Origin: Bacillota bacterium
Lineage (GTDB): Bacteria; Bacillota; Limnochordia; DTU087
Assembly (NCBI GenBank): GCA_012519025.1
Contig: JAAYQZ010000048.1
Span: forward strand, 1-64,000
Direction: 5' to 3'
Length of the DNA: 64,000 bases
The first letter of the stretch is position 1. Each line of letters starts with the position of its first letter. The notes below the pieces were generated by a model, which was not told the origin of the DNA, searched no databases, and worked only from the letters and a program-made list of their open reading frames with translations. The position numbers were made by a program, and so were the translations under genes. Below are positions 1-64,000 of this stretch, piece by piece.

Positions 1-105
1 CACTATCTACTTTTGACACCGGCCCACATTGTGGCCAACCCTGTCAGCACAGTAGGAATGGGTGATACCATTTCGTCTAGTTCCTATGCTACAGAGCGGC
101 ACTGA
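1..105 (+). CDS. C-terminal end of an ADP-dependent sugar kinase-like protein (partial)
   Basis: Frame 1 is open from the window edge to a TGA at 103-105 and encodes 34 residues. The stretch NPVSTVGMGDTISSSSY resembles the C-terminal signature of the ADP-dependent glucokinase/phosphofructokinase family, whose TVGxGDTISS motif carries the catalytic aspartate (GxGD). That family phosphorylates glucose or fructose-6-phosphate with ADP instead of ATP; it is best known from archaea and rare in bacteria. Only the tail is visible, so the substrate cannot be judged. Other ribokinase-fold kinases share a GxGD motif, but the flanking STV and TISS favour the ADP-dependent group. The piece is too short for the ORF track. 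The next promoter starts 29 bases after the stop, so the downstream genes are a separate unit. Confidence 0.55.
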   Translation, partial: HYLLLTPAHIVANPVSTVGMGDTISSSSYATERH

Positions 106-134
106 GAGAAATAGGTTGATTTTGCATTTGGGGC

Positions 135-163
135 TTGACATCTGTTTTTTTGCTTAGTATAAT
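135..163 (+). promoter_or_regulatory. Consensus sigma-A promoter for the tandem T-box unit
   Basis: TTGACA at 135-140 and TATAAT at 158-163 are both perfect consensus hexamers, separated by exactly 17 bases. Transcription would start near 170, just before the first T-box stem I. A full-consensus promoter suits a leader whose output is set by attenuation rather than by initiation. Confidence 0.85.
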
Positions 164-184
164 AGCAACATCCAAATAAAAAGG

Positions 185-430
185 CGATGAAGGGAAGAGT
201 AGGTACTTTCCGTGAACTTGAAGCCGTGTCAGCATATGGCGTTTCACGCAAGGTCTACAGCCACCCCGGAGCTGTGCCTGAGTGATGTATTTCAGTAAGG
301 TGCACCGGAGAAGCAACTCCGTTAACAACAGTGCAAACAGGTTTGCACTATGAGACCGCTTGCGCAAGCCGGCGGTGAAAATGGGTGGTAACACGGTACC
401 TCCGTCCCATTAGGGGCGGAGGTTTTTTAA
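185..430 (+). promoter_or_regulatory. T-box leader 1 of a tandem pair
   Basis: The leader has a stem I region with a GATGA element and an AGTA-type loop near 186-202, and an upper helix CGTGAA/TTCACG. The T-box core GGGTGGTAACACGG lies at 383-396, followed by a strong GC-rich terminator hairpin. T-boxes sense the charging of a specific tRNA and switch between terminator and antiterminator. By aligning the specifier loop with the other two leaders I would read GCC (Ala), but this depends on an uncertain helix and I do not trust it. No gene lies between this element and the second T-box, so both appear to control the same operon. Confidence 0.8.
399..428 (+). terminator. Attenuator terminator of T-box 1
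   Basis: CCTCCG-type arms pair across a short loop (CCTCCGTCCC with GGGGCGGAGG) and are followed by TTTTTT. It sits directly after the T-box core, as expected for the terminator conformation. Confidence 0.85.
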
Positions 431-444
431 TTTCATTACTGAAA

Positions 445-690
445 ATAGCGATGATGGGGAAGAAGTTTTGTGGGATTCTCTAGAGAGGAGTCGGTCGCTG
501 AAAGGCTCTGAATCCGATAAACAGGCCCCCCCTGAGCAGTTTGTGAAAGCGGAAGCTGTAAACAAACCGGATGCCTTCCGTTAACGAGGTGCCTTGGATT
601 TAGTGTCTAAGGAGTGAGGGGCCGGCCGATAGCCGGCAACTGGAGTGGTACCGCGGGAATCCCGTCTCTGGCAAAGAGGCGGGATTTTTA
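445..690 (+). promoter_or_regulatory. T-box leader 2 of a tandem pair
   Basis: This is a second complete leader. It has GATGA plus a loop element near 450-470, an AGAGAG-type upper stem I region near 481-510 closed by GGATTC/GAATCC, the core GGAGTGGTACCGCGG at 642-656, and its own terminator. Aligning the specifier loop with T-box 3 would suggest CAG (Gln), but the pairing is ambiguous and the tRNA identity should be treated as unknown. The next gene is the aminotransferase at 715. Confidence 0.88.
658..690 (+). terminator. Attenuator terminator of T-box 2
   Basis: AATCCCGTCTCT pairs with AGAGGCGGGATT over a 5-base loop and runs into a T tract. The gene SD (GGAGG at 698-702) follows at once, so readthrough is needed for expression. 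Confidence 0.85.
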
Positions 691-714
691 TCTTAGAGGA
701 GGAGTTGTAAGAGT

Positions 715-1929
715 ATGCTGCAGATGGAGCGTTTTTATGCGGAACGAGTTGGGGACATGAAAGGTTCTGACATTCGGGACGCGTTTAAATTGACAGAAGC
801 CGCTGATGTGATTTCTTTTGCCGGGGGATTTCCGGCCGTGGATGCCTTCCCGGTGTCCTTAATTGAGACTGTAATGGATGATTTGTTCCGCTGTGACTAT
901 ACAGGGCTGCAGTATGGTCCCACTGAAGGCCTGGAAGAGCTCAGGCGCCAAGTGGCTGTAATGATGGATGCTGAGAATATTCCTTCTGATGTGGACAACA
1001 TTTTAATCACCAATGGTTCCCAACAGGCTTTGGATTTGATTGCAAAAATATTTCTTGATCCTAAAGATTATGTGTTGGTGGAGCAGCCGGGGTATATTGG
1101 GGGATTAAATGCCATTGGCAACTATCAAGGGCAAATGGTGGGCATTCCCTTGGATGACGATGGTCTGAGAATCGATATTTTAGCCAATAAGCTAAAAGAA
1201 ATGTCAAATAAGGGTCGACACCCGAAATTTCTTTATACAGTGCCGAATTTTCAAAACCCCACCGGTGTGACGCTTTCTTTAGAGCGGAGGCGGGGCTTGC
1301 TGGAGTTAGCCCGTGAGTATGATTTCCTAATTTTGGAGGATAATCCATATGGCCGCATCTCTTTTGGCCAAGAACCGCTGCCCCATCTAAAAACCTTGGA
1401 TACTGAGGGCCGAGTTATATATTTGGGATCATTTTCAAAAATCCTGATTCCCGGTGCCAGGGTGGGCTGGGCTGTGGGTTTGCCCGGCGTAATTAGGCAG
1501 CTTTCCATTGCTAAACAAGGTACGGATCTTTGTTCCAGTTCGCTGGGCATGAAGCTGGTGCTGGACTGTATTATGAGCGGGGAATTGGATGGACACATAG
1601 ATTCGCTGAAGGTACTTTATAGAAGGCGACGGGACATTATGCTCGAAAGCCTTGGCCGCTATATGCCTGCGGAGGTGCGCTGGACACATCCGGAAGGTGG
1701 GTTCTTTGTCTGGTTGAGGTTGCCGTCGTATATAGACAGCCGGGCACTTTTGCCTTTTGCCTTGGAAGAAGAAAAAGTAGCCTATGTAGGTGGGAAAGGC
1801 TTTCATGTAGACGGAAGCGGACACAACACTATCAGATTAGCTTACAGCCAAGCTCCGGAATCTGATATAGCAGAGGGCATTAGAAGATTGGCCAAAGTGC
1901 TTCGCCGCCAAATTGAATCGGCCATATAA
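715..1929 (+). CDS. PLP-dependent aminotransferase, class I/II (LysN/AraT-like)
   Basis: A fold-type I aminotransferase of 404 residues, the usual length for the 2-aminoadipate/aromatic/branched-chain (LysN, MocR-catalytic-domain) group. Visible motifs are NPTG at about 181-184, the cofactor-binding EDNPY at 208-212, and SFSK with the Schiff-base lysine at about 242, followed by PGARVGW. There is no N-terminal GntR helix-turn-helix, so it is an enzyme and not a MocR regulator. The start ATG lies 12 bases after GGAGG; an in-frame ATG at 724 is an alternative. Two T-box leaders precede it and ilvD lies two genes downstream, which fits a last transamination step in amino acid synthesis. The substrate cannot be fixed from sequence; branched-chain, aromatic and aminoadipate keto acids are all possible. 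Confidence 0.85.
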   Translation: MLQMERFYAERVGDMKGSDIRDAFKLTEAADVISFAGGFPAVDAFPVSLIETVMDDLFRCDYTGLQYGPTEGLEELRRQVAVMMDAENIPSDVDNILITNGSQQALDLIAKIFLDPKDYVLVEQPGYIGGLNAIGNYQGQMVGIPLDDDGLRIDILANKLKEMSNKGRHPKFLYTVPNFQNPTGVTLSLERRRGLLELAREYDFLILEDNPYGRISFGQEPLPHLKTLDTEGRVIYLGSFSKILIPGARVGWAVGLPGVIRQLSIAKQGTDLCSSSLGMKLVLDCIMSGELDGHIDSLKVLYRRRRDIMLESLGRYMPAEVRWTHPEGGFFVWLRLPSYIDSRALLPFALEEEKVAYVGGKGFHVDGSGHNTIRLAYSQAPESDIAEGIRRLAKVLRRQIESAI

Positions 1930-2027
1930 GTCCTAAAGCAGGAAGTCCCGGCAGTCTACAGAACCTTTGTAACAATAGTTAGCCAAGATTGGCTTGTTGT
2001 GAGCTTACTTGTTGCGGAGGTAATGTG

Positions 2028-2447
2028 ATGCGAGTATTGATTTTATACAGCAAGGAAGGACGGGTTGGGGCTTTAGCAAAAGGACTTGCCAATGCACTGG
2101 AAAGAGACAATTGTTCGGTAAAGTTGATGGAAGCAGATCCTGATGGTGCCGGCCCCATTTCCGGTGCACCATATGAGCTGGTCATTTTAGGCAGTCCTTC
2201 ATTGGGTTTTTTGGGCGGGAAAATAGCCGCAGATCTAACTGCCACCAGCGCAAGGTTAAGCCGGCTGGAAGGTCGCAAGGCTGCTGCATTTGTAAGCGCT
2301 AAACTATTTGGGGCAAGCAAATCTTTGAAAGCAGTGATGGCACTCTTGGAAAAACAAGGTGCTATGGTGGAGGACTTTGCCGCCCTTGGCAGCCAATCAG
2401 ACATAGATTCTTTCAGCAAGCGGTTAGTTAGACTCATCCACAGATAG
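2028..2447 (+). CDS. Small flavodoxin-like protein
   Basis: 139 residues starting at an ATG six bases after GCGGAGG. The track start at TTG 1989 would add residues upstream of the SD and is unlikely. The N-terminus (RVLILYSKEGRVG) has the beta strand and phosphate-binding loop of a flavodoxin fold, though the loop is not the strict T/SxTGxT. A second strand, LVILGSPSLGF, matches the flavin-contact region. A flavin-binding electron carrier or FMN reductase is likely by fold; the partner is unknown. It sits between the aminotransferase and ilvD in the T-box unit, so supplying electrons to the IlvD iron-sulfur cluster is conceivable but only inference. Confidence 0.6.
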   Translation: MRVLILYSKEGRVGALAKGLANALERDNCSVKLMEADPDGAGPISGAPYELVILGSPSLGFLGGKIAADLTATSARLSRLEGRKAAAFVSAKLFGASKSLKAVMALLEKQGAMVEDFAALGSQSDIDSFSKRLVRLIHR

Positions 2448-2497
2448 TGTTTGAACAGGAAGGAGGCTGCCTTGCTTTATGGTAAGGCACTGCAAAT

Positions 2498-4156
2498 ATG
2501 AGAAGTAATGTGATGAAAAAAGGATTGGAACGGGCACCTCACCGCTCTTTGCTTAAAGCAATGGGCTACACAGACACAGAAATTCAGCAGCCAATTATCG
2601 GGATAGCTAACGCTGCCAACAGCATTGTACCCGGACACATTGATCTAGATAAGATAACTGATGCCGTAGAAGCCGGAATCCGCACAGCCGGAGGCACGCC
2701 GGTTCGATTTGGTACTATCGGCGTTTGTGATGGGATCGCCATGGGACATCAAGGTATGCGCTATTCACTGGCAAGCCGGGAGCTGATTGCCGATTCAGTG
2801 GAAATCATGGCAGAAGCCCATGCTTTTGATGGTTTAGTCTTGATTCCCAACTGCGATAAGATTGTCCCCGGTATGCTCATGGCTGCGGCCAGAATCAATA
2901 TCCCAACGATTTTGGTCAGCGGCGGTCCGATGTTGGCAGGGAGGTATCGCGGTGAGAATGTTGATTTAAATACCGTCTTTGAAGCAGTAGGAGCGGTACA
3001 GGCTGGTAGAATGTCCTTGGATGAACTAAAGGAACTGGAAGATGAGGCCTGCCCCGGGTGCGGCAGCTGTGCCGGTATGTTTACCGCCAATTCTATGAAT
3101 TGTTTGGCAGAAGTACTGGGATTGGCTTTGCCGGGCAATGGGACTGTGCCTGCTGTCAGTGCCGCTAGAATTCGACTGGCTAAGACCGCCGGTGTGCAGG
3201 TTATGGCCCTGGTGGAGGCAGGACTTAAGCCGCGAGACATAATGAACGAAAGTGCATTTCGCAACGCTTTAACGGTGGATATGGCATTAGGATGTTCCAC
3301 CAACACCGTTCTGCATTTGCCTGCTGTAGCACATGAAGTCGGTCTTGAACTGTCCTTAAGTTTAGTTAATGAGATCAGCGAGGTAACACCCCATCTTTGC
3401 CACTTACGACCGGGTGGAGATCACCACTTGGCTGATCTGCATGAGGCAGGAGGAATTCCGGCAGTAATTAAAGAGCTTGGTAGTGCCGATCTTGTGGATC
3501 TTTTTTGCAAGACCGTCACGTTAAAGACCCATGGGGAAAATGTACAAAATGTGGTTACCTTAAAAGAAGATGTGATTCGCACAGTAAAAGACCCATATCA
3601 TGAAAAAGGCGGTTTGGCCGTCTTGTGGGGTAATATTGCACCTGAAGGAGGAGTTGTGAAGCAGGCAGCTGTTCGTCCCGAGATGCTTACCCATAAAGGA
3701 CCTGCTCGGGTATTTGATTCAGAAGAAACAGCTGTAAATGCCATTTTAAACGGCAAGATCCGGCCCGGGGATGTTATTGTGATCCGTTATGAAGGTCCAA
3801 AAGGCGGCCCGGGAATGCGGGAGATGCTTACTCCTACCTCCGCGGTGGTGGGCATGGGGTTGGATGATTCTGTTGCTTTAATCACCGATGGGCGTTTTTC
3901 GGGTGCAACCCGGGGCGCTGCCATTGGGCACATATCGCCAGAGGCTGCAGAAGGCGGCCCCATTGCGTTTATCAAAGAAGGCGATGAAATTGCAATTGAC
4001 ATACCCAACCAAAGCATTGAACTTGCGGTATCTAAAGACGAACTTCAGGAGCGCAAAGCCACCTGGCAGCCGGTGAAAAGGGATATTAAAGGATATTTGG
4101 CCCGTTATGCACAGCTGGTTACCTCTGCAGCAACTGGAGCGATTCTAAATGAGTAA
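2498..4156 (+). CDS. ilvD: Dihydroxy-acid dehydratase
   Basis: 552 residues, typical of IlvD. It dehydrates 2,3-dihydroxy-isovalerate and 2,3-dihydroxy-3-methylvalerate to the keto acids that precede valine, leucine and isoleucine. Likely cluster ligands are Cys119 ([10 protein letters not shown]) and the CPGCGSC segment at 185-191. The position where plant-type [2Fe-2S] enzymes carry a third cysteine is [10 protein letters not shown] here, with no Cys. The GGPGM motif near the C-terminus is present. The start [16 protein letters not shown] matches the family N-terminus. The SD AGGAAGGAGG lies about 30 bases upstream, further than usual. ilvD is separate from the ilvBNC-leu operon further downstream and answers to different T-boxes. 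Confidence 0.96.
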
Positions 4157-4196
4157 GATCTAGCTCTTTTTATCTCACAAAAGAGGGGGAACAGCT

Positions 4197-4418
4197 TTGG
4201 AAGGCTTGGTGGAAGTGGCCCAATACAATACCATCATCGAGGCGGAGATGGCCAAAGGAAGGCTTGAGGCCTACGGCATCGATGCTGTGTTGACTGATCA
4301 GGCGCTGGCTAGGATCTATCCGGGAGCAACACATACTTTTGCAAGCATCAGACTGCTTGTAAAAGCTGAAGATGCGGCACTCGCAGAAGAGATGCTTAAG
4401 CCTTTGGAAGATGATTGA
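4197..4418 (+). CDS. DUF2007-domain small protein
   Basis: 73 residues from a TTG start six bases after AGAGGGGGA. The pattern LVEVAQYNTIIEAEMAKGRLEAYGI, then a variable middle and a LLVKAEDAALAEEML ending, is the DUF2007 (putative signal-transducing protein) fold: a small alpha/beta domain found alone or fused to others. The biochemical role of DUF2007 is not established. It sits between ilvD and the DegT-family aminotransferase with 37-40 base gaps and is probably cotranscribed with them. No transmembrane or metal-binding residues are visible. Confidence 0.75.
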   Translation: MEGLVEVAQYNTIIEAEMAKGRLEAYGIDAVLTDQALARIYPGATHTFASIRLLVKAEDAALAEEMLKPLEDD

Positions 4419-4455
4419 ATGATTTAATCCAACTCAGCCCGGAGGTGTAAACGAA

Positions 4456-5637
4456 ATGGTAAAAAAAAGCGAACTTTACAATCAGATGCCCAAAGAATGG
4501 TATTTTGGTCCGGCTATTGATGATGAGGAAATTGAGGCTGTAACCCGAGTTTTGCGTTCAACAAGGCTCACCCAACTTACAAGCAGTGTGGTGGGTGAGT
4601 TTGAACAGGCCTTTGCCGACTATGTGGGTGCACGGGAGGCAGTTGCTCTAAATTCTGGTACAGCGGCTCTGCATACTACCCTAACAGCTTTGGGCATTGG
4701 GCCCGGGGACGAAGTGATTGTGCCGGCATTTACATTCATCGGCACTGTCGGCCCTGTAATGCAGGCAGGTGCTGTACCGGTATTTGCTGATATTGAACCT
4801 GATACTTACTGTTTATCGGTGGAGGCAACTGCTGCCAAGATTACTTCCCGCACAAAAGCGATTATCTCCGTCGATCTATTTGGCCACCCGGCCGATCTTG
4901 ATCCTATACGTGAACTAGCAGATAAGCACGGCCTCTTTTTGCTCGATGACGCCTGTCAGTCCCATGGAGCCAAGTATAAAGGAAAATATTTAGGGAGCAT
5001 TGCTCCTGTCTCGTGTTTTAGTTTTCAAGAAACTAAAAACATGACTACCGGTGAAGGGGGCATGATTACCACTGATGATGGCGACCTTGCTGAACTTTGC
5101 CGTTCAATTCGTCACCACGGCGGGCAAAGCGGAGGTATGATAGGCCGGGTTGGCTATAACTACAGATTAACGGCCCTACAGGCCGCCGTAGGGCTTGTAC
5201 AGCTTAGCAAACTCGAATCTGCCAACCATACCAGAAGGTCCATCGCCGCCATATACCATGAGGCTCTTGCCGGTTTGGAACTGCAGCTGCCTTTAGAAAA
5301 ACCCTACGCACAAAGTGTTTATCATGTATATTCATTTCTTCTACCTAGTCGGTTGGCCCCAAAACGCGATGCCATCATTGAAGATTTGAACGTAAATCGG
5401 GTGCCGGCCCATGCGATTTACGCAAAACCCGTTTTCGCCAACCCGGTGTTTGAAAAACTTGATGATTCTTTTACATGCCCTGCTGCAAAGGATGTGGCCA
5501 ATAGGGTCATTTCCCTGCCTATAGCCCATTCCATGCCTTTAGATTTAGCCGAAAAAGTGGGGGAGCTCACTAAGATTATCTTGACAGAACATATGGCTTC
5601 AAAGGAAACTGCCGCCCAAGATAGATCTTTAGGTTAA
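4456..5637 (+). CDS. DegT/DnrJ/EryC1/StrS-family aminotransferase
   Basis: 393 residues with the complete sugar-aminotransferase signature. GTAALH near 68-73 holds the cofactor phosphate, DDACQSHGA near 164-172 stacks on PLP, and QETKNMTTGEGGM carries the Schiff-base lysine at about 194. These enzymes usually transfer an amino group to a nucleotide-linked keto-sugar in surface polysaccharide or antibiotic synthesis. No nucleotide-sugar genes lie next to it, so the substrate is unknown; a few family members act on small keto acids or inositol derivatives. The start ATG follows CGGAGGTG with good spacing. It is the last gene of the first T-box unit, with a new promoter 9 bases after its stop. 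Confidence 0.9.
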   Translation: MVKKSELYNQMPKEWYFGPAIDDEEIEAVTRVLRSTRLTQLTSSVVGEFEQAFADYVGAREAVALNSGTAALHTTLTALGIGPGDEVIVPAFTFIGTVGPVMQAGAVPVFADIEPDTYCLSVEATAAKITSRTKAIISVDLFGHPADLDPIRELADKHGLFLLDDACQSHGAKYKGKYLGSIAPVSCFSFQETKNMTTGEGGMITTDDGDLAELCRSIRHHGGQSGGMIGRVGYNYRLTALQAAVGLVQLSKLESANHTRRSIAAIYHEALAGLELQLPLEKPYAQSVYHVYSFLLPSRLAPKRDAIIEDLNVNRVPAHAIYAKPVFANPVFEKLDDSFTCPAAKDVANRVISLPIAHSMPLDLAEKVGELTKIILTEHMASKETAAQDRSLG

Positions 5638-5645
5638 GAACACCC

Positions 5646-5675
5646 TTGACAGCTGGTATGATTTTGTTCTATGCT
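5646..5675 (+). promoter_or_regulatory. Promoter for the SAM riboswitch-metY unit
   Basis: TTGACA at 5646-5651 is perfect; TATGCT at 5670-5675 is a fair -10 at 18-base spacing. It lies just after the DegT gene stop and just before the riboswitch. Confidence 0.7.
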
Positions 5676-5702
5676 TGGATAAATATAAAAATATAGTTGC
5701 TG

Positions 5703-5869
5703 CTCTTATCAAGAGAGGCGGAGGGACTGGCCCGATGAAGCCCGGCAACCAATGGCAATATTGCCATAAGGTGCCAATTCCTGCTGGAGTTTCCAGAAAG
5801 ATAAGAGGGGAGCATTGTCCACTGCCTTTATGATGCTAACCTCTTCTTTTTGGAAGAGGTTTTATTTTT
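5703..5869 (+). promoter_or_regulatory. SAM-I riboswitch (S-box) with terminator
   Basis: The aptamer runs from 5703 to 5807. P1 is formed by CTCTTATC and GATAAGAG, and the conserved S-box core includes GAGGGACTGGCCCGATGAAG, CCCGGCAACC and GGTGCCAATTCC. A terminator hairpin (AACCTCTTC with GAAGAGGTT, then T-rich) lies at 5838-5869. Bound SAM is expected to free the terminator and stop transcription, so metY is expressed when SAM is scarce. Confidence 0.96.
5838..5869 (+). terminator. Expression-platform terminator of the SAM riboswitch
   Basis: AACCTCTTC and GAAGAGGTT pair over a short T-rich loop and are followed by TTTATTTTT. It lies 37 bases upstream of the metY start. Confidence 0.88.
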
Positions 5870-5905
5870 GAAAAGACCTTTAGCAGCAGCGGAGGAGGAA
5901 AAACG

Positions 5906-7186
5906 TTGGAGAAAAAATCCCTTGATACACTGTGTGTTCACGGAGGCTATGTGCCCCTGGACGGAGAAAGCCGGGTTGCGCCCATCTTTCAATCAACAGC
6001 CTTTAGTTTTAATAATGCTGATCATGTAGCTGCTTTGTTTGACTTGGAAAAAGAAGGTCATATGTATTCCAGAATATCGAATCCGACGGTGGAGATCTTA
6101 GAAAAGAAAATAGCCTCCCTTGAAGGGGGTGTTGGCGCACTTTGTACATCCTCCGGCCAGGCCGCGACCTTACTGGCTGTGCTTACCATTTGCTCTGAGG
6201 GGGATCATATAGTTGCTTTTAACAATATTTACGGGGGAACGTTCACCCTGTTCAGTTCTACTTTAAAAGGGCTGGGTATTGACACAACCTTTGTGGATTT
6301 AAATGCACAAGATGAGGACATTTCTAAGCTAATTCACCCCAACACTAAATTATTGTTCGGTGAGACGATTGCCAACCCCCTGGGGCAAGTTTTAGATATT
6401 AGGAGATTTGCCAATCTGGCACATAAACACGGCATTCCACTGGTAGTAGACAATACATTTCCAACTCCGGTTTTATCGAGACCGTTCGAATTTGGAGCAG
6501 ATATTGTTACCCATTCCACTACAAAGTACTTAGATGGGCACGCTACTTCTGTCGGTGGTGCCATCGTAGACAGCGGCAGCTTTGATTGGGAAAACGGGAA
6601 GTTTCCTGGTCTGACGGAAAAGGATCCCAGCTACCATGGGCTAAGTTACACGGAAAAATTCGGCAAAAAGGCGTTTATCCAACGGGCGAGGGTGGTGTTT
6701 CTGCGGGATTTGGGTACCTCTATGAGTCCGTTCAATGCATTTTTAACCAATTTGGGAATTGAGACCTTAGCCCTGCGTATGGAAAAACACTCAACAAACG
6801 CCCTGACTGTTGCCAAATACTTAGAATCAAATCCGTACGTTGAATGGGTAAACTACCCATTATTGGAGTCCAGTCCAGACTATTCGCTGGCCCAGGAGTA
6901 TTTGGCAGATGGTGCAAGCGGTGTGGTGACCTTTGCGATCAAGGGTGGGATAGAACAAGGCAAACAGTTTATTGACAATCTCGAGCTTGTCAGTTTAGCA
7001 GTGCACGTCGGTGATGTGAGAAGTTTGGTTCTCCATCCGGCAAGTACAACACATAGGCAGCTTTCGGCCGAGGATAAAAAGATAGCGGGGATTGCCGACA
7101 ACATGATTAGGCTCTCTGTGGGAATCGAGGATGTTCAGGAGATCATACGGGATATTGAAAACGCCTTACGAAAAAGCCAAAGGTGA
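5906..7186 (+). CDS. metY: O-acetylhomoserine sulfhydrylase
   Basis: 426 residues of the Cys/Met metabolism PLP family, at the long end typical of MetY-type O-acetyl-L-homoserine aminocarboxypropyltransferases (about 425) rather than MetB/MetC (about 380). It condenses O-acetylhomoserine with sulfide to homocysteine. The Schiff-base lysine is about residue 207 in THSTTKYLDGHATSVGG, and SRISNPT near 55-61 is the phosphate-binding region. The TTG start is chosen because GGAGGAGG lies 8 bases upstream and the protein begins with the family-typical LDTLCVHGG. The upstream SAM-I riboswitch supports a methionine role. No metX homolog is in this window. Confidence 0.93.
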   Translation: MEKKSLDTLCVHGGYVPLDGESRVAPIFQSTAFSFNNADHVAALFDLEKEGHMYSRISNPTVEILEKKIASLEGGVGALCTSSGQAATLLAVLTICSEGDHIVAFNNIYGGTFTLFSSTLKGLGIDTTFVDLNAQDEDISKLIHPNTKLLFGETIANPLGQVLDIRRFANLAHKHGIPLVVDNTFPTPVLSRPFEFGADIVTHSTTKYLDGHATSVGGAIVDSGSFDWENGKFPGLTEKDPSYHGLSYTEKFGKKAFIQRARVVFLRDLGTSMSPFNAFLTNLGIETLALRMEKHSTNALTVAKYLESNPYVEWVNYPLLESSPDYSLAQEYLADGASGVVTFAIKGGIEQGKQFIDNLELVSLAVHVGDVRSLVLHPASTTHRQLSAEDKKIAGIADNMIRLSVGIEDVQEIIRDIENALRKSQR

Positions 7187-7240
7187 TCATGGCAAGCCAT
7201 GGGGTAGTCCTGTTGCTGCAGCCGACAAAGGGCAGTGCTG

Positions 7241-7270
7241 TTAACACATTGTGACAATTTGTGGTATAAT
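7241..7270 (+). promoter_or_regulatory. Promoter for the flavodoxin-nitroreductase unit
   Basis: TTAACA at 7241-7246 and a perfect TATAAT at 7265-7270 with 18-base spacing. It opens a leader of about 155 bases before the next start codon. Confidence 0.7.
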
Positions 7271-7285
7271 ATAGTCAAAGGAATT

Positions 7286-7420
7286 TCAACTCACTTGTAA
7301 ATGACGGAACCGTCTGTTCGGGAAGTTGATAGTAAACGGGATGCATGATGCTAATGGGTAAAGTCCTTAATAATCTAAGCTAGCGGAATCGGCAGGTTCG
7401 GAAACCAACTTTTAGCTTAG
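7286..7420 (+). promoter_or_regulatory. Structured 5' leader of unknown class
   Basis: Three helices can be drawn by eye: TCAACT (7286-7291) with AGTTGA (7324-7329) enclosing a small GACG/CGTC hairpin; a perfect 8-bp stem CTAAGCTA (7375-7382) with TAGCTTAG (7413-7420); and GGTT/AACC (7395-7406) inside it. The last helix directly abuts the SD AGGGGGGAGC, so folding could control access by the ribosome. I compared it by eye with the T-box, SAM, FMN, TPP, cobalamin, glycine, lysine, fluoride, c-di-GMP, THF and ZTP patterns I remember and matched none. It may be an uncharacterised cis-regulatory RNA or simply a stable leader. Confidence 0.45.
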
Positions 7421-7434
7421 GGGGGAGCTATCCC

Positions 7435-7974
7435 ATGAAAATTCTGGTTGTCTACGATTCGTATTTCGGCAACACGAGACAAGTAGCCCAGGTCATCAGC
7501 GAGGCCCTAAGTCCATACGGATCTGTTCGGATGTGTCAAGTGTGTGATGAGACAAGCAAAAAGCTAGACAAGGTTGAACTGCTCATAGTTGGATCCCCAA
7601 CCAGGGCGTTTCGGGCAACCAAAGCCATTAATGCATTTTTGGACAAGATTCCCATCGGCGGACTTAAAGGTGTCAAGACACTTGCTTTTGATACCAGGCT
7701 CTCCGCAGTGGAGACAGATTCCGGTCTGTTGAATGCACTGTCTGCTGTATTTGGCTGTGCAGCCGCGCCCATCGCTGAAAAACTGAAGCGGAAAGGTGGT
7801 GAGCTGCTGGCACCTCCCGAAGGGTTTTTTGTAAAGGAGTCGGAAGGTCCTTTAAAGAGTGAAGAACTGGAGCGGGCAGTCAATTGGGTGCAAAAAGCCG
7901 TGGGATCGTTTTACAGCAGCACAGTGATACATGGAGCGGATGAGACCACTGGGTCCGCGCCTTTAGCACACTGA
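7435..7974 (+). CDS. Flavodoxin-family protein
   Basis: 179 residues. The N-terminus KILVVYDSYFGNTRQVAQVI has the flavodoxin FMN phosphate-binding loop (SYFGNTRQ in place of the usual S/TxTGNTE), and LLIVGSPTRAFRATK matches the second FMN loop. It probably binds FMN and carries electrons or acts as a quinone or nitroso reductase. The C-terminal 25 or so residues look like a low-complexity tail. The ATG lies about 8 bases after AGGGGGGAGC. A nitroreductase follows 107 bases downstream, so the two may form a flavin redox pair. The leader is structured and preceded by its own promoter. Confidence 0.8.
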   Translation: MKILVVYDSYFGNTRQVAQVISEALSPYGSVRMCQVCDETSKKLDKVELLIVGSPTRAFRATKAINAFLDKIPIGGLKGVKTLAFDTRLSAVETDSGLLNALSAVFGCAAAPIAEKLKRKGGELLAPPEGFFVKESEGPLKSEELERAVNWVQKAVGSFYSSTVIHGADETTGSAPLAH

Positions 7975-8081
7975 ATGAAGGATTCATTGGAACTATTGTT
8001 TGGTAATGCAGTAAACGATAAATGGAGCTTGAGCCTGCCGTGAGGTGGGCTCTTGTCAAGTTTGAAAAGGAGTGGTTTTGA

Positions 8082-8618
8082 GTGTCACAGGCAGTGTTGG
8101 ATGTAATTAAGGGAAGGCGATGCATACGGGAATTTGCTAACGAACCGGTATCTGAAAAATTGGTCAGGGGGCTTTTGGACGCGGCCCGCTATGCGCCCAG
8201 TGCAGGCAACCGCCAGGCTTGGTTTTTCTATGTTGTCAAGTCCCAAGCAGTAAAAGCAAAGCTGGCTAAAGCGGCCCTTGGTCAAAGCTTTCTCAAAGAC
8301 GCACCCATTAACATAGTAGTTTGCGCTGAACCCGACACAAGTGCCTCCCGGTACGGTAGTCGAGGCGCTGAATTGTACTGTTTGCAGGATACCGCAGCTG
8401 CAGTGCAAAATATTCTGCTTTCAGCCCATGGGTTCGGTCTGGCTGCCTGTTGGGTGGGAGCTTTCGATGAAAATGCAGTCAAAAATGCCCTTGACATGGC
8501 CCAAAATCGGCGACCGGTGGCGATTATACCTGTGGGCTACACTGGGCTGGAGACGCCTCCTGAGGCACCTGCCCGTCGAGAAATAGACAGCATTTCTAAG
8601 ATAGTAAATGACAAATAA
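8082..8618 (+). CDS. Nitroreductase-family FMN oxidoreductase
   Basis: 178 residues with the family hallmarks: an N-terminal IKGRRCIREF (the RRSxRxF-type FMN phosphate contact), ARYAPSAGNRQAWFFYVV near 35-52, and a C-terminal PVGYTGLETPPEAPAR. These enzymes use NAD(P)H and FMN to reduce nitro compounds, quinones or enoates; the physiological substrate cannot be read here. The GTG start lies about 9 bases after AAAAGGAG. It is probably cotranscribed with the flavodoxin-family gene. The weak hairpin in the gap (GAGCC/GGGCTC near 8029-8052) is not convincing as a terminator. Confidence 0.88.
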   Translation: MSQAVLDVIKGRRCIREFANEPVSEKLVRGLLDAARYAPSAGNRQAWFFYVVKSQAVKAKLAKAALGQSFLKDAPINIVVCAEPDTSASRYGSRGAELYCLQDTAAAVQNILLSAHGFGLAACWVGAFDENAVKNALDMAQNRRPVAIIPVGYTGLETPPEAPARREIDSISKIVNDK

Positions 8619-8686
8619 ACAGAAGTATGATGTGGATAATTTACATCACCCATACTAAAAATTTACAGTTTCGGAACAAAATCCTG

Positions 8687-8715
8687 TTGACAGGCGCCTT
8701 ATCATCCCTTATAGT
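8687..8715 (+). promoter_or_regulatory. Promoter for the ilv-leu operon
   Basis: TTGACA at 8687-8692 is perfect and TATAGT at 8710-8715 follows at 17-base spacing. Transcription would start near 8722, just upstream of T-box 3. Confidence 0.8.
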
Positions 8716-8734
8716 ATAAAGAAATTATCTGAGT

Positions 8735-9012
8735 GCAGATAAAGGCGATGCAGGAGAAAAGTAGCTATAGAGGGTGGTTAAGAGAGTCGGCGGATGGTGC
8801 AAGCCGAACCAAGACTATATGCGAAACTCACTCCGAAGCTGTTGACCGAAAACCTCAAGTAGGTCCAACCGGATCACTTCCGTTAGCAGTGGGTTCCCCC
8901 AAAGCCAGGTTTTGGGGGGCTGAGATTGCGGGCTGTTGCTCATTTGCTGCTCCCGTGATGAAAAAGGGTGGTACCACGATATCTCTCGTCCCTTTCGGAC
9001 GGGAGATTTTTG
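8735..9012 (+). promoter_or_regulatory. T-box leader 3, leucine-type, for ilvBNC-leuACDB-cimA
   Basis: A full T-box. GATGC and AAAAGTA lie in the lower stem I, GGTGGTT pairs with AACC in the upper helix, and the core AGGGTGGTACCACGA is at 8965-8979. The specifier loop can be drawn from the pairing GGAG/CTCC below and GCTATAG/CTATATGC above. The 3' side then reads GAAA-CTC-A, giving the leucine codon CTC at 8827-8829. That suits the ilv-leu operon that follows and is the same identity as the Bacillus ilv-leu leader. Confidence 0.93.
8983..9012 (+). terminator. Attenuator terminator of T-box 3
   Basis: CTCTCGTCC pairs with GGACGGGAG over a 5-base loop and runs into TTTTTG. It directly follows the T-box core. 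Confidence 0.88.
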
Positions 9013-9110
9013 TTATACTCAGATAAATTATCTGGAAAGGAGATGAGCAGACTATGGCAGCAGTTCGAGCCACTAAACAAGACATCTATCACGGAGGTGA
9101 CGCGGCTATC

Positions 9111-10826
9111 GTGGAAACTCAGACTACGATTACAGGTGCTGAAGCCCTAATTAAAAGTCTTCAGGCAGAAGGTGTCGATGTTGTGTTTGGCTACCCGGGG
9201 GGTGCTGTGCTGAATATTTACGATGCACTGCATCAGTCGTCTTTAAGGCATATTCTTACCCGTCACGAGCAGGCCGCAGCTCATGCCGCCGATGCTTACG
9301 CAAGGGTGACCGGTAAACCGGGTGTATGCATTGCCACAAGCGGTCCGGGTGCAACCAACTTAGTCACCGGTCTTGCAACAGCGTATATGGATTCAGTACC
9401 GGTAGTAGCAATCACAGGGCAGGTGGCGAGCTTTCTTATTGGCAAAGACGCATTTCAAGAGGCCGATATCACCGGCATTACCATGCCGATCACGAAACAT
9501 AATTATTTAGTGAAAGATGCCAAAGACCTGCCGGGGATCATCAAAGAAGCATTTTACGTAGCATCTACCGGAAGACCGGGACCCGTGCTCATCGATATTC
9601 CAAGGGATGTGGCTGTAGGGGAACTGTCATACAAACATCCTGAGTCAGTGGAACTCAGTACTTATAAACCCACTTACGTAGGCCATATAAAGCAGATTAC
9701 ATCTGCTGTTGCCGCTATAGACGAAGCCTCGAAACCGCTTCTTTACGTCGGAGGAGGGGCAGTGGCAGCAGGTGCCCACGCTGAAATATTGGAGCTTGCG
9801 GAAAAGGCCGATATTCCTGTGACCATGACTCTCATGGGTTTGGGTGCATTTCCCGGTGAACATCAGCTCTCCTTAGGCATGCTGGGCATGCACGGAACTG
9901 CTTACGCCAATTACTCAGTCAACCACTGCGATTTGTTGATTGCAGTCGGCGCCCGGTTCGATGATCGAGTAACCGGAGACATCCAAAGTTTTGCACCTCA
10001 TGCCCGGGTGATCCACATTGATATCGACCCGGCAGAGATCGGCAAAAACATTCATGTCGATATCCCCATAGTGGGCGATGCCTGCAATGTATTGAAAGAA
10101 ATCGTGGCAAAGGTCGCACCTAAACAACATACCCATTGGGTTACAAAAATCAAGAAATGGAAGCAGGAGCATCCTTTGCACTATGAGATTGAAGAGAGCA
10201 ATTGCCAGGCTGCAGGGACTTCCCAGCGAGTGCATCCACAAGCTGTAATAGATGCCTTGTATGAGTTGACCAAAGGTGATGCCGTTGTTGCAACCGATGT
10301 TGGGCAACATCAGATGTGGGCGGCCCACTACTATCGATTTGCTCAGACACGGCGGTTTGTCACATCCGGTGGGCTTGGCACTATGGGGTTTGGCCTGCCT
10401 GCCGCAGTCGGGGCACAAATCGGCAAGCCCGATGCAACCGTACTTTGCATTGCGGGTGATGGCAGCATTCAGATGAATATCCAAGAACTTGCCACTGTGG
10501 TTCAAGAAAAACTACCGGTTAAAGTTTTCATACTGAACAACCAATGGCTGGGAATGGTGAGGCAGTGGCAGGAGCTGTTTTTTGAAAAGCGCTATTCTCA
10601 TACTTCGCTTGAGTCTGGTCCTGATTTCGTCAAATTGGCAGAGGCCTATGGTGTCAAAGGGATGCGGATCAAAAACCCTTCAGAAATGATGGCAGTGCTC
10701 GAAGCTGCTTTGGCACACCCCGGTCCGGTAGTTGTAGATTGCTGGGTCAAACAAGATGAAAATGTGTATCCAATGGTGCCGGCCGGCAAAGGGCTGAGTG
10801 AAATGTTGGGATTGGAGGGCAAATAG
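9111..10826 (+). CDS. ilvB: Acetolactate synthase, large subunit
   Basis: The ThDP-dependent catalytic subunit makes 2-acetolactate from two pyruvates or 2-aceto-2-hydroxybutyrate from pyruvate plus 2-ketobutyrate. FGYPGGAVL and [15 protein letters not shown] (catalytic Glu) mark the N-terminal domain, [14 protein letters not shown] is the ThDP/Mg motif, and [11 protein letters not shown] follows it. I chose the GTG at 9111 because GGAGGTGA lies 10 bases upstream and the family N-terminus [15 protein letters not shown] then begins near residue 8, giving 571 residues. The track start, ATG 9054, also has a usable SD and would add a 19-residue N-terminus with no family resemblance. First gene of the leucine T-box operon; ilvN starts four bases after its stop. 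Confidence 0.95.
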
Positions 10827-10829
10827 AAC

Positions 10830-11324
10830 ATGCATCACGTACTGTCTGTTTTGGTGGAAAACCGCTCCGGTGTGCTGTCCCGAGTGGCAGGCCTGTTTAG
10901 CCGGCGCGGCTACAGTATAGACAGCATCGCGGTAGGGCCAACAGAGGACCCCGCTGTATCCAGAATGGTCATCGTTGTACAGGCAGACGAAGATGGCCTT
11001 GAGCAGATCACAAAGCAGCTGCACAAGCTCATCGACGTGCTTAAAATTCACGATATTACCGGTGAAGCTAGAGTAGAGCGGGAACTGGCTTTAATTAAAG
11101 TGCAGGCAGATGCGGCCAACCGCGGAGATATCCTGCAAATCGTTGATATCTTTAGGGCAAAGATCGTGGATGTGGCGGAAAAGTCGTTGATTATTGAGAT
11201 TACTGGAGACACAGATAAAGTTGACGCGTTAATTGAGCTTTTGCGCACCTTCGGAATCCAAGAATTGGTGCGCACCGGACGCATCGCGATGGTGCGGGGT
11301 AGACGTGTCGAAGCTGCCAGATAA
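10830..11324 (+). CDS. ilvN: Acetolactate synthase, small regulatory subunit
   Basis: 164 residues, the normal length for IlvN/IlvH. The N-terminal ACT domain ([20 protein letters not shown]) binds valine for feedback inhibition and activates IlvB. The C-terminal ALS regulatory domain follows from about residue 85 ([19 protein letters not shown]). The ATG is separated from the ilvB stop by three bases, with the SD inside the end of ilvB (GGAGGG), so translation is probably coupled. Together with ilvB it forms the holoenzyme. Confidence 0.95.
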
Positions 11325-11343
11325 AAACGAAGGGATGATATTT

Positions 11344-12345
11344 GTGGCGAGGATGTATTATGACAAGGATGCTGATTTGCAGATTTTGGCTGGTGAGTCT
11401 ATTGCTATTGTTGGGTACGGCAGTCAAGGCCATGCCCAGGCTCAAAATTTAAGAGATAGTGGTTTAGATGTCATAGTGGCCAATCGCAAAGGCAGTGCCA
11501 ACTATAATTTAGCCGTTGAACATGGGTTTGATCCCGTAAGTGCTGCGGAAGCAGCAGCCCAAGCCAATCTGATACAGATTTTGGTGCCGGATGAAGTGGC
11601 AGCGAAAGTCTATTACGAAGAGATTTTGCCTCATATGGACGAAGGTAAGGCTTTAGTCTTTTCCCACGGATTCAACATTCACTATGGACAGGTTGTGCCT
11701 CCGGAGGGTGTAGACGTGTTTATGGTGGCTCCTAAAGGGCCGGGCCATTTGGTAAGACGAATGTATGTCGATGGGAAAGGTGTGCCGGCTTTACTTGCTG
11801 TCCATCAAGATGCCACAGGGCAAGCCCACCGCCGAGGTCTTGCTTATGCCAAAGGTATCGGGGCTACAAGGGCCGGTGTGATTGAGACAACGTTTGCAGA
11901 AGAGACTGAAACGGATCTTTTCGGAGAGCAGGTAGTTTTGTGCGGTGGTGTCACTGAACTGGTGAGAGCGGGATTTGACACTTTAGTTGACGCCGGTTAC
12001 CAGCCTGAAGTCGCTTACTTTGAGTGTTTGCATGAGTTGAAACTGATCGTTGATCTTATGTATGAAAGCGGCATAACAGGTATGCGCTACTCCATCAGCG
12101 ATACAGCGGAATATGGCGATTTAATGACCGGAACCCGCATTATTTCCAAGGAAACTAGAGACGTAATGCAGGAAGTGCTGAGAGAAGTTCAAGAGGGCGA
12201 TTTCGCCAGAAATTGGATTTTAGAAAACCAGGCTAGACGGCCGGCTTTTAACGCAAAACGGCAGAAACAATCGGAACATCCCGTGGAGGTAGTGGGGGAG
12301 AAGCTCAGGGCCATGATGCCGTGGATATCCGGTGAGGATGCATAG
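11344..12345 (+). CDS. ilvC: Ketol-acid reductoisomerase
   Basis: Class I enzyme of 333 residues from the GTG at 11344. It isomerises and reduces acetolactate with NAD(P)H and Mg2+. The Rossmann motif [10 protein letters not shown] starts near residue 24, followed by VANRKGS, whose residues help set NADPH or NADH preference. [11 protein letters not shown] and [16 protein letters not shown] supply metal and substrate ligands. The track start at 11233 overlaps ilvN and is wrong. Of the close starts (ATG 11335, GTG 11344, ATG 11353), only GTG 11344 has AAGGGA at a proper distance (8 bases), and it gives the usual family length. Confidence 0.95.
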
Positions 12346-12413
12346 TTTAAAGACCAACACATTTCATCTGCATAAAATACCTATCGGATTTTAATTAACT
12401 AGGAGGGCAGAAC

Positions 12414-13961
12414 ATGTCACGGATCTATATCTTTGATACCACACTGCGGGATGGCGAACAGACCCCGGGAGTAAGTCTAAATGTTCAGGAGAAATTGGAA
12501 ATAGCCCGCCAGCTTGCCAGGCTAAATGTAGATGTGATTGAGGCAGGTTTTCCTGTGGCTTCGCCCGGTGATTTTGCGGCTACCGCAGCCATTGCCGAAC
12601 AGATCCAGGGTCCGAAAATTGCGGCCTTGGCCCGGGCAACAGCCAAAGATATTGAAACGGCGGCTAAAGCCCTTCAACAGGCCAAATATCCCATTATTCA
12701 TACCTTTGTGGCTACATCGCCCATCCATATGGAGTACAAGCTGCGCAAACAGCCGGCAGAAGTGCTGCAAATGGTTGAAGATGCCGTCAAGGGTGCCAGA
12801 GGGTTTGTTGACGATGTGGAGTTTTCTGCTGAAGATGCGACCCGAAGCGATCTGGTGTTTTTGGCAGAAGTTGTTCAGACCGCTGTAAACGCGGGGGCCA
12901 CAAGAATTAATATCCCTGATACAGTGGGATATACGACCCCGGGGGAGTTCCGTAATCTGATCCACTATCTTAAAAACCATGTGGCCGGCATAGACCAAGT
13001 TCAACTCAGTGTCCACTGTCACAACGATTTGGGCATGGCTGTGGCTAACTCACTTGCCGCCTTGGAAGCCGGTGCTACACAGGTAGAGTGCACCATCAAC
13101 GGCCTTGGGGAGAGAGCGGGCAATGCTTCATTAGAAGAGCTGGTCATGGCTTTATCTACGAGACAAGATTACTTTGCCTTTAGAACCGGTATAGTGACAG
13201 AACATATATCGAGAACCAGTCGCCTGGTCAGTGCTTTGACCGGTGTGCCTGTCCAGCCCAATAAAGCTATTGTCGGGGCCAACGCCTTTGCCCACGAATC
13301 GGGGATCCACCAAGACGGTTTCCTAAAAGCGCCGTCTACTTATGAGATCATGACCCCACAATCTATAGGGCTGCACGAGAGTCGTTTGGTTTTGGGCAAG
13401 CATTCCGGGCGCCACGCGTTTCGGGAAAAGCTTAAGGAATTGGGCTATAACCTCACAGGAACAGAAATGGAACAGGCATTTCAGAGGTTTATTGTGTTGG
13501 CGGATAAGAAAAAGGAAGTTTCTGATCGGGACATAGATGCACTTCTGCAAGAAGAAATAGTGGCGATTCCCGAAAGTCTCACACTGGATTATATTCACAT
13601 ATCCAGCGGCAATCAGACGGTTCCTACGGCAACAGTCCGGCTTACTCAAGGAGAGATAGGAACAGCCGAAGCCGCCTGTGGCAGTGGTCCCATCGACGCG
13701 GTTTATAAGGCTATCGATCGAGCCAGCGGGATTTCTGCCAAGCTGGAAAGCTATGCCCTGCAGGCTGTAACCGGTGGCAAAGATGCTTTAGGTGAAGTGA
13801 CTGTACGCATCCGCGGCAATGGATCAACTTTTATAGGAAGGGGCACAAGCACAGATATCATTGAGGCTAGTGCCAAAGCATATGTACATGCTTTAAACAA
13901 GCTGGTTTATCAAAGGAGCCAAAATCCCGACGATGAGGCACCTTGCAAGGAGGAGGGCTAA
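12414..13961 (+). CDS. leuA: 2-isopropylmalate synthase
   Basis: 515 residues. It condenses acetyl-CoA with 2-ketoisovalerate in the first committed leucine step. [16 protein letters not shown] near residues 7-22 and [14 protein letters not shown] near 201-214 are the metal-binding signatures of the HMGL-like TIM barrel, and [14 protein letters not shown] follows. The C-terminal LeuA allosteric domain (about 390-505, with [18 protein letters not shown]) gives leucine feedback control. The ATG follows AGGAGGG. leuC begins three bases after its stop. A second DRE-TIM enzyme, cimA, closes the operon and is clearly distinct. Confidence 0.95.
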
Positions 13962-13964
13962 AAT

Positions 13965-15239
13965 ATGGGAATGACTATTACAGAAAAAATCCTAGCCAAA
14001 CATGCCGGCAGACAAAAACTGGAGGCCGGTGAACTGATCAACGCTAAAGTTGATATGGTTTTGGGCAATGATGTTACTGCCCCTTTGGCTATCCAGGAAT
14101 TTGAACGCATCGGTGTCAAAACCGTATTCGATCCGGCTAAAATCGCGCTTGTGCCTGATCATTTCACACCAAATAAAGACATTCAATCGGCAGAGCAGGC
14201 TAAGATAATGCGAGAATTTGCCAGGCGCCATGATATTGTTCATTACTTTGAAGTGGGTCGTATGGGTATTGAGCACTGTTTGCTGCCGGAACTCGGCATT
14301 GTCCTGCCCGGCCACGTTGTTATCGGGGCTGATTCCCACACCTGTACTTATGGAGCACTGGGCGCGTTTGCAACCGGTGTCGGTAGCACTGATATGGCCG
14401 CGGCCATGGCCACCGGGGAGGCTTGGTTTAGGGTCCCTGAAACCATACTTTTTGTCTACCGTGGTGAACTGAAACCATGGGTAAGCGGGAAGGATCTAAT
14501 CCTTTACACTATCGGTCTGATTGGTGTCGATGGCGCCCGGTATATGTCTATGGAGTTTACTGGCGAAGCCATTGAAGGTCTTTCCCAAGATGCCCGATTC
14601 ACAATGGCGAATATGGCTATTGAGGCAGGGGCTAAGAACGGCATTTTCATCCCGGACGCGGTAACGGAAAATTACGTTCGGCAGAGGGCCAAAGGCAATT
14701 ATGAATTTTACGTAAGCGATCCTGATGCCCATTATAAAAAGGTGATCGAGATCGATGTAAGTGGAATCGAACCCCAAGTGGCGTTTCCCCATCTACCGGA
14801 GAATGCCCGAGGAATCGGCGATGTGGGGGAAGTGGCCGTTGATCAAGTTGTCATCGGGTCGTGCACAAATGGTCGGATAGAGGATCTGGAAATTGCAGCA
14901 TCAATCTTACAAGGTAAGACTGTTGCTGCAAATGTGCGATTGATTGTTATACCCGGAACCCAGGCTATATACCTTGAAGCCTTGAATCAAGGCCTCATCG
15001 AGATTTTTATTAACGCGGGAGCCGCGGTAAGCACACCTACATGTGGACCTTGTCTGGGCGGGCATATGGGTATTTTGGCCAAAGGAGAACGGGCTGTAGC
15101 AACGACTAACCGCAATTTTGTCGGTCGCATGGGACATCCGGAAAGTGAAGTTTACCTAAGCGGCCCCGCGGTGGCCGCGGCATCGGCTGTGACCGGGTAC
15201 ATTACATCTCCTCAAGATGTTGTGAAGGAGGGGGCATAA
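13965..15239 (+). CDS. leuC: 3-isopropylmalate dehydratase, large subunit (LeuC/HacA type)
   Basis: 424 residues, the length of the archaeal/clostridial two-subunit type rather than the 466-residue enterobacterial LeuC. It carries the [4Fe-4S] cluster that isomerises 2- to 3-isopropylmalate. The ligands are in VIGSCTNGR near 301-309 and in the [11 protein letters not shown] segment near 363-373; [20 protein letters not shown] is the aconitase signature. Start ATG 13965, with an in-frame ATG at 13971 and the SD AAGGAGGAGG in the end of leuA. Since cimA is in the same operon, this subunit very likely also works on citramalate for isoleucine. Confidence 0.94.
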
Positions 15240-15240
15240 C

Positions 15241-15744
15241 ATGAACGTTTTTCAAGGTAAAACATGGGTTTTCGGTGATGATATCGATACTGATGCCATT
15301 ATTCCTGCCCGCTATTTGACAACTCAAGATCCAAAGATTTTAGCGGCTCACTGTATGGAGGATGCTGAGCCTGATTTCCCCAAAAAGGTGCAGCCTGGCG
15401 ATATTATTGTAGGGGGCAAAAACTTTGGTTGTGGAAGTTCCAGAGAACATGCACCAATTGCCATCAGCGGTGCAGGTGTTAGCTTAGTGATTGCCGAGTC
15501 CTTTGCCAGGATCTTTTTCCGCAATGCTATTAATATCGGTCTACCGATTGTTGAGTGCCCCCAGGCAGTTTCCGGCTGTGAAAACGGGCATACACTTCAA
15601 GTAGACCTGGCCGCGGGAGTTGTCAAAAACCTTACACTAAACGAAAGTTATGAGGCAGTGGCGTTCCCCGATTTCATGCAGGAAATAATTCAGGCCGGAG
15701 GCTTAATCGGTTTTGTCAAACGGCAGACGGGAGGGGAGAAGTAA
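15241..15744 (+). CDS. leuD: 3-isopropylmalate dehydratase, small subunit
   Basis: 167 residues, the short form that pairs with the 420-residue large subunit. [16 protein letters not shown] near 12-27 and [15 protein letters not shown] near 57-71 are the swivel-domain substrate-binding motifs. The ATG is two bases after the leuC stop, with GAAGGAGGGG just upstream. The substrate-specificity loop falls between these motifs and cannot be interpreted by eye. It acts in leucine synthesis and probably also in the citramalate route. Confidence 0.95.
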
Positions 15745-15745
15745 T

Positions 15746-16840
15746 ATGGCTAAGATTGTTTTGCTTCCCGGTGACGGTATCGGGACAGAAATTATGCAAG
15801 AAGCTGTTAAGGTGCTTGAGGTTGTTGGTGAAATGGAAGACATAGATTTCCAGTGGGAAACGGCAGATATGGGTGGTGTCGCCATAGATGAACACGGTAC
15901 TCCCCTGCCTGATGATACTCTGGATGCCTGTCGGGAAGCCGATGGAGTACTTTTAGGTGCTGTGGGAGGGCCTAAATGGGATGATCTGCCCGGTGATTTG
16001 CGCCCTGAAGCCGGTCTATTAGGAATCCGGCGGGGGCTGGGGCTGTTTGCTAATTTGAGACCGGCCAGGGTTTTCAACCCCTTGGTTGATGCATCAAGTT
16101 TGAAGGCAGAACTTGCCGCGGGGGTAGATATATTAGTGGTCCGCGAACTGACGGGAGGCCTTTACTTCGGCAGGCCCCGCTTCCGAGAAGAAACGGAGAC
16201 AGGAGGCTTTCGTGCCGTGGACACACTTGAATATACGACGGAGGAAATACGGCGCATTGCCTTGGTGGCCTTTGAAGCAGCTCAAAAGCGCCGCCAAAAA
16301 GTCACCTCAGTTGATAAATCCAATATTTTAGAGTCATCCCGGCTCTGGCGGGAAGTTGTTGGCGAAGTGGCGAGGGAATTCCCATCAATTGAGTGTGAAC
16401 ATATGTTCGTAGATAACTGCGCGATGCAGCTTCTAAGAGATCCAAAACAGTTTGACGTCATTTTAACCACCAATATGTTCGGGGATATCTTAAGCGATGA
16501 AGCAGCCATGCTCACAGGTTCCCTAGGGATGCTGCCTTCAGCAAGCATTGGCGGCAGTGTGGGGCTTTATGAACCTGTGCACGGCTCTGCCCCAACTATT
16601 GCCGGACAAGACATCGCCAATCCTTTGGCTATGATCTTATCTGCGGCGATGCTTTTGCAGTATTCACTAAACAATGTAAAAGCCGCATTAAGGGTGGAGA
16701 AAGCAGTAGAGGATGTGCTCAGACGCGGGTATCGGACACAGGATATTTGGCAAGAAGGGATGCAGCTAGTCGGAACAAAGGCCATGGGTGATGAAGTAGC
16801 AAAAGCCGTGGCAGAAGGAGGCACGTATGGCAAGAGTTGA
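15746..16840 (+). CDS. leuB: 3-isopropylmalate dehydrogenase
   Basis: 364 residues from ATG 15746, one base after the leuD stop, with GGGAGGGGAG upstream. The track start at 15713 lies inside leuD and precedes the SD. It oxidatively decarboxylates 3-isopropylmalate with NAD+. [12 protein letters not shown] starts the protein, [13 protein letters not shown] holds substrate-binding Arg and Tyr, and [25 protein letters not shown] is the classical signature with the metal aspartates. [18 protein letters not shown] follows. The end overlaps cimA by 14 bases. In the citramalate pathway the same enzyme would oxidise 3-methylmalate to 2-ketobutyrate. Confidence 0.96.
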
Positions 16841-18416
16841 GATATATGATACTACTTTACGAGATGGGACCCAAGGCGAAGGCATATCGTTTTCTGTTGA
16901 AGATAAACTGAAGGTAGCAAAACGGTTGGACGAAATGGGCTTCGATTATATCGAAGGCGGTTGGCCGGGTTCCAATCCCAAAGACAACGAATTTTTCCAA
17001 AAGGCGAAGGATATCGAATGGAAACATGCCAAGCTTTCCGCGTTTGGAAGCACTCGCCGGGTCAATCAAAAGGCCTCTGAGGATAAAAATCTGCAGGCAA
17101 TTCTTGATGCCGGAGTGAAAGCTGCAGCCATCGTGGGTAAATCGTGGGACTTTCATGTCACCAATGCCCTGCAGACCACTTTGGAAGAGAATTTGGCCAT
17201 GATCCAAGACAGTGTTGTCTATTTAGTATCACACGGGGTGGAAGTAATCTTCGATGCTGAACATTATTTTGATGGATTTAAGGCAAATCCCGATTATGCG
17301 CTGTTGGTTTTGGAAACTGCCGCAAAGGCTGGGGCAAGAGTAGCCGTACTTTGTGATACAAACGGGGGTACTTTGCCCTGGGAGATGGAGGCGGCCACCC
17401 GGGCGGCAGTCGATCGCTTAGGTATCGATGTCGGGGTGCATATTCACAACGACTCCGGCCTTGCTGTTGCCAACAGCCTTGTGGCAGTCAACGCCGGGGC
17501 AGTGCACGTACAGGGAACGATCAATGGTTATGGTGAGCGCTGCGGAAATGCCGATCTTTGCAGTGTGATCCCAAACTTGCAGTTAAAGGCCGGTAAAAGC
17601 TGTTTGCCCAATACAAATCTCAAGCATTTGGTACGGCTTTCTAACTACGTAAATGAATTAGCTAACCAAGTGCCTGACGCAAAACAGCCTTTTGTGGGCA
17701 AAAGTGTGTTTTCCCATAAAGGCGGTCTGCATGTGAGTGCACTCATGAAACATCCTGAAACTTATGAGCACATCCCCCCGGAAGCAGTCGGCAACCGGCG
17801 GCGGGTTTTGGTTTCCGAACTGTCTGGAGCCAGTAATATAGCATACAAGGCCCAGGAATATGATATAGATTTGGCACATGATTCTCCGGCACTGAGAAGT
17901 GTGGTGGAAGTCATTAAGGATCTGGAATATGAGGGGTATCATTTTGAAGGTGCTGAAGCATCTTTTGAAATCATGCTTAAAAAGTCCCTTGGTTTGTATA
18001 CCTCTTTCTTCGATCTGGAAAGCCTGAGGGTAATTATTGAAAGGGCCCACGGTGATGATGAGCCCCTCACTGAAGCGACGGTGAAAGTGCGTGTCAACGA
18101 CTTGATCTCCCATACGGTTGCTGAAGGGAATGGTCCTGTCAATGCTTTGGACAATGCACTTAGAAAAGCTTTAGAAGAGGCTTATCCACAGGTAAATGAT
18201 ATCTGGCTCACTGACTACAAAGTGCGGGTGTTGAATGAACATCGAGGAACAGAGGCTACAGTGAGGGTATTGATTGAATCCACTGATGGAGTGCAGACTT
18301 GGGGCACAGTAGGCGTATCCTCGAACTTGATTGAGGCGAGTTGGCGTGCATTGGTCGACAGCATAGAATATGGTCTTATGCAGGTAGCCTCCCGGGTTCC
18401 CGATAGTGCATCGTAA
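16827..18416 (+). CDS. cimA: (R)-citramalate synthase
   Basis: 529 residues of the DRE-TIM family. It condenses pyruvate with acetyl-CoA to citramalate, the entry to threonine-independent isoleucine synthesis. [21 protein letters not shown] and the following [11 protein letters not shown] are characteristic of the CimA branch rather than LeuA or homocitrate synthase. [14 protein letters not shown] is the metal motif and [12 protein letters not shown] the second signature. A C-terminal LeuA-type regulatory domain is present from about 400. The ATG follows GAAGGAGG inside the end of leuB, so translation is coupled. As last gene of a leucine T-box operon, its output depends on leucine-tRNA charging. 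No ilvA is in this window. Confidence 0.9.
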
Positions 18417-18435
18417 TTAGTTTTACCTTCAAGCC

Positions 18436-18458
18436 AGCGCCCATATGGGCGCTTTTCC
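18436..18458 (+). terminator. Terminator of the ilv-leu-cimA operon
   Basis: AGCGCCCATATGGGCGCT is a perfect palindrome of 18 bases followed by TTTTCC. It lies 20 bases after the cimA stop. Confidence 0.8.
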
Positions 18459-18565
18459 TTTGGCATAGATTCCATTTTCCCTTCGTAAGATGAATAAAGA
18501 TAAAAGACAAACCCATCTAATTCGGTATGGGTCTTCTGTGGATCTTGAAGGGAAGGATTGATTTT

Positions 18566-19579
18566 ATGCCTAAGACGCAATACCCTTTTCTGATATTTGG
18601 TTTGGTGTTAGTCTTAGCGGCGGCCGGCAGCTGTCCGGGGTTTGTTGGGACAATGAAATCAATGGAAAGTGTCGATATCTACCATGTTTTAAGCCGTGAA
18701 AACCATGGATTCAGTGAAGATGATCGGGTTGGCAGATTAACCTATGCGACTGACGAATCAGATCGGCTGCTTTACCTTGCAGACCCCCCTATGGGGGGAG
18801 ATGATGTGCGGGAACTGCAGTATGGGCTTCAGCGGACAGGGTTTTATACAGGTCCCATCAGTGGTAAATTTGATCGGGTTTTGATGACAGCTGTACAAGA
18901 GTTTCAACGACAGCACGCCCTTTCGGCAGACGGGGTTGTAGGTCAGGGGACTTGGCAGGCTTTATGTGATGATTTTCCCGTACCGGTATTGGAGGACACT
19001 GGGGACATTCCCGATGGTGATCGGGAGATTGTGATCGATGTAGCCCGGCGCCAGTTAATAGTGTACATAGGCGGTGAGGAGTTTCGGAGGTTTGCTGTGG
19101 CAGTCGGGCTTTCCAAAACGCCCAGCCCCATAGGTGAATTTTTGATTGTCCATAAAAGCATGAACTGGGGAGGCGGATTTGGTACTCGATGGTTGGGCCT
19201 AAATGTACCTTGGGGAATTTACGGTATCCACGGTACAAACAAACCTTGGTCTATTGGGACAATGGCCAGCGGTGGTTGTATACGCATGTTCAACAGCCAT
19301 GTGGAATATTTGTATCGGATTATTCCCGAGGGAACCATTGTCCGCATGATCGGGCGAGAATCCGATCGTGTCACAAGGCAGTTGAAACCGGGAAACTATG
19401 GTCAGGATGTCATTACTCTGCAACAGGCTTTACAGGCAAACGGCTGTGATTGCGGTCTTGCCGACGGGCGCTATGGTGAACAGACCGGGGAAGCCGTAAA
19501 GGCACTGCAAAGGCGCTATGGTATGCTGCCCGATGGTTTGGGTTGGCCGGATGTTTATCTGCTTCTGGGGGTGAGATAG
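18566..19579 (+). CDS. L,D-transpeptidase with two peptidoglycan-binding domains
   Basis: 337 residues from ATG 18566 (SD GGGAAGG); the track start at 18527 lies before the SD. An N-terminal hydrophobic segment (about 7-22, FLIFGLVLVLAAAGSC) is a signal peptide; the lipobox is poor. A PG_binding_1 domain lies at about 77-130 and a YkuD catalytic domain at about 150-270, with HGTNKPWSIGTMASGGCIRM supplying the catalytic His and Cys. A second PG_binding_1 domain lies at about 280-335. The enzyme is expected to make 3-3 cross-links or attach proteins to peptidoglycan outside the membrane. Its stop overlaps the next start by one base. Confidence 0.9.
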   Translation: MPKTQYPFLIFGLVLVLAAAGSCPGFVGTMKSMESVDIYHVLSRENHGFSEDDRVGRLTYATDESDRLLYLADPPMGGDDVRELQYGLQRTGFYTGPISGKFDRVLMTAVQEFQRQHALSADGVVGQGTWQALCDDFPVPVLEDTGDIPDGDREIVIDVARRQLIVYIGGEEFRRFAVAVGLSKTPSPIGEFLIVHKSMNWGGGFGTRWLGLNVPWGIYGIHGTNKPWSIGTMASGGCIRMFNSHVEYLYRIIPEGTIVRMIGRESDRVTRQLKPGNYGQDVITLQQALQANGCDCGLADGRYGEQTGEAVKALQRRYGMLPDGLGWPDVYLLLGVR

Positions 19580-20982
19580 TGTCTCGAAGAATCGCCATCA
19601 TCCTTACTGTCTTGTTGTGTGTGGTAAGTTTTGGCACATGGCAGCTGTGGAACAGGCGAGACCCGGCAGCGAGACTGGATCCCAATGCCAAGATCGATCC
19701 CAAAAAAGTATTCTCGCTTGTGGTGTGGGTGGAAGTGGGCACTGGGGTTGGGGAACCACCTGATCAAGATGCACCCTTTTGGCAGGATATCCGCGGCAGC
19801 CTGCAGCAGATGTATCCTAACGTCGAGTCTACGTTTGTCTTTGTCAACACATCGGAGCTAACCCAAGCAATGGAAGAAAGTTTGGCAAAGGGGCGTCCTC
19901 CCCACATTTTGGTGGAAAGCAGGTCTTGGTTTTCCACATGGTCTACCCTGCAGCTGCCCATTGATCGATTCCTGCCTGTCCAACCTGAAGAGATCTATCT
20001 TCACAGTGCCCTAGCAAGGGTGGCTGTAAAAGAAGGTGTTATGGCATGGCCTTGTGTTATTGAGCCCAACCTCTGGGTGTCGAGTAGGCAAGTGTGGGAT
20101 GCTTTAAAAGACGATGCGGCCGTTGTCAACGAGCAGCTGGCAGATGCGTCAACTTGGATAGGCAGTCAATGGCAAAACCTTCAAGGAGTCTTTCAACAGG
20201 CGAAGCTGCCCGGCCCTGTTGTTAGTTTGCAAGAAAGCGATAAAAGCAGTTTGCTGCACGTCTTGATTGCGGCAAGCGGTGGGATCATTGATACCGAAGG
20301 AGAACTGCTGCTGACTGAGGAGTTAATCGAAACTGCTTTTAATGCATATAAAGCGCAGCAAACTGCCAAGTTTTCTGTCCAAATTCAAGGCACACTATTA
20401 ACAGACTTTCTTACAGAACAGAGAGGCATAATCGGGCCTTGCGGTCTTTGGCTGGCGTCATTGGATGAAAATGCCAAATTGCGGGGATATGACAAGGTAA
20501 ATATAGCGACGGATTTGCGGTGGATGCCACCATCCGGGGGCCGGGGCAGCGGCAGCCACTTACAAGGGAAAATGACTCAAATTTCGGTTTTTCGTCACAA
20601 ACGGTTTCAAGGTTTGGCGTATGCCCGTTTATCTATGGAGTTGGCCCAGATGTTGAGCCAAAGACTCGGCTGGGCAAGGAGTCGGGATTTCCAAGGGCTT
20701 CCCGCTGATAAACGGCTTTGGGAAAAATGGCAAAATGAACACGATATTGATGATGAGGTTTGGGCAAGTTTAATGGATGCTTTGGCAGGGCCTTTGGGCC
20801 TATCGCCTTTGCCTGTTAGATGGCATAACCTAAGATACACCGTTATCCAAGATATATTGGAGCCTTTTATTGAAGATTTCGTAAATGGGCTGGATTGCTC
20901 ACCGGCCGATGCCATTGCCACCATAGGCAGCTTTCTTAAGGTTTCGCAGGGAAAGGTCGGTAAATCTAGAATTAACCAATGA
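19579..20982 (+). CDS. Secreted or membrane-anchored protein, distant solute-binding-protein resemblance
   Basis: 467 residues from GTG 19579, which shares one base with the stop of the L,D-transpeptidase gene and follows GGGGGTGAGA. One N-terminal hydrophobic helix (IAIILTVLLCVVSFGTW, about 5-21) is a signal or anchor. The rest is exported, with no Cys lipobox. The order of motifs (a VVWVE strand, an INTSELTQAMEESLAKGRPPHI-like segment, then a helical C-terminal lobe) resembles extracellular solute-binding proteins of ABC importers, but no permease or ATPase genes are nearby. I cannot assign a substrate. Translational coupling with the transpeptidase suggests a cell-wall or envelope role. 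Confidence 0.55.
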   Translation: MSRRIAIILTVLLCVVSFGTWQLWNRRDPAARLDPNAKIDPKKVFSLVVWVEVGTGVGEPPDQDAPFWQDIRGSLQQMYPNVESTFVFVNTSELTQAMEESLAKGRPPHILVESRSWFSTWSTLQLPIDRFLPVQPEEIYLHSALARVAVKEGVMAWPCVIEPNLWVSSRQVWDALKDDAAVVNEQLADASTWIGSQWQNLQGVFQQAKLPGPVVSLQESDKSSLLHVLIAASGGIIDTEGELLLTEELIETAFNAYKAQQTAKFSVQIQGTLLTDFLTEQRGIIGPCGLWLASLDENAKLRGYDKVNIATDLRWMPPSGGRGSGSHLQGKMTQISVFRHKRFQGLAYARLSMELAQMLSQRLGWARSRDFQGLPADKRLWEKWQNEHDIDDEVWASLMDALAGPLGLSPLPVRWHNLRYTVIQDILEPFIEDFVNGLDCSPADAIATIGSFLKVSQGKVGKSRINQ

Positions 20983-21036
20983 AATAGTAAACCTGATCCG
21001 AACCGCGGAGTTTTACGCAGTTTAGAGGTGATAATG

Positions 21037-22458
21037 ATGACCAGGTTGTTTGGAACCGATGGCGTGCGGGGTAAAGCCAATGATGTTTTAACCCCTGAAT
21101 TGGCCTATGCCTTGGGACGCTACGGGGCCTCGGTTTTACTGAAAGACAGTTGTGTGTTTCGGCCCCGGGTGCTGATCGGGCGCGATACCCGCATCTCCGG
21201 GGAAATGCTGGAGTCTGCACTCATTGCCGGCATTACCTCCGTTGGCGCTGATGTACTTAGGCTGGGTGTAATACCTACACCCGGTGTCGCTCATTTGACC
21301 AGAACATGGCAGGCTGATGCCGGAATTATGATCTCGGCATCACATAACCCGGCACAGGACAATGGGATCAAATTCTTTTCCGGTGACGGGTACAAATTGG
21401 CCGATGAGGTAGAAGACAAGATTGAAAAGTTAATTCATGGTGCCACCGGAAACGGTGTCATTTTATTTAAGGAACGACCGCTTAGAAAACCCGGAATCGA
21501 TGGTGCCAGGCGGGCTGTAGGCAAGGATGTTGGACGGTTGTTGAGTTTTGAGGATCCGCTGGCAGCCTATGGTAAGTTTTTAATGGGGACCGTTGACTGT
21601 AGTTTAAAGGACTTAAAGGTTGTGGTGGATTGCGGAAATGGAGCCGCCTATAGGACTACTCCGGTGGTTTTGGAGAAACTGGGGGCAGATGTTATCAGTC
21701 TCCACGATAAGCCCGATGGTTTGAATATAAATGTGGATTGTGGTTCTACCCATCCCGAATCGCTTATCAAGGCAGTCTTACACCATAAAGCTGATATGGG
21801 TATTGCCCATGATGGTGATGCTGATCGTCTAATAGCCGTGGATGAGAAGGGCAATTTGTTGGACGGTGATCACATTTTAACCATCTGCGGGATGAATTTG
21901 TTGAGGCAGGGGCGACTTGCCAACAACACATTGGCTGCCACTGTTTACAGCAATATGGGCGTGCAAGCGGCGTTTAAAAAGGCCGGTGCCGACGTTATAA
22001 TTACACCTAATGGGGATCGATATGTATTAGAAGCCATGCGTGAGCGGGACTTAAATTTTGGCGGCGAACAGTCGGGCCACATCATATTCCTTGACTACAA
22101 TACAACCGGTGATGGAGTGTTGACAGCTTTGCAGCTTTTGGCTGTGGTGCAAAAAGAATCAAAACCCCTATCTGAACTGGCTAAACAGTTGGAGAAATAC
22201 CCTCAGGTTTTGATTAATGTGCCTGTAAAAGATAGACAAGGGTGGCAGACATGTAAATCGGTGCAGGATGCTATAGATTGGGCAAAAACATCGTTCGGTG
22301 ATGCTGGACGCATTTATGTGCGGGCGTCTGGCACAGAACCATTGGTTCGGGTGATGGCAGAGGGCCAAGATCGCCAAAAAGTTTACGAAGCAGCCCAGGA
22401 AGTAGCCGAAAGAATCCAACGGGGATTTGGAAAGCAGGAAATGGAGGCTAAACCATGA
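21037..22458 (+). CDS. glmM: Phosphoglucosamine mutase
   Basis: 473 residues. It interconverts glucosamine-6-phosphate and glucosamine-1-phosphate on the way to UDP-GlcNAc. It begins TRLFGTDGVRG; ISASHNP puts the phosphorylated serine at residue 102, the same number as in E. coli GlmM; DGDADR binds Mg2+; RASGTEPLVRVM binds phosphate near the end. It is about 25 residues longer than usual, with the extra length around 130-175 (after EKLIHG). ATG 21037 lies 6 bases after AGAGGTG; ATG 21034 is nearly as good and the track GTG 21028 overlaps the SD. It overlaps acpS by 4 bases. Confidence 0.95.
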   Translation: MTRLFGTDGVRGKANDVLTPELAYALGRYGASVLLKDSCVFRPRVLIGRDTRISGEMLESALIAGITSVGADVLRLGVIPTPGVAHLTRTWQADAGIMISASHNPAQDNGIKFFSGDGYKLADEVEDKIEKLIHGATGNGVILFKERPLRKPGIDGARRAVGKDVGRLLSFEDPLAAYGKFLMGTVDCSLKDLKVVVDCGNGAAYRTTPVVLEKLGADVISLHDKPDGLNINVDCGSTHPESLIKAVLHHKADMGIAHDGDADRLIAVDEKGNLLDGDHILTICGMNLLRQGRLANNTLAATVYSNMGVQAAFKKAGADVIITPNGDRYVLEAMRERDLNFGGEQSGHIIFLDYNTTGDGVLTALQLLAVVQKESKPLSELAKQLEKYPQVLINVPVKDRQGWQTCKSVQDAIDWAKTSFGDAGRIYVRASGTEPLVRVMAEGQDRQKVYEAAQEVAERIQRGFGKQEMEAKP

Positions 22459-22898
22459 TCTTGGGGCTGGGGACAGATATCATAGAGATCCAAAGGGTAG
22501 CCGATACTTGGAGAAGAAAAGGCCAAAGATTTCTTGATAGGGTTTACACACCTTTAGAACAACAACACTGCCTGCGGGGAGGTCCAGTTGCCCAAAAAGA
22601 GCGATTGGCTGTTCGCTTTGCTGCCAAGGAAGCGGTGATGAAAGCCTTGGGCACTGGCTGGCGCCAAGGTGTGCGCTGGCGTGATATAGAAATTCGCCAC
22701 AGACCAACCGGGCAACCATATGTGGTTTTAAGTGGGACAAGTCTGAAAATCTCTCAAACTACGGGAATTTCCGAGTTCCATGTGACCTTAACCCACAGTC
22801 GAGATTATGCCTCTGCCACAGTTATAGCTGTTGGTGGAAGTGAAGGGAGGTCGCTGATCGGTGAAGCTCTTGACTGCTGCCCAGATGCGTGCAGTTGA
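22455..22898 (+). CDS. acpS: Holo-[acyl-carrier-protein] synthase
   Basis: 147 residues. It transfers 4'-phosphopantetheine from CoA to acyl carrier protein. GLGTDIIEI with Asp8 and FAAKEAVMKALGTG supply the Mg2+ ligands, and FHVTLTHSRDYASATVIA is the conserved C-terminal strand. The family is usually about 120-125 residues; the last 20 or so here are an extension that overlaps the start of the next gene and probably has no function. The start shares ATGA with the glmM stop, so translation is coupled. Confidence 0.93.
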   Translation: MILGLGTDIIEIQRVADTWRRKGQRFLDRVYTPLEQQHCLRGGPVAQKERLAVRFAAKEAVMKALGTGWRQGVRWRDIEIRHRPTGQPYVVLSGTSLKISQTTGISEFHVTLTHSRDYASATVIAVGGSEGRSLIGEALDCCPDACS

Positions 22899-24444
22899 CA
22901 CGAAAGTCATCAAAGAGATCGGTATACCCAGTATGGTGTTGATGGAAAATGCGGGCCGACAGGTGGCAGAAACAGCTGTTTCCTATCTTAGGCGGCGAGG
23001 CCATCGTAAAGTTTCAATTGTTGTCGGCAAAGGCAACAACGGTGGGGATGGATTTGTGGCTGCCCGCTACCTGCACAACTTAGGACTGCGTGCCCGTGTA
23101 TTCATGACTTCATCGTATAAGGAACTCAGTCAAGATGCTTTGGCAAACTATCATATTTGCTGTCAGCTGGGCATAGATATTCAGGAAATTGATGAAGCGT
23201 ATCTTCCCAAGCTGCGTTTTGCTTTATCTTTGACTGATTTAATCATTGACGGGCTGTTGGGTACAGGCCTAAAGGGCCCTCCCAAAGATTTGGTGGGGGA
23301 TGTAATTGAACTGATTAACGACATTGAAAGACCTGTATTGGCTGTAGATGTACCGTCGGGACTTGATGCCGACACCGGCAAAGTTTTCTCACCCTGTATT
23401 AAAGCCGATTTGACGGTGACATTGGCGGCTCCCAAGGTAGGGTTATTTGTATATCCCGGGGCAGAGCAAACCGGTAGAGTTCATGTTGCCAATATATGTA
23501 TACCCCAGGAACTTCTGAATTCCGCCGGTAACGGCAACCTCATTACAGCCAAGAATTTAAGCAAATTGCTGCCATCAAGACCTGAGGCCGGCCATAAAGG
23601 GACATTTGGTCGTGTGTTGATACTGGCAGGCGCCCGGGGTATGACAGGGGCTGCAGCTTTATCTTCCCAAGGTGCACTTTTGGCAGGCTCAGGTTTGGTT
23701 TTTGTAGGTGTGCCCCAAAGCCTAAATGATATTATGGAAACAAAAACCACGGAAGCTATGACTATAGCACTGGCAGAAACGGCGGAACGCTGCTTAAGTG
23801 TGGAGGCTTTACCGAAGATTGAGGAATATCTGCCGCGCATGGATGCTTTAGTCATTGGTCCGGGATTGGGACAGCATCCTTCTACAGGTGAGTTGGTGAG
23901 GACCTTATTGGAGCAGGTAAACTGTCCAATTGTGCTTGATGCCGATGGCCTAAACGTGGCTGCACAAACCGGTATTTTGGAAAGCAGAACTTCAGAAAGC
24001 CCGCCATTGGTACTCACGCCCCATCCAGGGGAGATGGCTCGTCTGTTGGGTTGTTCTGTAGAAGCGGTTCAGCAAGAACGGATAAAGAGTGCAGTGACTG
24101 CAGCCCAAAAGTTTTTGGCCACAGTCGTTTTGAAAGGGGCGGGTACAGTTGTTGCCGCATCCAATGGCGGGTTTTGGGTAAATACTACTGGTAACATGGG
24201 AATGGCAACTGGTGGCAGTGGTGACGTATTAACAGGGATTATTGGGGGCCGTTTGGCGGGCGGTATGGCTCCGGTGGATGCAGCCGTATTTAGCGTGTAT
24301 GCCCACGGTCTTGCAGGGGATCTGGCATATGAGCAGTTGGGAGCACTTTCCCTCCTTGCCGGGGATGTACTAAAGAAAATGCCGCAAGCACTGCAGTTAA
24401 TTGAGCGGGAAGAAGTGACGGAACGGTGGATTTATCTGGAATAA
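22861..24444 (+). CDS. nnr: Bifunctional NAD(P)HX epimerase/dehydratase
   Basis: 527 residues with two fused repair enzymes. The N-terminal YjeF_N domain (about 1-215, with SMVLMENAGRQVAE and GKGNNGGDGFVAAR) epimerises damaged NAD(P)HX. The C-terminal ribokinase-fold domain (about 225-515, with TPHPGEMARLLG, LKGAGTVV and GGSGDVLTGIIGG) dehydrates it back to NAD(P)H using ADP. The GTG start lies 10 bases after GGAGG inside acpS and overlaps it by 38 bases. The acpS-nnr-alr order is a common Bacillota arrangement. It overlaps alr by 19 bases. Confidence 0.94.
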   Translation: MKLLTAAQMRAVDTKVIKEIGIPSMVLMENAGRQVAETAVSYLRRRGHRKVSIVVGKGNNGGDGFVAARYLHNLGLRARVFMTSSYKELSQDALANYHICCQLGIDIQEIDEAYLPKLRFALSLTDLIIDGLLGTGLKGPPKDLVGDVIELINDIERPVLAVDVPSGLDADTGKVFSPCIKADLTVTLAAPKVGLFVYPGAEQTGRVHVANICIPQELLNSAGNGNLITAKNLSKLLPSRPEAGHKGTFGRVLILAGARGMTGAAALSSQGALLAGSGLVFVGVPQSLNDIMETKTTEAMTIALAETAERCLSVEALPKIEEYLPRMDALVIGPGLGQHPSTGELVRTLLEQVNCPIVLDADGLNVAAQTGILESRTSESPPLVLTPHPGEMARLLGCSVEAVQQERIKSAVTAAQKFLATVVLKGAGTVVAASNGGFWVNTTGNMGMATGGSGDVLTGIIGGRLAGGMAPVDAAVFSVYAHGLAGDLAYEQLGALSLLAGDVLKKMPQALQLIEREEVTERWIYLE

Positions 24445-25643
24445 AAAAAACAGTTTTGCCGGGTGCAAAGGGCCTCTGCCTTTCAGGCGCCTGGTTGGAA
24501 GTAGATCTTGATGCCATAGGACAAAATGTGCGTATAATTTGCCAAAATCTTTTACCCACAACTGAGCTCATGGCCGTTGTCAAGGCCGATGGCTACGGTC
24601 ATGGGGCTGAAGCAGTGGCTCGGGCCGCGCTGCACCATGGGGCAGCCTGGCTTGGGCTCGGCAATGTAAGGGAAGCTTTGGAAATTCGGGAAGCAGGTAT
24701 CACCGCCCCAATTTTGGTCTTAACACCTCCTCCCAAATGGCACGCTGCCGCGGCTGTAAGTCAGGGGCTGCGGGTAGCGGTTTGCACCGAAGATCTCGCC
24801 CGGGCGCTTTCCAAAGAAGCCCAAGGGAGGAATTTAACTGCCCGAGTACATGTGAAGGTTGATACCGGTATGGGCAGGTTGGGTGTTTTGCCTTGTCAGG
24901 CAGTAGATTTCATCTCGAGAATCAGCAGATTGCCGAATCTGGAAATCGAAGGTGTCTTTTCCCATTTTGCCACTGCTGACCGTGCTGACCAGACGTATGC
25001 TAAGCAGCAGTTTCAATTGTTTGAACAAATGCTGCAAAGGCTGGCTGCCGCCGGTATCCGCATTCCGATCAAACATATGGCGAATACTGCGGCCGCGCTG
25101 AATTTACCTGAAACACAGCTATCAATTGTCAGAAGCGGTATTGCTATTTATGGTTTGGGAATCGGGGAAAATCCGCGACAGAGGAAACCCAACGGGGAAC
25201 AAGCCCTTAATCTCGAGCCCGCGATGGAACTCAAGGCGTCTGTAAGTTACGTACATCGCGTAGCTGCCGGCAGTGCTGTCAGCTACAATGCTGTTTATGT
25301 GACCTCCAAGGCAACAAATATTGTTACTTTACCTATTGGATATGCTGAAGGGTATTCACGGCTGCTGAGCGGCAGTGGTGAGGTGCTTTTGGGTGGAAAG
25401 CGCTACCCTCTAGTTGGAAATATCTGTATGAGTCAGTGTATGGCCGATGTTGGCGATGATGTTATAGACATAGGTGAGACCGCAGTTTTTTTGGGTGAAC
25501 AAGGCTGCGAATATATTGGAGCCGATGAAATAGCTGCTAAGATGGGTACTATCCACTATGAAGTGATTTGCAGGCTATCAGGTAGGGTACCCAGAGTATA
25601 TAAAGGTAAAGAAGCCGAAAGACAGGGGCTTGGCTCTTCATAA
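24426..25643 (+). CDS. alr: Alanine racemase
   Basis: 405 residues. It makes D-alanine for peptidoglycan. The Schiff-base lysine is about residue 53 in AVVKADGYGHGA; RVHVKVDTGMGRLG, MANTAAALN and IVRSGIAIYGL follow. VSYNAVY near 285 holds the second catalytic base (Tyr), and the C-terminal domain has GEVLLGGKRYPLVGNICMSQCMADV. The GTG start overlaps nnr by 19 bases and has only a weak SD, so coupled translation is likely. The N-terminus is about 20 residues longer than usual (AWLEVDLDAI normally lies near residue 5-10), and an internal TTG at 24456 is a possible alternative. Last of the glmM-acpS-nnr-alr chain. Confidence 0.93.
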   Translation: MDLSGIKKTVLPGAKGLCLSGAWLEVDLDAIGQNVRIICQNLLPTTELMAVVKADGYGHGAEAVARAALHHGAAWLGLGNVREALEIREAGITAPILVLTPPPKWHAAAAVSQGLRVAVCTEDLARALSKEAQGRNLTARVHVKVDTGMGRLGVLPCQAVDFISRISRLPNLEIEGVFSHFATADRADQTYAKQQFQLFEQMLQRLAAAGIRIPIKHMANTAAALNLPETQLSIVRSGIAIYGLGIGENPRQRKPNGEQALNLEPAMELKASVSYVHRVAAGSAVSYNAVYVTSKATNIVTLPIGYAEGYSRLLSGSGEVLLGGKRYPLVGNICMSQCMADVGDDVIDIGETAVFLGEQGCEYIGADEIAAKMGTIHYEVICRLSGRVPRVYKGKEAERQGLGSS

Positions 25644-25689
25644 TCTTGCCCACTACAGCATACTTTGGTAAGCGAAGGGAGGAGATGCC

Positions 25690-26577
25690 ATGTCCCGTGA
25701 AGTGAGTAAACTTGCACTGGTGTTCGTTATGCTTGCGCTGGTTGCAGTGTTGTCGACTACAACATACGGGGCCAGCCACATGGTTTTCAGTATGGAAGAC
25801 AAAGTCGGCGATGATTGCGGCGCAGGTGGTATTACCTATCCTGATCATGAAGTGTTTGAACCGGGGCTGTTTGATCTTGAGAATGTGAATATTTGGTACG
25901 ATGAGCACAATACTTATTATGATATTTCCTTTGTCAAAGTGACCAACCCCTGGAATGCGCCGGAAGGATTTTTTCATCAATTGATAGATATTTATATCGA
26001 TGCAGAGCCGGGGGGACATATCGTCCCTGCGGCACCGGGCCCCGGTGTACAGTTTTCGCCGGACGCCGGGTGGGAGTATCGTTTGCGCATTCAACCCTGG
26101 GGAGGTTCCCGGTGGCTGGATGCTCGCCTGGATCCGGCCCAAGTGCATTCTATTGCTGCTTCCGTTTTACCAGATGGAAAAACTATCCGGGCCATAGTTC
26201 CTACAGAAGCAGCTCCATACCCGGAAAGAACCTGGCAGTACTATGTGCTGGTAGGCGGTTTTGACTCCTTTGGTCCAGATCAGTATCGGGTTGTGGAGAA
26301 GACTCGTTCCAAATGGTCTTTCGGAGGCGGCAGGCGCGCTAACTCGCCCAATGTCATTGACCTTTTGGACAGCGGACGGGGCAAGAAATCTCAAACCAGC
26401 CAATTGTCTATCGAAGGGCTGAGCGAGGAAGAATACCCTATACTGCTGCCTGTCAGTCAAGGTTTATCACTGCCGTTTACCAACGTGCACCTGGCTGCAA
26501 GTTTTGCGGTTTTAGTATTATTGGGAGGGATTTTTTACACCATTTTTCGCTGGCAGCCATCGAAAGTTGATCAATGA
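25690..26577 (+). CDS. Membrane-anchored glucodextranase-type DOMON-like domain protein
   Basis: 295 residues. A signal peptide occupies about 8-28 (LALVFVMLALVAVLSTTTYG). A domain of about 200 residues begins SHMVFSMEDKVGDDCGAGGITYP and includes DIYIDAEPGGH and WEYRLRIQPWG, resembling the C-terminal beta-sandwich of glucodextranase and similar carbohydrate-active proteins. One C-terminal helix (about 266-285, LAASFAVLVLLGGIFYTIF) then a short basic tail anchor it to the outside of the membrane. No catalytic residues are evident; a polysaccharide-binding role is inferred. The SD GGGAGGAG precedes the ATG. A terminator follows, so it may be the last gene of the alr unit while lying next to the glycan genes. 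Confidence 0.6.
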   Translation: MSREVSKLALVFVMLALVAVLSTTTYGASHMVFSMEDKVGDDCGAGGITYPDHEVFEPGLFDLENVNIWYDEHNTYYDISFVKVTNPWNAPEGFFHQLIDIYIDAEPGGHIVPAAPGPGVQFSPDAGWEYRLRIQPWGGSRWLDARLDPAQVHSIAASVLPDGKTIRAIVPTEAAPYPERTWQYYVLVGGFDSFGPDQYRVVEKTRSKWSFGGGRRANSPNVIDLLDSGRGKKSQTSQLSIEGLSEEEYPILLPVSQGLSLPFTNVHLAASFAVLVLLGGIFYTIFRWQPSKVDQ

Positions 26578-26615
26578 CAAGTGCTTGAAATTGACAAAAC
26601 CCACTTTGTTTAAAC

Positions 26616-26645
26616 AAACCGGAGGTGTACTTACTTCCGGTTTTT
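26616..26645 (+). terminator. Terminator after the DOMON-like gene
   Basis: AAACCGGA pairs with TCCGGTTT across an 11-base loop and ends in TTTTT. It lies 39 bases after the stop codon. Confidence 0.8.
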
Positions 26646-26750
26646 GATGTTCGCCTTAACTGTATAGAGTTGCCATGTTGGGAAAAGCTAAGGACATCAC
26701 AAAAGGTCCAAACAAAGGGCCGGGCGATTATAGAAAACGGAGGCGGTTAG

Positions 26751-28181
26751 GTGAAGATTCTAATGCTGTCTTGGGAATATCCGCCCCAAGTTGTTGGTGG
26801 TCTTGGCAGACATGTGGCAGATCTTTCCGAGGCCCTGGCAAAGATGGGTCACGAGATCCACGTCTTGACAAGCGATTGCAAAGGGGCACCCACCACTGAA
26901 AAAATACGGGGGGTCTTTGTGCACCGCCAGGCAGTATTTGGTCCCGGAGGACGGGACTTTGTAGAATCTGTAACACATCTGAATGTACAGATGTTGGAGG
27001 TCGCATTGCGGCTTTTGGTGGAAGGACACAGCTTTGATTTGATCCATGGGCATGATTGGCTGGCGGTCTACGCAGGCAAGGCGCTTAAACACGGATTGGT
27101 CAAGCCTCTTGTCGCCACTATACATGCTACCGAATTCGGCCGCAACCACGGACTGCACAATGATCTGCAAAGACAGATCAGCAATTTGGAATGGTGGCTT
27201 GCGTATGAAGCATGGCGGGTCATTTGCTGTAGTGAGTATATGCAGAGTGAAATTCAGTACATTTTCCAGGTGCCCCAGGATAAGCTGCGCATTCTGCCTA
27301 ACGGTGTCAAGGTTGAGGATTTTTCCGTCCCTGATAACTCCGATGCCCGGAGTTTCCGACGTCAATATGCCGCTGATCATGAACGGATTATTTTTTTTGT
27401 GGGAAGATTAGTTCATGAAAAGGGTGTAGATACACTCATAGATGCTGTTCCGTACGTTTTAGAGCAGTTTGGGAATGCTAAGTTTATCATAGCGGGTAAA
27501 GGGCCAGCTAAATTTGCGCTAAAAGAGAAGGTAGCACGTCTTGGCATCCAGCAGAGTGTATATTTTACAGGCTTTGTTGATGATGACAGTCGCAACAAAC
27601 TCTACGGTTGCTCTGATGTCGCAGTAGTTCCCAGCCACTATGAACCTTTTGGCATAGTAGCCTTAGAAGCCATGGCAGCAAAAGTTCCCGTGGTTGTTTC
27701 TGACACAGGCGGGTTGCGAGAAATTGTGCGGCATGCCCAAAACGGTCTAAGGGCTTACCCAGGCAATGCACATTCATTGGCTGATAATATCTTGGCCTAT
27801 CTGAAAGCACCCAAGTTTGCTGAATATATTAAAAGACAAGCCCTGCAGGATGTTCAAGATAAGTACAGCTGGTCGTTGATTGCTTCGCAAACAGAAGCAG
27901 TCTACAAAGAAGTGCTGGACGAGTTCACTAAAAGTCCTTGGGCCAAAATGGGAGGGTTTCCCCAAGAAGGCATATTGGCCAAAACTCGGTTGTCCGCTCA
28001 AGGTGTTGAGTCCCGATATCAAGATACCGGAAACTCTGCCCCAACGCTGCCGTTGGAATTTGTACCACCAATTCGGAAAGACAGTTACCAGCGGCCTTTA
28101 GGCATGGGTGTGCCTGAGTCCTTGGGAAACGACGTAGATTTACGCCGACAGCACCCAGCAGGGGGAGGCAGTTCCACATGA
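26751..28181 (+). CDS. GT4 glycosyltransferase, glycogen synthase-like
   Basis: 476 residues with the GT-B fold. The N-terminal domain starts KILMLSWEYPPQVVGGLGRHV, the GGLG nucleotide-sugar loop of GT4/GT5 starch and glycogen synthase relatives. LIHGHDWLA and ATIHATEFGR follow. The C-terminal domain carries FVGRLVHEKGVDTLIDA and PSHYEPFGIVALEAMAAKVPVV, the E-x7-E retaining-transferase motif. It is likely to extend an alpha-glucan or similar polymer. The last 50 residues are low complexity. The GTG start lies 6 bases after GGAGGCGG. The following nucleotidyltransferase overlaps by ATGA, which makes an ADP/GDP/UDP-sugar donor pathway plausible. Confidence 0.88.
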   Translation: MKILMLSWEYPPQVVGGLGRHVADLSEALAKMGHEIHVLTSDCKGAPTTEKIRGVFVHRQAVFGPGGRDFVESVTHLNVQMLEVALRLLVEGHSFDLIHGHDWLAVYAGKALKHGLVKPLVATIHATEFGRNHGLHNDLQRQISNLEWWLAYEAWRVICCSEYMQSEIQYIFQVPQDKLRILPNGVKVEDFSVPDNSDARSFRRQYAADHERIIFFVGRLVHEKGVDTLIDAVPYVLEQFGNAKFIIAGKGPAKFALKEKVARLGIQQSVYFTGFVDDDSRNKLYGCSDVAVVPSHYEPFGIVALEAMAAKVPVVVSDTGGLREIVRHAQNGLRAYPGNAHSLADNILAYLKAPKFAEYIKRQALQDVQDKYSWSLIASQTEAVYKEVLDEFTKSPWAKMGGFPQEGILAKTRLSAQGVESRYQDTGNSAPTLPLEFVPPIRKDSYQRPLGMGVPESLGNDVDLRRQHPAGGGSST

Positions 28182-30673
28182 AGGCAGTGATTATGGCCGG
28201 GGGCCAAGGCAGCCGACTCAGGCCTTTAACATGCGATTTGCCCAAACCGATGGTACCAATGGCCAATCGGCCTTTGATGGAACACACAGTGGAACTCTTA
28301 AAAACACACGGATTTATGAATATTGCTGTAACTACATGGTATCTTTCCGATGTCATAGAAGAGCATTTCGCATGTGGGAATGATTTTGGCGTCAGTATGC
28401 GATACTTCGTTGAAGATAGGCCTTTAGGTACAGCCGGCAGTGTTAAAAACGCTGCCGAGTTTCTCGATGAAACTTTTGTGGTAATCTCTGGGGATGCGCT
28501 GACAGATTTCGATCTTGGCCAAGCGCTTGATTTCCATCGGAAGAAGCAGGCTGCTGCTACCCTGATCTTAGCAAAGGTTGCTTCACCTTTGGAATATGGT
28601 GTGGTGTTTATTGATGAACAAGGCAGAATCGAACGGTTTTTAGAAAAACCGACCTGGGGCCAAGTTTTCAGCGACACAGTCAACACCGGCATTTATATTC
28701 TAGAACCTGAGGTTTTGGATCTGATCCCCCGCGGCAGACCCTACGACTTCAGCAATGATTTATTTCCCAGTTTACTAGAATCAAATGGTGAATTATATGG
28801 TATCGTAGGTGAAGGCTATTGGTCAGATATTGGTAATTTAGAGGAGTATAGACATGCTCATACCGAGGTTCTGGAGGGGAGAGTGAAAGTTGCGATTCCA
28901 GGGCACCGGGAAGCCGCAGATGCACACGGTATATGGCGAAGTGAGGACGTTTTTACCCACCCTACAGCCGTTATTGAGCCTCCAGTGGTGTTCGGTAAAA
29001 ATTGCAGGGTCGAGCGGGGAGCAAAAATAGGGCCCTATACGATTTTAGGTGATGATACGGTAATAGGGCAATATAGTTCAATTTGCCGTTCTGTCTGCTG
29101 GAACAATGTACATATAGGCGCACAGGCAGAAATAAAAGGTGCAGTTATTTGCGGGCAAGCCAAAGTCAAATCCAAAGCCCGGGTTTTTGAAGGTGCAGTT
29201 GTTGGCCAATCGAGTACTTTGGGGACAGCAAGCACAGTGCGACCTTATGTTAAAATTTGGCCGAATAAGGAAATTGATCGTCTGACTAAAGTAAACGAGG
29301 ATGTAGTTTGGACAGGTAGGTGTTCCCGCAGTCTTTTTGGTAATAATGGTGTGTCCGGTGCCGTCAATCTTGAGCTGACTCCCGAGTTTGCGTCACGGCT
29401 CGGGGCTAGCTTCGGTGCTTTGTATAAGCCCGAACAAGTGGTTTTAGTGGCCTGTGATGGTTGGGAGTCCACCCGCATGCTGAAACGCGCCCTCGCTGCG
29501 GGGCTATTATCAAGTGGTCTTAATGTAGTGGATATTGGTTCGACCACATTGCCGGTTGCGGTCTTCACCTCTGTCCTGACTAAATGTGTCGGTGGTATAT
29601 ATACCCACCAGGACACCAGGGTGGCCAATGAAGCGGCCATCCGTTTTGTTGATCATGAAGGATTACCGCTGGGCCGTCAGCAAGAGCGCTCAATCGATAA
29701 CAGCTTTGCTCGGGGTGATTTCCGGCGAGTCTCCCCAGAAGAGGTAGGAAACATTCAATTTGCCACAGGGGCGAACCAGGTTTACAAAAAGGCCTTCAGT
29801 GAGCAGCATAGGGCAGTCCTTTCTGAAAGTGTACAAAAAAACATATCGGTTGTATTGGGTTACACATCGCCGGTTTTGAAGTTTTTACTGCCGGATTTGT
29901 TGAAAACATTGGGCTGCGAAATTTGGGATTTGGAATTGGCACTAAAACCCAACGTGACTCCCAATCTTGCCATGCATGAGCAGGCTTTATACCTTGAACA
30001 GGTGGGCGAGCTGGTTGTGGAAAAAGGCGCTAATTTGGGGGTATTGGTGGATGGCACCGGTGAAACTGCTCTACTGGTGGACAATAAGGGCAGCCTGGTG
30101 CCCGAAGAGCTTTATTGGACTCTTTTGACTTGGGCGTTGGCAGCCGATAGATCGGCAAATGGCGATGAAATTGCCGTACCCATCACTGCTTCACACACAG
30201 TTGATGAGCTGGCCGCAGAACTTGGACTTTCCGTCGTTCGCACAAAAAACAGTTCTCGCGCTGTTTTAGAAGCCACAAGCCGCAAAACCCAACCAGTCGA
30301 TGATGCCCTCCTGCATCCTGGGTTTGATGCCTTAGCGTTTACGGCCCAGATGATTGCACTGATTAAAAAGACGGGTCAAGACCTGTACAGTTTGATTTCT
30401 GCGATATCGACCAAAAAAAGACAGAAGGTGGATATTGCAGTCCCTTGGCAAAAAAAGGGGACTGTTATGCGGCAAGTGTTGGCAGATACCCGAGGAAACC
30501 GGCGGGATCTAACAGACGGGATCAAGATATATCATGAGCAAGGCTGGGCACTGGTACTTCCAGATAGTGAATCACCTGTTGTATCTGTTTATACGGAGGC
30601 TCCCACTTATGATGAGGCAGATGCTTTAGCAAGACTGTACATGGGGGAAATAGAGGACATCGGACTTTCGTAG
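28178..30673 (+). CDS. Sugar-1-phosphate nucleotidyltransferase fused to a degenerate phosphohexomutase
   Basis: 831 residues in three parts. The first, about 1-230, is a nucleotidyltransferase (MAGGQGSRLRPLTCDLPKPM, then SGDALTDFDLG), the type that makes GDP-mannose or ADP-glucose. The second, about 250-370, is a left-handed beta helix of hexapeptide repeats (ARIGPYTILGDDTVIG-like). The third, about 385-831, has the length and order of an alpha-D-phosphohexomutase, but the active serine loop TASHNP is replaced by GGIYTHQDTRVANE and the metal loop DGDxDR by LVDGTGETALLV. The mutase is therefore probably inactive and may be regulatory or structural. Similar fusions are annotated in clostridia and cyanobacteria as mannose-1-phosphate guanylyltransferase/phosphomannomutase. 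It overlaps the GT4 gene by ATGA. Confidence 0.88.
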   Translation: MKAVIMAGGQGSRLRPLTCDLPKPMVPMANRPLMEHTVELLKTHGFMNIAVTTWYLSDVIEEHFACGNDFGVSMRYFVEDRPLGTAGSVKNAAEFLDETFVVISGDALTDFDLGQALDFHRKKQAAATLILAKVASPLEYGVVFIDEQGRIERFLEKPTWGQVFSDTVNTGIYILEPEVLDLIPRGRPYDFSNDLFPSLLESNGELYGIVGEGYWSDIGNLEEYRHAHTEVLEGRVKVAIPGHREAADAHGIWRSEDVFTHPTAVIEPPVVFGKNCRVERGAKIGPYTILGDDTVIGQYSSICRSVCWNNVHIGAQAEIKGAVICGQAKVKSKARVFEGAVVGQSSTLGTASTVRPYVKIWPNKEIDRLTKVNEDVVWTGRCSRSLFGNNGVSGAVNLELTPEFASRLGASFGALYKPEQVVLVACDGWESTRMLKRALAAGLLSSGLNVVDIGSTTLPVAVFTSVLTKCVGGIYTHQDTRVANEAAIRFVDHEGLPLGRQQERSIDNSFARGDFRRVSPEEVGNIQFATGANQVYKKAFSEQHRAVLSESVQKNISVVLGYTSPVLKFLLPDLLKTLGCEIWDLELALKPNVTPNLAMHEQALYLEQVGELVVEKGANLGVLVDGTGETALLVDNKGSLVPEELYWTLLTWALAADRSANGDEIAVPITASHTVDELAAELGLSVVRTKNSSRAVLEATSRKTQPVDDALLHPGFDALAFTAQMIALIKKTGQDLYSLISAISTKKRQKVDIAVPWQKKGTVMRQVLADTRGNRRDLTDGIKIYHEQGWALVLPDSESPVVSVYTEAPTYDEADALARLYMGEIEDIGLS

Positions 30674-30686
30674 ACTGGTAAATAAC

Positions 30687-32306
30687 TTATCCCGCACCTT
30701 GTGCCGGATCATCAAAGGCATATATAGAATAATCCAAATCGGGGAAAACATTATGGAAGCCCTCCAGGACTCTAAGCCTGTCTTCATCGATATGTCCCGC
30801 TAAAACCCCTTCGTAAAGAGTGGTGAAATTCAATAAGTGTGTTTTCGTGCGATGTACCGCATATTCAACCATTGTACCTGTTTTCATGATGAAGGCCCAA
30901 TCACTGGATTGGGCAAGCAACAGTTCACGAGCAGCTTGATCTAAAGCCCTCTTTTTGACACCGACAGCATGGGGATATCTGTTGGCGAGCTCACCCATGC
31001 GTTCAGCCGCTGCATGCAAATGTCGGTAGATCCAAGCATTTGAGTGATCCAGCCAAACTTCATGATATCCGCCCATGCCCCAGCTGGAATCTGCCGGGGC
31101 ACTGACTTGACCTATGGGGTACTTGTCTATGTATTCGCCTAAGGTAACCATGGTGAATATATTTTGGTCCCGGCAGCTCTTTGTAAAAAGGCTTTTCAAC
31201 CATTCGGGGCCTTCATACCACCAGTGTCCAAAAAGTTCTGCATCATATGGAGCCACAATCAAAGGGGGCCTTTCCATGTTTGCTGCCAGGTGCTTGATTT
31301 GCAGCTCGCGGTTAAACATGAAGTTGCCGGCATGTTCAATGGCTTTCTTCCCGGCTTGAACTGGATCGTAAATGGCTTTGTGTCCGCTGGATCCCGTGAT
31401 TTTGTGATATTTCATGCCGGTAAATCCGCGGATATCGTCAACCAAATATGGACCAATGTAATCGCGGTCTAAGTCAAATCCTATATCCCGATAAAAGTCC
31501 CTGTAATCGAAATCCCCGGGATAACCCTCGGTGGCACTCCAGACTTGTTTTGACGATTCCCAATCACGGCCAAACACGGCAACACCGTGGGGGGTGTAGA
31601 TGGGGGCATATACTAAATCCGGTGGTGGGGGATTGCCATGAAGCAACCCATGGGAATCCGCTATAAAGTATTTAACACCATATTTAGCCAGGATCTCGTC
31701 AATACCGGAGGTAAAACCACATTCAGGCAGCCAAAACCCTTTTGGATGTTCGGAAAAATACTTTTTATACGCTGTTATGCCAATCGCGATTTGGGCCTCA
31801 ACGGCTTTGGGATTCGCATATAAAAGCGGCAGATATCCATGTGTGGCCGCGGAGGCTAAGATCTCCAATTTTCCGGTATCAGCAATTTGCCTGAAAACAT
31901 TTAGGAGCTGTCCATTGTGGGCATGGAAAAATGACTGCACCTTTTGCAGTCGGTTTTGGTACATATGGACAACTCTTTGCAGCCTGGGTTGGTTTTTGGT
32001 GCGCTCGGCTTCTTTTTCTCCAAGGTCCAATAGTTTCACCAGGTGTTTGCTGTAGCGCTTTTGCAGTAATGCATCATTAAGCATTGCTGCTAGTGTGGGA
32101 GTTATGGACATAGTTAAACGAAAGTCAATTCCCTTTGCTAAGAGCTCCTCCATCATCAAAAGTAAAGGTATATAAGTTTCTGTGATGGCCTCCATTAACC
32201 ACAACTCTTCCAAACACTCACGTTTCTCAGGATGACGAACAAAAGGTAAATGTGCGTGCAGTACGATGGCTGCATACCCCAAAGGGCGTGTTTTGGACAG
32301 CGGCAA
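30687..32306 (-). CDS. GH57 1,4-alpha-glucan branching enzyme
   Basis: 539 residues. The N-terminus GYAAIVLHAHLPFVRHPE is the first GH57 conserved region. GFWLPECGF carries the catalytic nucleophile glutamate and VAPYDAELFGHWWYEGPEWL the acid/base aspartate, followed by the helical DUF1957 C-terminal region. GH57 proteins of this size and layout transfer alpha-1,6 branches onto glucan. The start is TTG at 32306, with GGAGAGGTG five bases upstream on the minus strand; no nearby ATG fits better. It is convergent with the nucleotidyltransferase fusion (13 bases between stops). The DUF4912 gene precedes it on the same strand. Confidence 0.9.
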   Translation of the reverse strand: MPLSKTRPLGYAAIVLHAHLPFVRHPEKRECLEELWLMEAITETYIPLLLMMEELLAKGIDFRLTMSITPTLAAMLNDALLQKRYSKHLVKLLDLGEKEAERTKNQPRLQRVVHMYQNRLQKVQSFFHAHNGQLLNVFRQIADTGKLEILASAATHGYLPLLYANPKAVEAQIAIGITAYKKYFSEHPKGFWLPECGFTSGIDEILAKYGVKYFIADSHGLLHGNPPPPDLVYAPIYTPHGVAVFGRDWESSKQVWSATEGYPGDFDYRDFYRDIGFDLDRDYIGPYLVDDIRGFTGMKYHKITGSSGHKAIYDPVQAGKKAIEHAGNFMFNRELQIKHLAANMERPPLIVAPYDAELFGHWWYEGPEWLKSLFTKSCRDQNIFTMVTLGEYIDKYPIGQVSAPADSSWGMGGYHEVWLDHSNAWIYRHLHAAAERMGELANRYPHAVGVKKRALDQAARELLLAQSSDWAFIMKTGTMVEYAVHRTKTHLLNFTTLYEGVLAGHIDEDRLRVLEGFHNVFPDLDYSIYAFDDPAQGAG

Positions 32307-32336
32307 TGTGCACCTCTCCTTAAGTATTTTCGCTGC

Positions 32337-32987
32337 CTACCAGTGCATTGGACTTGTACCGGGGTCCGGGGGCGGAGTGGATGTGAATTCTAAAAGTGGC
32401 AACTCCCTATGCCAGGGCGATGTAAAAGGACTCCTGCCCCAAGGGGCCTGCACTTTGTTGGAGCTTGCGATGGGACGAAAGTCGCCCAAAGGTGTATGGA
32501 TCCCTATAATGGCCTGAAAAAGGCCTCCGACCTTACCGGTATTGATATGCCAATCACTGGTGAATGGCGGCACGCTGATGTCGAAAAACCCCAAGACGCC
32601 TTTGTGTTTAGAATTTTCCTCTAAGGCAATCTGAATTATCCGCAAAACAAGCTGGCATTCATGGGCATTCAAATTATTGGAGCACCGATTCCACCCGCAG
32701 GGCGTGATTTCCCAATAGGTAAACAGCCAAGTGGGATCTTTGGCCATCAGCACAATATAGTCTTTGCCATAGCCTGTTGGCAGATCTTTGACAGGGGATG
32801 GGGTGGACGTTTCACACGGCAATTCCCGATTTTGTCTTTTGCTGGTGGGAGGCTTAAGCAGCTCTCCTTCGGCATTTAAGTAACCCACAAATAACGCCGC
32901 AGGAAGCCCACGACTCTGGCCGTGGGTAGTGCGGCCTCCCTCCCTTCCATTCCAAAGACAAGCACGGCCGCCGGGTGTTGTCGGCAA
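32337..32987 (-). CDS. DUF4912-domain protein
   Basis: 216 residues in the track frame. The segment DYIVLMAKDPTWLFTYWEI and a later LVLRIIQI / FFDISVPPFTSDWHINTG pattern match the DUF4912 fold, often encoded next to GH57 branching enzymes in Bacillota. The function is unknown; a carbohydrate-binding or regulatory role is guessed from context. The first 60 or so residues are low in secondary-structure signal. The TTG at 32987 lacks a good SD (AGAAGG is about 16 bases upstream), so the true start may be internal. The proline-rich C-terminus (TSTPPPDPGTSP) looks disordered. The GH57 gene starts 31 bases downstream. Confidence 0.65.
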   Translation of the reverse strand: MPTTPGGRACLWNGREGGRTTHGQSRGLPAALFVGYLNAEGELLKPPTSKRQNRELPCETSTPSPVKDLPTGYGKDYIVLMAKDPTWLFTYWEITPCGWNRCSNNLNAHECQLVLRIIQIALEENSKHKGVLGFFDISVPPFTSDWHINTGKVGGLFQAIIGIHTPLGDFRPIASSNKVQAPWGRSPFTSPWHRELPLLEFTSTPPPDPGTSPMHW

Positions 32988-33109
32988 ACGGTAGATAGAA
33001 TTACCTTCTAAAGTATTTGTCTAGGACGGCGGATTTATGCGTCACTGTCCGTGGAGAAGGAAATCTGTTCCAAAGTGGCGAATCCGAAGACCGTGAAGGA
33101 GGTGTAGAT

Positions 33110-34276
33110 TTGGATTCAGATAACATTACTATAATTAACGGTCAACTCGTGACACCATTTGAGATTGTTCCAGGTACGATTGTGATTGAAAAGGGTATGA
33201 TTACGTATGTGGGCCCACACAGCGGTGCACCGGCAGGTGGTCCCATATGGGACGCCCAAGGGGCATATGTTACACCGGGCCTGATCGATACCCATGTCCA
33301 CGGTGGTGGTGGCGGTGATGTCATGGACGGTACTAAGGACGCACTGGATGTTATGGCAAAGACTTTTGCAAAATATGGCACGACAGCATTTGTGCCTACC
33401 ACCCTCACAGCCAGCCACCAAGGCATTCTAGATTGCATAGGTGCTGTTAAAGAGGCCGCCGAGCAAGGTACTCCCGGTGCCCAGGTAATAGGGATTCACT
33501 TGGAAGGTCCTTTTATAAATGAAGAGAAAAAGGGCGCTCAAAATCCGAAGTACATCAGACCTCCGGATTTACAGGAGTTGGAAAAGATCCGGGAAGAAGC
33601 AGGCCCCTTATTGAAAACTGTAACCTTGGCACCGGAGATACCCGGTGCTCTCCAAGCAATTAAACTGCTGCGTTCATGGGGCGTGACTGTCTCCATCGGC
33701 CACACAGATGCGGCATTCGATGAGGTGATGCAGGCCCAACGGTGGGGTGCCAACCTTATCTGCCACACCTTCAACGGTATGCGGGGTCTTCACCATCGTG
33801 ATCCGGGGGTGGTGGGGGCAGCTTTAACCTGTGACGGATTTTTTGCTGAATTGATTTGTGATGGTATCCATGTCCATCCTGCCGCAATGCAAATAGTTCT
33901 AAAAAGCAAAGGTATCGATAAAGTGGTGTTGATCACCGACACTATTCAGGCTATGGATCTTGCAGACGGGCGTTATGATTTTGGCGGTTTGGAGATCGAA
34001 GTGTCTGAAGGGGCTGCCCGCCTAACATCAGGAGCACTGGCCGGCAGTACGCTGTCCATGGCGAAAGCAGTGCAAAATGCAGTTAAATGGCTTGGCGTAT
34101 CAGTTGCCGAAGCAATACGTATGGCTTCTTTAAATCCGGCCCAGGTAGTTAATGTTGCCCATCGCAAAGGCAGTCTCCAGGTGGGTAAAGATGGTGATTT
34201 GGCCGTATTCGATGAATACATCAATCCTTTAGCCACAATAGTAAGAGGCAAGATTGTTTATGAAGCAGAAAGGTGA
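33110..34276 (+). CDS. nagA: N-acetylglucosamine-6-phosphate deacetylase
   Basis: 388 residues from TTG 33110, five bases after AAGGAGGTG; the track start at 33017 precedes this SD by about 80 bases. It removes acetate from GlcNAc-6-phosphate in cell-wall sugar recycling. Metal and substrate motifs are TPGLIDTHVHGGGGGDVMDG, HLEGPFINEEKKGAQ, SIGHTDA, CHTFNGMRGLHHRDPG and VLITDTIQAM with the catalytic Asp. Usual family length. nagB follows 10 bases downstream, giving glucosamine-6-phosphate and then fructose-6-phosphate. No sugar transporter or NagR-type regulator is in the window, so amino-sugar recycling is more likely than uptake. Confidence 0.93.
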   Translation: MDSDNITIINGQLVTPFEIVPGTIVIEKGMITYVGPHSGAPAGGPIWDAQGAYVTPGLIDTHVHGGGGGDVMDGTKDALDVMAKTFAKYGTTAFVPTTLTASHQGILDCIGAVKEAAEQGTPGAQVIGIHLEGPFINEEKKGAQNPKYIRPPDLQELEKIREEAGPLLKTVTLAPEIPGALQAIKLLRSWGVTVSIGHTDAAFDEVMQAQRWGANLICHTFNGMRGLHHRDPGVVGAALTCDGFFAELICDGIHVHPAAMQIVLKSKGIDKVVLITDTIQAMDLADGRYDFGGLEIEVSEGAARLTSGALAGSTLSMAKAVQNAVKWLGVSVAEAIRMASLNPAQVVNVAHRKGSLQVGKDGDLAVFDEYINPLATIVRGKIVYEAER

Positions 34277-34286
34277 GGTGGAAGAT

Positions 34287-35018
34287 ATGCGGGTTAAAAT
34301 CGTAAAAGACTACAAGGCTATTAGTGAAGCAGCGGCCGATGTAGTAGAAGCAGCACTTAAAGGGAAACCGGATCTCGTCTTGGGTCTGGCCACCGGCAGC
34401 ACTCCTTTGGGGATGTATGAGGAACTGATAAAAAGGCACCAAGGCGGTATGGATTTTTCTAAGGCCACGACTTTCAATTTAGATGAATATTTCGGGCTTT
34501 CATCAGACCATCAGGCCAGTTATCATTACTATATGGAAGAACAGCTGTTTAGACATATCAATATAGATCCTGCCAACACCTATATTCCCAACGGCATCAA
34601 CCCGGATCCGATGGAAGAGTGCAAAAACTATGAGACTCAGATGAAGACCGCAGGCGGAATTGATCTGCAAATTTTGGGAATCGGCACCAATGGTCATATT
34701 GGCTTCAATGAGCCTGGTGCACCATTTGGCGGCACAACCAGTCTTGTGGACCTTGCCCAGGAGACTGTAAATGCTAATGCGCGGTTTTTCCAAAAGTTAG
34801 ATGAGGTACCGCGGCAGGCAATCTCCATGGGCATAAAAAGCATTATGAACTGCGCGGAAATAGTTCTTTTGGCAAATGGTGCCCATAAGGCCGATGCTGT
34901 GAGTCAGGCTCTTCTAGGCCCGGTTACCGAAAAACTGCCCGCGTCAGTCCTGCAGCTGCACCCAAACTGCTTGTTTATCATTGATGAGGCCGCGGCAGCA
35001 AAGCTTCCTATAACTTAA
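34287..35018 (+). CDS. nagB: Glucosamine-6-phosphate deaminase
   Basis: 243 residues from ATG 34287, with GAGGTGGAAG upstream; the track start lies inside nagA. It converts glucosamine-6-phosphate to fructose-6-phosphate and ammonia. LGLATGSTPLGMYEEL near 32-47 binds phosphate, TFNLDEYFGL holds the catalytic Asp, and GIGTNGHIGFNEPG is the NagB signature with the active His. At 243 residues it is the short Bacillota type without the C-terminal allosteric extension of E. coli NagB (266). The stop lies three bases from the convergent yvcK stop. Confidence 0.94.
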   Translation: MRVKIVKDYKAISEAAADVVEAALKGKPDLVLGLATGSTPLGMYEELIKRHQGGMDFSKATTFNLDEYFGLSSDHQASYHYYMEEQLFRHINIDPANTYIPNGINPDPMEECKNYETQMKTAGGIDLQILGIGTNGHIGFNEPGAPFGGTTSLVDLAQETVNANARFFQKLDEVPRQAISMGIKSIMNCAEIVLLANGAHKADAVSQALLGPVTEKLPASVLQLHPNCLFIIDEAAAAKLPIT

Positions 35019-35021
35019 CAT

Positions 35022-36359
35022 TTAAGATGGCCAATGCCGGACGAGTAACTCGTGGATCACGGCTCGCAATTTTTCAGGGTCATGTCTGACCAGATTTGTC
35101 ATACTGATCACCTCGGCCTCGATGGCAGTGATGCCCAAGGCTCTGATCTTGTCTAAATCTGCTTTTACCGGAACAGCCCCTTCAGCGAGATACCGTTCCT
35201 GCAGCTTCTCCGGAACGGGAACTGTGTTAACGATTACATAATCGATCAGTCCCGTTCCGGCATGATCAATTATGGCTCGAATGTGGTCAGATGCACTGTA
35301 ACCTTGGGTTTCCCCAGATTGAGTCATCACATTGCAAACATATATTTTTGGTGCTGATGATTGGCGAATAGCCTCTCGAATATCTTTAACAAGCAAATTC
35401 GGTATGACGCTGGTGTACAGACTGCCGGGCCCCAGGATAATACCATCGGCCGTTTCTATAGATTCCACTGCCTCAGGCACGGGAGCACAGTTTTCCGGCT
35501 CCAGAAAAACCTGACGTATGGTTTTGTTATTTTGAGGTATCAAGCTTTCTCCAATAGTGATTGTACCATCGGCATACTCGGCCTTTAGAACAACGGAACT
35601 TAAAGTTGAGGGCAGCACTTGCCCCCGAACAGCAAGCACCTGACTGGATGCCCTGATGGCCTCTTCAAAGTCTCCAGTAACTTCTGCCATGGCTGCAATG
35701 AATAAATTGCCGAAGCTGTGTCCCTGCAGCCCTTCTCCCCAATTGAATCGATGCTGAAAAAGCCGTTCCATCATCGGTTCAGTATTCGCCAGCGCAACTA
35801 ATGTGTTGCGAATATCACCGGGCGGTAAAATCCCTAATTCCGAGCGAATACGACCGGAGCTGCCTCCATCATCGGCTACTGTCACAATCGCGGTAATGCG
35901 TTCAGTTTCATTTTTAAGCCCGCGCAACAGATTAGAAAGACCGGTGCCGCCGCCGATTACCACTAGGGCCGGTTCTTTATCCAGCCCACGCTTGTGGAAA
36001 ATGATTTCTGCCAGTTCCCCGGGATCGGTTGGCAAAAGATCAATCACCAAAGAATGGATGACGCGGCGAAAGCCCCAAATTGTGAGCATGATGCCTAAAA
36101 CAATCAGCCCCACCCCGGCTTTGTTGTTCCAGGGTGCAGGGGTTGGCTGTTTCCACTGCCGAAGAAGAGCCGCGATCCTGCGGCCTGCCACGGCCAGGCC
36201 ATCAGGTCCAATTAAAATAGCAGCCCCAAATGCCACACAGCTTGCTCCAAGCACCATCAACACAATCCAACGTTTAACCTGCATACCGGGATAAAGCCAT
36301 TTAAATAACCTCTTTGCAGTGTTAACTGGTTTGGTTTTGTAGTCCTCTATGTTCCACAT
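35022..36359 (-). CDS. yvcK: Gluconeogenesis factor YvcK-type protein with N-terminal membrane anchor
   Basis: 445 residues from ATG 36359 (AGGGG 10 bases upstream); the track start is a TTG three codons earlier. About 120 N-terminal residues contain two hydrophobic helices (IVLMVLGASCVAFGAAIL and AGVGLIVLGIMLTIWGF), absent from the 317-residue B. subtilis YvcK. The CofD-like core follows: VVIGGGTGLSNLLRGLK, VTVADDGGSSGRIR, PPGDIRN and ILGPGSLYTSVIPNLLV. YvcK binds UDP-sugars and supports growth on gluconeogenic carbon and normal cell shape; it is not a lactate transferase. It overlaps the end of rapZ by 38 bases and is cotranscribed with it. Confidence 0.93.
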   Translation of the reverse strand: MWNIEDYKTKPVNTAKRLFKWLYPGMQVKRWIVLMVLGASCVAFGAAILIGPDGLAVAGRRIAALLRQWKQPTPAPWNNKAGVGLIVLGIMLTIWGFRRVIHSLVIDLLPTDPGELAEIIFHKRGLDKEPALVVIGGGTGLSNLLRGLKNETERITAIVTVADDGGSSGRIRSELGILPPGDIRNTLVALANTEPMMERLFQHRFNWGEGLQGHSFGNLFIAAMAEVTGDFEEAIRASSQVLAVRGQVLPSTLSSVVLKAEYADGTITIGESLIPQNNKTIRQVFLEPENCAPVPEAVESIETADGIILGPGSLYTSVIPNLLVKDIREAIRQSSAPKIYVCNVMTQSGETQGYSASDHIRAIIDHAGTGLIDYVIVNTVPVPEKLQERYLAEGAVPVKADLDKIRALGITAIEAEVISMTNLVRHDPEKLRAVIHELLVRHWPS

Positions 36360-37194
36360 AGACAACAAACCCCTGATTTCTAATAAAGTCAGCTACATGG
36401 TTGGCTAACGCCACCGAGCGGTGCTGGCCCCCCGTACAGCCTATGGCAATCACCAACTCTTGTTTACCTTCTTTAACATACTCCGGCAGTAAAAATTCTA
36501 TCAGGTCAAGATACTTAGCCAGGAATTTTTGGGTAACGGTTCGCTGCAGCACATAGTCTCGCACCGGTGCATCATTGCCCGTCAAAGGCGCTAATGCTTC
36601 AACCCAAAACGGATTGGGCAAAAACCGCACATCGACTGCCAAGTCTGCGTCTAGGGGAAGGCCGTGTTTAAAACCAAAGGAAATAACTGAAACAGCAAGG
36701 TCTGAACGTGTGCCGCTGTCATCAAGCCAGCGAATCATCTCTTCTCTCAGTTCCCTTGGGCTTAATTGGCTGGTGTCCAAAACCCGATGGGCACGCCGCT
36801 TAAGTTCCCGAAGGCGCTGTCGTTCCTTAGCAATGCCCTCCAAAATGGTGCCTTCAGGAGCCAAAGGATGGCGGCGCCTGCTTTCTTTGAAACGCCTGAT
36901 CAGAGTCTCATTGGACGCCTCCAAAAACAATATATCGTATAGAAAGCCCCTTTCCTCCAACTCCTCAAGGACTGCAATCAGGTGGTCAAAAAAGCCCCGT
37001 CCTCGGATATCGCAGACTAAGGCTATATGTTTGATTTTGCCTTCAGACTGGGCGCAGAGCTCGGCGAATTTGGGGATTAGAGCAGGGGGTAGGTTGTCTA
37101 CACAAAAAAAGCCCATATCCTCCAAAATGCGCACTGTCTCAGTTTTACCTGCTCCGGATAAGCCCGTGATCAAAAGAAACTGCAGATCATGCAA
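36322..37194 (-). CDS. rapZ: RNase adapter / nucleotide-binding protein RapZ
   Basis: 290 residues from the TTG at 37194. That start is chosen because GGGGAGG lies 8 bases upstream on the minus strand and the protein then begins HDLQFLLITGLSGAGKT; the track TTG at 37218 has no SD. The P-loop GLSGAGKT is near residue 10-17. The second GTP-binding segment and the C-terminal domain with GCTGGQHRSVALANHVADFI are intact. In Gram-negative bacteria RapZ steers RNase E to GlmZ; in Bacillota (YvcJ) it binds nucleotides and affects competence, with a less clear RNA role. It sits between the PHP gene and yvcK. Confidence 0.93.
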   Translation of the reverse strand: MHDLQFLLITGLSGAGKTETVRILEDMGFFCVDNLPPALIPKFAELCAQSEGKIKHIALVCDIRGRGFFDHLIAVLEELEERGFLYDILFLEASNETLIRRFKESRRRHPLAPEGTILEGIAKERQRLRELKRRAHRVLDTSQLSPRELREEMIRWLDDSGTRSDLAVSVISFGFKHGLPLDADLAVDVRFLPNPFWVEALAPLTGNDAPVRDYVLQRTVTQKFLAKYLDLIEFLLPEYVKEGKQELVIAIGCTGGQHRSVALANHVADFIRNQGFVVYVEHRGLQNQTS

Positions 37195-37257
37195 AGGTGT
37201 GTCCTCCCCTTTAGCCAACAGCGAAGCGCTGCGGCATTGTATGATGATTTTCTTTAT

Positions 37258-38013
37258 TTAGGTCCAAGTCTCCTGCCCTATCTTTAGATTGTGAATGGCA
37301 GTTAACGGTACACCGGCGGTTTTTGCAAATTCGACCCCGGAAATTAGATCCCCCACCCGATGGGGGCTGTGGGCATCACTGCCAATGACAAAGCGGGCAC
37401 CGGCGTCATAGGCGATTTTTAAGTATTCCGGGGTAATGTGATCGTGACTTGTATTAATCTCCATGTAAGTATGGGTTTGGCAGCACGCCGATCCAACAGC
37501 TTCGGTGTCGATGTTCACATGCAGACCAGGATGGGTAAGTATATCAATAGGATATCTATTTAACGAGGCAATAACAGCTTGGGTGTTAATTTCCCTTAAA
37601 GCGTTTTTTAAGCGGGCCCAAAAACGACCAACCAAATTTCCCGAAAAAAGCAAGGCAGTAGCTAAGTTATCGGGGTATACTAGCAGGTGAAGTCCAGCTA
37701 AAATGATGTCAAATTCATGCAGCTGATCAATGGGTATGTCCAGGGTTCCACCCAGTGAGATGATATTGGCCTCTACTCCCAATAAAATTCGGATAGCGGG
37801 ATATTTAACTTGACAGGCTTCCAGCTCTTGCCTGATGAGTTCGAACGTCTTTAGGTTTTTGACTCCGACTCCAAAAAGGTTGGCTGGCCCGTGATCAGTA
37901 ATAGCGATGGCTTCAAGCCCTTTGTTAAGGGCAGCTTTGACATTATCCTCTACGCTGCCTTTACCGTGACTGTGGTAAGTATGGGTATGATAGTCGGCCA
38001 AAAAAGTTAACAA
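37258..38013 (-). CDS. PHP-domain phosphoesterase (YcdX type)
   Basis: 251 residues from the TTG at 38013, five bases after GGGGAGAG; the track start at 38259 adds 82 residues with no family similarity that lie upstream of the SD. The metal-binding motifs of the PHP superfamily are clear: ADYHTHTYHSHG at the start, AITDHGP near 38-44, and GSDAHSPHRVGD near the end. Members include histidinol phosphatase and tri-zinc phosphatases of the YcdX group; the substrate is unknown. It is upstream of rapZ with 63 bases between stop and start, so probably in one operon (PHP-rapZ-yvcK). This gene is not always present at such loci. Confidence 0.85.
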   Translation of the reverse strand: MLTFLADYHTHTYHSHGKGSVEDNVKAALNKGLEAIAITDHGPANLFGVGVKNLKTFELIRQELEACQVKYPAIRILLGVEANIISLGGTLDIPIDQLHEFDIILAGLHLLVYPDNLATALLFSGNLVGRFWARLKNALREINTQAVIASLNRYPIDILTHPGLHVNIDTEAVGSACCQTHTYMEINTSHDHITPEYLKIAYDAGARFVIGSDAHSPHRVGDLISGVEFAKTAGVPLTAIHNLKIGQETWT

Positions 38014-38209
38014 TTTAGCTCTCCCCTGCACGTTTGTTTTTAGGGTGCCCCTTACCATGAAAATAAGTAGTGGGAAGAGGAGTTGGGCCGCAGTTGGCGA
38101 AATCGAAAACAGGCAAATAGCTGTGTTTGACAATACAAGTCCAGCAGGTTGTATGTACAGCCGATATTGCAGGAGCCGGGTAGGAGGGAGTGGGGCGGAC
38201 CCCACAGCT

Positions 38210-39109
38210 ATGGGATTTTCTCGCACCGTCAAAGATGAATTAGCCAGGATTATGCCCAAACGGCGCTGCTGCCAGTTGGCGGAATTGGCGGGACTCGCCT
38301 ATGTAGACGGCAGCCTCAACCATGAGGGCTATGAGGTCGTTGCCGGGCAAGCCGGTGCAGCCCGTAAAGTTTATGTATTATTTAAACTGCTTTACCAGCC
38401 TAAGATGGAGGTCAAAGTGCGCCAAAGTGTGGGGTTTGGTAAGCAGCCCGTATATACTGTGCAGATTCCCCATCAGTACAAACTGCAATCAATCGCCAAT
38501 AGTCTGGCCGGTGTAGAACGACGCTTTGCTGCCCGACGCTGGGGGAAAGCATGCTGTCGCCGAGCTTTTTTAAGAGGTGTGTATCTCGGACGCGGTTCTT
38601 GTACAGAGCCGAGCAAAAATTACCACTTGGAAATAGTAACAAACACTTTTAGTCAAGCAGCACTTGTGCAGGGATGCGCGGAAACCTTTGGATTGTCTCC
38701 CGGGGTTGTGCAGCGCAAAAATAGAGTAACAGTGTATTTTAAAGATGCCGAAGAGATCGGACAGTTTTTGGGACACTTAGGTGCCCATACCGCAGTTCTC
38801 CGATTGGAAAACGTACGGGTTGTAAAGGCCATGCGCAATCAGGCAAATCGGTTGGTCAATTGTGAAACAGCCAATATGGACAAGACTCTGGAGGCATCTT
38901 TAAGACAGTTGGAAAACATCAGGCTTATCCAAGACAAAAAGGGTTTGAAGGCGCTGTCACCGGAGCTTTCAGAGATTGCCTTGCTTAGGCTCGAACACCC
39001 ATATGCAACTTTAAAAGAGCTGGGGGAACTGTCTGATGGCAATTTGAGTAAATCCGGGGTCAATCATCGCATGCGCAAGCTGGAGAAGATTGCAGATGAT
39101 TTAAGGTAA
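38210..39109 (+). CDS. whiA: DNA-binding protein WhiA (sporulation/division regulator)
   Basis: 299 residues from ATG 38210, giving the family-typical start GFSRTVKDELARI; the 55 upstream residues in the track have no such match. The N-terminal half is a LAGLIDADG-like domain (LAGLAYVDGSL, FLRGVYLGRGSCTEPSKNYHLE) without nuclease activity, and the C-terminal helix-turn-helix ends LSKSGVNHRMRKLEKIADDL. WhiA binds DNA and affects division and chromosome segregation in Bacillota. The SD GGAGGGAG is about 20 bases away, so initiation signals are weak. It is divergent from PHP-rapZ-yvcK rather than the usual rapZ-yvcK-whiA series. A possible TTGACA lies at 38127 with a poor -10. Confidence 0.93.
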   Translation: MGFSRTVKDELARIMPKRRCCQLAELAGLAYVDGSLNHEGYEVVAGQAGAARKVYVLFKLLYQPKMEVKVRQSVGFGKQPVYTVQIPHQYKLQSIANSLAGVERRFAARRWGKACCRRAFLRGVYLGRGSCTEPSKNYHLEIVTNTFSQAALVQGCAETFGLSPGVVQRKNRVTVYFKDAEEIGQFLGHLGAHTAVLRLENVRVVKAMRNQANRLVNCETANMDKTLEASLRQLENIRLIQDKKGLKALSPELSEIALLRLEHPYATLKELGELSDGNLSKSGVNHRMRKLEKIADDLR

Positions 39110-39193
39110 AAAAGGGATATTTTTCCCCAACGACTGGAGGAGTTTTCCCCGTCACCTAGAATAGACAGTGTGGTGATTTTCTTTTTTGGTTCC

Positions 39194-39231
39194 GGTGGGA
39201 CAAAATGTGTTGCGGCGGGACAAGAATAGGA
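39194..39231 (+). promoter_or_regulatory. Candidate CggR operator (two direct repeats)
   Basis: GGGAC at 39197-39201 and CGGGAC at 39216-39221 are direct repeats 20 bases apart, the same period as the operator I remember for Bacillus CggR (CGGGAC-N6-TGTC-N4, repeated). The first unit here is TGGGAC-N6-TGTT-N4; the second unit begins with the exact CGGGAC but its distal half is changed. It lies 120 bases upstream of the cggR start, so CggR likely represses its own operon until fructose-1,6-bisphosphate accumulates. I could not identify the promoter itself. Confidence 0.75.
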
Positions 39232-39350
39232 CAGCAGATATTTGATTGGTATATTCCGATTTGGGTACGAGTGTCAGTTTCGTGGCAACACTAGTATCGG
39301 TGCCAGGAAGTATGCAATTCAGGAGGGCAGCGGGCCGGACCCATGTTTAT

Positions 39351-40409
39351 ATGGTCAACCAAGATATTTTACGAAAAATAGCTCCGGAAATAACTGAACT
39401 TGTAGAAAAACGCTATATTATCTTGCGAAATATTTACTTCATCCAGCCGGTGGGCCGCCGGGCTTTGGCCGCGCGACTGCGGTTGCCGGAACGCACTGTT
39501 CGCAATGAAGTTGATGTTCTAAGGGAGCAAGGTTTGTTGGTTTCCAACCCTGCCGGGATGGCAGTAACAAACACCGGTGAACGCATCCTGGGTGAGCTTA
39601 AAGAATATGTCAGGGAGCTCCGGGGTTTGTCAGAGCTGGAACGCCGATTGGCACGAATTTTAGGATTGCAGCAGATGATTATTGTGCCTGGTGATTCTGA
39701 TACAGATGAAACCGTCAAAAAGGAAATGGCTAAAGCTACGGCCAGGTACTTGAAAAATGTCTTGAAAGATGGAGAGGTTTTGGCCGTAACCGGCGGGACC
39801 ACCTTAGCCGAAGTTGCAATAAGTTTTCCCACCTCTATGGAAAAACGGGATATAATGGTAGTGCCTGCCCGGGGAGGCTTGGGTGAAGAGGTGGAAAAAC
39901 AAGCCAACACCGTGGCGGCCAATATAGCCCAGCATTTGGGCGGTGTTTATCGATTGCTTCATGTTCCCGATGATGTGGGAGATGACGTGATCGCGTCTTT
40001 GTGCAGTGATCCCAAGATCAAAGACATGCTCGATCTAATCAAGAAAGCAGACATGGTGCTGCATGGTATTGGTTCCGCGGAAGAAATGGCCAAGCGCCGG
40101 GGACTTCAGGAAAGCGATCTACGTTTGCTTGCGGCCCACAAAGCAGTTGGTGAGGCCTTTGGATACTATTTCAACGAACAAGGTGATGTCGTCTACTCCA
40201 CCAGCAGTGTAGGTTTGCGGATGGAGGATTTGATGACTATAAATAAAGTTGTTGCCGTCGGGGGCGGGCGCAGCAAGGCAGAAGCCGCCTTGGCTGTGAT
40301 GTCCAATCATTACCAGCATGTTTGTATTACCGATGAGGGCGCGGCCCGCCTTATGGAAGCACGCCTAAAAGGAAACAGTGCTGTTTTTGATACCCCTGTC
40401 CGGCTGTAA
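39351..40409 (+). CDS. cggR: Central glycolytic genes regulator CggR
   Basis: 352 residues from ATG 39351, a SorC/DeoR-type repressor. The N-terminus DILRKIAPEITELVEKRYIILRNI followed by LAARLRLPERTVRNEVDVL is the winged helix-turn-helix. The C-terminal sugar-phosphate domain has LAVTGGTTLAEVA, VVPARGGLG and KKADMVLHGIGSAEEMA. CggR represses gapA operons and is released by fructose-1,6-bisphosphate. ATG 39351 gives the family-typical start but has no good SD; AGGAGGG lies 24 bases upstream. In-frame starts ATG 39312 and GTG 39300 would add 13-17 residues. The operator above and gap below confirm the assignment. Confidence 0.92.
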   Translation: MVNQDILRKIAPEITELVEKRYIILRNIYFIQPVGRRALAARLRLPERTVRNEVDVLREQGLLVSNPAGMAVTNTGERILGELKEYVRELRGLSELERRLARILGLQQMIIVPGDSDTDETVKKEMAKATARYLKNVLKDGEVLAVTGGTTLAEVAISFPTSMEKRDIMVVPARGGLGEEVEKQANTVAANIAQHLGGVYRLLHVPDDVGDDVIASLCSDPKIKDMLDLIKKADMVLHGIGSAEEMAKRRGLQESDLRLLAAHKAVGEAFGYYFNEQGDVVYSTSSVGLRMEDLMTINKVVAVGGGRSKAEAALAVMSNHYQHVCITDEGAARLMEARLKGNSAVFDTPVRL

Positions 40410-40428
40410 TGAGTATTCTATTACCTAA

Positions 40429-41451
<1,023 letters not shown>

Positions 41452-41538
41452 TCTTGAAGTTTAGGGCCACCCCGATCCTTTATGGTAGGCGGTGGCCTTC
41501 CACTGATTCAAAAAGATGAGTATTTTAGGGGGGTTTAC

Positions 41539-42723
41539 ATGGATAAACTTACCGTTAAGGATATCGACTGCCAAGGAAAGCATGTGTTTGTGCGAGTAGA
41601 TTTCAACGTGCCTATGGATGATGCTGGTAATATCACCGATGACAAGCGTATAAAAGCCGCGCTGCCGACTATTGAATATCTTACCGGCCGGGGGGCAAAA
41701 GTGATTTTGGCATCTCACCTGGGGCGGCCGAAGGGTCAGCCTAACGATGAATACCGGATGGATCCTGTGGCCCAAAGATTGGCAGAGCTCCTCGATCAAG
41801 AGATTACCAAAGTGGATGACTGTATAGGGCCGGAGCCTAAAGAAGCCGCTGGGTTGATGGAGAATGGTGATGTGCTTCTTCTGGAAAATGTACGTTTTTA
41901 TCCCGGGGAAGAAGCCAATGACCCTGAGTTCGCCAAATCATTAGCAGAACTTGCAGATATTTATGTCAATGATGCTTTTGGAGCCGCCCACAGGGCCCAC
42001 GCGTCCACGGCAGGCATTGCTGAGTACTTGCCGGCAGTGGCGGGGTTTTTGCTGCAAAAGGAAATCGAGATTATGGGCAGTGCTCTTAACAACCCCAAAA
42101 GACCTTTTGTAGCCATCTTGGGGGGCGCCAAAGTTGCGGATAAGATCGGCGTAATCAACAATCTGTTGGAAAAAGTCGATACTTTGATCATTGGCGGCGG
42201 CATGGCCTATACTTTCTTGAAGGCGCAGGGCCATGAGATCGGCAATTCACTTTTGGATGGGGAAAGCCTTGAACTGTCTTTGGAACTGATGGAAACTGCC
42301 CAGGCAAAAGGAGTCAAGTTCTTGCTTCCGGTGGATATCGTAATTGCGAAGGAATTCGCGGCTGATTCCGCCTACGAAACTGTGGCTGCTGACGGCATGC
42401 GTGCCGACTGGATGGGGCTTGATATCGGACCGAAGAGTGTGGAATTGTTCAAAAAAGAAATCTTAACCGCCAAGACCATTGTATGGAATGGTCCCATGGG
42501 TGTTTTTGAAATGCCGGCCTTTGCTGTTGGTACCAACGCTGTTGCTGAGGCTATGGGTGCCAGCGAAGCCATCACTATTATCGGCGGCGGGGATTCAGCT
42601 GCGGCTGTGGAACTAATTGGTCTGGTTGATAAAATGACCCACGTATCCACAGGTGGTGGGGCATCATTGGAGTTTTTGGAGGGCAAAGCCCTACCGGGGG
42701 TTGAGGCGCTTCAAGATAGATAG
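41539..42723 (+). CDS. pgk: Phosphoglycerate kinase
   Basis: 394 residues from ATG 41539 with AGGGGGG 6 bases upstream; the track start at 41482 adds 19 unrelated residues. It converts 1,3-bisphosphoglycerate and ADP to 3-phosphoglycerate and [31 protein letters not shown], and the C-terminal [13 protein letters not shown] and [14 protein letters not shown] motifs are all present. The C-terminus is standard; it is not fused to TIM as in some Thermotoga. tpiA starts 17 bases after the stop. Confidence 0.96.
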
Positions 42724-42739
42724 TGTCGGAGGCGATGAT

Positions 42740-43492
42740 GTGAGAGTTCCAATTATTGCAGGTAACTGGAAGATGCATAAACTGCCTGATGAGGCACAAG
42801 CGTTGTGCCAAGAGCTCGTCGGCAGTCTTGATGAATACGAAGATCGGGAGATCGTAGTATTCCCGCCATTTACGGCTTTGGCTTCTAGTGCCAAGGTCTT
42901 AAAAGGTACCAATATTGCTTTAGGTGCGCAGAATATGTTTCATGAAGCCAATGGTGCTTACACCGGCGAAGTGGCACCGCCTATGCTTGTGGCACTGGGT
43001 GTTAAATATGTTATATTGGGTCATTCTGAGCGCCGCCAGCACTTTGCTGAAACAGACGAGATAGTCAACAAAAAGATCAAAGCCGCGCTAAACCACGGCT
43101 TAGTACCGATTGTGTGTGTAGGTGAAACTGCCGCACAAAGGGAAGCAGGTACCACAGAGTCTGTAGTAAATAAGCAAATTCGCGCAGCTTTTGATGGAAT
43201 GGATAGGCAAGTCGCCCAAGGTGTTATCGTGGCCTATGAGCCAATTTGGGCCATAGGTACCGGCAAAACTGCAACAAGCCGGGAAGCCAATCGCGTTATA
43301 GGGGTGATTCGCAGTACCCTGCAGGACATATATGGTGAAACTGCAGCTGATATTCGCATCCTTTATGGAGGCAGCGTCAACGCCGATAATGCAGCTGAAT
43401 TGATGAAACAGCCGGAGATCGATGGGGCGTTAGTCGGCGGTGCCAGCCTGGATGCCGAATCATTTGCCCGGATCGTACAATATGACGATTAG
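42740..43492 (+). CDS. tpiA: Triosephosphate isomerase
   Basis: 250 residues from GTG 42740, seven bases after GGAGG; the track start lies inside pgk. It begins VPIIAGNWKMHK, the family N-terminus with Asn and Lys active residues. The catalytic His is in LGHSERRQHF near 94-101 and Glu in VAYEPIWAIGTGKTA near 164-178. The phosphate loop GGSVNADNAAEL and GALVGGASLD close the barrel. Length is normal. Confidence 0.96.
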   Translation: MRVPIIAGNWKMHKLPDEAQALCQELVGSLDEYEDREIVVFPPFTALASSAKVLKGTNIALGAQNMFHEANGAYTGEVAPPMLVALGVKYVILGHSERRQHFAETDEIVNKKIKAALNHGLVPIVCVGETAAQREAGTTESVVNKQIRAAFDGMDRQVAQGVIVAYEPIWAIGTGKTATSREANRVIGVIRSTLQDIYGETAADIRILYGGSVNADNAAELMKQPEIDGALVGGASLDAESFARIVQYDD

Positions 43493-43523
43493 TCAACAGA
43501 GCCGGTGCAGAGGAGGATTATCT

Positions 43524-45068
43524 ATGGCCAAGGCTAAACACCCAGTCTGTCTTATGATCTTAGATGGGTTTGGTTTAAATGAAAGACGTGACAATAACGC
43601 AGTTGCTGAAGCAAACACCCCATTTTTGGATAGCTTAGGCGAACGCTACCCGAAGGCGCAGTTGTTGGCCTTTGGCGAAGCGGTAGGGCTAATGGAAGGT
43701 CAAATGGGTGATTCCAATGTGGGTCATCTAAACATAGGAGCTGGCCGCATCGTTTACCAGGATGTTGCCCGCATAAGCAAAGCAGTGCGAGACGGCGAGT
43801 TTCATAAAAATGAAGTTCTGCTTAAGGCTATGACAACCTGCAGGGAGAAAGGTACTGCCCTGCATTTGATGGGGCTGTTGTCCCCCGGCGGAGTGCACAG
43901 CCATAGTTCTCATCTTTATGCTTTGTTGGATATGGCAAAATCATCGGGACTTACCAAAGTCTATATCCACGCCTTTCTTGATGGCCGAGATGTGCCCCCC
44001 TCCAGTGCTTTAGAATATATGAGAAATCTGGAAGGTGAACTCAATCGAGTTCAAATTGGCAAAGTAGCCACTGTTTCCGGACGCTACTATGCCATGGATC
44101 GGGATCAGCGCTGGGAGCGGACTGCCAAAGCCTATGATGCCTTGGTATTGGGAGAAGGACGCGGGGCAAAAACTAGTATCGAGGCGGTTGAGACAGCCTA
44201 CCGGCAGGGGGAAACAGATGAGTTTGTTGTACCTACAGTCGTACAAGGTGCCGGTGGAAAACCAGTATCAGCCATAGAAGAAAATGATTCAGTAATCTTT
44301 TTTAACTTCAGGGCAGATCGAGCGCGACAGATTACTCGGGCTTTAACTGACGAAAATTTCACGGGGTTTACCAGAGCCAAGTTACCCCAAGTGACTTTTG
44401 TGGGTATGACCCGTTATGATGAAACTTTTGACATCCCTTATGCATTCCCACCGCAAGATCTGAAAAACACACTTGGGGCTGTAGTTGGAGATGCCGGGTG
44501 GAGGCAGCTTAGGATTGCTGAGACGGAAAAATACGCCCATGTGACTTTCTTTTTCAATGGTGGCGATGAGCAGACTTTTCCCGGGGAAGAGCGTAAGTTG
44601 ATTCCTTCCCCGAAAGTTGCAACTTATGATCTGAAGCCTGAGATGAGCGCCCCGACGGTGGCTAAAGAAGCAGTAGCCGCAATAAAAAGCAGGAAATATG
44701 ATCTGATAGTGCTAAACTTCGCCAATTGTGATATGGTGGGGCATACGGGCATTTTGTCGGCAGCAGTTAAGGCAGTTGAGGCAGTAGATGCAGCAGTCAA
44801 TGAAGTAGTCACGGCTATGCAGGCGGTGGGGGGATATGTAGTCTTAACGGCCGATCACGGCAATGCAGAACAGATGATCGATTACACCACCAACGAGCCG
44901 CATACTGCCCATACATTAAATCCTGTACCGGTGATACTAGTTACTGATCGACCGGAACTTGGACTGAAAGATGGTATTTTGGCAGACCTGGCACCGACAG
45001 TATTGGATTTGCTGGAACTTGACCAGCCGCCGGAAATGACAGGGCAATCACTGATAAAGCATAGATAA
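43524..45068 (+). CDS. gpmI: Phosphoglycerate mutase, cofactor-independent
   Basis: 514 residues from ATG 43524 (AGAGGAGGA upstream). The metalloenzyme type uses two Mn2+ and a phosphoserine: MILDGFG supplies the first Asp, GDSNVGHLNIGAGR near 63-76 contains the catalytic serine, and NFANCDMVGHTG and TADHGNAEQM supply the remaining metal ligands. It interconverts 3- and 2-phosphoglycerate. The track start extends 28 residues into tpiA and is wrong. It lies 31 bases after tpiA and 36 before eno. Confidence 0.96.
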   Translation: MAKAKHPVCLMILDGFGLNERRDNNAVAEANTPFLDSLGERYPKAQLLAFGEAVGLMEGQMGDSNVGHLNIGAGRIVYQDVARISKAVRDGEFHKNEVLLKAMTTCREKGTALHLMGLLSPGGVHSHSSHLYALLDMAKSSGLTKVYIHAFLDGRDVPPSSALEYMRNLEGELNRVQIGKVATVSGRYYAMDRDQRWERTAKAYDALVLGEGRGAKTSIEAVETAYRQGETDEFVVPTVVQGAGGKPVSAIEENDSVIFFNFRADRARQITRALTDENFTGFTRAKLPQVTFVGMTRYDETFDIPYAFPPQDLKNTLGAVVGDAGWRQLRIAETEKYAHVTFFFNGGDEQTFPGEERKLIPSPKVATYDLKPEMSAPTVAKEAVAAIKSRKYDLIVLNFANCDMVGHTGILSAAVKAVEAVDAAVNEVVTAMQAVGGYVVLTADHGNAEQMIDYTTNEPHTAHTLNPVPVILVTDRPELGLKDGILADLAPTVLDLLELDQPPEMTGQSLIKHR

Positions 45069-45092
45069 TGATAACAACATATAAGAACATAG

Positions 45093-46391
<1,299 letters not shown>

Positions 46392-46409
46392 TCTGGAAGG
46401 AAATAATCC

Positions 46410-46446
46410 AAGGGGAAGGTCAGGTTTCGGTTGTCACCTTCCCCTT
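46410..46446 (+). terminator. Inverted repeat after eno, possible terminator
   Basis: AAGGGGAAGGT (46410-46420) pairs perfectly with ACCTTCCCCTT (46436-46446), an 11-bp stem. No T run follows, so it may be a weak or factor-assisted terminator or an RNA 3' stabiliser. The secG promoter candidate overlaps its right arm. Confidence 0.5.
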
Positions 46447-46460
46447 GAATATGTTAAAAT
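46431..46460 (+). promoter_or_regulatory. Candidate promoter for secG
   Basis: TTGTCA at 46431-46436 and TAAAAT at 46455-46460 with 18-base spacing, 35 bases upstream of the secG start. The -35 lies in the right half of the post-eno hairpin. Confidence 0.5.
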
Positions 46461-46494
46461 AGGGTGACGTAAAAGCGATGGAGGGGGTGGGCAC

Positions 46495-46713
46495 TTGGTA
46501 ATGGCCTTAATGGTGATTCAACTTGTTGTTTCCCTTGCTCTGATTGTAGTTGTTGTATTACAGGAGAGCAAAGGCGAAGGGTTGGGTTCTATTGGCGGCG
46601 GCGCACAGATGTTTTTCGGCAACATTAAAGGTATTGATCGGACACTTGAGCAAATAACAAAATACCTCGCCGTTGCTTTTATGGTAATGTCTTTGATTTT
46701 GACCTTTATCTAG
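46495..46713 (+). CDS. secG: Protein translocase subunit SecG
   Basis: 72 residues with two transmembrane helices (about 3-22 and 51-70) separated by the conserved loop LQESKGEGLGSIGGGAQMFFG, the SecG signature. It assists SecYE and SecA in export. GGAGGGGG lies 7 bases before TTG 46495; ATG 46501 is two codons in and would also work. The gene after eno in many clostridia is secG, as here. Confidence 0.93.
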   Translation: MVMALMVIQLVVSLALIVVVVLQESKGEGLGSIGGGAQMFFGNIKGIDRTLEQITKYLAVAFMVMSLILTFI

Positions 46714-46765
46714 CCCATCTGACTGTAATGTGGCACACTTTAGAAGGTAATGCAACCCTTTTGAA

Positions 46766-46799
46766 GACCCCTGGGCTTGCCAGTGCCTGTGGGGTTTTT
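46766..46799 (+). terminator. Terminator after secG
   Basis: ACCCC pairs with GGGGT across an inner GGGC/GTGCC hairpin and runs into TTTTT. It lies about 53 bases after the secG stop, which separates secG from secD. Confidence 0.65.
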
Positions 46800-46891
46800 G
46801 CCATATACGATCGAAAAGCCACTGCTTTAATAGGCTGTTCAAAGGGGATTTATGATAATTTGGCGGACCATATGAAGGGGGAAAACGGGGA

Positions 46892-48103
46892 ATGCGACGT
46901 GCAGACAGTATTCGTTTGCTGCTCCTTGTGATTATTGTTGTAGTCGCCGGTGCAGTTTTGTATAAAATTCCCATGCGGTTGGGGCTTGATCTGCGAGGCG
47001 GAGTCCACGTGGTCATGCAGGCGGAACCAACAGCTGACGCAAAAATCTCGGAAGAGACTATGCAAAGAGCCGTTAGCGTCATTGAGCGCCGAGTCAATGG
47101 TATGGGAGTCTCGGAGCCGGTGATTCAGCGCCAGGGTACGAACCGGGTAATTATTCAATTACCGGGTGTTTACGATCAGGAGATGGCTATCAACACCATT
47201 GGAAAAACAGCACAGCTGGAAATTAAAAACCCTTTGGGTGAAACAGTTTTGACCGGAGCTGACTTAATTGATGCGCAGCTGTCACGGGACCAGGTCGGCC
47301 GCCCTTCGGTTGCTGTTGAGTTCAGCAGGGAGGGTACGAAGAAATTTGCCCAGTTGACAACTGTGTACCAAGGACAAGCCATTCCCCACATACTTGATGG
47401 AGAAGTATTGGTGAATCCTGTTATCCAAGGGCCTATTACCGGCGGCAAGGGACAAATCACAGGTCAGTTTACAATAGAAGAAGCCAAAAACTTAGCGGTT
47501 CTTTTGAAAGCCGGTTCTTTGCCGGTCCCCATGGAAGTCATGGAAATCCGCAACGTTGGTCCTACATTGGGACAGCAATCTATTGACCGCAGTATGAAGG
47601 CGGGGATTGTCGGCGTCATTTTGGTTTTCTTATTTATGCTTGGTTACTACAAAATGTCAGGTTTTGTAGCCAATGTGGCGCTTTCCATTTATGTTGTTAT
47701 TGTTTTGGGGGCCATGGTACTGCTCCGCGCCACTTTGACTCTCCCAGGCATTGCCGGATTTATACTATCAATAGGCATGGCAGTAGATGCCAACGTGTTG
47801 ATCTTCGAAAGAATGAAAGAGGAGTACAGGGCGGGCAAGCATCTTAGGGCTGCCGTTGCCTCGGGATTCGATCGGGCCTTTAGAGCCATTTTTGACGCCA
47901 ATATCACGACTTTGCTCACGGCATTGGTGTTGTTTTACTACGGCAGTGGGCCTGTGAAAGGCTTCGCCGTGACTTTGAGTTTGGGTATTTTGGCCAGTAT
48001 GTTCACAGCCATCGTGGTTACCAGGTTGCTGCTTAACTTGGTGGCAGATCGAAAACCCGGCTTATTGCAGCGCTCTATAGCGCCGAAAGGGGTGGCACAG
48101 TAA
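46892..48103 (+). CDS. secD: Protein translocase subunit SecD
   Basis: 403 residues, membrane protein of the RND superfamily. A first helix (about 7-24) is followed by GLDLRGGVHVVMQAEP, the SecD D1 motif, and a periplasmic-type P1 domain with VIERRVNGMGVSEPVIQRQG. Five helices follow, including DANVLIFERMKEEYRAGK with the proton-relay Asp. SecDF uses the proton or sodium gradient to pull exported proteins across. The ATG lies 14 bases after GGGGG. secF overlaps by one base (TAATG). SecD and SecF are separate here, not fused as in Bacillus. Confidence 0.95.
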   Translation: MRRADSIRLLLLVIIVVVAGAVLYKIPMRLGLDLRGGVHVVMQAEPTADAKISEETMQRAVSVIERRVNGMGVSEPVIQRQGTNRVIIQLPGVYDQEMAINTIGKTAQLEIKNPLGETVLTGADLIDAQLSRDQVGRPSVAVEFSREGTKKFAQLTTVYQGQAIPHILDGEVLVNPVIQGPITGGKGQITGQFTIEEAKNLAVLLKAGSLPVPMEVMEIRNVGPTLGQQSIDRSMKAGIVGVILVFLFMLGYYKMSGFVANVALSIYVVIVLGAMVLLRATLTLPGIAGFILSIGMAVDANVLIFERMKEEYRAGKHLRAAVASGFDRAFRAIFDANITTLLTALVLFYYGSGPVKGFAVTLSLGILASMFTAIVVTRLLLNLVADRKPGLLQRSIAPKGVAQ

Positions 48104-48993
48104 TGGATTTTGCAGGGAAACGTAAAATTCCTTTTGGAATTTCTTCGGTGTTGGTCATTGCATCGATAATATTGCTGCTTGCACCTGGCTTGAACTGGGG
48201 TGTTGATTTTACCGGCGGCACTCTCCTGGAACGGGGGTTTGATCGTACCATTACCGCAGGCGAGGTTCGGCAGGTCATCAGTCAGCTGCCTTTAGAGGGT
48301 ATTGATCTTGGTAAAAGCGTAATTCAACCGACGGGAAATAACCGTTCTGCCTTGATTAGGACACAAGTTTTAACCAACGAAGAGATTTTGATCATTGATG
48401 AGGGTCTTGAAGCCGCCTTTGGTCAGGTGCAGTCACTTAGGACTGAGATGGTTGGTCCTGTAGTCGGACAGGAGCTTGTCAAACAGGCTTTATTAGCCTT
48501 GCTGCTTGCTGCCGTGGGGATGTTGATCTATTTGTCGTTCCGCTTTGAATATAGGTTTGCCAGTGTTGCAGTCCTTGCAGTACTGCATGATGCTGTAATA
48601 GTTTTAGGTATTTTTGCTCTTTTGGGTAAAGAAATCAACAGCCCCTTTATAGCGTCAATCCTCACAGTTGTAGGTTACTCAGTCAACAACACCATTGTTA
48701 TTTTCGATAAAATCAGGGAAAATCTACAGCTCCGTAAGCGTGAATCTTGGGCTGAAGTTGCAAACAAAAGCATCCAAGAGACATTGACTAGGTCAATCAA
48801 CACCAGTCTTACGACTTTGTTAGCCATACTAGCACTATTGTTCTTTGGAGGAGCAACCATCCAGGATTTCGTATTCGCACTTTTGATGGGAATTTTTGTA
48901 GGCACCTATTCATCGGTGTTTGTTGCTGGTCCCTTGTGGGTAACATGGAAAGAGTCGGATGACAAACGTCACGCAGCAGCCGCCCGAGCATAA
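48103..48993 (+). CDS. secF: Protein translocase subunit SecF
   Basis: 296 residues with six predicted helices. LNWGVDFTGGTLLERGF near residue 30-46 is the SecF counterpart of the SecD D1 motif, and TVVGYSVNNTIVIFDKIRENL is the D4 motif with the functional Asp. It starts on the last base of the secD stop, so expression is coupled. The short C-terminal tail is basic and alanine-rich. Confidence 0.95.
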   Translation: MDFAGKRKIPFGISSVLVIASIILLLAPGLNWGVDFTGGTLLERGFDRTITAGEVRQVISQLPLEGIDLGKSVIQPTGNNRSALIRTQVLTNEEILIIDEGLEAAFGQVQSLRTEMVGPVVGQELVKQALLALLLAAVGMLIYLSFRFEYRFASVAVLAVLHDAVIVLGIFALLGKEINSPFIASILTVVGYSVNNTIVIFDKIRENLQLRKRESWAEVANKSIQETLTRSINTSLTTLLAILALLFFGGATIQDFVFALLMGIFVGTYSSVFVAGPLWVTWKESDDKRHAAAARA

Positions 48994-49027
48994 AGGTCTG
49001 TCTGCTGCAAAAAGCCAACAAACATTG

Positions 49028-49051
49028 CCCCGACCCCTGTCGGGGTTTTTT
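49028..49051 (+). terminator. Terminator after secDF
   Basis: CCCCGAC pairs with GTCGGGG over a CCCT loop and is followed by TTTTTT. It is 35 bases after the secF stop. Confidence 0.9.
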
Positions 49052-49154
49052 GTGTTGCGTTTTTCGGTCTCTTGTGCCAGCCAATAAAAGGAGACACATC
49101 ATTGGACGAGAATTAATACCTAGAAGTCGCTGTGAATAGCCGCGAGAAAGGGCG

Positions 49155-49487
49155 ATGTGGAAAATGATGGTCTATTTGGTTTTGGCCCTTATTTTTGCGT
49201 TTTTTGTGGCTGTGTTTGCCGTTCAAAATGCCGGTCACATAACTTTGGCTTTCCTTGCATGGCATTGGGATACTTCGGTTGCAGTAGTTATTCTGGGAGC
49301 AGCGGCTTTGGGTGGATTGTTTGGAGGGTTGATGGCCTCCGTGCGGGAAGTGCGGTTTAAATTGAGAACACGGAACCTGCAAAGCGAGATCAGACGCCTG
49401 GAAGTCCAAATCGAAGAAAAGACTAAGGAAAACGAAAAATTGGAGATGCTTGTGCGGGAAGTACACCCACAGCGATTAGATAATTAA
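49155..49487 (+). CDS. LapA-domain (DUF1049) membrane protein
   Basis: 110 residues. Two helices (about 5-26, LVLALIFAFFVAVFAVQNAGH, and about 40-62, VAVVILGAAALGGLFGGLMA) are followed by a cytoplasmic coiled coil (about 65-105, LQSEIRRLEVQIEEKTKENEKLE). This is the LapA/DUF1049 layout. In E. coli LapA helps LPS assembly and the LapB interaction; in Gram-positive bacteria the role is unknown. ATG 49155 follows GAAAGGG closely; ATG 49164 is an alternative. It precedes recJ with a hairpin between them. Confidence 0.8.
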   Translation: MWKMMVYLVLALIFAFFVAVFAVQNAGHITLAFLAWHWDTSVAVVILGAAALGGLFGGLMASVREVRFKLRTRNLQSEIRRLEVQIEEKTKENEKLEMLVREVHPQRLDN

Positions 49488-49516
49488 GATTGATACAAGT
49501 TACTGGTGAAGTGGGG

Positions 49517-49540
49517 AGCCCGATCCTTTTAGGTCGGGCT
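49517..49540 (+). terminator. Short hairpin between the LapA-domain gene and recJ
   Basis: AGCCCGA (49517-49523) pairs with TCGGGCT (49534-49540) across a T-rich loop, but only AAATTT follows. It may be a weak terminator or a leader hairpin for recJ. Confidence 0.4.
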
Positions 49541-49560
49541 AAATTTGAGGTGAATTTGTG

Positions 49561-52212
49561 ATGAGAAATGGTACTGCTGCCTGGTCGGTTCGGGAAAGCG
49601 ATCCGGAAAAAGAAGCAATATTAGTTGATGCCCTCGGTTTGTCACCGGCAGTGGCCAAGATCTTGATTGGCAGAGGTGTTGAGACTTCCCAGCAAGCAGC
49701 AGAATTCTTTGATCTTACCTGGGAACGTTTGGGTGCACCTTGGCTTTTAACCGATATGGAACCTGCTGTTGAAAGACTTGCCCGGGCGATTCAAGCGGTG
49801 GAGCTAATCACTATTTACGGTGATTACGATGTAGATGGCATGACTGCCACAACCTTGCTTATAAAAACCATTGAAGCTTTGGGAGGAGAAGCCAACTATT
49901 ACATTCCCCTAAGGCGTGAAGAAGGATACGGTCTTCACCAAGAAGCTTTGGACGAGATTAAGACTACAAGTAATATTGTTGTTACAGTGGACTGCGGTAT
50001 TAATGCTCTAAAAGAAGCGGAGTTTGCTAAGGAAAATGGCTTAGATTTGATCATAACAGATCACCACAAGCCCAAAGATGAGCTGCCCCAGGCTTTAGCT
50101 GTGATAAATCCCAACCGCATTGACTGCCCTTATCCTTTTAAGGAATTGGCCGGTGTTGGTGTAGCCTTGAAGTTGGCCTATGCATTGGCATCATCTGTAC
50201 TGGGGTCAACCAAAGATGCAAGGGCCTTAGTCGAACAATATTTGGATCTGGTTGCGTTGGGAACAGTTGCAGATGTTGTCCCTTTAAGGGGCGAAAACCG
50301 CACATTGGTGCACTTGGGATTGCAGGATTTTGGTCGAAACTCAATTGGTCTACAGGCTCTAACTGCTGTGGCTGGTCTTGAAGAACGCAAACTGTCTACC
50401 GGCAATTTGGGTTTTGCCCTTGCACCCAGGCTCAATGCTTTAGGTCGCCTTGATGATGCAGCCATCGGTGTCAAGCTGTTGTTAAGTGACACAAAAGACG
50501 AAGCGGAGTCATTGGCCCGTGTATTGGATGGGGCCAACCGTGAACGCCGAGCCATCGAGAAAGCCATTACCGAAGAGGCTTTGGAGATTGTGGAAAAAGA
50601 GCTGGATCTGGATGAAGATTGGGTGATCGTATTGGGCTCACCCAAATGGCACCCTGGTGTCATTGGAATCGTGGCTTCTCGGATAGTGGAGAAATATCAC
50701 CGCCCCACCATGCTTATCGCGTTTGACGGAGATGTGGGCAAAGGTTCAGGTCGAAGCATTCCAGGCTTTGATCTACATGAGGCACTGGCTGACTTAAGTC
50801 ATTTATTGGAGCGTTTCGGCGGGCACAAAATGGCAGCAGGGATATCTATTCATTCAGAACAATTGGATGGTTTTCGCAAAGGCCTCAACCAAATCGCCAA
50901 AACCCGCTTAACTGATGCTGATCTAGTGCCTAAGCTCTCTATAGACGGAGAAGTGTCTTTATCAGAGCTGGATCATAACTTAATAGAAGAATTAGAAAGT
51001 CTCGCTCCCTACGGTGTTGGTAATCCGAGGCCTGTCCTGATGGTACAGGATGTTTCTTTAGAAAGAAGCTACTTAGTTGGTAAAGATCAGGACCATCTTA
51101 AACTTCTCGTTAGCGAGCACGGCCAAACAACAAGAAAAACAGGTTCATTTAATGCAATTGGGTTTGGGCTGGGCGAGCATTTGGACTTGATTCGCGGTGC
51201 CCAATGCGTTGACTTGGCTTTTCAACCTGTACTCAATGAGTGGAACAATCGGGTTAATGTTGAGCTAAACTTAAAGGACATTCGTTTGCCCCAAAGAGAA
51301 TTTGCGCAGCAATTTTTAGATCACTGTTTAAGGGAATACCGGGCAATGATCCCGCAGTGGGGTCGGGAAAAGTGGGTAAGTGGTGCAGTTTCAGAAGGAA
51401 ATTCCCATGACCCAGGTCAAATCATTGATAATCGTGATAATACCCAGCGGACAAAGATCCTGCACGATATCCTGCAGACCCCAAAAGCCGCCTTGTTATA
51501 TGCGGCAAGTCCTGAGCATGTTTTGCGGTTTGCGCAAAAATTAAGCGGACACAGCTTATTGAAAGGGCGAATCGGCATTTTCTCAAATCTGTTAGCAGAT
51601 TCATATAATAAAGCCTTAGTGGAACTGCTTGAGCAAGGGGCACTGGATGCAGTAGTTACCACAGAGATGCCGCCAAAAGAGCTTGCCGGTTATTTCCCAA
51701 AAGTTATAGCGTACCATTTGCCTTTAACTTTTGAAAAGTTTCTGTATCTAAGGGACTTCACTAAAGCGGAATTACATCTTATGTATACTAGCGAGGATCT
51801 CAAGCTTGTGAAGGGGCTTTGGGCAATGATGTATCCCGGATGGGATGAGCTGGCGAGATTGTATTTGTATTTAAGAAACAATCAAGCCGAACACCGCCCC
51901 TTAAACATAGATAACCAAGTGTTGCTGAAAGCGGAACTCGGGTTGAACTGGGTAGGATTTTGTCGAGGGGTGCGGGTTTTGCAGGAATTAGATTTAGTTG
52001 CTGTGGAGGGCACACCACAGTGGCAAAAAGCAGGTTCTGCTGCAGTTAGGTTGCTGGCAGCACCCAGGAACAAACTGGACTTGAGCACCTCCATGGGCTA
52101 TAATGATTGTGTGAAACACAAAGACACCTTGGAAAATTATGCGTTATGGGCGCTGCAGGCGCCTGTGAATGAACTAAAACGGCAAGAAACCCCGGCGAAA
52201 ATTGTGTTATAG
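49561..52212 (+). CDS. recJ: Single-stranded-DNA exonuclease RecJ, long form
   Basis: 883 residues from ATG 49561, seven bases after GAGGTGA; GTG 49558 is the track start. It degrades single-stranded DNA 5' to 3' in recombination and repair. The DHH domain has ITIYGDYDVDGMTATTLL, VDCGIN, and LIITDHHKPKDELP; the DHHA1 domain has HPGVIGIVASRIVEKYHRPT and FGGHKMAAGIS. An OB-fold lies at about 470-580. A further 300 residues follow, with a helicase-like LLYAASPEHVLRFAQ segment, longer than E. coli RecJ (577) and in line with long Bacillota RecJ (about 780). Neighbouring apt and relA is the usual Bacillota order. Confidence 0.94.
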   Translation: MRNGTAAWSVRESDPEKEAILVDALGLSPAVAKILIGRGVETSQQAAEFFDLTWERLGAPWLLTDMEPAVERLARAIQAVELITIYGDYDVDGMTATTLLIKTIEALGGEANYYIPLRREEGYGLHQEALDEIKTTSNIVVTVDCGINALKEAEFAKENGLDLIITDHHKPKDELPQALAVINPNRIDCPYPFKELAGVGVALKLAYALASSVLGSTKDARALVEQYLDLVALGTVADVVPLRGENRTLVHLGLQDFGRNSIGLQALTAVAGLEERKLSTGNLGFALAPRLNALGRLDDAAIGVKLLLSDTKDEAESLARVLDGANRERRAIEKAITEEALEIVEKELDLDEDWVIVLGSPKWHPGVIGIVASRIVEKYHRPTMLIAFDGDVGKGSGRSIPGFDLHEALADLSHLLERFGGHKMAAGISIHSEQLDGFRKGLNQIAKTRLTDADLVPKLSIDGEVSLSELDHNLIEELESLAPYGVGNPRPVLMVQDVSLERSYLVGKDQDHLKLLVSEHGQTTRKTGSFNAIGFGLGEHLDLIRGAQCVDLAFQPVLNEWNNRVNVELNLKDIRLPQREFAQQFLDHCLREYRAMIPQWGREKWVSGAVSEGNSHDPGQIIDNRDNTQRTKILHDILQTPKAALLYAASPEHVLRFAQKLSGHSLLKGRIGIFSNLLADSYNKALVELLEQGALDAVVTTEMPPKELAGYFPKVIAYHLPLTFEKFLYLRDFTKAELHLMYTSEDLKLVKGLWAMMYPGWDELARLYLYLRNNQAEHRPLNIDNQVLLKAELGLNWVGFCRGVRVLQELDLVAVEGTPQWQKAGSAAVRLLAAPRNKLDLSTSMGYNDCVKHKDTLENYALWALQAPVNELKRQETPAKIVL

Positions 52213-52311
52213 GTTTATCTGGGGATGAGGCGTCAAATTGAATCGTATATTTATTCTGGAGGTGAGTGTGGCGGGCAAGCCCAAGTAGGGCGTTGTTGCT
52301 CTCCTTACACG

Positions 52312-52830
52312 ATGGATTTATACAGTAAAGTTCGGATTATTACAGATTTTCCTAAGCCCGGGGTTAGTTTTAAAGATATAACTACTTTACTAAAAGACGG
52401 TGAGGCCCTGAGACATGTTGTGGATCTCATGGCCGAGCGATTTTCAAACAGCGACATTGATGTGATCTTGGGGATTGAGTCAAGGGGGTTTCTGTTTGGG
52501 GCTCCGTTGGCATACAAGATGGGCACAGGTTTTGTTTTGGTGCGCAAACCCGGGAAACTGCCGTCTAACACCTTGAAGGCATCATATGAATTGGAGTATG
52601 GGACAGATTCGCTTGAAATTCACGAAGATGCCATTCAACCGGGACAGCGAGTCCTGTTGGTCGATGATTTGCTTGCCACCGGGGGTACTATGGCCGCGGC
52701 AGCTAAGTTGGTTGGGGATTTAAAGGGTGAGATCGCCGGTTTTGCTTTTGTGGTGGAATTGATGTATTTGAACGGACGGGATAAACTCGGCGAATATGAT
52801 ATCATGAGTCTGCTGCGTTACGATTCATAA
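52312..52830 (+). CDS. apt: Adenine phosphoribosyltransferase
   Basis: 172 residues from ATG 52312, giving the family start DLYSKVRIITDFPKPGVSFKDITTLL. It salvages adenine to AMP with PRPP. VLLVDDLLATGGTMAAAA near 121-138 is the PRPP-binding signature and ESRGFLFGAPLA binds adenine. The track start at 52225 adds 29 residues with no family match. Odd point: there is no SD before 52312. A strong GGAGGTGA lies at 52258-52265, before a GTG that opens only a six-codon reading frame in another frame. Confidence 0.93.
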   Translation: MDLYSKVRIITDFPKPGVSFKDITTLLKDGEALRHVVDLMAERFSNSDIDVILGIESRGFLFGAPLAYKMGTGFVLVRKPGKLPSNTLKASYELEYGTDSLEIHEDAIQPGQRVLLVDDLLATGGTMAAAAKLVGDLKGEIAGFAFVVELMYLNGRDKLGEYDIMSLLRYDS

Positions 52831-52855
52831 AATCAACATATCAATACAGCCTATA

Positions 52856-52889
52856 AACACTCTTTTCCGCATTTTGGGAAAAGAGTGTT
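52856..52889 (+). repeat. 13-bp inverted repeat between apt and relA
   Basis: AACACTCTTTTCC (52856-52868) pairs perfectly with GGAAAAGAGTGTT (52877-52889) around an 8-base loop. No T run follows on the plus strand. It ends 24 bases before the relA start and 7 bases before the relA SD region. It may be a terminator-like or regulatory hairpin for relA. Confidence 0.6.
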
Positions 52890-52913
52890 ATGCCATGGGG
52901 CGGAGGGTAGATT

Positions 52914-55064
52914 ATGCATGTCGATAAGTTGCTGGAACGCGTGCTTTCTTATAATCCCCATGCTGACCTGCAGCTCATCGAGGAAGCTTACCAGGTTGCC
53001 GAAAAGGCCCATTCCGGTCAGTATAGGGACTCAGGCGAAGTCTATCTTAGACATCCTTATGAAGTAGCCATGATTTTAGCAGAATTTGAGTATGATGCTG
53101 TGACTATTGCCGCGGGATTGCTGCACGATGTTTTAGAGGACACAGATGTCACCCGGGACGAACTCACCGAACAATTTGGGGAAGAAATTGTGCTTTTAGT
53201 CGACGGAGTGACAAAACTGTCTCGGATACCGTTTCAAACTAGAGAGGAACATCAGGCACAAAGCCTTCGGAAAATGTTCTTGGCAATGGCAGAAGATTTG
53301 CGGGTTGTCGTGATCAAACTCGCCGATCGGCTGCACAATATGCGGACCTTGAGGCATCTGCCTGAAAATAGGCAAATCCGCTTAGCCAATGAAACCTTAG
53401 AGATCTATGCACCGCTGGCCCACCGACTGGGTATGTGGGGCGTAAAATGGGAAATGGAAGATCTCGCCTTTCGTTTTTTAAATACTAAGGCTTACTACGA
53501 TGTAGTCAATAAGGTGGCCAAACAGCGCAAAGAGAGGGAAGGCGAGTTAAAAACAGTTATCAGCACCATCGAAGGCGCTTTAAGTGATGTAGATATAGTC
53601 GGAGAGGTGACCGGGCGCTCAAAACATGTTTACAGCATTTACCAGAAAATGCAGCGCCAAGTTAAATCATTTGATGAGATCTACGATCTTATGGCTGTGC
53701 GGGTGGTTGTGGATACTGTAAAAGATTGTTACGGTGTCTTGGGTATCGTGCATACACTTTGGAAACCCGTGCCGGGGCGATTCAAAGACTATATTGCTAT
53801 GCCTAAATCCAATATGTATCAATCACTTCACACTACAGTGATCGGCCCGGAAGGTGACCCGTTTGAGATTCAGATCCGAACTTGGGAGATGCATCGCATA
53901 GCGGAGAAAGGGATTGCAGCCCACTGGCTTTACAAAGAAGGGCTGCGGCGGGGTTCAGTTGAGTTCGAAGAAAAGATGGCATGGCTGCGCCAAGTGATGG
54001 ATTGGCTTAAAGAGATGAAAGATCCTGAAGAGTTTATGGCAACACTTCGTATCGATCTTTTTGAAGACGAAGTCTTCGTATTCACTCCCAAAGGTGACGT
54101 AAAAAACCTGCCGGCCGGGGCAACACCAGTTGATTTTGCTTTCAGCGTACACACTGATGTAGGCCTGCACTGCAGTGGTGCAAAGGTAAACGGCCGCATT
54201 GTTCCTTTGGATTACCAGCTGAACAATGGTGAATTTGTCGAGGTTTTAACTTCTAAAACCCCATCACCCAGTAGGGATTGGCTTAATTTTGTCAAGACCT
54301 CTAAAGCCCGCAGTAAAATCAGGGCATGGCTAAAAGATCAATACAGAGAAAGTAGTGTGGAAAGAGGGTTTGAGCTTTTAGTCAAAGAGTGCCGCAAATA
54401 TGGCCAGGAACCGGGAGATGTTCTTAAAAATGATGATTTAAATGAGGCTGCTAAACGCTATGGACTTGGATCCAGGGAAGATTTGTTGGCCAGTGTGGGC
54501 AACGGCAAGATTGTGCCCCGCCAGGTTTTAAGCAGATTGATCGATGATGAAGCACATCCTTTAGTCAGCCAACAGGCGCAAGCCACCACCACTGCACCGA
54601 GGAGAAGTCGGGTTCCCAGAGGTATTACTGTTAAAGGTATGGATAATCTTTTGATGAGAATATCCAAATGCTGCAACCCTGTGCCCGGCGATGAAATTGT
54701 CGGTTACATCACCCGGGGTAGGGGTGTTTCGATCCATCGGGCTGACTGCCCAAACGTTGCAGCGTTGGCTGAAGAACCTGAACGGCGTATTGAAGTGGAG
54801 TGGAGTGCTGCCAATGATTCTTCCTATCCTGTGGAACTGGCCATTGAGGCCATAGATCGTGTGAACTTGCTCACATCGATTATGAACACCATATCGGAGA
54901 CAAAAACACAGATAGAAGCAGTCAATGCTAGAACAAGTGAACACAAAATGGCTTTGATTAACATGATCGTAAATATTCGTGATGTAGAACACATGCACGA
55001 TATCATGAGACGGGTCAAACGTGTCGAAGGCGTCGTTAGTGTGACCAGGGCCCGACCAACTTAA
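52914..55064 (+). CDS. relA: Bifunctional (p)ppGpp synthetase/hydrolase
   Basis: 716 residues with the full RSH layout. The HD hydrolase domain (about 45-150, with YLRHPYEVA and GLLHDVLEDT) keeps its metal residues. The synthetase domain (about 235-350) has GRFKDYIAMPKSNMYQSLHTT. TGS (about 390-450, VFTPKGDVKNLPAGATPVDFAFSVH), the helical/ZFD region with CCNPVPGDEIVGYITRGRGVSIHRADC, and ACT (about 640-716) complete it. Both activities should be present, as in other single-RSH Bacillota. ATG 52914 follows GGAGGG. apt and dtd flank it as in Bacillus. Confidence 0.96.
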   Translation: MHVDKLLERVLSYNPHADLQLIEEAYQVAEKAHSGQYRDSGEVYLRHPYEVAMILAEFEYDAVTIAAGLLHDVLEDTDVTRDELTEQFGEEIVLLVDGVTKLSRIPFQTREEHQAQSLRKMFLAMAEDLRVVVIKLADRLHNMRTLRHLPENRQIRLANETLEIYAPLAHRLGMWGVKWEMEDLAFRFLNTKAYYDVVNKVAKQRKEREGELKTVISTIEGALSDVDIVGEVTGRSKHVYSIYQKMQRQVKSFDEIYDLMAVRVVVDTVKDCYGVLGIVHTLWKPVPGRFKDYIAMPKSNMYQSLHTTVIGPEGDPFEIQIRTWEMHRIAEKGIAAHWLYKEGLRRGSVEFEEKMAWLRQVMDWLKEMKDPEEFMATLRIDLFEDEVFVFTPKGDVKNLPAGATPVDFAFSVHTDVGLHCSGAKVNGRIVPLDYQLNNGEFVEVLTSKTPSPSRDWLNFVKTSKARSKIRAWLKDQYRESSVERGFELLVKECRKYGQEPGDVLKNDDLNEAAKRYGLGSREDLLASVGNGKIVPRQVLSRLIDDEAHPLVSQQAQATTTAPRRSRVPRGITVKGMDNLLMRISKCCNPVPGDEIVGYITRGRGVSIHRADCPNVAALAEEPERRIEVEWSAANDSSYPVELAIEAIDRVNLLTSIMNTISETKTQIEAVNARTSEHKMALINMIVNIRDVEHMHDIMRRVKRVEGVVSVTRARPT

Positions 55065-55139
55065 TACCTAATCTGGGACCGTTTAGTGGGACAGAAACAC
55101 GTGTTAACAAAGCAGATTACAGATGAGGATGTTTGATGC

Positions 55140-55598
55140 ATGCGAGCTTTAGTACAGCGAGTCGAAGGCGGACAAGTTAAAGTAGATGGGAAGATTGTGG
55201 GTAAGATTGGACACGGCATGGTAATCTTTTTGGGAGTGGCAAAAGATGATACCCAATGGGATGCCTCCTGGCTTGCGAATAAGGTAGGGAATCTGCGCAT
55301 TTTTGATGATGCAGATGGACGGATGAATCTTTCCATACTTGATACCCAAGGTGAGGCCTTAGTGGTTTCTCAATTTACCCTTTACGGCAACTGCCGAAAA
55401 GGGCGGCGTCCCAGCTTTGATGATGCTGCCGGTCCTAAGGAGGCACAAGATCTGTATATGGATTTTGTGGAAAATTTGGAAAAGCTTGGTATATCTGTGG
55501 CAACAGGTCAATTTCAAGCCTATATGTCGGTTGAATTGGTTAACAGTGGACCGGTGACTTTAATGGTGGAATCTGAGGATGCACGACCTGCTTTGTAG
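55140..55598 (+). CDS. dtd: D-aminoacyl-tRNA deacylase
   Basis: 152 residues. It hydrolyses D-aminoacyl-tRNAs (mainly D-Tyr and others) to prevent mis-incorporation. The start RALVQRVEGGQVKVDG and the pair VVSQFTLYGNCRKGRRPSFDDAAGP and NSGPVTLMVES, which forms the Gly-cisPro active site, are characteristic. Family length about 145-150. ATG 55140 follows GAGG at about 12 bases; the ATG at 55136 is in another frame. It lies 75 bases after relA, the common relA-dtd order. Confidence 0.95.
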   Translation: MRALVQRVEGGQVKVDGKIVGKIGHGMVIFLGVAKDDTQWDASWLANKVGNLRIFDDADGRMNLSILDTQGEALVVSQFTLYGNCRKGRRPSFDDAAGPKEAQDLYMDFVENLEKLGISVATGQFQAYMSVELVNSGPVTLMVESEDARPAL

Positions 55599-55631
55599 GC
55601 AGGAGTTATTAAAAAGATTGGAGTTTTGGTT

Positions 55632-56249
55632 ATGGAGATCTTGGGGCTGGCAGTGGGACCAACTGGTGCCAATTGTTATATTATCACCCATAATGGTAGT
55701 GGAATAATTATTGATCCCGGGGCTGAAGGTGAACGGATCTTACAAATCCTAGACGAGCGGAAGCTTAAAATCGAGGCTGTAATCAATACCCATGGACATT
55801 TCGATCACATTGGGGCCAATGCCGATATTAAAAAGGCCACTGATGCTCCTTTGTACATCCATGAAACAGATGCCCCAATGCTGCCCGACCCGAACAATAA
55901 TTTGGCTGTATGGGCCGGGGTGACCGATATATCAAGCCCTCCGGCAGATAAATTGCTCCAAGGTGGCGAAGTGCTGCCATTTGCAGGTTTGGAAGCCACA
56001 ATTTTGCATACACCGGGACACACTCCGGGCTGTATATGCATTAAAATTGGCGATGCTTTATTCAGCGGGGATACGCTTTTTGCCGGTTCTGTGGGCCGAA
56101 CGGATTTACCCGGATCGTCTGAAACTGCATTGTACAAATCTATTAACGAAGTGATCTTGCCTTTGCCCAAACACACTGCCATATATCCGGGCCATGGGCC
56201 TGCCAGTACATTGGGGCGGGAAAGGCGAGAAAACCCTTTTTTGCTGTAA
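55632..56249 (+). CDS. MBL-fold metallohydrolase, glyoxalase II-like
   Basis: 205 residues from ATG 55632, nine bases after GGAG; the track TTG 55626 is two codons earlier. The metallo-beta-lactamase motif NTHGHFDHIGA is near 56-66, and LHTPGHTPGCICI and FSGDTLFAGSVGRTDLPG supply the further His and Asp metal ligands; YPGHGPASTLGRER ends the core. It resembles the short YqgX/GloB-type hydrolases found downstream of dtd in Bacillota. The thioester or other substrate is not known. The dtd gap is 33 bases. Confidence 0.88.
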   Translation: MEILGLAVGPTGANCYIITHNGSGIIIDPGAEGERILQILDERKLKIEAVINTHGHFDHIGANADIKKATDAPLYIHETDAPMLPDPNNNLAVWAGVTDISSPPADKLLQGGEVLPFAGLEATILHTPGHTPGCICIKIGDALFSGDTLFAGSVGRTDLPGSSETALYKSINEVILPLPKHTAIYPGHGPASTLGRERRENPFLL

Positions 56250-56280
56250 GTTGTCTAAATGCGTCTGTCCGCCTATTTGG

Positions 56281-56309
56281 TTGACAGGGACAAGGTGATG
56301 ACATACAAT
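56281..56309 (+). promoter_or_regulatory. Promoter for the parvulin/TPR foldase gene
   Basis: TTGACA at 56281-56286 and TACAAT at 56304-56309 with 17-base spacing, 56 bases before the start codon. Confidence 0.8.
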
Positions 56310-56364
56310 TAATTTGATCTTTTCTAATTGAGCGCGGGATAAGGAACGGGAGGGGTTTTGGCAA

Positions 56365-57936
56365 ATGTTTAAACTAATGCGGGAACGCATGAAAGTGGTC
56401 GTAATCGTCGTTGCAGTGGCCTTTGTGGCTACCCTGTTTTACGCGGGAGGAGTTTCTTTGTTCGGCGGCGGTGGCAATACAGCCAACGCGGCATCAGTGG
56501 CCTTGGTCAATGGCAAGGGGATCTCCTATACGGACTTTTACCAAGCATATTATGATATAGTGCGTCAACAGGAGATGTACGGCCAACCGATTCGAGGACA
56601 GCTAGTCAGCCAGGCACAGTACTATGCTTTGGATCAATTAGTGACTCAAGAACTCCTACTGCAGGCGGCTGAAGATGCGAAGCTTACAGTAGATGAGTCT
56701 ATTGTTGAGGAGCGATTCGAGGAGATCCAGAGTAATTTTCCCTCTAAGGCCATTTTTGAACAGGAATTAATGAATTCCGGCCTCACAAGCAAAGAGTTGA
56801 AAAAGCTTATACGCGCTAATCTGAAGCTGGAAGGCCTCCAAGAGGAGCTTCTTGCTGACGTTACAGTAACTGATGCCGATATACGGGAGGCCTATGAAGA
56901 GGTCAAAGCCCGCCACATCCTCATTGAGATAGATGAAGTCGGTGAAAACCCCAAAGAAGAGGCGCTTGCAGAAGCCCAACGGGTGATGGATGCCATCCGG
57001 GAAGGTGTAGATTTCACTGCGGCGGCAAAATCGTATTCATCCGATCCCGGCAGTGCATCAGTCGGCGGAGACTTGGGATGGTTTGGGCGCGGCCGCATGG
57101 TCAAACCCTTTGAAGAAGCTGCTTTTGCGGCTGAAATCGGTGACCTGGTAGGTCCTGTGGAAAGCGATTTCGGCTTCCATATAATTGAGGTAACTGATCG
57201 CAAAGAGGCAAGTGGAGTCGAATTTGATGCTGTTAAAGAAGAACTCAAAGGTGAGCTGCAGGCAAGCAAAGAGCAAGAGCTTTTAGTTGAATGGTTGACG
57301 GATTTGCGAAATGCAGCACAGATTGAAATCAAGGATCCTGCCCTTTTGGCGCACAAGCTTACCATGGAAGGCCAATGGGACGAGGCTGCCAATGCCTATG
57401 AGGCGGCAATATTAGCCAATGACTCTGATCCCTACCTGCATTCGTCCTTGGCAGTTGTTTTTGAGCAGCAAGGGGAGCCGGACAAGGCTTTAGCCCAATA
57501 TGAACTAGCCGCCGAAAAGGCGGAAACCGATCCCGAACTTTGGCTGATCGTGGGTATGATGCATCAAGACCGCGATAATAAGGAAGCAGCTGTTCATGCA
57601 TATAAGAGTGCTTCAGATGCTGATGAGACAAACATGATGCTTCATTTCCAGCTGATGGATGCATTTTACGAACTCGGTGAGGAAGAATTGGCTGACCGGG
57701 AAGAAGAAAAGATATTAGAGATCCAGGAAATGCTTGAAGAAAGAGAGCGAGTAGCTCAGGAAATGCAAAGACTTGCGGAGGAAGCCGAACAGTCTAATGA
57801 TGATCACGGCGAAGATGGCGATGCCGAGGAATCATCTTCTGATCAGTCGGAGCCGCAGAATGAACTAAATGATGTCGATGACGGCGGCCTGGAGGATGTT
57901 TCTGCAGATGAAGCAGGGCCCGCGTCAGGGCAGTAA
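56365..57936 (+). CDS. SurA/PrsA-like peptidyl-prolyl isomerase with TPR repeats and acidic tail
   Basis: 523 residues. A signal-anchor helix (about 10-32, VVVIVVAVAFVATLFYAGG) is followed by a SurA_N-type chaperone domain (about 45-175), a parvulin rotamase domain (about 180-285, KARHILIEI, YSSDPGSASVGGDLGWFGRGRMVKPFEEA, FGFHIIEVTDR), two or three TPR-like helical repeats (about 325-430), a coiled coil (about 440-475) and a strongly acidic, Ser-rich tail. It probably folds exported proteins at the outer face of the membrane. No lipobox is present, unlike PrsA, so it is anchored by the helix. The TPR addition to a parvulin is not usual. The ATG lies 13 bases after GGGAGGGG. A promoter of its own precedes it. 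Confidence 0.85.
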   Translation: MFKLMRERMKVVVIVVAVAFVATLFYAGGVSLFGGGGNTANAASVALVNGKGISYTDFYQAYYDIVRQQEMYGQPIRGQLVSQAQYYALDQLVTQELLLQAAEDAKLTVDESIVEERFEEIQSNFPSKAIFEQELMNSGLTSKELKKLIRANLKLEGLQEELLADVTVTDADIREAYEEVKARHILIEIDEVGENPKEEALAEAQRVMDAIREGVDFTAAAKSYSSDPGSASVGGDLGWFGRGRMVKPFEEAAFAAEIGDLVGPVESDFGFHIIEVTDRKEASGVEFDAVKEELKGELQASKEQELLVEWLTDLRNAAQIEIKDPALLAHKLTMEGQWDEAANAYEAAILANDSDPYLHSSLAVVFEQQGEPDKALAQYELAAEKAETDPELWLIVGMMHQDRDNKEAAVHAYKSASDADETNMMLHFQLMDAFYELGEEELADREEEKILEIQEMLEERERVAQEMQRLAEEAEQSNDDHGEDGDAEESSSDQSEPQNELNDVDDGGLEDVSADEAGPASGQ

Positions 57937-57959
57937 GAGTCAACCCGATTCAAACACGT

Positions 57960-57987
57960 GAGTGGCGGGTAACCGCCACTCTTCTTA
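57960..57987 (+). terminator. Terminator after the foldase gene
   Basis: GAGTGGCGG (57960-57968) pairs with CCGCCACTC (57973-57981) over GTAA and is followed by TTCTT. It lies 24 bases after the stop. Confidence 0.75.
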
Positions 57988-58047
57988 TGAGGGTCTAAAT
58001 CATAAGTTTTAATGATATAACCATGTCGATAAAGGGATGTGTTGGAC

Positions 58048-59328
58048 TTGTTAGCAAAGACGCCCCGGGGCACAAGCGATATTTTACCTCCTGACAGTTC
58101 GCTTTGGCAGTATATTGAGGAACAACTAAGGGAGATTTTTCGGCTGCACGGCTACAAAGAAATTCGAACGCCCATTTTCGAAGAGACACAACTCTTTGAG
58201 CGGGGAATCGGTGAGGCCACTGACATAGTGGAAAAAGAAATGTACACTTTTGAAGACAGGGCCGAGCGCAGCCTGACTTTAAGACCGGAAGGCACCGCTC
58301 CTGTTGTAAGATCGTACCTGCAGCACAAGCTGTATGGTGAAGCCCAACCCATTAAGGTATACTATTTGGGACCGATGTTTAGATATGAACGGCCCCAAAC
58401 GGGGCGGTCCCGCCAATTTCATCAATATGGTGCTGAAGCATTGGGGACCAAAGATCCGGCCGCCGATGCTGAGATGATTGCTGTTCCGGTTGAGTTGCTT
58501 CGGAGGTTGGGGCTAGATGACCTGGAGGTAGAAGTAAACAGCATCGGATGTCCGGAATGCCGCGGGGAGTACCGCACTTACTTAATCGAGGCCCTGTCAC
58601 CGAAAATAGATACATTATGCGGTGATTGCCAAAGAAGATTGAGCCGCAATCCTTTACGTGTATTAGACTGCAAAAATGAAGCTTGCAACCAAGCTAAAAC
58701 TGACTTAAAATCAATTCACGATTTTCTTTGCGGTGAATGCTATGAGCATTTTGAGCAGGTTAAAGCCTATCTCAACTTACTGGATGTGACGTATACCATC
58801 AACCCCAAATTAGTAAGGGGTTTTGATTATTACACGAAGACAGTATTTGAAATTCTGTGTCACAGCCTGGGAGCCCAAGCCGCGGTGGCGGGTGGCGGGC
58901 GTTATGATGGTCTAATTGAGGAATGCGGTGGACCTTCCACACCTGCTGTTGGTTTTGCGGCCGGTATGGAGCGATTGCTATTGACCTTGGAAGAACGAGG
59001 CTGGAAGCCCCCGATAAAAGATGGCATTGACGTGTTTGTTGCCGGCGGTTTGGAGACACGTGATGCTGTAGTAGAAATAGTGTTTCGACTGCGGGGTTTA
59101 GGATGGCAGGCAGAAATGGATTATAATGACCGCAGTCTCAGAGCACAGATGCGGGCGGCGAACCGGCTAAACGCCACATGGACTCTGATCGCAGGTGAAA
59201 GAGAACTTGCGGAAGGGAAAGTGCTGGTAAGACATATGGCCGAAGGGCAGCAAGAAGAAGTACCTTTGGATGAAATACACAATTGGCTGAAACAAGCAAG
59301 ATTGGATAGTCAGGGAGTAAAGGAGTGA
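58048..59328 (+). CDS. hisS: Histidyl-tRNA synthetase
   Basis: 426 residues from TTG 58048, which gives the family N-terminus LAKTPRGTSDILPPDS and lies 11 bases after AAAGGG. GTG 58039 and TTG 58042 are alternatives. Class II motifs: motif 1 near 50-75, motif 2 in LRPEGTAPVVRSYLQHKL and YLGPMFRYERPQ, the His-binding segments RGFDYYTKTVFE and AVAGGGRYDGLIEECGG, and motif 3 in AVGFAAGMERLL. The C-terminal anticodon domain starts near 330. It is the common hisS-aspS pair of Bacillota; aspS begins 7 bases after the stop. Confidence 0.96.
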   Translation: MLAKTPRGTSDILPPDSSLWQYIEEQLREIFRLHGYKEIRTPIFEETQLFERGIGEATDIVEKEMYTFEDRAERSLTLRPEGTAPVVRSYLQHKLYGEAQPIKVYYLGPMFRYERPQTGRSRQFHQYGAEALGTKDPAADAEMIAVPVELLRRLGLDDLEVEVNSIGCPECRGEYRTYLIEALSPKIDTLCGDCQRRLSRNPLRVLDCKNEACNQAKTDLKSIHDFLCGECYEHFEQVKAYLNLLDVTYTINPKLVRGFDYYTKTVFEILCHSLGAQAAVAGGGRYDGLIEECGGPSTPAVGFAAGMERLLLTLEERGWKPPIKDGIDVFVAGGLETRDAVVEIVFRLRGLGWQAEMDYNDRSLRAQMRAANRLNATWTLIAGERELAEGKVLVRHMAEGQQEEVPLDEIHNWLKQARLDSQGVKE

Positions 59329-59335
59329 CTTTACC

Positions 59336-61144
59336 GTGGGATTCCAACGCACACATTTTTGTGGGGAACTGCGGGCAGAACATGTAGGTCAGGAAGTTGT
59401 TATTTGTGGTTGGGTCCATCGGAGGCGAGACCACGGTGGGGTTATTTTTATAGATGTACGTGACAGGGAAGGTTTGGTACAAGCTGTCTTTAATCCGGAG
59501 CGTCTGCCGGTCGCTGAGTTTGCCGAAGCAGAAAAACTGCGCAGTGAATTTGTAGTGCAGGTGTTTGGCAAAGTGCATGCCCGGATGCCGGGAATGGCCA
59601 ATCCAAATCTGGCTACAGGTGATGTAGAGATCTATGCAAACAAGTTGGTTGTTTTAAATGAAGCCAAAACACCGCCTTTTGCTGTAGAAGCCCGTAATGG
59701 GGTTGATGAGGCTTTGCGTCTTAGGTACCGGTATTTAGATCTGCGGCGCCCTGAGCTGCAGGCGGCTTTGGCCCTTCGACATAAGACAACAACACTAATT
59801 CGCGAGTTCTGCGATCAGCATGGATTTTGGGAGATAGAGACACCAATGCTCACTAAGAGCACACCTGAGGGAGCCCGGGACTTTTTGGTACCCAGCCGTG
59901 TCCAGCCGGGTGAATTTTATGCGCTGCCTCAGTCTCCTCAAATCTTCAAACAGTTACTTATGATGGGTGGTATAGATAGATACTTCCAGCTTGCCCGATG
60001 CTTTCGTGATGAAGATCTGCGGGCCGATCGACAGCCTGAGTTCACCCAGTTGGACATGGAGATGGCTTTTGTTGACCGGGAAGATATCCTTAAACTGATG
60101 GAAGGGTTAGTGGCCTTTGTAATGGAGGGGACTGTGGGCGTAAAACTCCCGCTGCCTTTACCGCGAATGTCTTATGATGAGGCCATGGCCCGTTATGGAT
60201 CCGATAAGCCAGATACCCGCTTTGGTCTGGAGATTTATGATCTTACCGATATTGTGAAAGACTGCGGTTTTAGGGTATTTGCTGATACCGCCGCTCAAGG
60301 TGGGGTTGTTCGAGGTATAAATGTCCCCGGCGCGGGAGATAGGTTCGCTCGCCGCGAGATCGATGAACTGGGGGAATTGGCGGAAAATTACGGTGCCAAG
60401 GGTTTGCTGTGGTTGATTGTCACCGATGAGGGGAGCCGGGGTGGGATCAGCAAGTTTTTTGAACCCTCAAAATTGAATGCCTTAGTTGAGGCTGTAGGCG
60501 CCAAAGCCGGAGATCTTTTAATCTTTGCTGCCGATGAGCCGCAGGTATGTGCCGAGGTTTTGGGCAGGATTCGGCTGTTTTTAGGCAACAAGTTGGATTT
60601 AATTCCTGAGGACACTTGGAATTTCTTGTGGGTCGTTGATTGGCCTTTGTTTGAGTATGATGATACAAGCCGACGATTCCAGGCAGCCCATCATCCGTTT
60701 ACAGCCCCAATTATGGAAGATCTGCCCTTATTGACGACTGATCAGGAAAAGGTAAGGGCCCAGGCCTATGATCTGGTTTTAAACGGGGTTGAGTTAGGTG
60801 GGGGCAGTATCCGCATCCACCGCCGCGATGTCCAAGAGCAGATGTTTAAGGCTATTGGGTTGTCTGCTGAAGAGGCGAATGCACGTTTTGGATTTTTCCT
60901 CGATGCTTTCGATTATGGGGCTCCGCCTCACGGTGGAATAGCCTTTGGGCTAGATCGCTGGATAATGCTGCTTGCCAAGCAGAGTTCTATTCGCGATGTG
61001 ATCGCTTTTCCGAAAACAGCCAGTGCGCAAGATTTGATGTCTGATGCACCTGCACCTGCCGTAGAGAAACAGCTGCAGGAGCTGCATATCCGTTTGAACC
61101 CGGAAGCCGTTCAGGGACTGAAGCAAAAGGAAACGTCTTCATAG
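59336..61144 (+). CDS. aspS: Aspartyl-tRNA synthetase
   Basis: 602 residues, the bacterial type with an insertion (GAD) domain. The OB anticodon domain at the N-terminus has CGWVHRRRDHGGVIFIDVRD. Class II motif 2 lies in ARCFRDEDLRADRQPEFTQLDMEM and motif 3 in HGGIAFGLDRWIMLL near 553-567. GTG 59336 lies 8 bases after AAAGGAG. Whether it also charges tRNA-Asn cannot be seen from this window; no gatCAB genes are here. A 6S RNA follows. Confidence 0.96.
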   Translation: MGFQRTHFCGELRAEHVGQEVVICGWVHRRRDHGGVIFIDVRDREGLVQAVFNPERLPVAEFAEAEKLRSEFVVQVFGKVHARMPGMANPNLATGDVEIYANKLVVLNEAKTPPFAVEARNGVDEALRLRYRYLDLRRPELQAALALRHKTTTLIREFCDQHGFWEIETPMLTKSTPEGARDFLVPSRVQPGEFYALPQSPQIFKQLLMMGGIDRYFQLARCFRDEDLRADRQPEFTQLDMEMAFVDREDILKLMEGLVAFVMEGTVGVKLPLPLPRMSYDEAMARYGSDKPDTRFGLEIYDLTDIVKDCGFRVFADTAAQGGVVRGINVPGAGDRFARREIDELGELAENYGAKGLLWLIVTDEGSRGGISKFFEPSKLNALVEAVGAKAGDLLIFAADEPQVCAEVLGRIRLFLGNKLDLIPEDTWNFLWVVDWPLFEYDDTSRRFQAAHHPFTAPIMEDLPLLTTDQEKVRAQAYDLVLNGVELGGGSIRIHRRDVQEQMFKAIGLSAEEANARFGFFLDAFDYGAPPHGGIAFGLDRWIMLLAKQSSIRDVIAFPKTASAQDLMSDAPAPAVEKQLQELHIRLNPEAVQGLKQKETSS

Positions 61145-61177
61145 CGTTTCTTGCCAAAGTTGGTGAAAAATCCCAAC

Positions 61178-61206
61178 TTGCGTGCAGAGGGGTTCTATGA
61201 TATTAT
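61178..61206 (+). promoter_or_regulatory. Promoter of the 6S RNA gene
   Basis: TTGCGT at 61178-61183 and TATTAT at 61201-61206 with 17-base spacing. It lies in the aspS-tcdA gap with no start codon to serve immediately downstream. Confidence 0.7.
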
Positions 61207-61212
61207 GAGGTT

Positions 61213-61415
61213 GCAGCAAAAACCTGTTAACTGCCCTACCGTGTGCGTGGTCAACCTGGCTATGTTATGAGCCAACACCATAACATTGGGAGCCTAATCT
61301 CTGATAGCGGCGTGCAGGCCTTTTAAAAAGGAAGCATTAAGTTATTAGGACGGCACCCACCTGCCGAGGCAGGTTCATTAACAGTCAGGATTAACGGCAT
61401 GGTGGGGATTTTTTT
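61213..61415 (+). ncRNA. ssrS: 6S RNA (RNA polymerase-binding regulator)
   Basis: About 200 bases, the expected length, between its own promoter and a T run. The ends pair: CCCTACC near 61234-61240 with GGTGGGG near 61401-61407, followed by TTTTTTT as in an intrinsic terminator. The interior holds paired arms around loops, including ACCTGCC/GGCAGGT, typical of the long bulged 6S hairpin that mimics an open promoter and binds the sigma-A holoenzyme. Position supports it: as I recall, a Bacillus 6S RNA gene lies between aspS and yrvM, and the next gene here is the yrvM/tcdA homolog. I recognised it by layout and promoter rather than by an alignment. Confidence 0.75.
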
Positions 61416-61461
61416 AGGCTAGGATTTGCATCGGTCAAATATCCGATGTAAAACCTAGCCT
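61416..61461 (+). terminator. Long hairpin between 6S RNA and tcdA
   Basis: AGGCTAGG (61416-61423) pairs with CCTAGCCT (61454-61461), enclosing CATCGG/CCGATG and a T/A-rich middle, making a nearly continuous stem. It begins inside the T run of the 6S end. It may be a second terminator or a tcdA leader hairpin. Confidence 0.55.
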
Positions 61462-61495
61462 TACTTATATTTATGAATGGTAAAGTGGTGAAAAA

Positions 61496-62218
61496 GTGGC
61501 TGGAATGTTTGATCGCACGGAAATGCTCATCGGTTCAGAGGGCCTCGACATTCTGTCCAATGCCGAAGTGATTATTTTCGGCATAGGGGGTGTAGGTTCG
61601 TATGCCGCCGAGGCCTTAGCTCGGGCAGCCATCGGCAGATTGATTTTGGTTGATCATGATGTTATAGATATCACTAATTTAAATAGACAGATCCACGGGC
61701 TGCAAAGCACCATTGGTTTGCCTAAAGTCGAGGTAATGTCCGAAAGAATTAGAGACATCAATCCATGCTGTGATGTGGAAGTCCGTAGGGAATTTTACAC
61801 ACCTGAAAAGGAGACCGATTTTTTTAATCAAAGCTATGATTATGTGCTTGATGCTATTGACTCTGTCAGGGCAAAACTGGGTCTGATTACAGCATGCCTG
61901 CAGCGCCAGATCCCCATTATTTCCAGTATGGGAGCAGGCAACAAACTAGAACCCAGCGGTTTTCATGTCGTAGACATCAAAGACACCTATAATGATCCTT
62001 TAGCCCGGGTTATTCGCAGGCGGTTGAGGGCGTTGGGAATCAACAAAGGACTGAATGTGGTTTTTTCCCCTGAACTGCCCCAGACTCCAATCCGCGGTGA
62101 AAATGGTTCCACACCGGCAAGTATTTCTTTTGTACCGCCTGTGGCCGGTCTAGTTATGGCGGGCTTTGTGATCCAAAAGCTGCTTGCCGGGAAGGTAGGT
62201 CACGTCAAAAACAGTTGA
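61496..62218 (+). CDS. tcdA: tRNA threonylcarbamoyladenosine dehydratase
   Basis: 240 residues of the E1-like (ThiF/MoeB/HesA) family, TcdA/YrvM branch. It uses ATP to cyclise t6A37 of ANN-decoding tRNAs to ct6A. The nucleotide-binding loop FGIGGVGSYAAEALARAAIG is near 29-48, followed by LVDHDVIDITNLNRQIHG. SSMGAGNKLEPSGF and DPLARVIRRRLR are characteristic of TcdA. There is no CXXC zinc pair, as in TcdA and unlike MoeB. GTG 61496 has only a weak SD (GGTG); ATG 61505 gives MFDRTEM and is plausible. Confidence 0.88.
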   Translation: MAGMFDRTEMLIGSEGLDILSNAEVIIFGIGGVGSYAAEALARAAIGRLILVDHDVIDITNLNRQIHGLQSTIGLPKVEVMSERIRDINPCCDVEVRREFYTPEKETDFFNQSYDYVLDAIDSVRAKLGLITACLQRQIPIISSMGAGNKLEPSGFHVVDIKDTYNDPLARVIRRRLRALGINKGLNVVFSPELPQTPIRGENGSTPASISFVPPVAGLVMAGFVIQKLLAGKVGHVKNS

Positions 62219-62248
62219 AATTAGCTTATGCAAGGAGGCTCTGTCGAT

Positions 62249-63595
62249 ATGGATTTGTTTGGTCACGCCAGTCAGGAAGAACAAAGAAAACGGGCCCCAC
62301 TTGCCGTCCGCATGCGGCCCCGGACTTTAGAAGAGTTTGAAGGTCAAGAGCAGATCCTTGGTGAGGACAGCATTTTGCGTCGGGCTATAGTCAAGGATCA
62401 GCTTCAGTCCTTGATCTTGTACGGTCCTCCCGGGACAGGAAAAACGGCATTGGCGGCCGTGGTTGCCCGCATGACCAGCTCCTATTTTGTTTCACTTAAT
62501 GCTGTTATGGCAACAGTTAAGGATCTAAGGGCTGTGGTGGAGTCCGCCAAAGAGCGGCAGCGATTGTATACACAGGGCACGATACTATTTCTCGATGAAA
62601 TCCATCGATTTAACAAAACTCAACAAGATGCCCTCTTACCCTTTGTAGAAGAGGGCTTACTGGTTTTAATCGGAGCCACAACTGAAAATCCTTTTTTTAC
62701 CGTTAATCGAGCACTGTTGTCCCGGTCTCGGGTGGTGCAGTTGGAGCCGCTGTCCACCGCAAGCATTAAAAACATTTTGACAAGGGCTTTAACTGATGAA
62801 GTGCGGGGCTTAGGTCATCGACAGATAGTGATCAAAGATGAAGAGCTTCTGTTTTTGGCCAAAGCGGCCGGTGGGGATGCCCGAGTGGCCTTAAATGCGC
62901 TGGATTTGGCAGCCGAAGTAGCAGAAGCTGATGAGCATGGCAACCGTGTGCTTGATCACGCATTATTGGTTGAGGCTTTACAAACCCCGATGGTTGGTTA
63001 TGATCGAGCCGGTGATGGTCATTATGATTTGGCTTCCTGCCTGATTAAGAGTATTCGGGGTTCAGATCCCCAAGCAGCGCTCTATTATCTGGCCAGAATG
63101 CTCAGGGGTGGTGAAGATCTCAGGTTTATTGCCAGAAGACTGGTGATATCAGCAGTGGAAGATGTGGGTCTTGCCGATCCTCAAGCCTTAGTTGTGGCCA
63201 ATGCTGCCGCTGAGGCTGTGGAACGCATCGGTATGCCGGAAGGTCGCCTAATTTTCGCCCAGGCGGCAGTTTATTTGGCTTGTGCTCCAAAAAGCAATTC
63301 CGTATATTTGGGCATCAACAAAGCATGGCAGCGGGCGGGGGAGACAGGGACACTGCCGGTCCCCAAGCATCTTCGGGACACGCATTATCAGGGGGCCGAT
63401 GAGCTTGGTCATGGATTGGATTACAAATATCCCCACGATTATCCGGGTCACTGGGTAAAACAGCAGTATCTGCCAGATGAGATCAAATCAGATATTTTTT
63501 ACCAAGCCGGTGAAGAAGGCTATGAATTGCAGATCAAAGAAATAATGGAGCAGCGCAAAAGGATTAGAATTGATGTTGACACAAATAAAGGGTAG
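62249..63595 (+). CDS. rarA: Replication-associated recombination protein A (RarA/MgsA)
   Basis: 448 residues from ATG 62249, 11 bases after AAGGAGG; the track ATG 62228 lies before this SD. A clamp-loader-like AAA+ ATPase acting at stalled replication forks. [23 protein letters not shown] is the RarA N-terminus, [11 protein letters not shown] the Walker [20 protein letters not shown] the Walker B and [21 protein letters not shown] the sensor region with the Arg finger. The C-terminal MgsA domain follows ([37 protein letters not shown]). The tcdA stop is 30 bases upstream. Confidence 0.95.
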
Positions 63596-63604
63596 TGTTA
63601 TTAT
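63576..63604 (+). promoter_or_regulatory. Promoter of the Rrf2 regulator gene
   Basis: TTGACA at 63576-63581 is perfect and TATTAT at 63599-63604 follows at 17 bases. The -35 lies inside the last codons of rarA, so the regulator has its own transcription unit. Confidence 0.8.
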
Positions 63605-63616
63605 ATCTCTAGATAT

Positions 63617-63633
63617 CCGAGTGGAATACTCGG
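63617..63633. promoter_or_regulatory. Palindrome at the Rrf2 promoter, candidate operator
   Basis: CCGAGT (63617-63622) and ACTCGG (63628-63633) form a perfect 6-bp inverted repeat around GGAAT. It lies at about +6 to +23 of the predicted transcript, where a bound repressor would block initiation. Rrf2 proteins commonly regulate their own genes. Confidence 0.6.
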
Positions 63634-63655
63634 GATTCAGGGAGGTGCAATCAAA

Positions 63656-64000
63656 TTGCGCATTTCTACTAGAGGAGGATATGGCATTAGGGCCATGTTC
63701 GAACTGGCGGTGGCCCACGGACAAGGGCCTGTTCCATTAAGGACTGTTGCACACAAACAGGCAATTTCGGAAAATTACCTTGAGCAGTTGATGGGTGCTC
63801 TGCGTAGAGCGGGGCTTGTCAATGGGATCCGCGGCGCTCGCGGTGGGTATGAATTAGCCCTCTCCCCAGCTGATATCAAGGTAGGAGATGTGATACGTGC
63901 CTTAGAAGGTCCCATTGTGCCGGTAAGGTGTGTTGACCAAAACAGAGCCCACGATTGTGAGCGTGTGGAGATTTGTCCTACTCGCGGGCTTTGGAAAAAA
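63656..64000 (+). CDS. Rrf2-family transcriptional regulator (partial, IscR/CymR-like)
   Basis: 115 residues are visible, open to the window edge, from TTG 63656, seven bases after GGGAGGTG. The N-terminus RISTRGGYGIRAMFELAVAHG is the Rrf2 winged-helix start. AHKQAISENYLEQLMGALRRAGLV is the recognition region and GARGGYELALSPADIKVGDVIRALEG the wing and linker. Three cysteines follow (C-x8-C-x5-C, in VRCVDQNRAHDC and EICP), the place where IscR binds [2Fe-2S], so it may sense Fe-S or cysteine status. Spacing differs from E. coli IscR (C-x5-C-x5-C). An iscS-iscU type operon downstream would support this but lies outside the window. Missing from the ORF track because it has no stop here. Confidence 0.9.
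   Translation, partial: MRISTRGGYGIRAMFELAVAHGQGPVPLRTVAHKQAISENYLEQLMGALRRAGLVNGIRGARGGYELALSPADIKVGDVIRALEGPIVPVRCVDQNRAHDCERVEICPTRGLWKK

Follow-up and report, generated by a model that had tools for sequence, protein, structure and literature searches.

Analysis of 64,000 nt of a Bacillota bacterium genome (DTU087; GCA_012519025.1, contig JAAYQZ010000048.1, positions 1–64,000 of the forward strand, in the following called the window) revealed a tandem of two T-box leaders, T1 (178–412) and T2 (442–672), before an aminotransferase gene (Table 1), an arrangement shared within a group of uncultured Bacillota. Judged from sequence, folds and conservation, the two leaders very probably represent serial attenuators for one ligand, tRNA-Ala(GGC), which together would form a low-leak, pseudo-cooperative switch turning on the operon of a predicted alanine-forming aminotransferase.

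Table 1. Positions of the leader elements and of the genes downstream in the window
Feature	Position	Strand	Remarks
Promoter-like site TTGACA-17-TATAAT	135..163	+	12/12 consensus positions; upstream of T1
T1, first T-box leader (178–412) with terminator (398–423) and T run	178..430	+	RF00230, 61.9 bits, E = 5.7e-13
T1 specifier GCC (Ala)	260..262	+	in 13/13 T1s; helix register covaries
T1 antiterminator bulge UGGUAAC, 7 nt	386..392	+	fold of 380–410; invariant in family alignment
T2, second T-box leader (442–672) with terminator (655–689)	442..690	+	RF00230, 102.5 bits, over gathering score
T2 specifier GCC (Ala)	525..527	+	in 13/13 T2s; helix register covaries
T2 antiterminator bulge UGGUACC, 7 nt	646..652	+	fold of 641–669; invariant in family alignment
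Regulated gene, fold-type I aminotransferase, 404 aa, predicted alanine-forming	715..1929	+	role inferred from T-box specifier
Small flavodoxin-like protein	2028..2447	+	name from sequence reading; probably same operon
ilvD, dihydroxy-acid dehydratase	2498..4156	+	TIGR00110, 801 bits, over cut-off; probably same operon

Comparison with the T-box covariance model of Rfam (RF00230, gathering score of 93 bits) placed T2 above the gathering score, while T1, a full-length match in the search of 720 bases, remained below it. In a search of the whole genome, T1 was found with an E-value of 4.5e-13, and since the tandem also recurs upstream of orthologous genes, a chance match can be ruled out. The initial annotation had named a covariance model that scores only one of the two leaders as a reason to give up the tandem. 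Taken literally, this is narrowly what the search revealed, but the E-values and the orthologous T1s that exceed the Rfam cut-off show that T1 is a T-box, and its reading as a false match was rejected. Folding resulted in strong terminators for both leaders (T1, -25.0 kcal/mol, z = -4.7; T2, -23.6 kcal/mol, z = -3.8; shuffle mean about -13 in each case). Each terminator is mutually exclusive with the antiterminator of its own leader, as seen in folds of 380–425 for T1, of 641–692 for T2, and of shorter stretches. No ORF was found on the coding strand between T1 and T2. Thus, the covariance model, the folds, and the ORF scan agree on two T-box leaders in tandem, each with its own terminator and no gene in between, as described at first. 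The sigma-A-type site listed in Table 1 was the sole promoter-like site within positions 1–800, so that none was found between the two leaders, and by inspection similar sites precede T1 in relatives. The arrangement is that of a same-ligand tandem, in which two complete elements with a shared specifier follow each other without an intervening promoter.

Orthologues of the aminotransferase were sought in the genome of the window and in 60 relatives. The pair of T1 and T2 was located directly upstream of the gene in 12 genomes of this set. Besides the window's own genome and the sister species, these are six further members of the family, one more member of the order, and three more of the class; a thirteenth pair was identified in L043, a named Bacillota MAG assembly. 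By themselves, three T1 orthologues score above the Rfam cut-off (L023, 104.9 bits; L021, 102.1 bits; L019, 94.1 bits), so that the low score of T1 in the window is a local feature. More distant orthologues are preceded by a single T-box, e.g., L024, L027–L029, L044–L048, L058, and L082. A tree built from 43 leaders separates the T1s from the T2s by a branch supported at 100/99; they are therefore not recent copies of one another, and the earlier statement that the pair is no simple duplication was borne out. The single leaders L024 and L048 group with T1, the other singles with T2. Several inner branches of this tree are weak and some rows are long, and it was used only for the two points that the types are old and distinct and that each occurs alone. 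Based on this analysis, T1 and T2 appear to be old, distinct types, either of which occurs by itself upstream of orthologues, so that each probably works on its own. In one relative (G005, contig C233), a second, partial aminotransferase copy (L035) was detected, which is 76% identical over 311 residues.

As seven consecutive C in T2 make the register of the specifier helix ambiguous in the window alone, we tested the register on relatives, using the four-base helix below the specifier loop in 42 related leaders. The segments were hand-picked around GCC, which means that the helix register was tested and not the presence of GCC. Pairing was best when the 3' strand of the helix began one base after GCC: of 52 possible pairs each, 45 were formed in T1 and 51 in T2, and the 16 single leaders, which also carry GCC, formed all of their 64; all other registers reached at most 35, 44, and 50 pairs, respectively. 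Compensatory changes were found in this helix (CAGG/CCUG, GAGG/CCUC, AGGG/CCCU, and GAAG/CUUC). Since the covarying helix puts GCC in the specifier position of T1 as well as of T2, both are identified as alanine T-boxes. RNAalifold proposed another register for T2, in which GGGG is paired with the specifier's own CC; it was rejected, as the shifted register is the one that agrees with relatives in which the C run is broken up. As a positive control, the triplet one base before the helix was read in other T-boxes of the same genome, resulting in Leu at leuS, Val at valS, Ser at serS, Thr at thrS, and Phe at pheS, where for thrS and pheS the script also listed other registers; the specifier of the ileS T-box was read by eye as AUC. 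The specifiers had tentatively been given as GCC and CAG. The latter triplet (522–524 in T2) occurs in only three of the 13 T2s, namely those of the window, L020, and L021, and is replaced elsewhere by TCG, CTA, TTG, TTA, GCG, and the like. On the strength of the alignment and the covariation, this pair of specifiers was rejected, and both are read here as GCC.

A gene for tRNA-Ala(GGC) was found in the genome on contig C58 (9331–9406; L165, 232–307). Its anticodon matches GCC at three of three positions, and its ACCA end matches the UGGU of the bulge. The 3' half of this gene is unpaired with the 5' half (TTCCGTCTGGGTCCACCA; relatives have TTCCCCTCATCTCCACCA) and is similar to the terminal part of the tRNA-Ala(CGC) gene; it is located near the contig end, and the gene is not called by ARAGORN. 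The odd 3' half may be an assembly chimera or fault near the contig end, or may go back to gene conversion. The genome also harbors tRNA-Ala(CGC), the first anticodon base of which would not pair with GCC.

Both leaders had been described as complete. T1 of the window's species is not fully canonical, as motifs of stem I are missing; in T2, the AG bulge is present. The window's T1 has no AG bulge (AGAGA), no GGUGNAA distal loop, and no GAA half of the S-turn in the specifier loop, all of which are kept by most T1 orthologues, and these losses account for its score below the cut-off. AG bulge, distal loop, and S-turn are parts that vary among T-boxes, and the first two of them contact the tRNA elbow in other T-boxes. 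By its sequence, the window's T1 no longer has the part of stem I that docks to the elbow, and it may bind tRNA weakly and less well than T2. In the sister species, the AG bulge of T1 is altered, with GAA and a GGUGAGA loop retained, and the T1 branch leading to the window's species is longer (0.47 vs. 0.18 for the sister). Specifier, antiterminator bulge, pseudoknot region, and terminator of T1 are intact in the window's species.

That the two leaders read two different tRNAs, via GCC and CAG, would agree with their differing upper stem I helices and with the ambiguous T2 register in the window, for which RNAalifold chooses another solution. Given the scarcity of CAG among T2s compared with GCC, and the relatives with an interrupted C run, which fix the GCC register, we consider such a dual input very improbable; different specifiers, as expected for it, were not found, GCC being present in both leaders of the window and of 12 other tandems. 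From the initial interpretation, we therefore retain tandem T-boxes that act in series and drop the two tRNA inputs. There is hardly any probability that the first terminator belongs to an unrelated upstream RNA and that T2 alone serves the aminotransferase, as had been considered at first. Though T1 falls below the gathering score and possesses a strong terminator of its own, only about 20 nt without any promoter-like site separate this terminator from T2, the pair is conserved before the same gene across a class, and orthologous T1s score above the cut-off.

More difficult to separate from a serial switch is a response of two thresholds, in which T1 and T2 differ in affinity for the same tRNA and the output is staged or shifted rather than mainly sharper. 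The AGUA/GAA S-turn of the specifier loop, present in T1 types and absent from T2-type leaders as a group, points in this direction, as does the window's T1, which is also without the elbow-docking motifs and lies on a long branch; yet the weaker leader dominates in series, so that two distinct output steps are not expected, and conservation alone does not separate a staged response from simple sharpening. We regard this reading as unlikely, though plausible, and give a similarly low rank to the idea that the diverged sensor types T1 and T2 might combine two affinities or kinetic windows for one tRNA and thus go beyond a doubling of one sensor. T1 might also be decaying in the window's species into a terminator or attenuator that is residual or largely constitutive, leaving regulation to T2 alone. 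Its low score compared with 94–105 bits for the best T1 orthologues, the loss of three stem I motifs, and the long branch fit such a decay, which nevertheless appears improbable, since the functional parts named above are intact and a leader unable to antiterminate would silence the operon, so that selection should keep T1 responsive.

The preferred explanation is that of two serial attenuators with a single ligand. One transcript from the promoter at 135–163 would carry both leaders in series. In each of them, tRNA-Ala(GGC) would pair at two places, through its anticodon with GCC and, when uncharged, through its ACCA end with the UGGU of the antiterminator bulge. When tRNA-Ala is charged, polymerase would stop at the T1 terminator, and the few escaping polymerases would reach the T2 terminator. 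Both leaders would antiterminate only with tRNA-Ala largely uncharged, i.e., when alanine is short, and the aminotransferase, followed by the flavodoxin-like gene and ilvD, would be switched on. For independent leaders, read-through would be approximately the product of two similar curves, and a lower leak and a steeper rise are therefore predicted. Points that count against this explanation are the stem I losses in the window's T1 and the damaged-looking tRNA-Ala(GGC) gene.

Regarding the regulated gene, no NCBIfam equivalog over the cut-off was found for the aminotransferase, and the relatives of solved structure closest to it are multi-substrate aminotransferases from archaea, the Thermus 2-aminoadipate aminotransferase, and an alanine-glyoxylate transaminase. 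The GCC specifier suggests that the aminotransferase supplies alanine, this reaction being a prediction from the leader; a search of the genome for an alanine dehydrogenase gave no match over the family cut-off. Among the assignable T-boxes of the genome, none precedes alaS; one weak match (L012) was left unassigned. The flavodoxin-like protein revealed no NCBIfam match. Its gene follows the aminotransferase in most relatives, with ilvD next in several, and as no promoter-like or terminator-like site was found on the coding strand of the window between the three genes, both probably belong to the same operon as the aminotransferase. Alanine control of ilvD is physiologically not obvious and also counts against the preferred explanation; speculatively, a valine-alanine transaminase activity would connect the aminotransferase with ilvD.

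Further RNA elements were identified in the window, namely a T-box over the RF00230 gathering score with a CUC (Leu) specifier before an ilvB-ilvN-ilvC-leuA operon (8739–8996), which resembles the ilv-leu T-box of Bacillus subtilis, a SAM riboswitch (S box, 5703–5807) before a gene for O-acetylhomoserine sulfhydrylase (5906–7186), and a 6S RNA (61230–61412, 101 bits). Elsewhere in the same genome, T-boxes were found before a DAHP-synthase-like gene (L001, 1501–1778; specifier UUC for Phe, read by eye) and before two genes for substrate-binding-protein-like products (L002, 1501–1759, specifier UGG for Trp; L005, 1501–1749, specifier ambiguous, UAC or ACA), and the latter two may mark amino-acid uptake systems.

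Altogether, our analysis extends the list of amino acids with same-ligand tandem T-boxes by alanine, and the specifier suggests a function that can be tested, namely alanine formation, for an aminotransferase whose role is not evident from sequence alone. Moreover, the conserved natural pairs and the single elements provide a set for testing how tandem T-boxes work, which was listed as unknown in a review of 2020 (PMC7583486). In the literature searched, with the surveys Vitreschak 2008 and Gutierrez-Preciado 2009 standing outside the comparison, we found neither an alanine case of a same-ligand tandem T-box nor an alanine T-box before an aminotransferase; the novelty of the latter is uncertain, and same-input tandems are already known for Trp, branched-chain, and Thr genes.

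Upstream of trp, ilv/leu, and thrS genes in Bacillota, contiguous T-boxes were described in a survey of 2025, in the text of which the word alanine does not occur (PMC12452182). Like the pair in the window, they consist of two complete T-boxes, one after the other and each with a sensor and a terminator of its own, and are taken as a pseudo-cooperative, digital-like switch, while in the present case alanine is the input and the controlled gene encodes an aminotransferase without assigned specificity. Reported alanine T-boxes mainly carry GCU (PMC7778990, PMC4695836, PMC2494555). The alaS T-boxes of Bacillus subtilis and Clostridium acetobutylicum (PMC4695836) likewise read tRNA-Ala and pair a UGGU bulge with ACCA, but they are single, have GCU, and precede alanyl-tRNA synthetase, whereas the leaders of this study are in tandem before an aminotransferase and carry GCC, which matches tRNA-Ala(GGC) along the whole anticodon. 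Finally, pseudo-cooperative tandem riboswitches (PMC9481103) also combine two switches for one ligand with separate expression platforms and an expected steeper response; in the case described here, the ligand would be a tRNA, both elements would be ON switches, and the steepness is a prediction.
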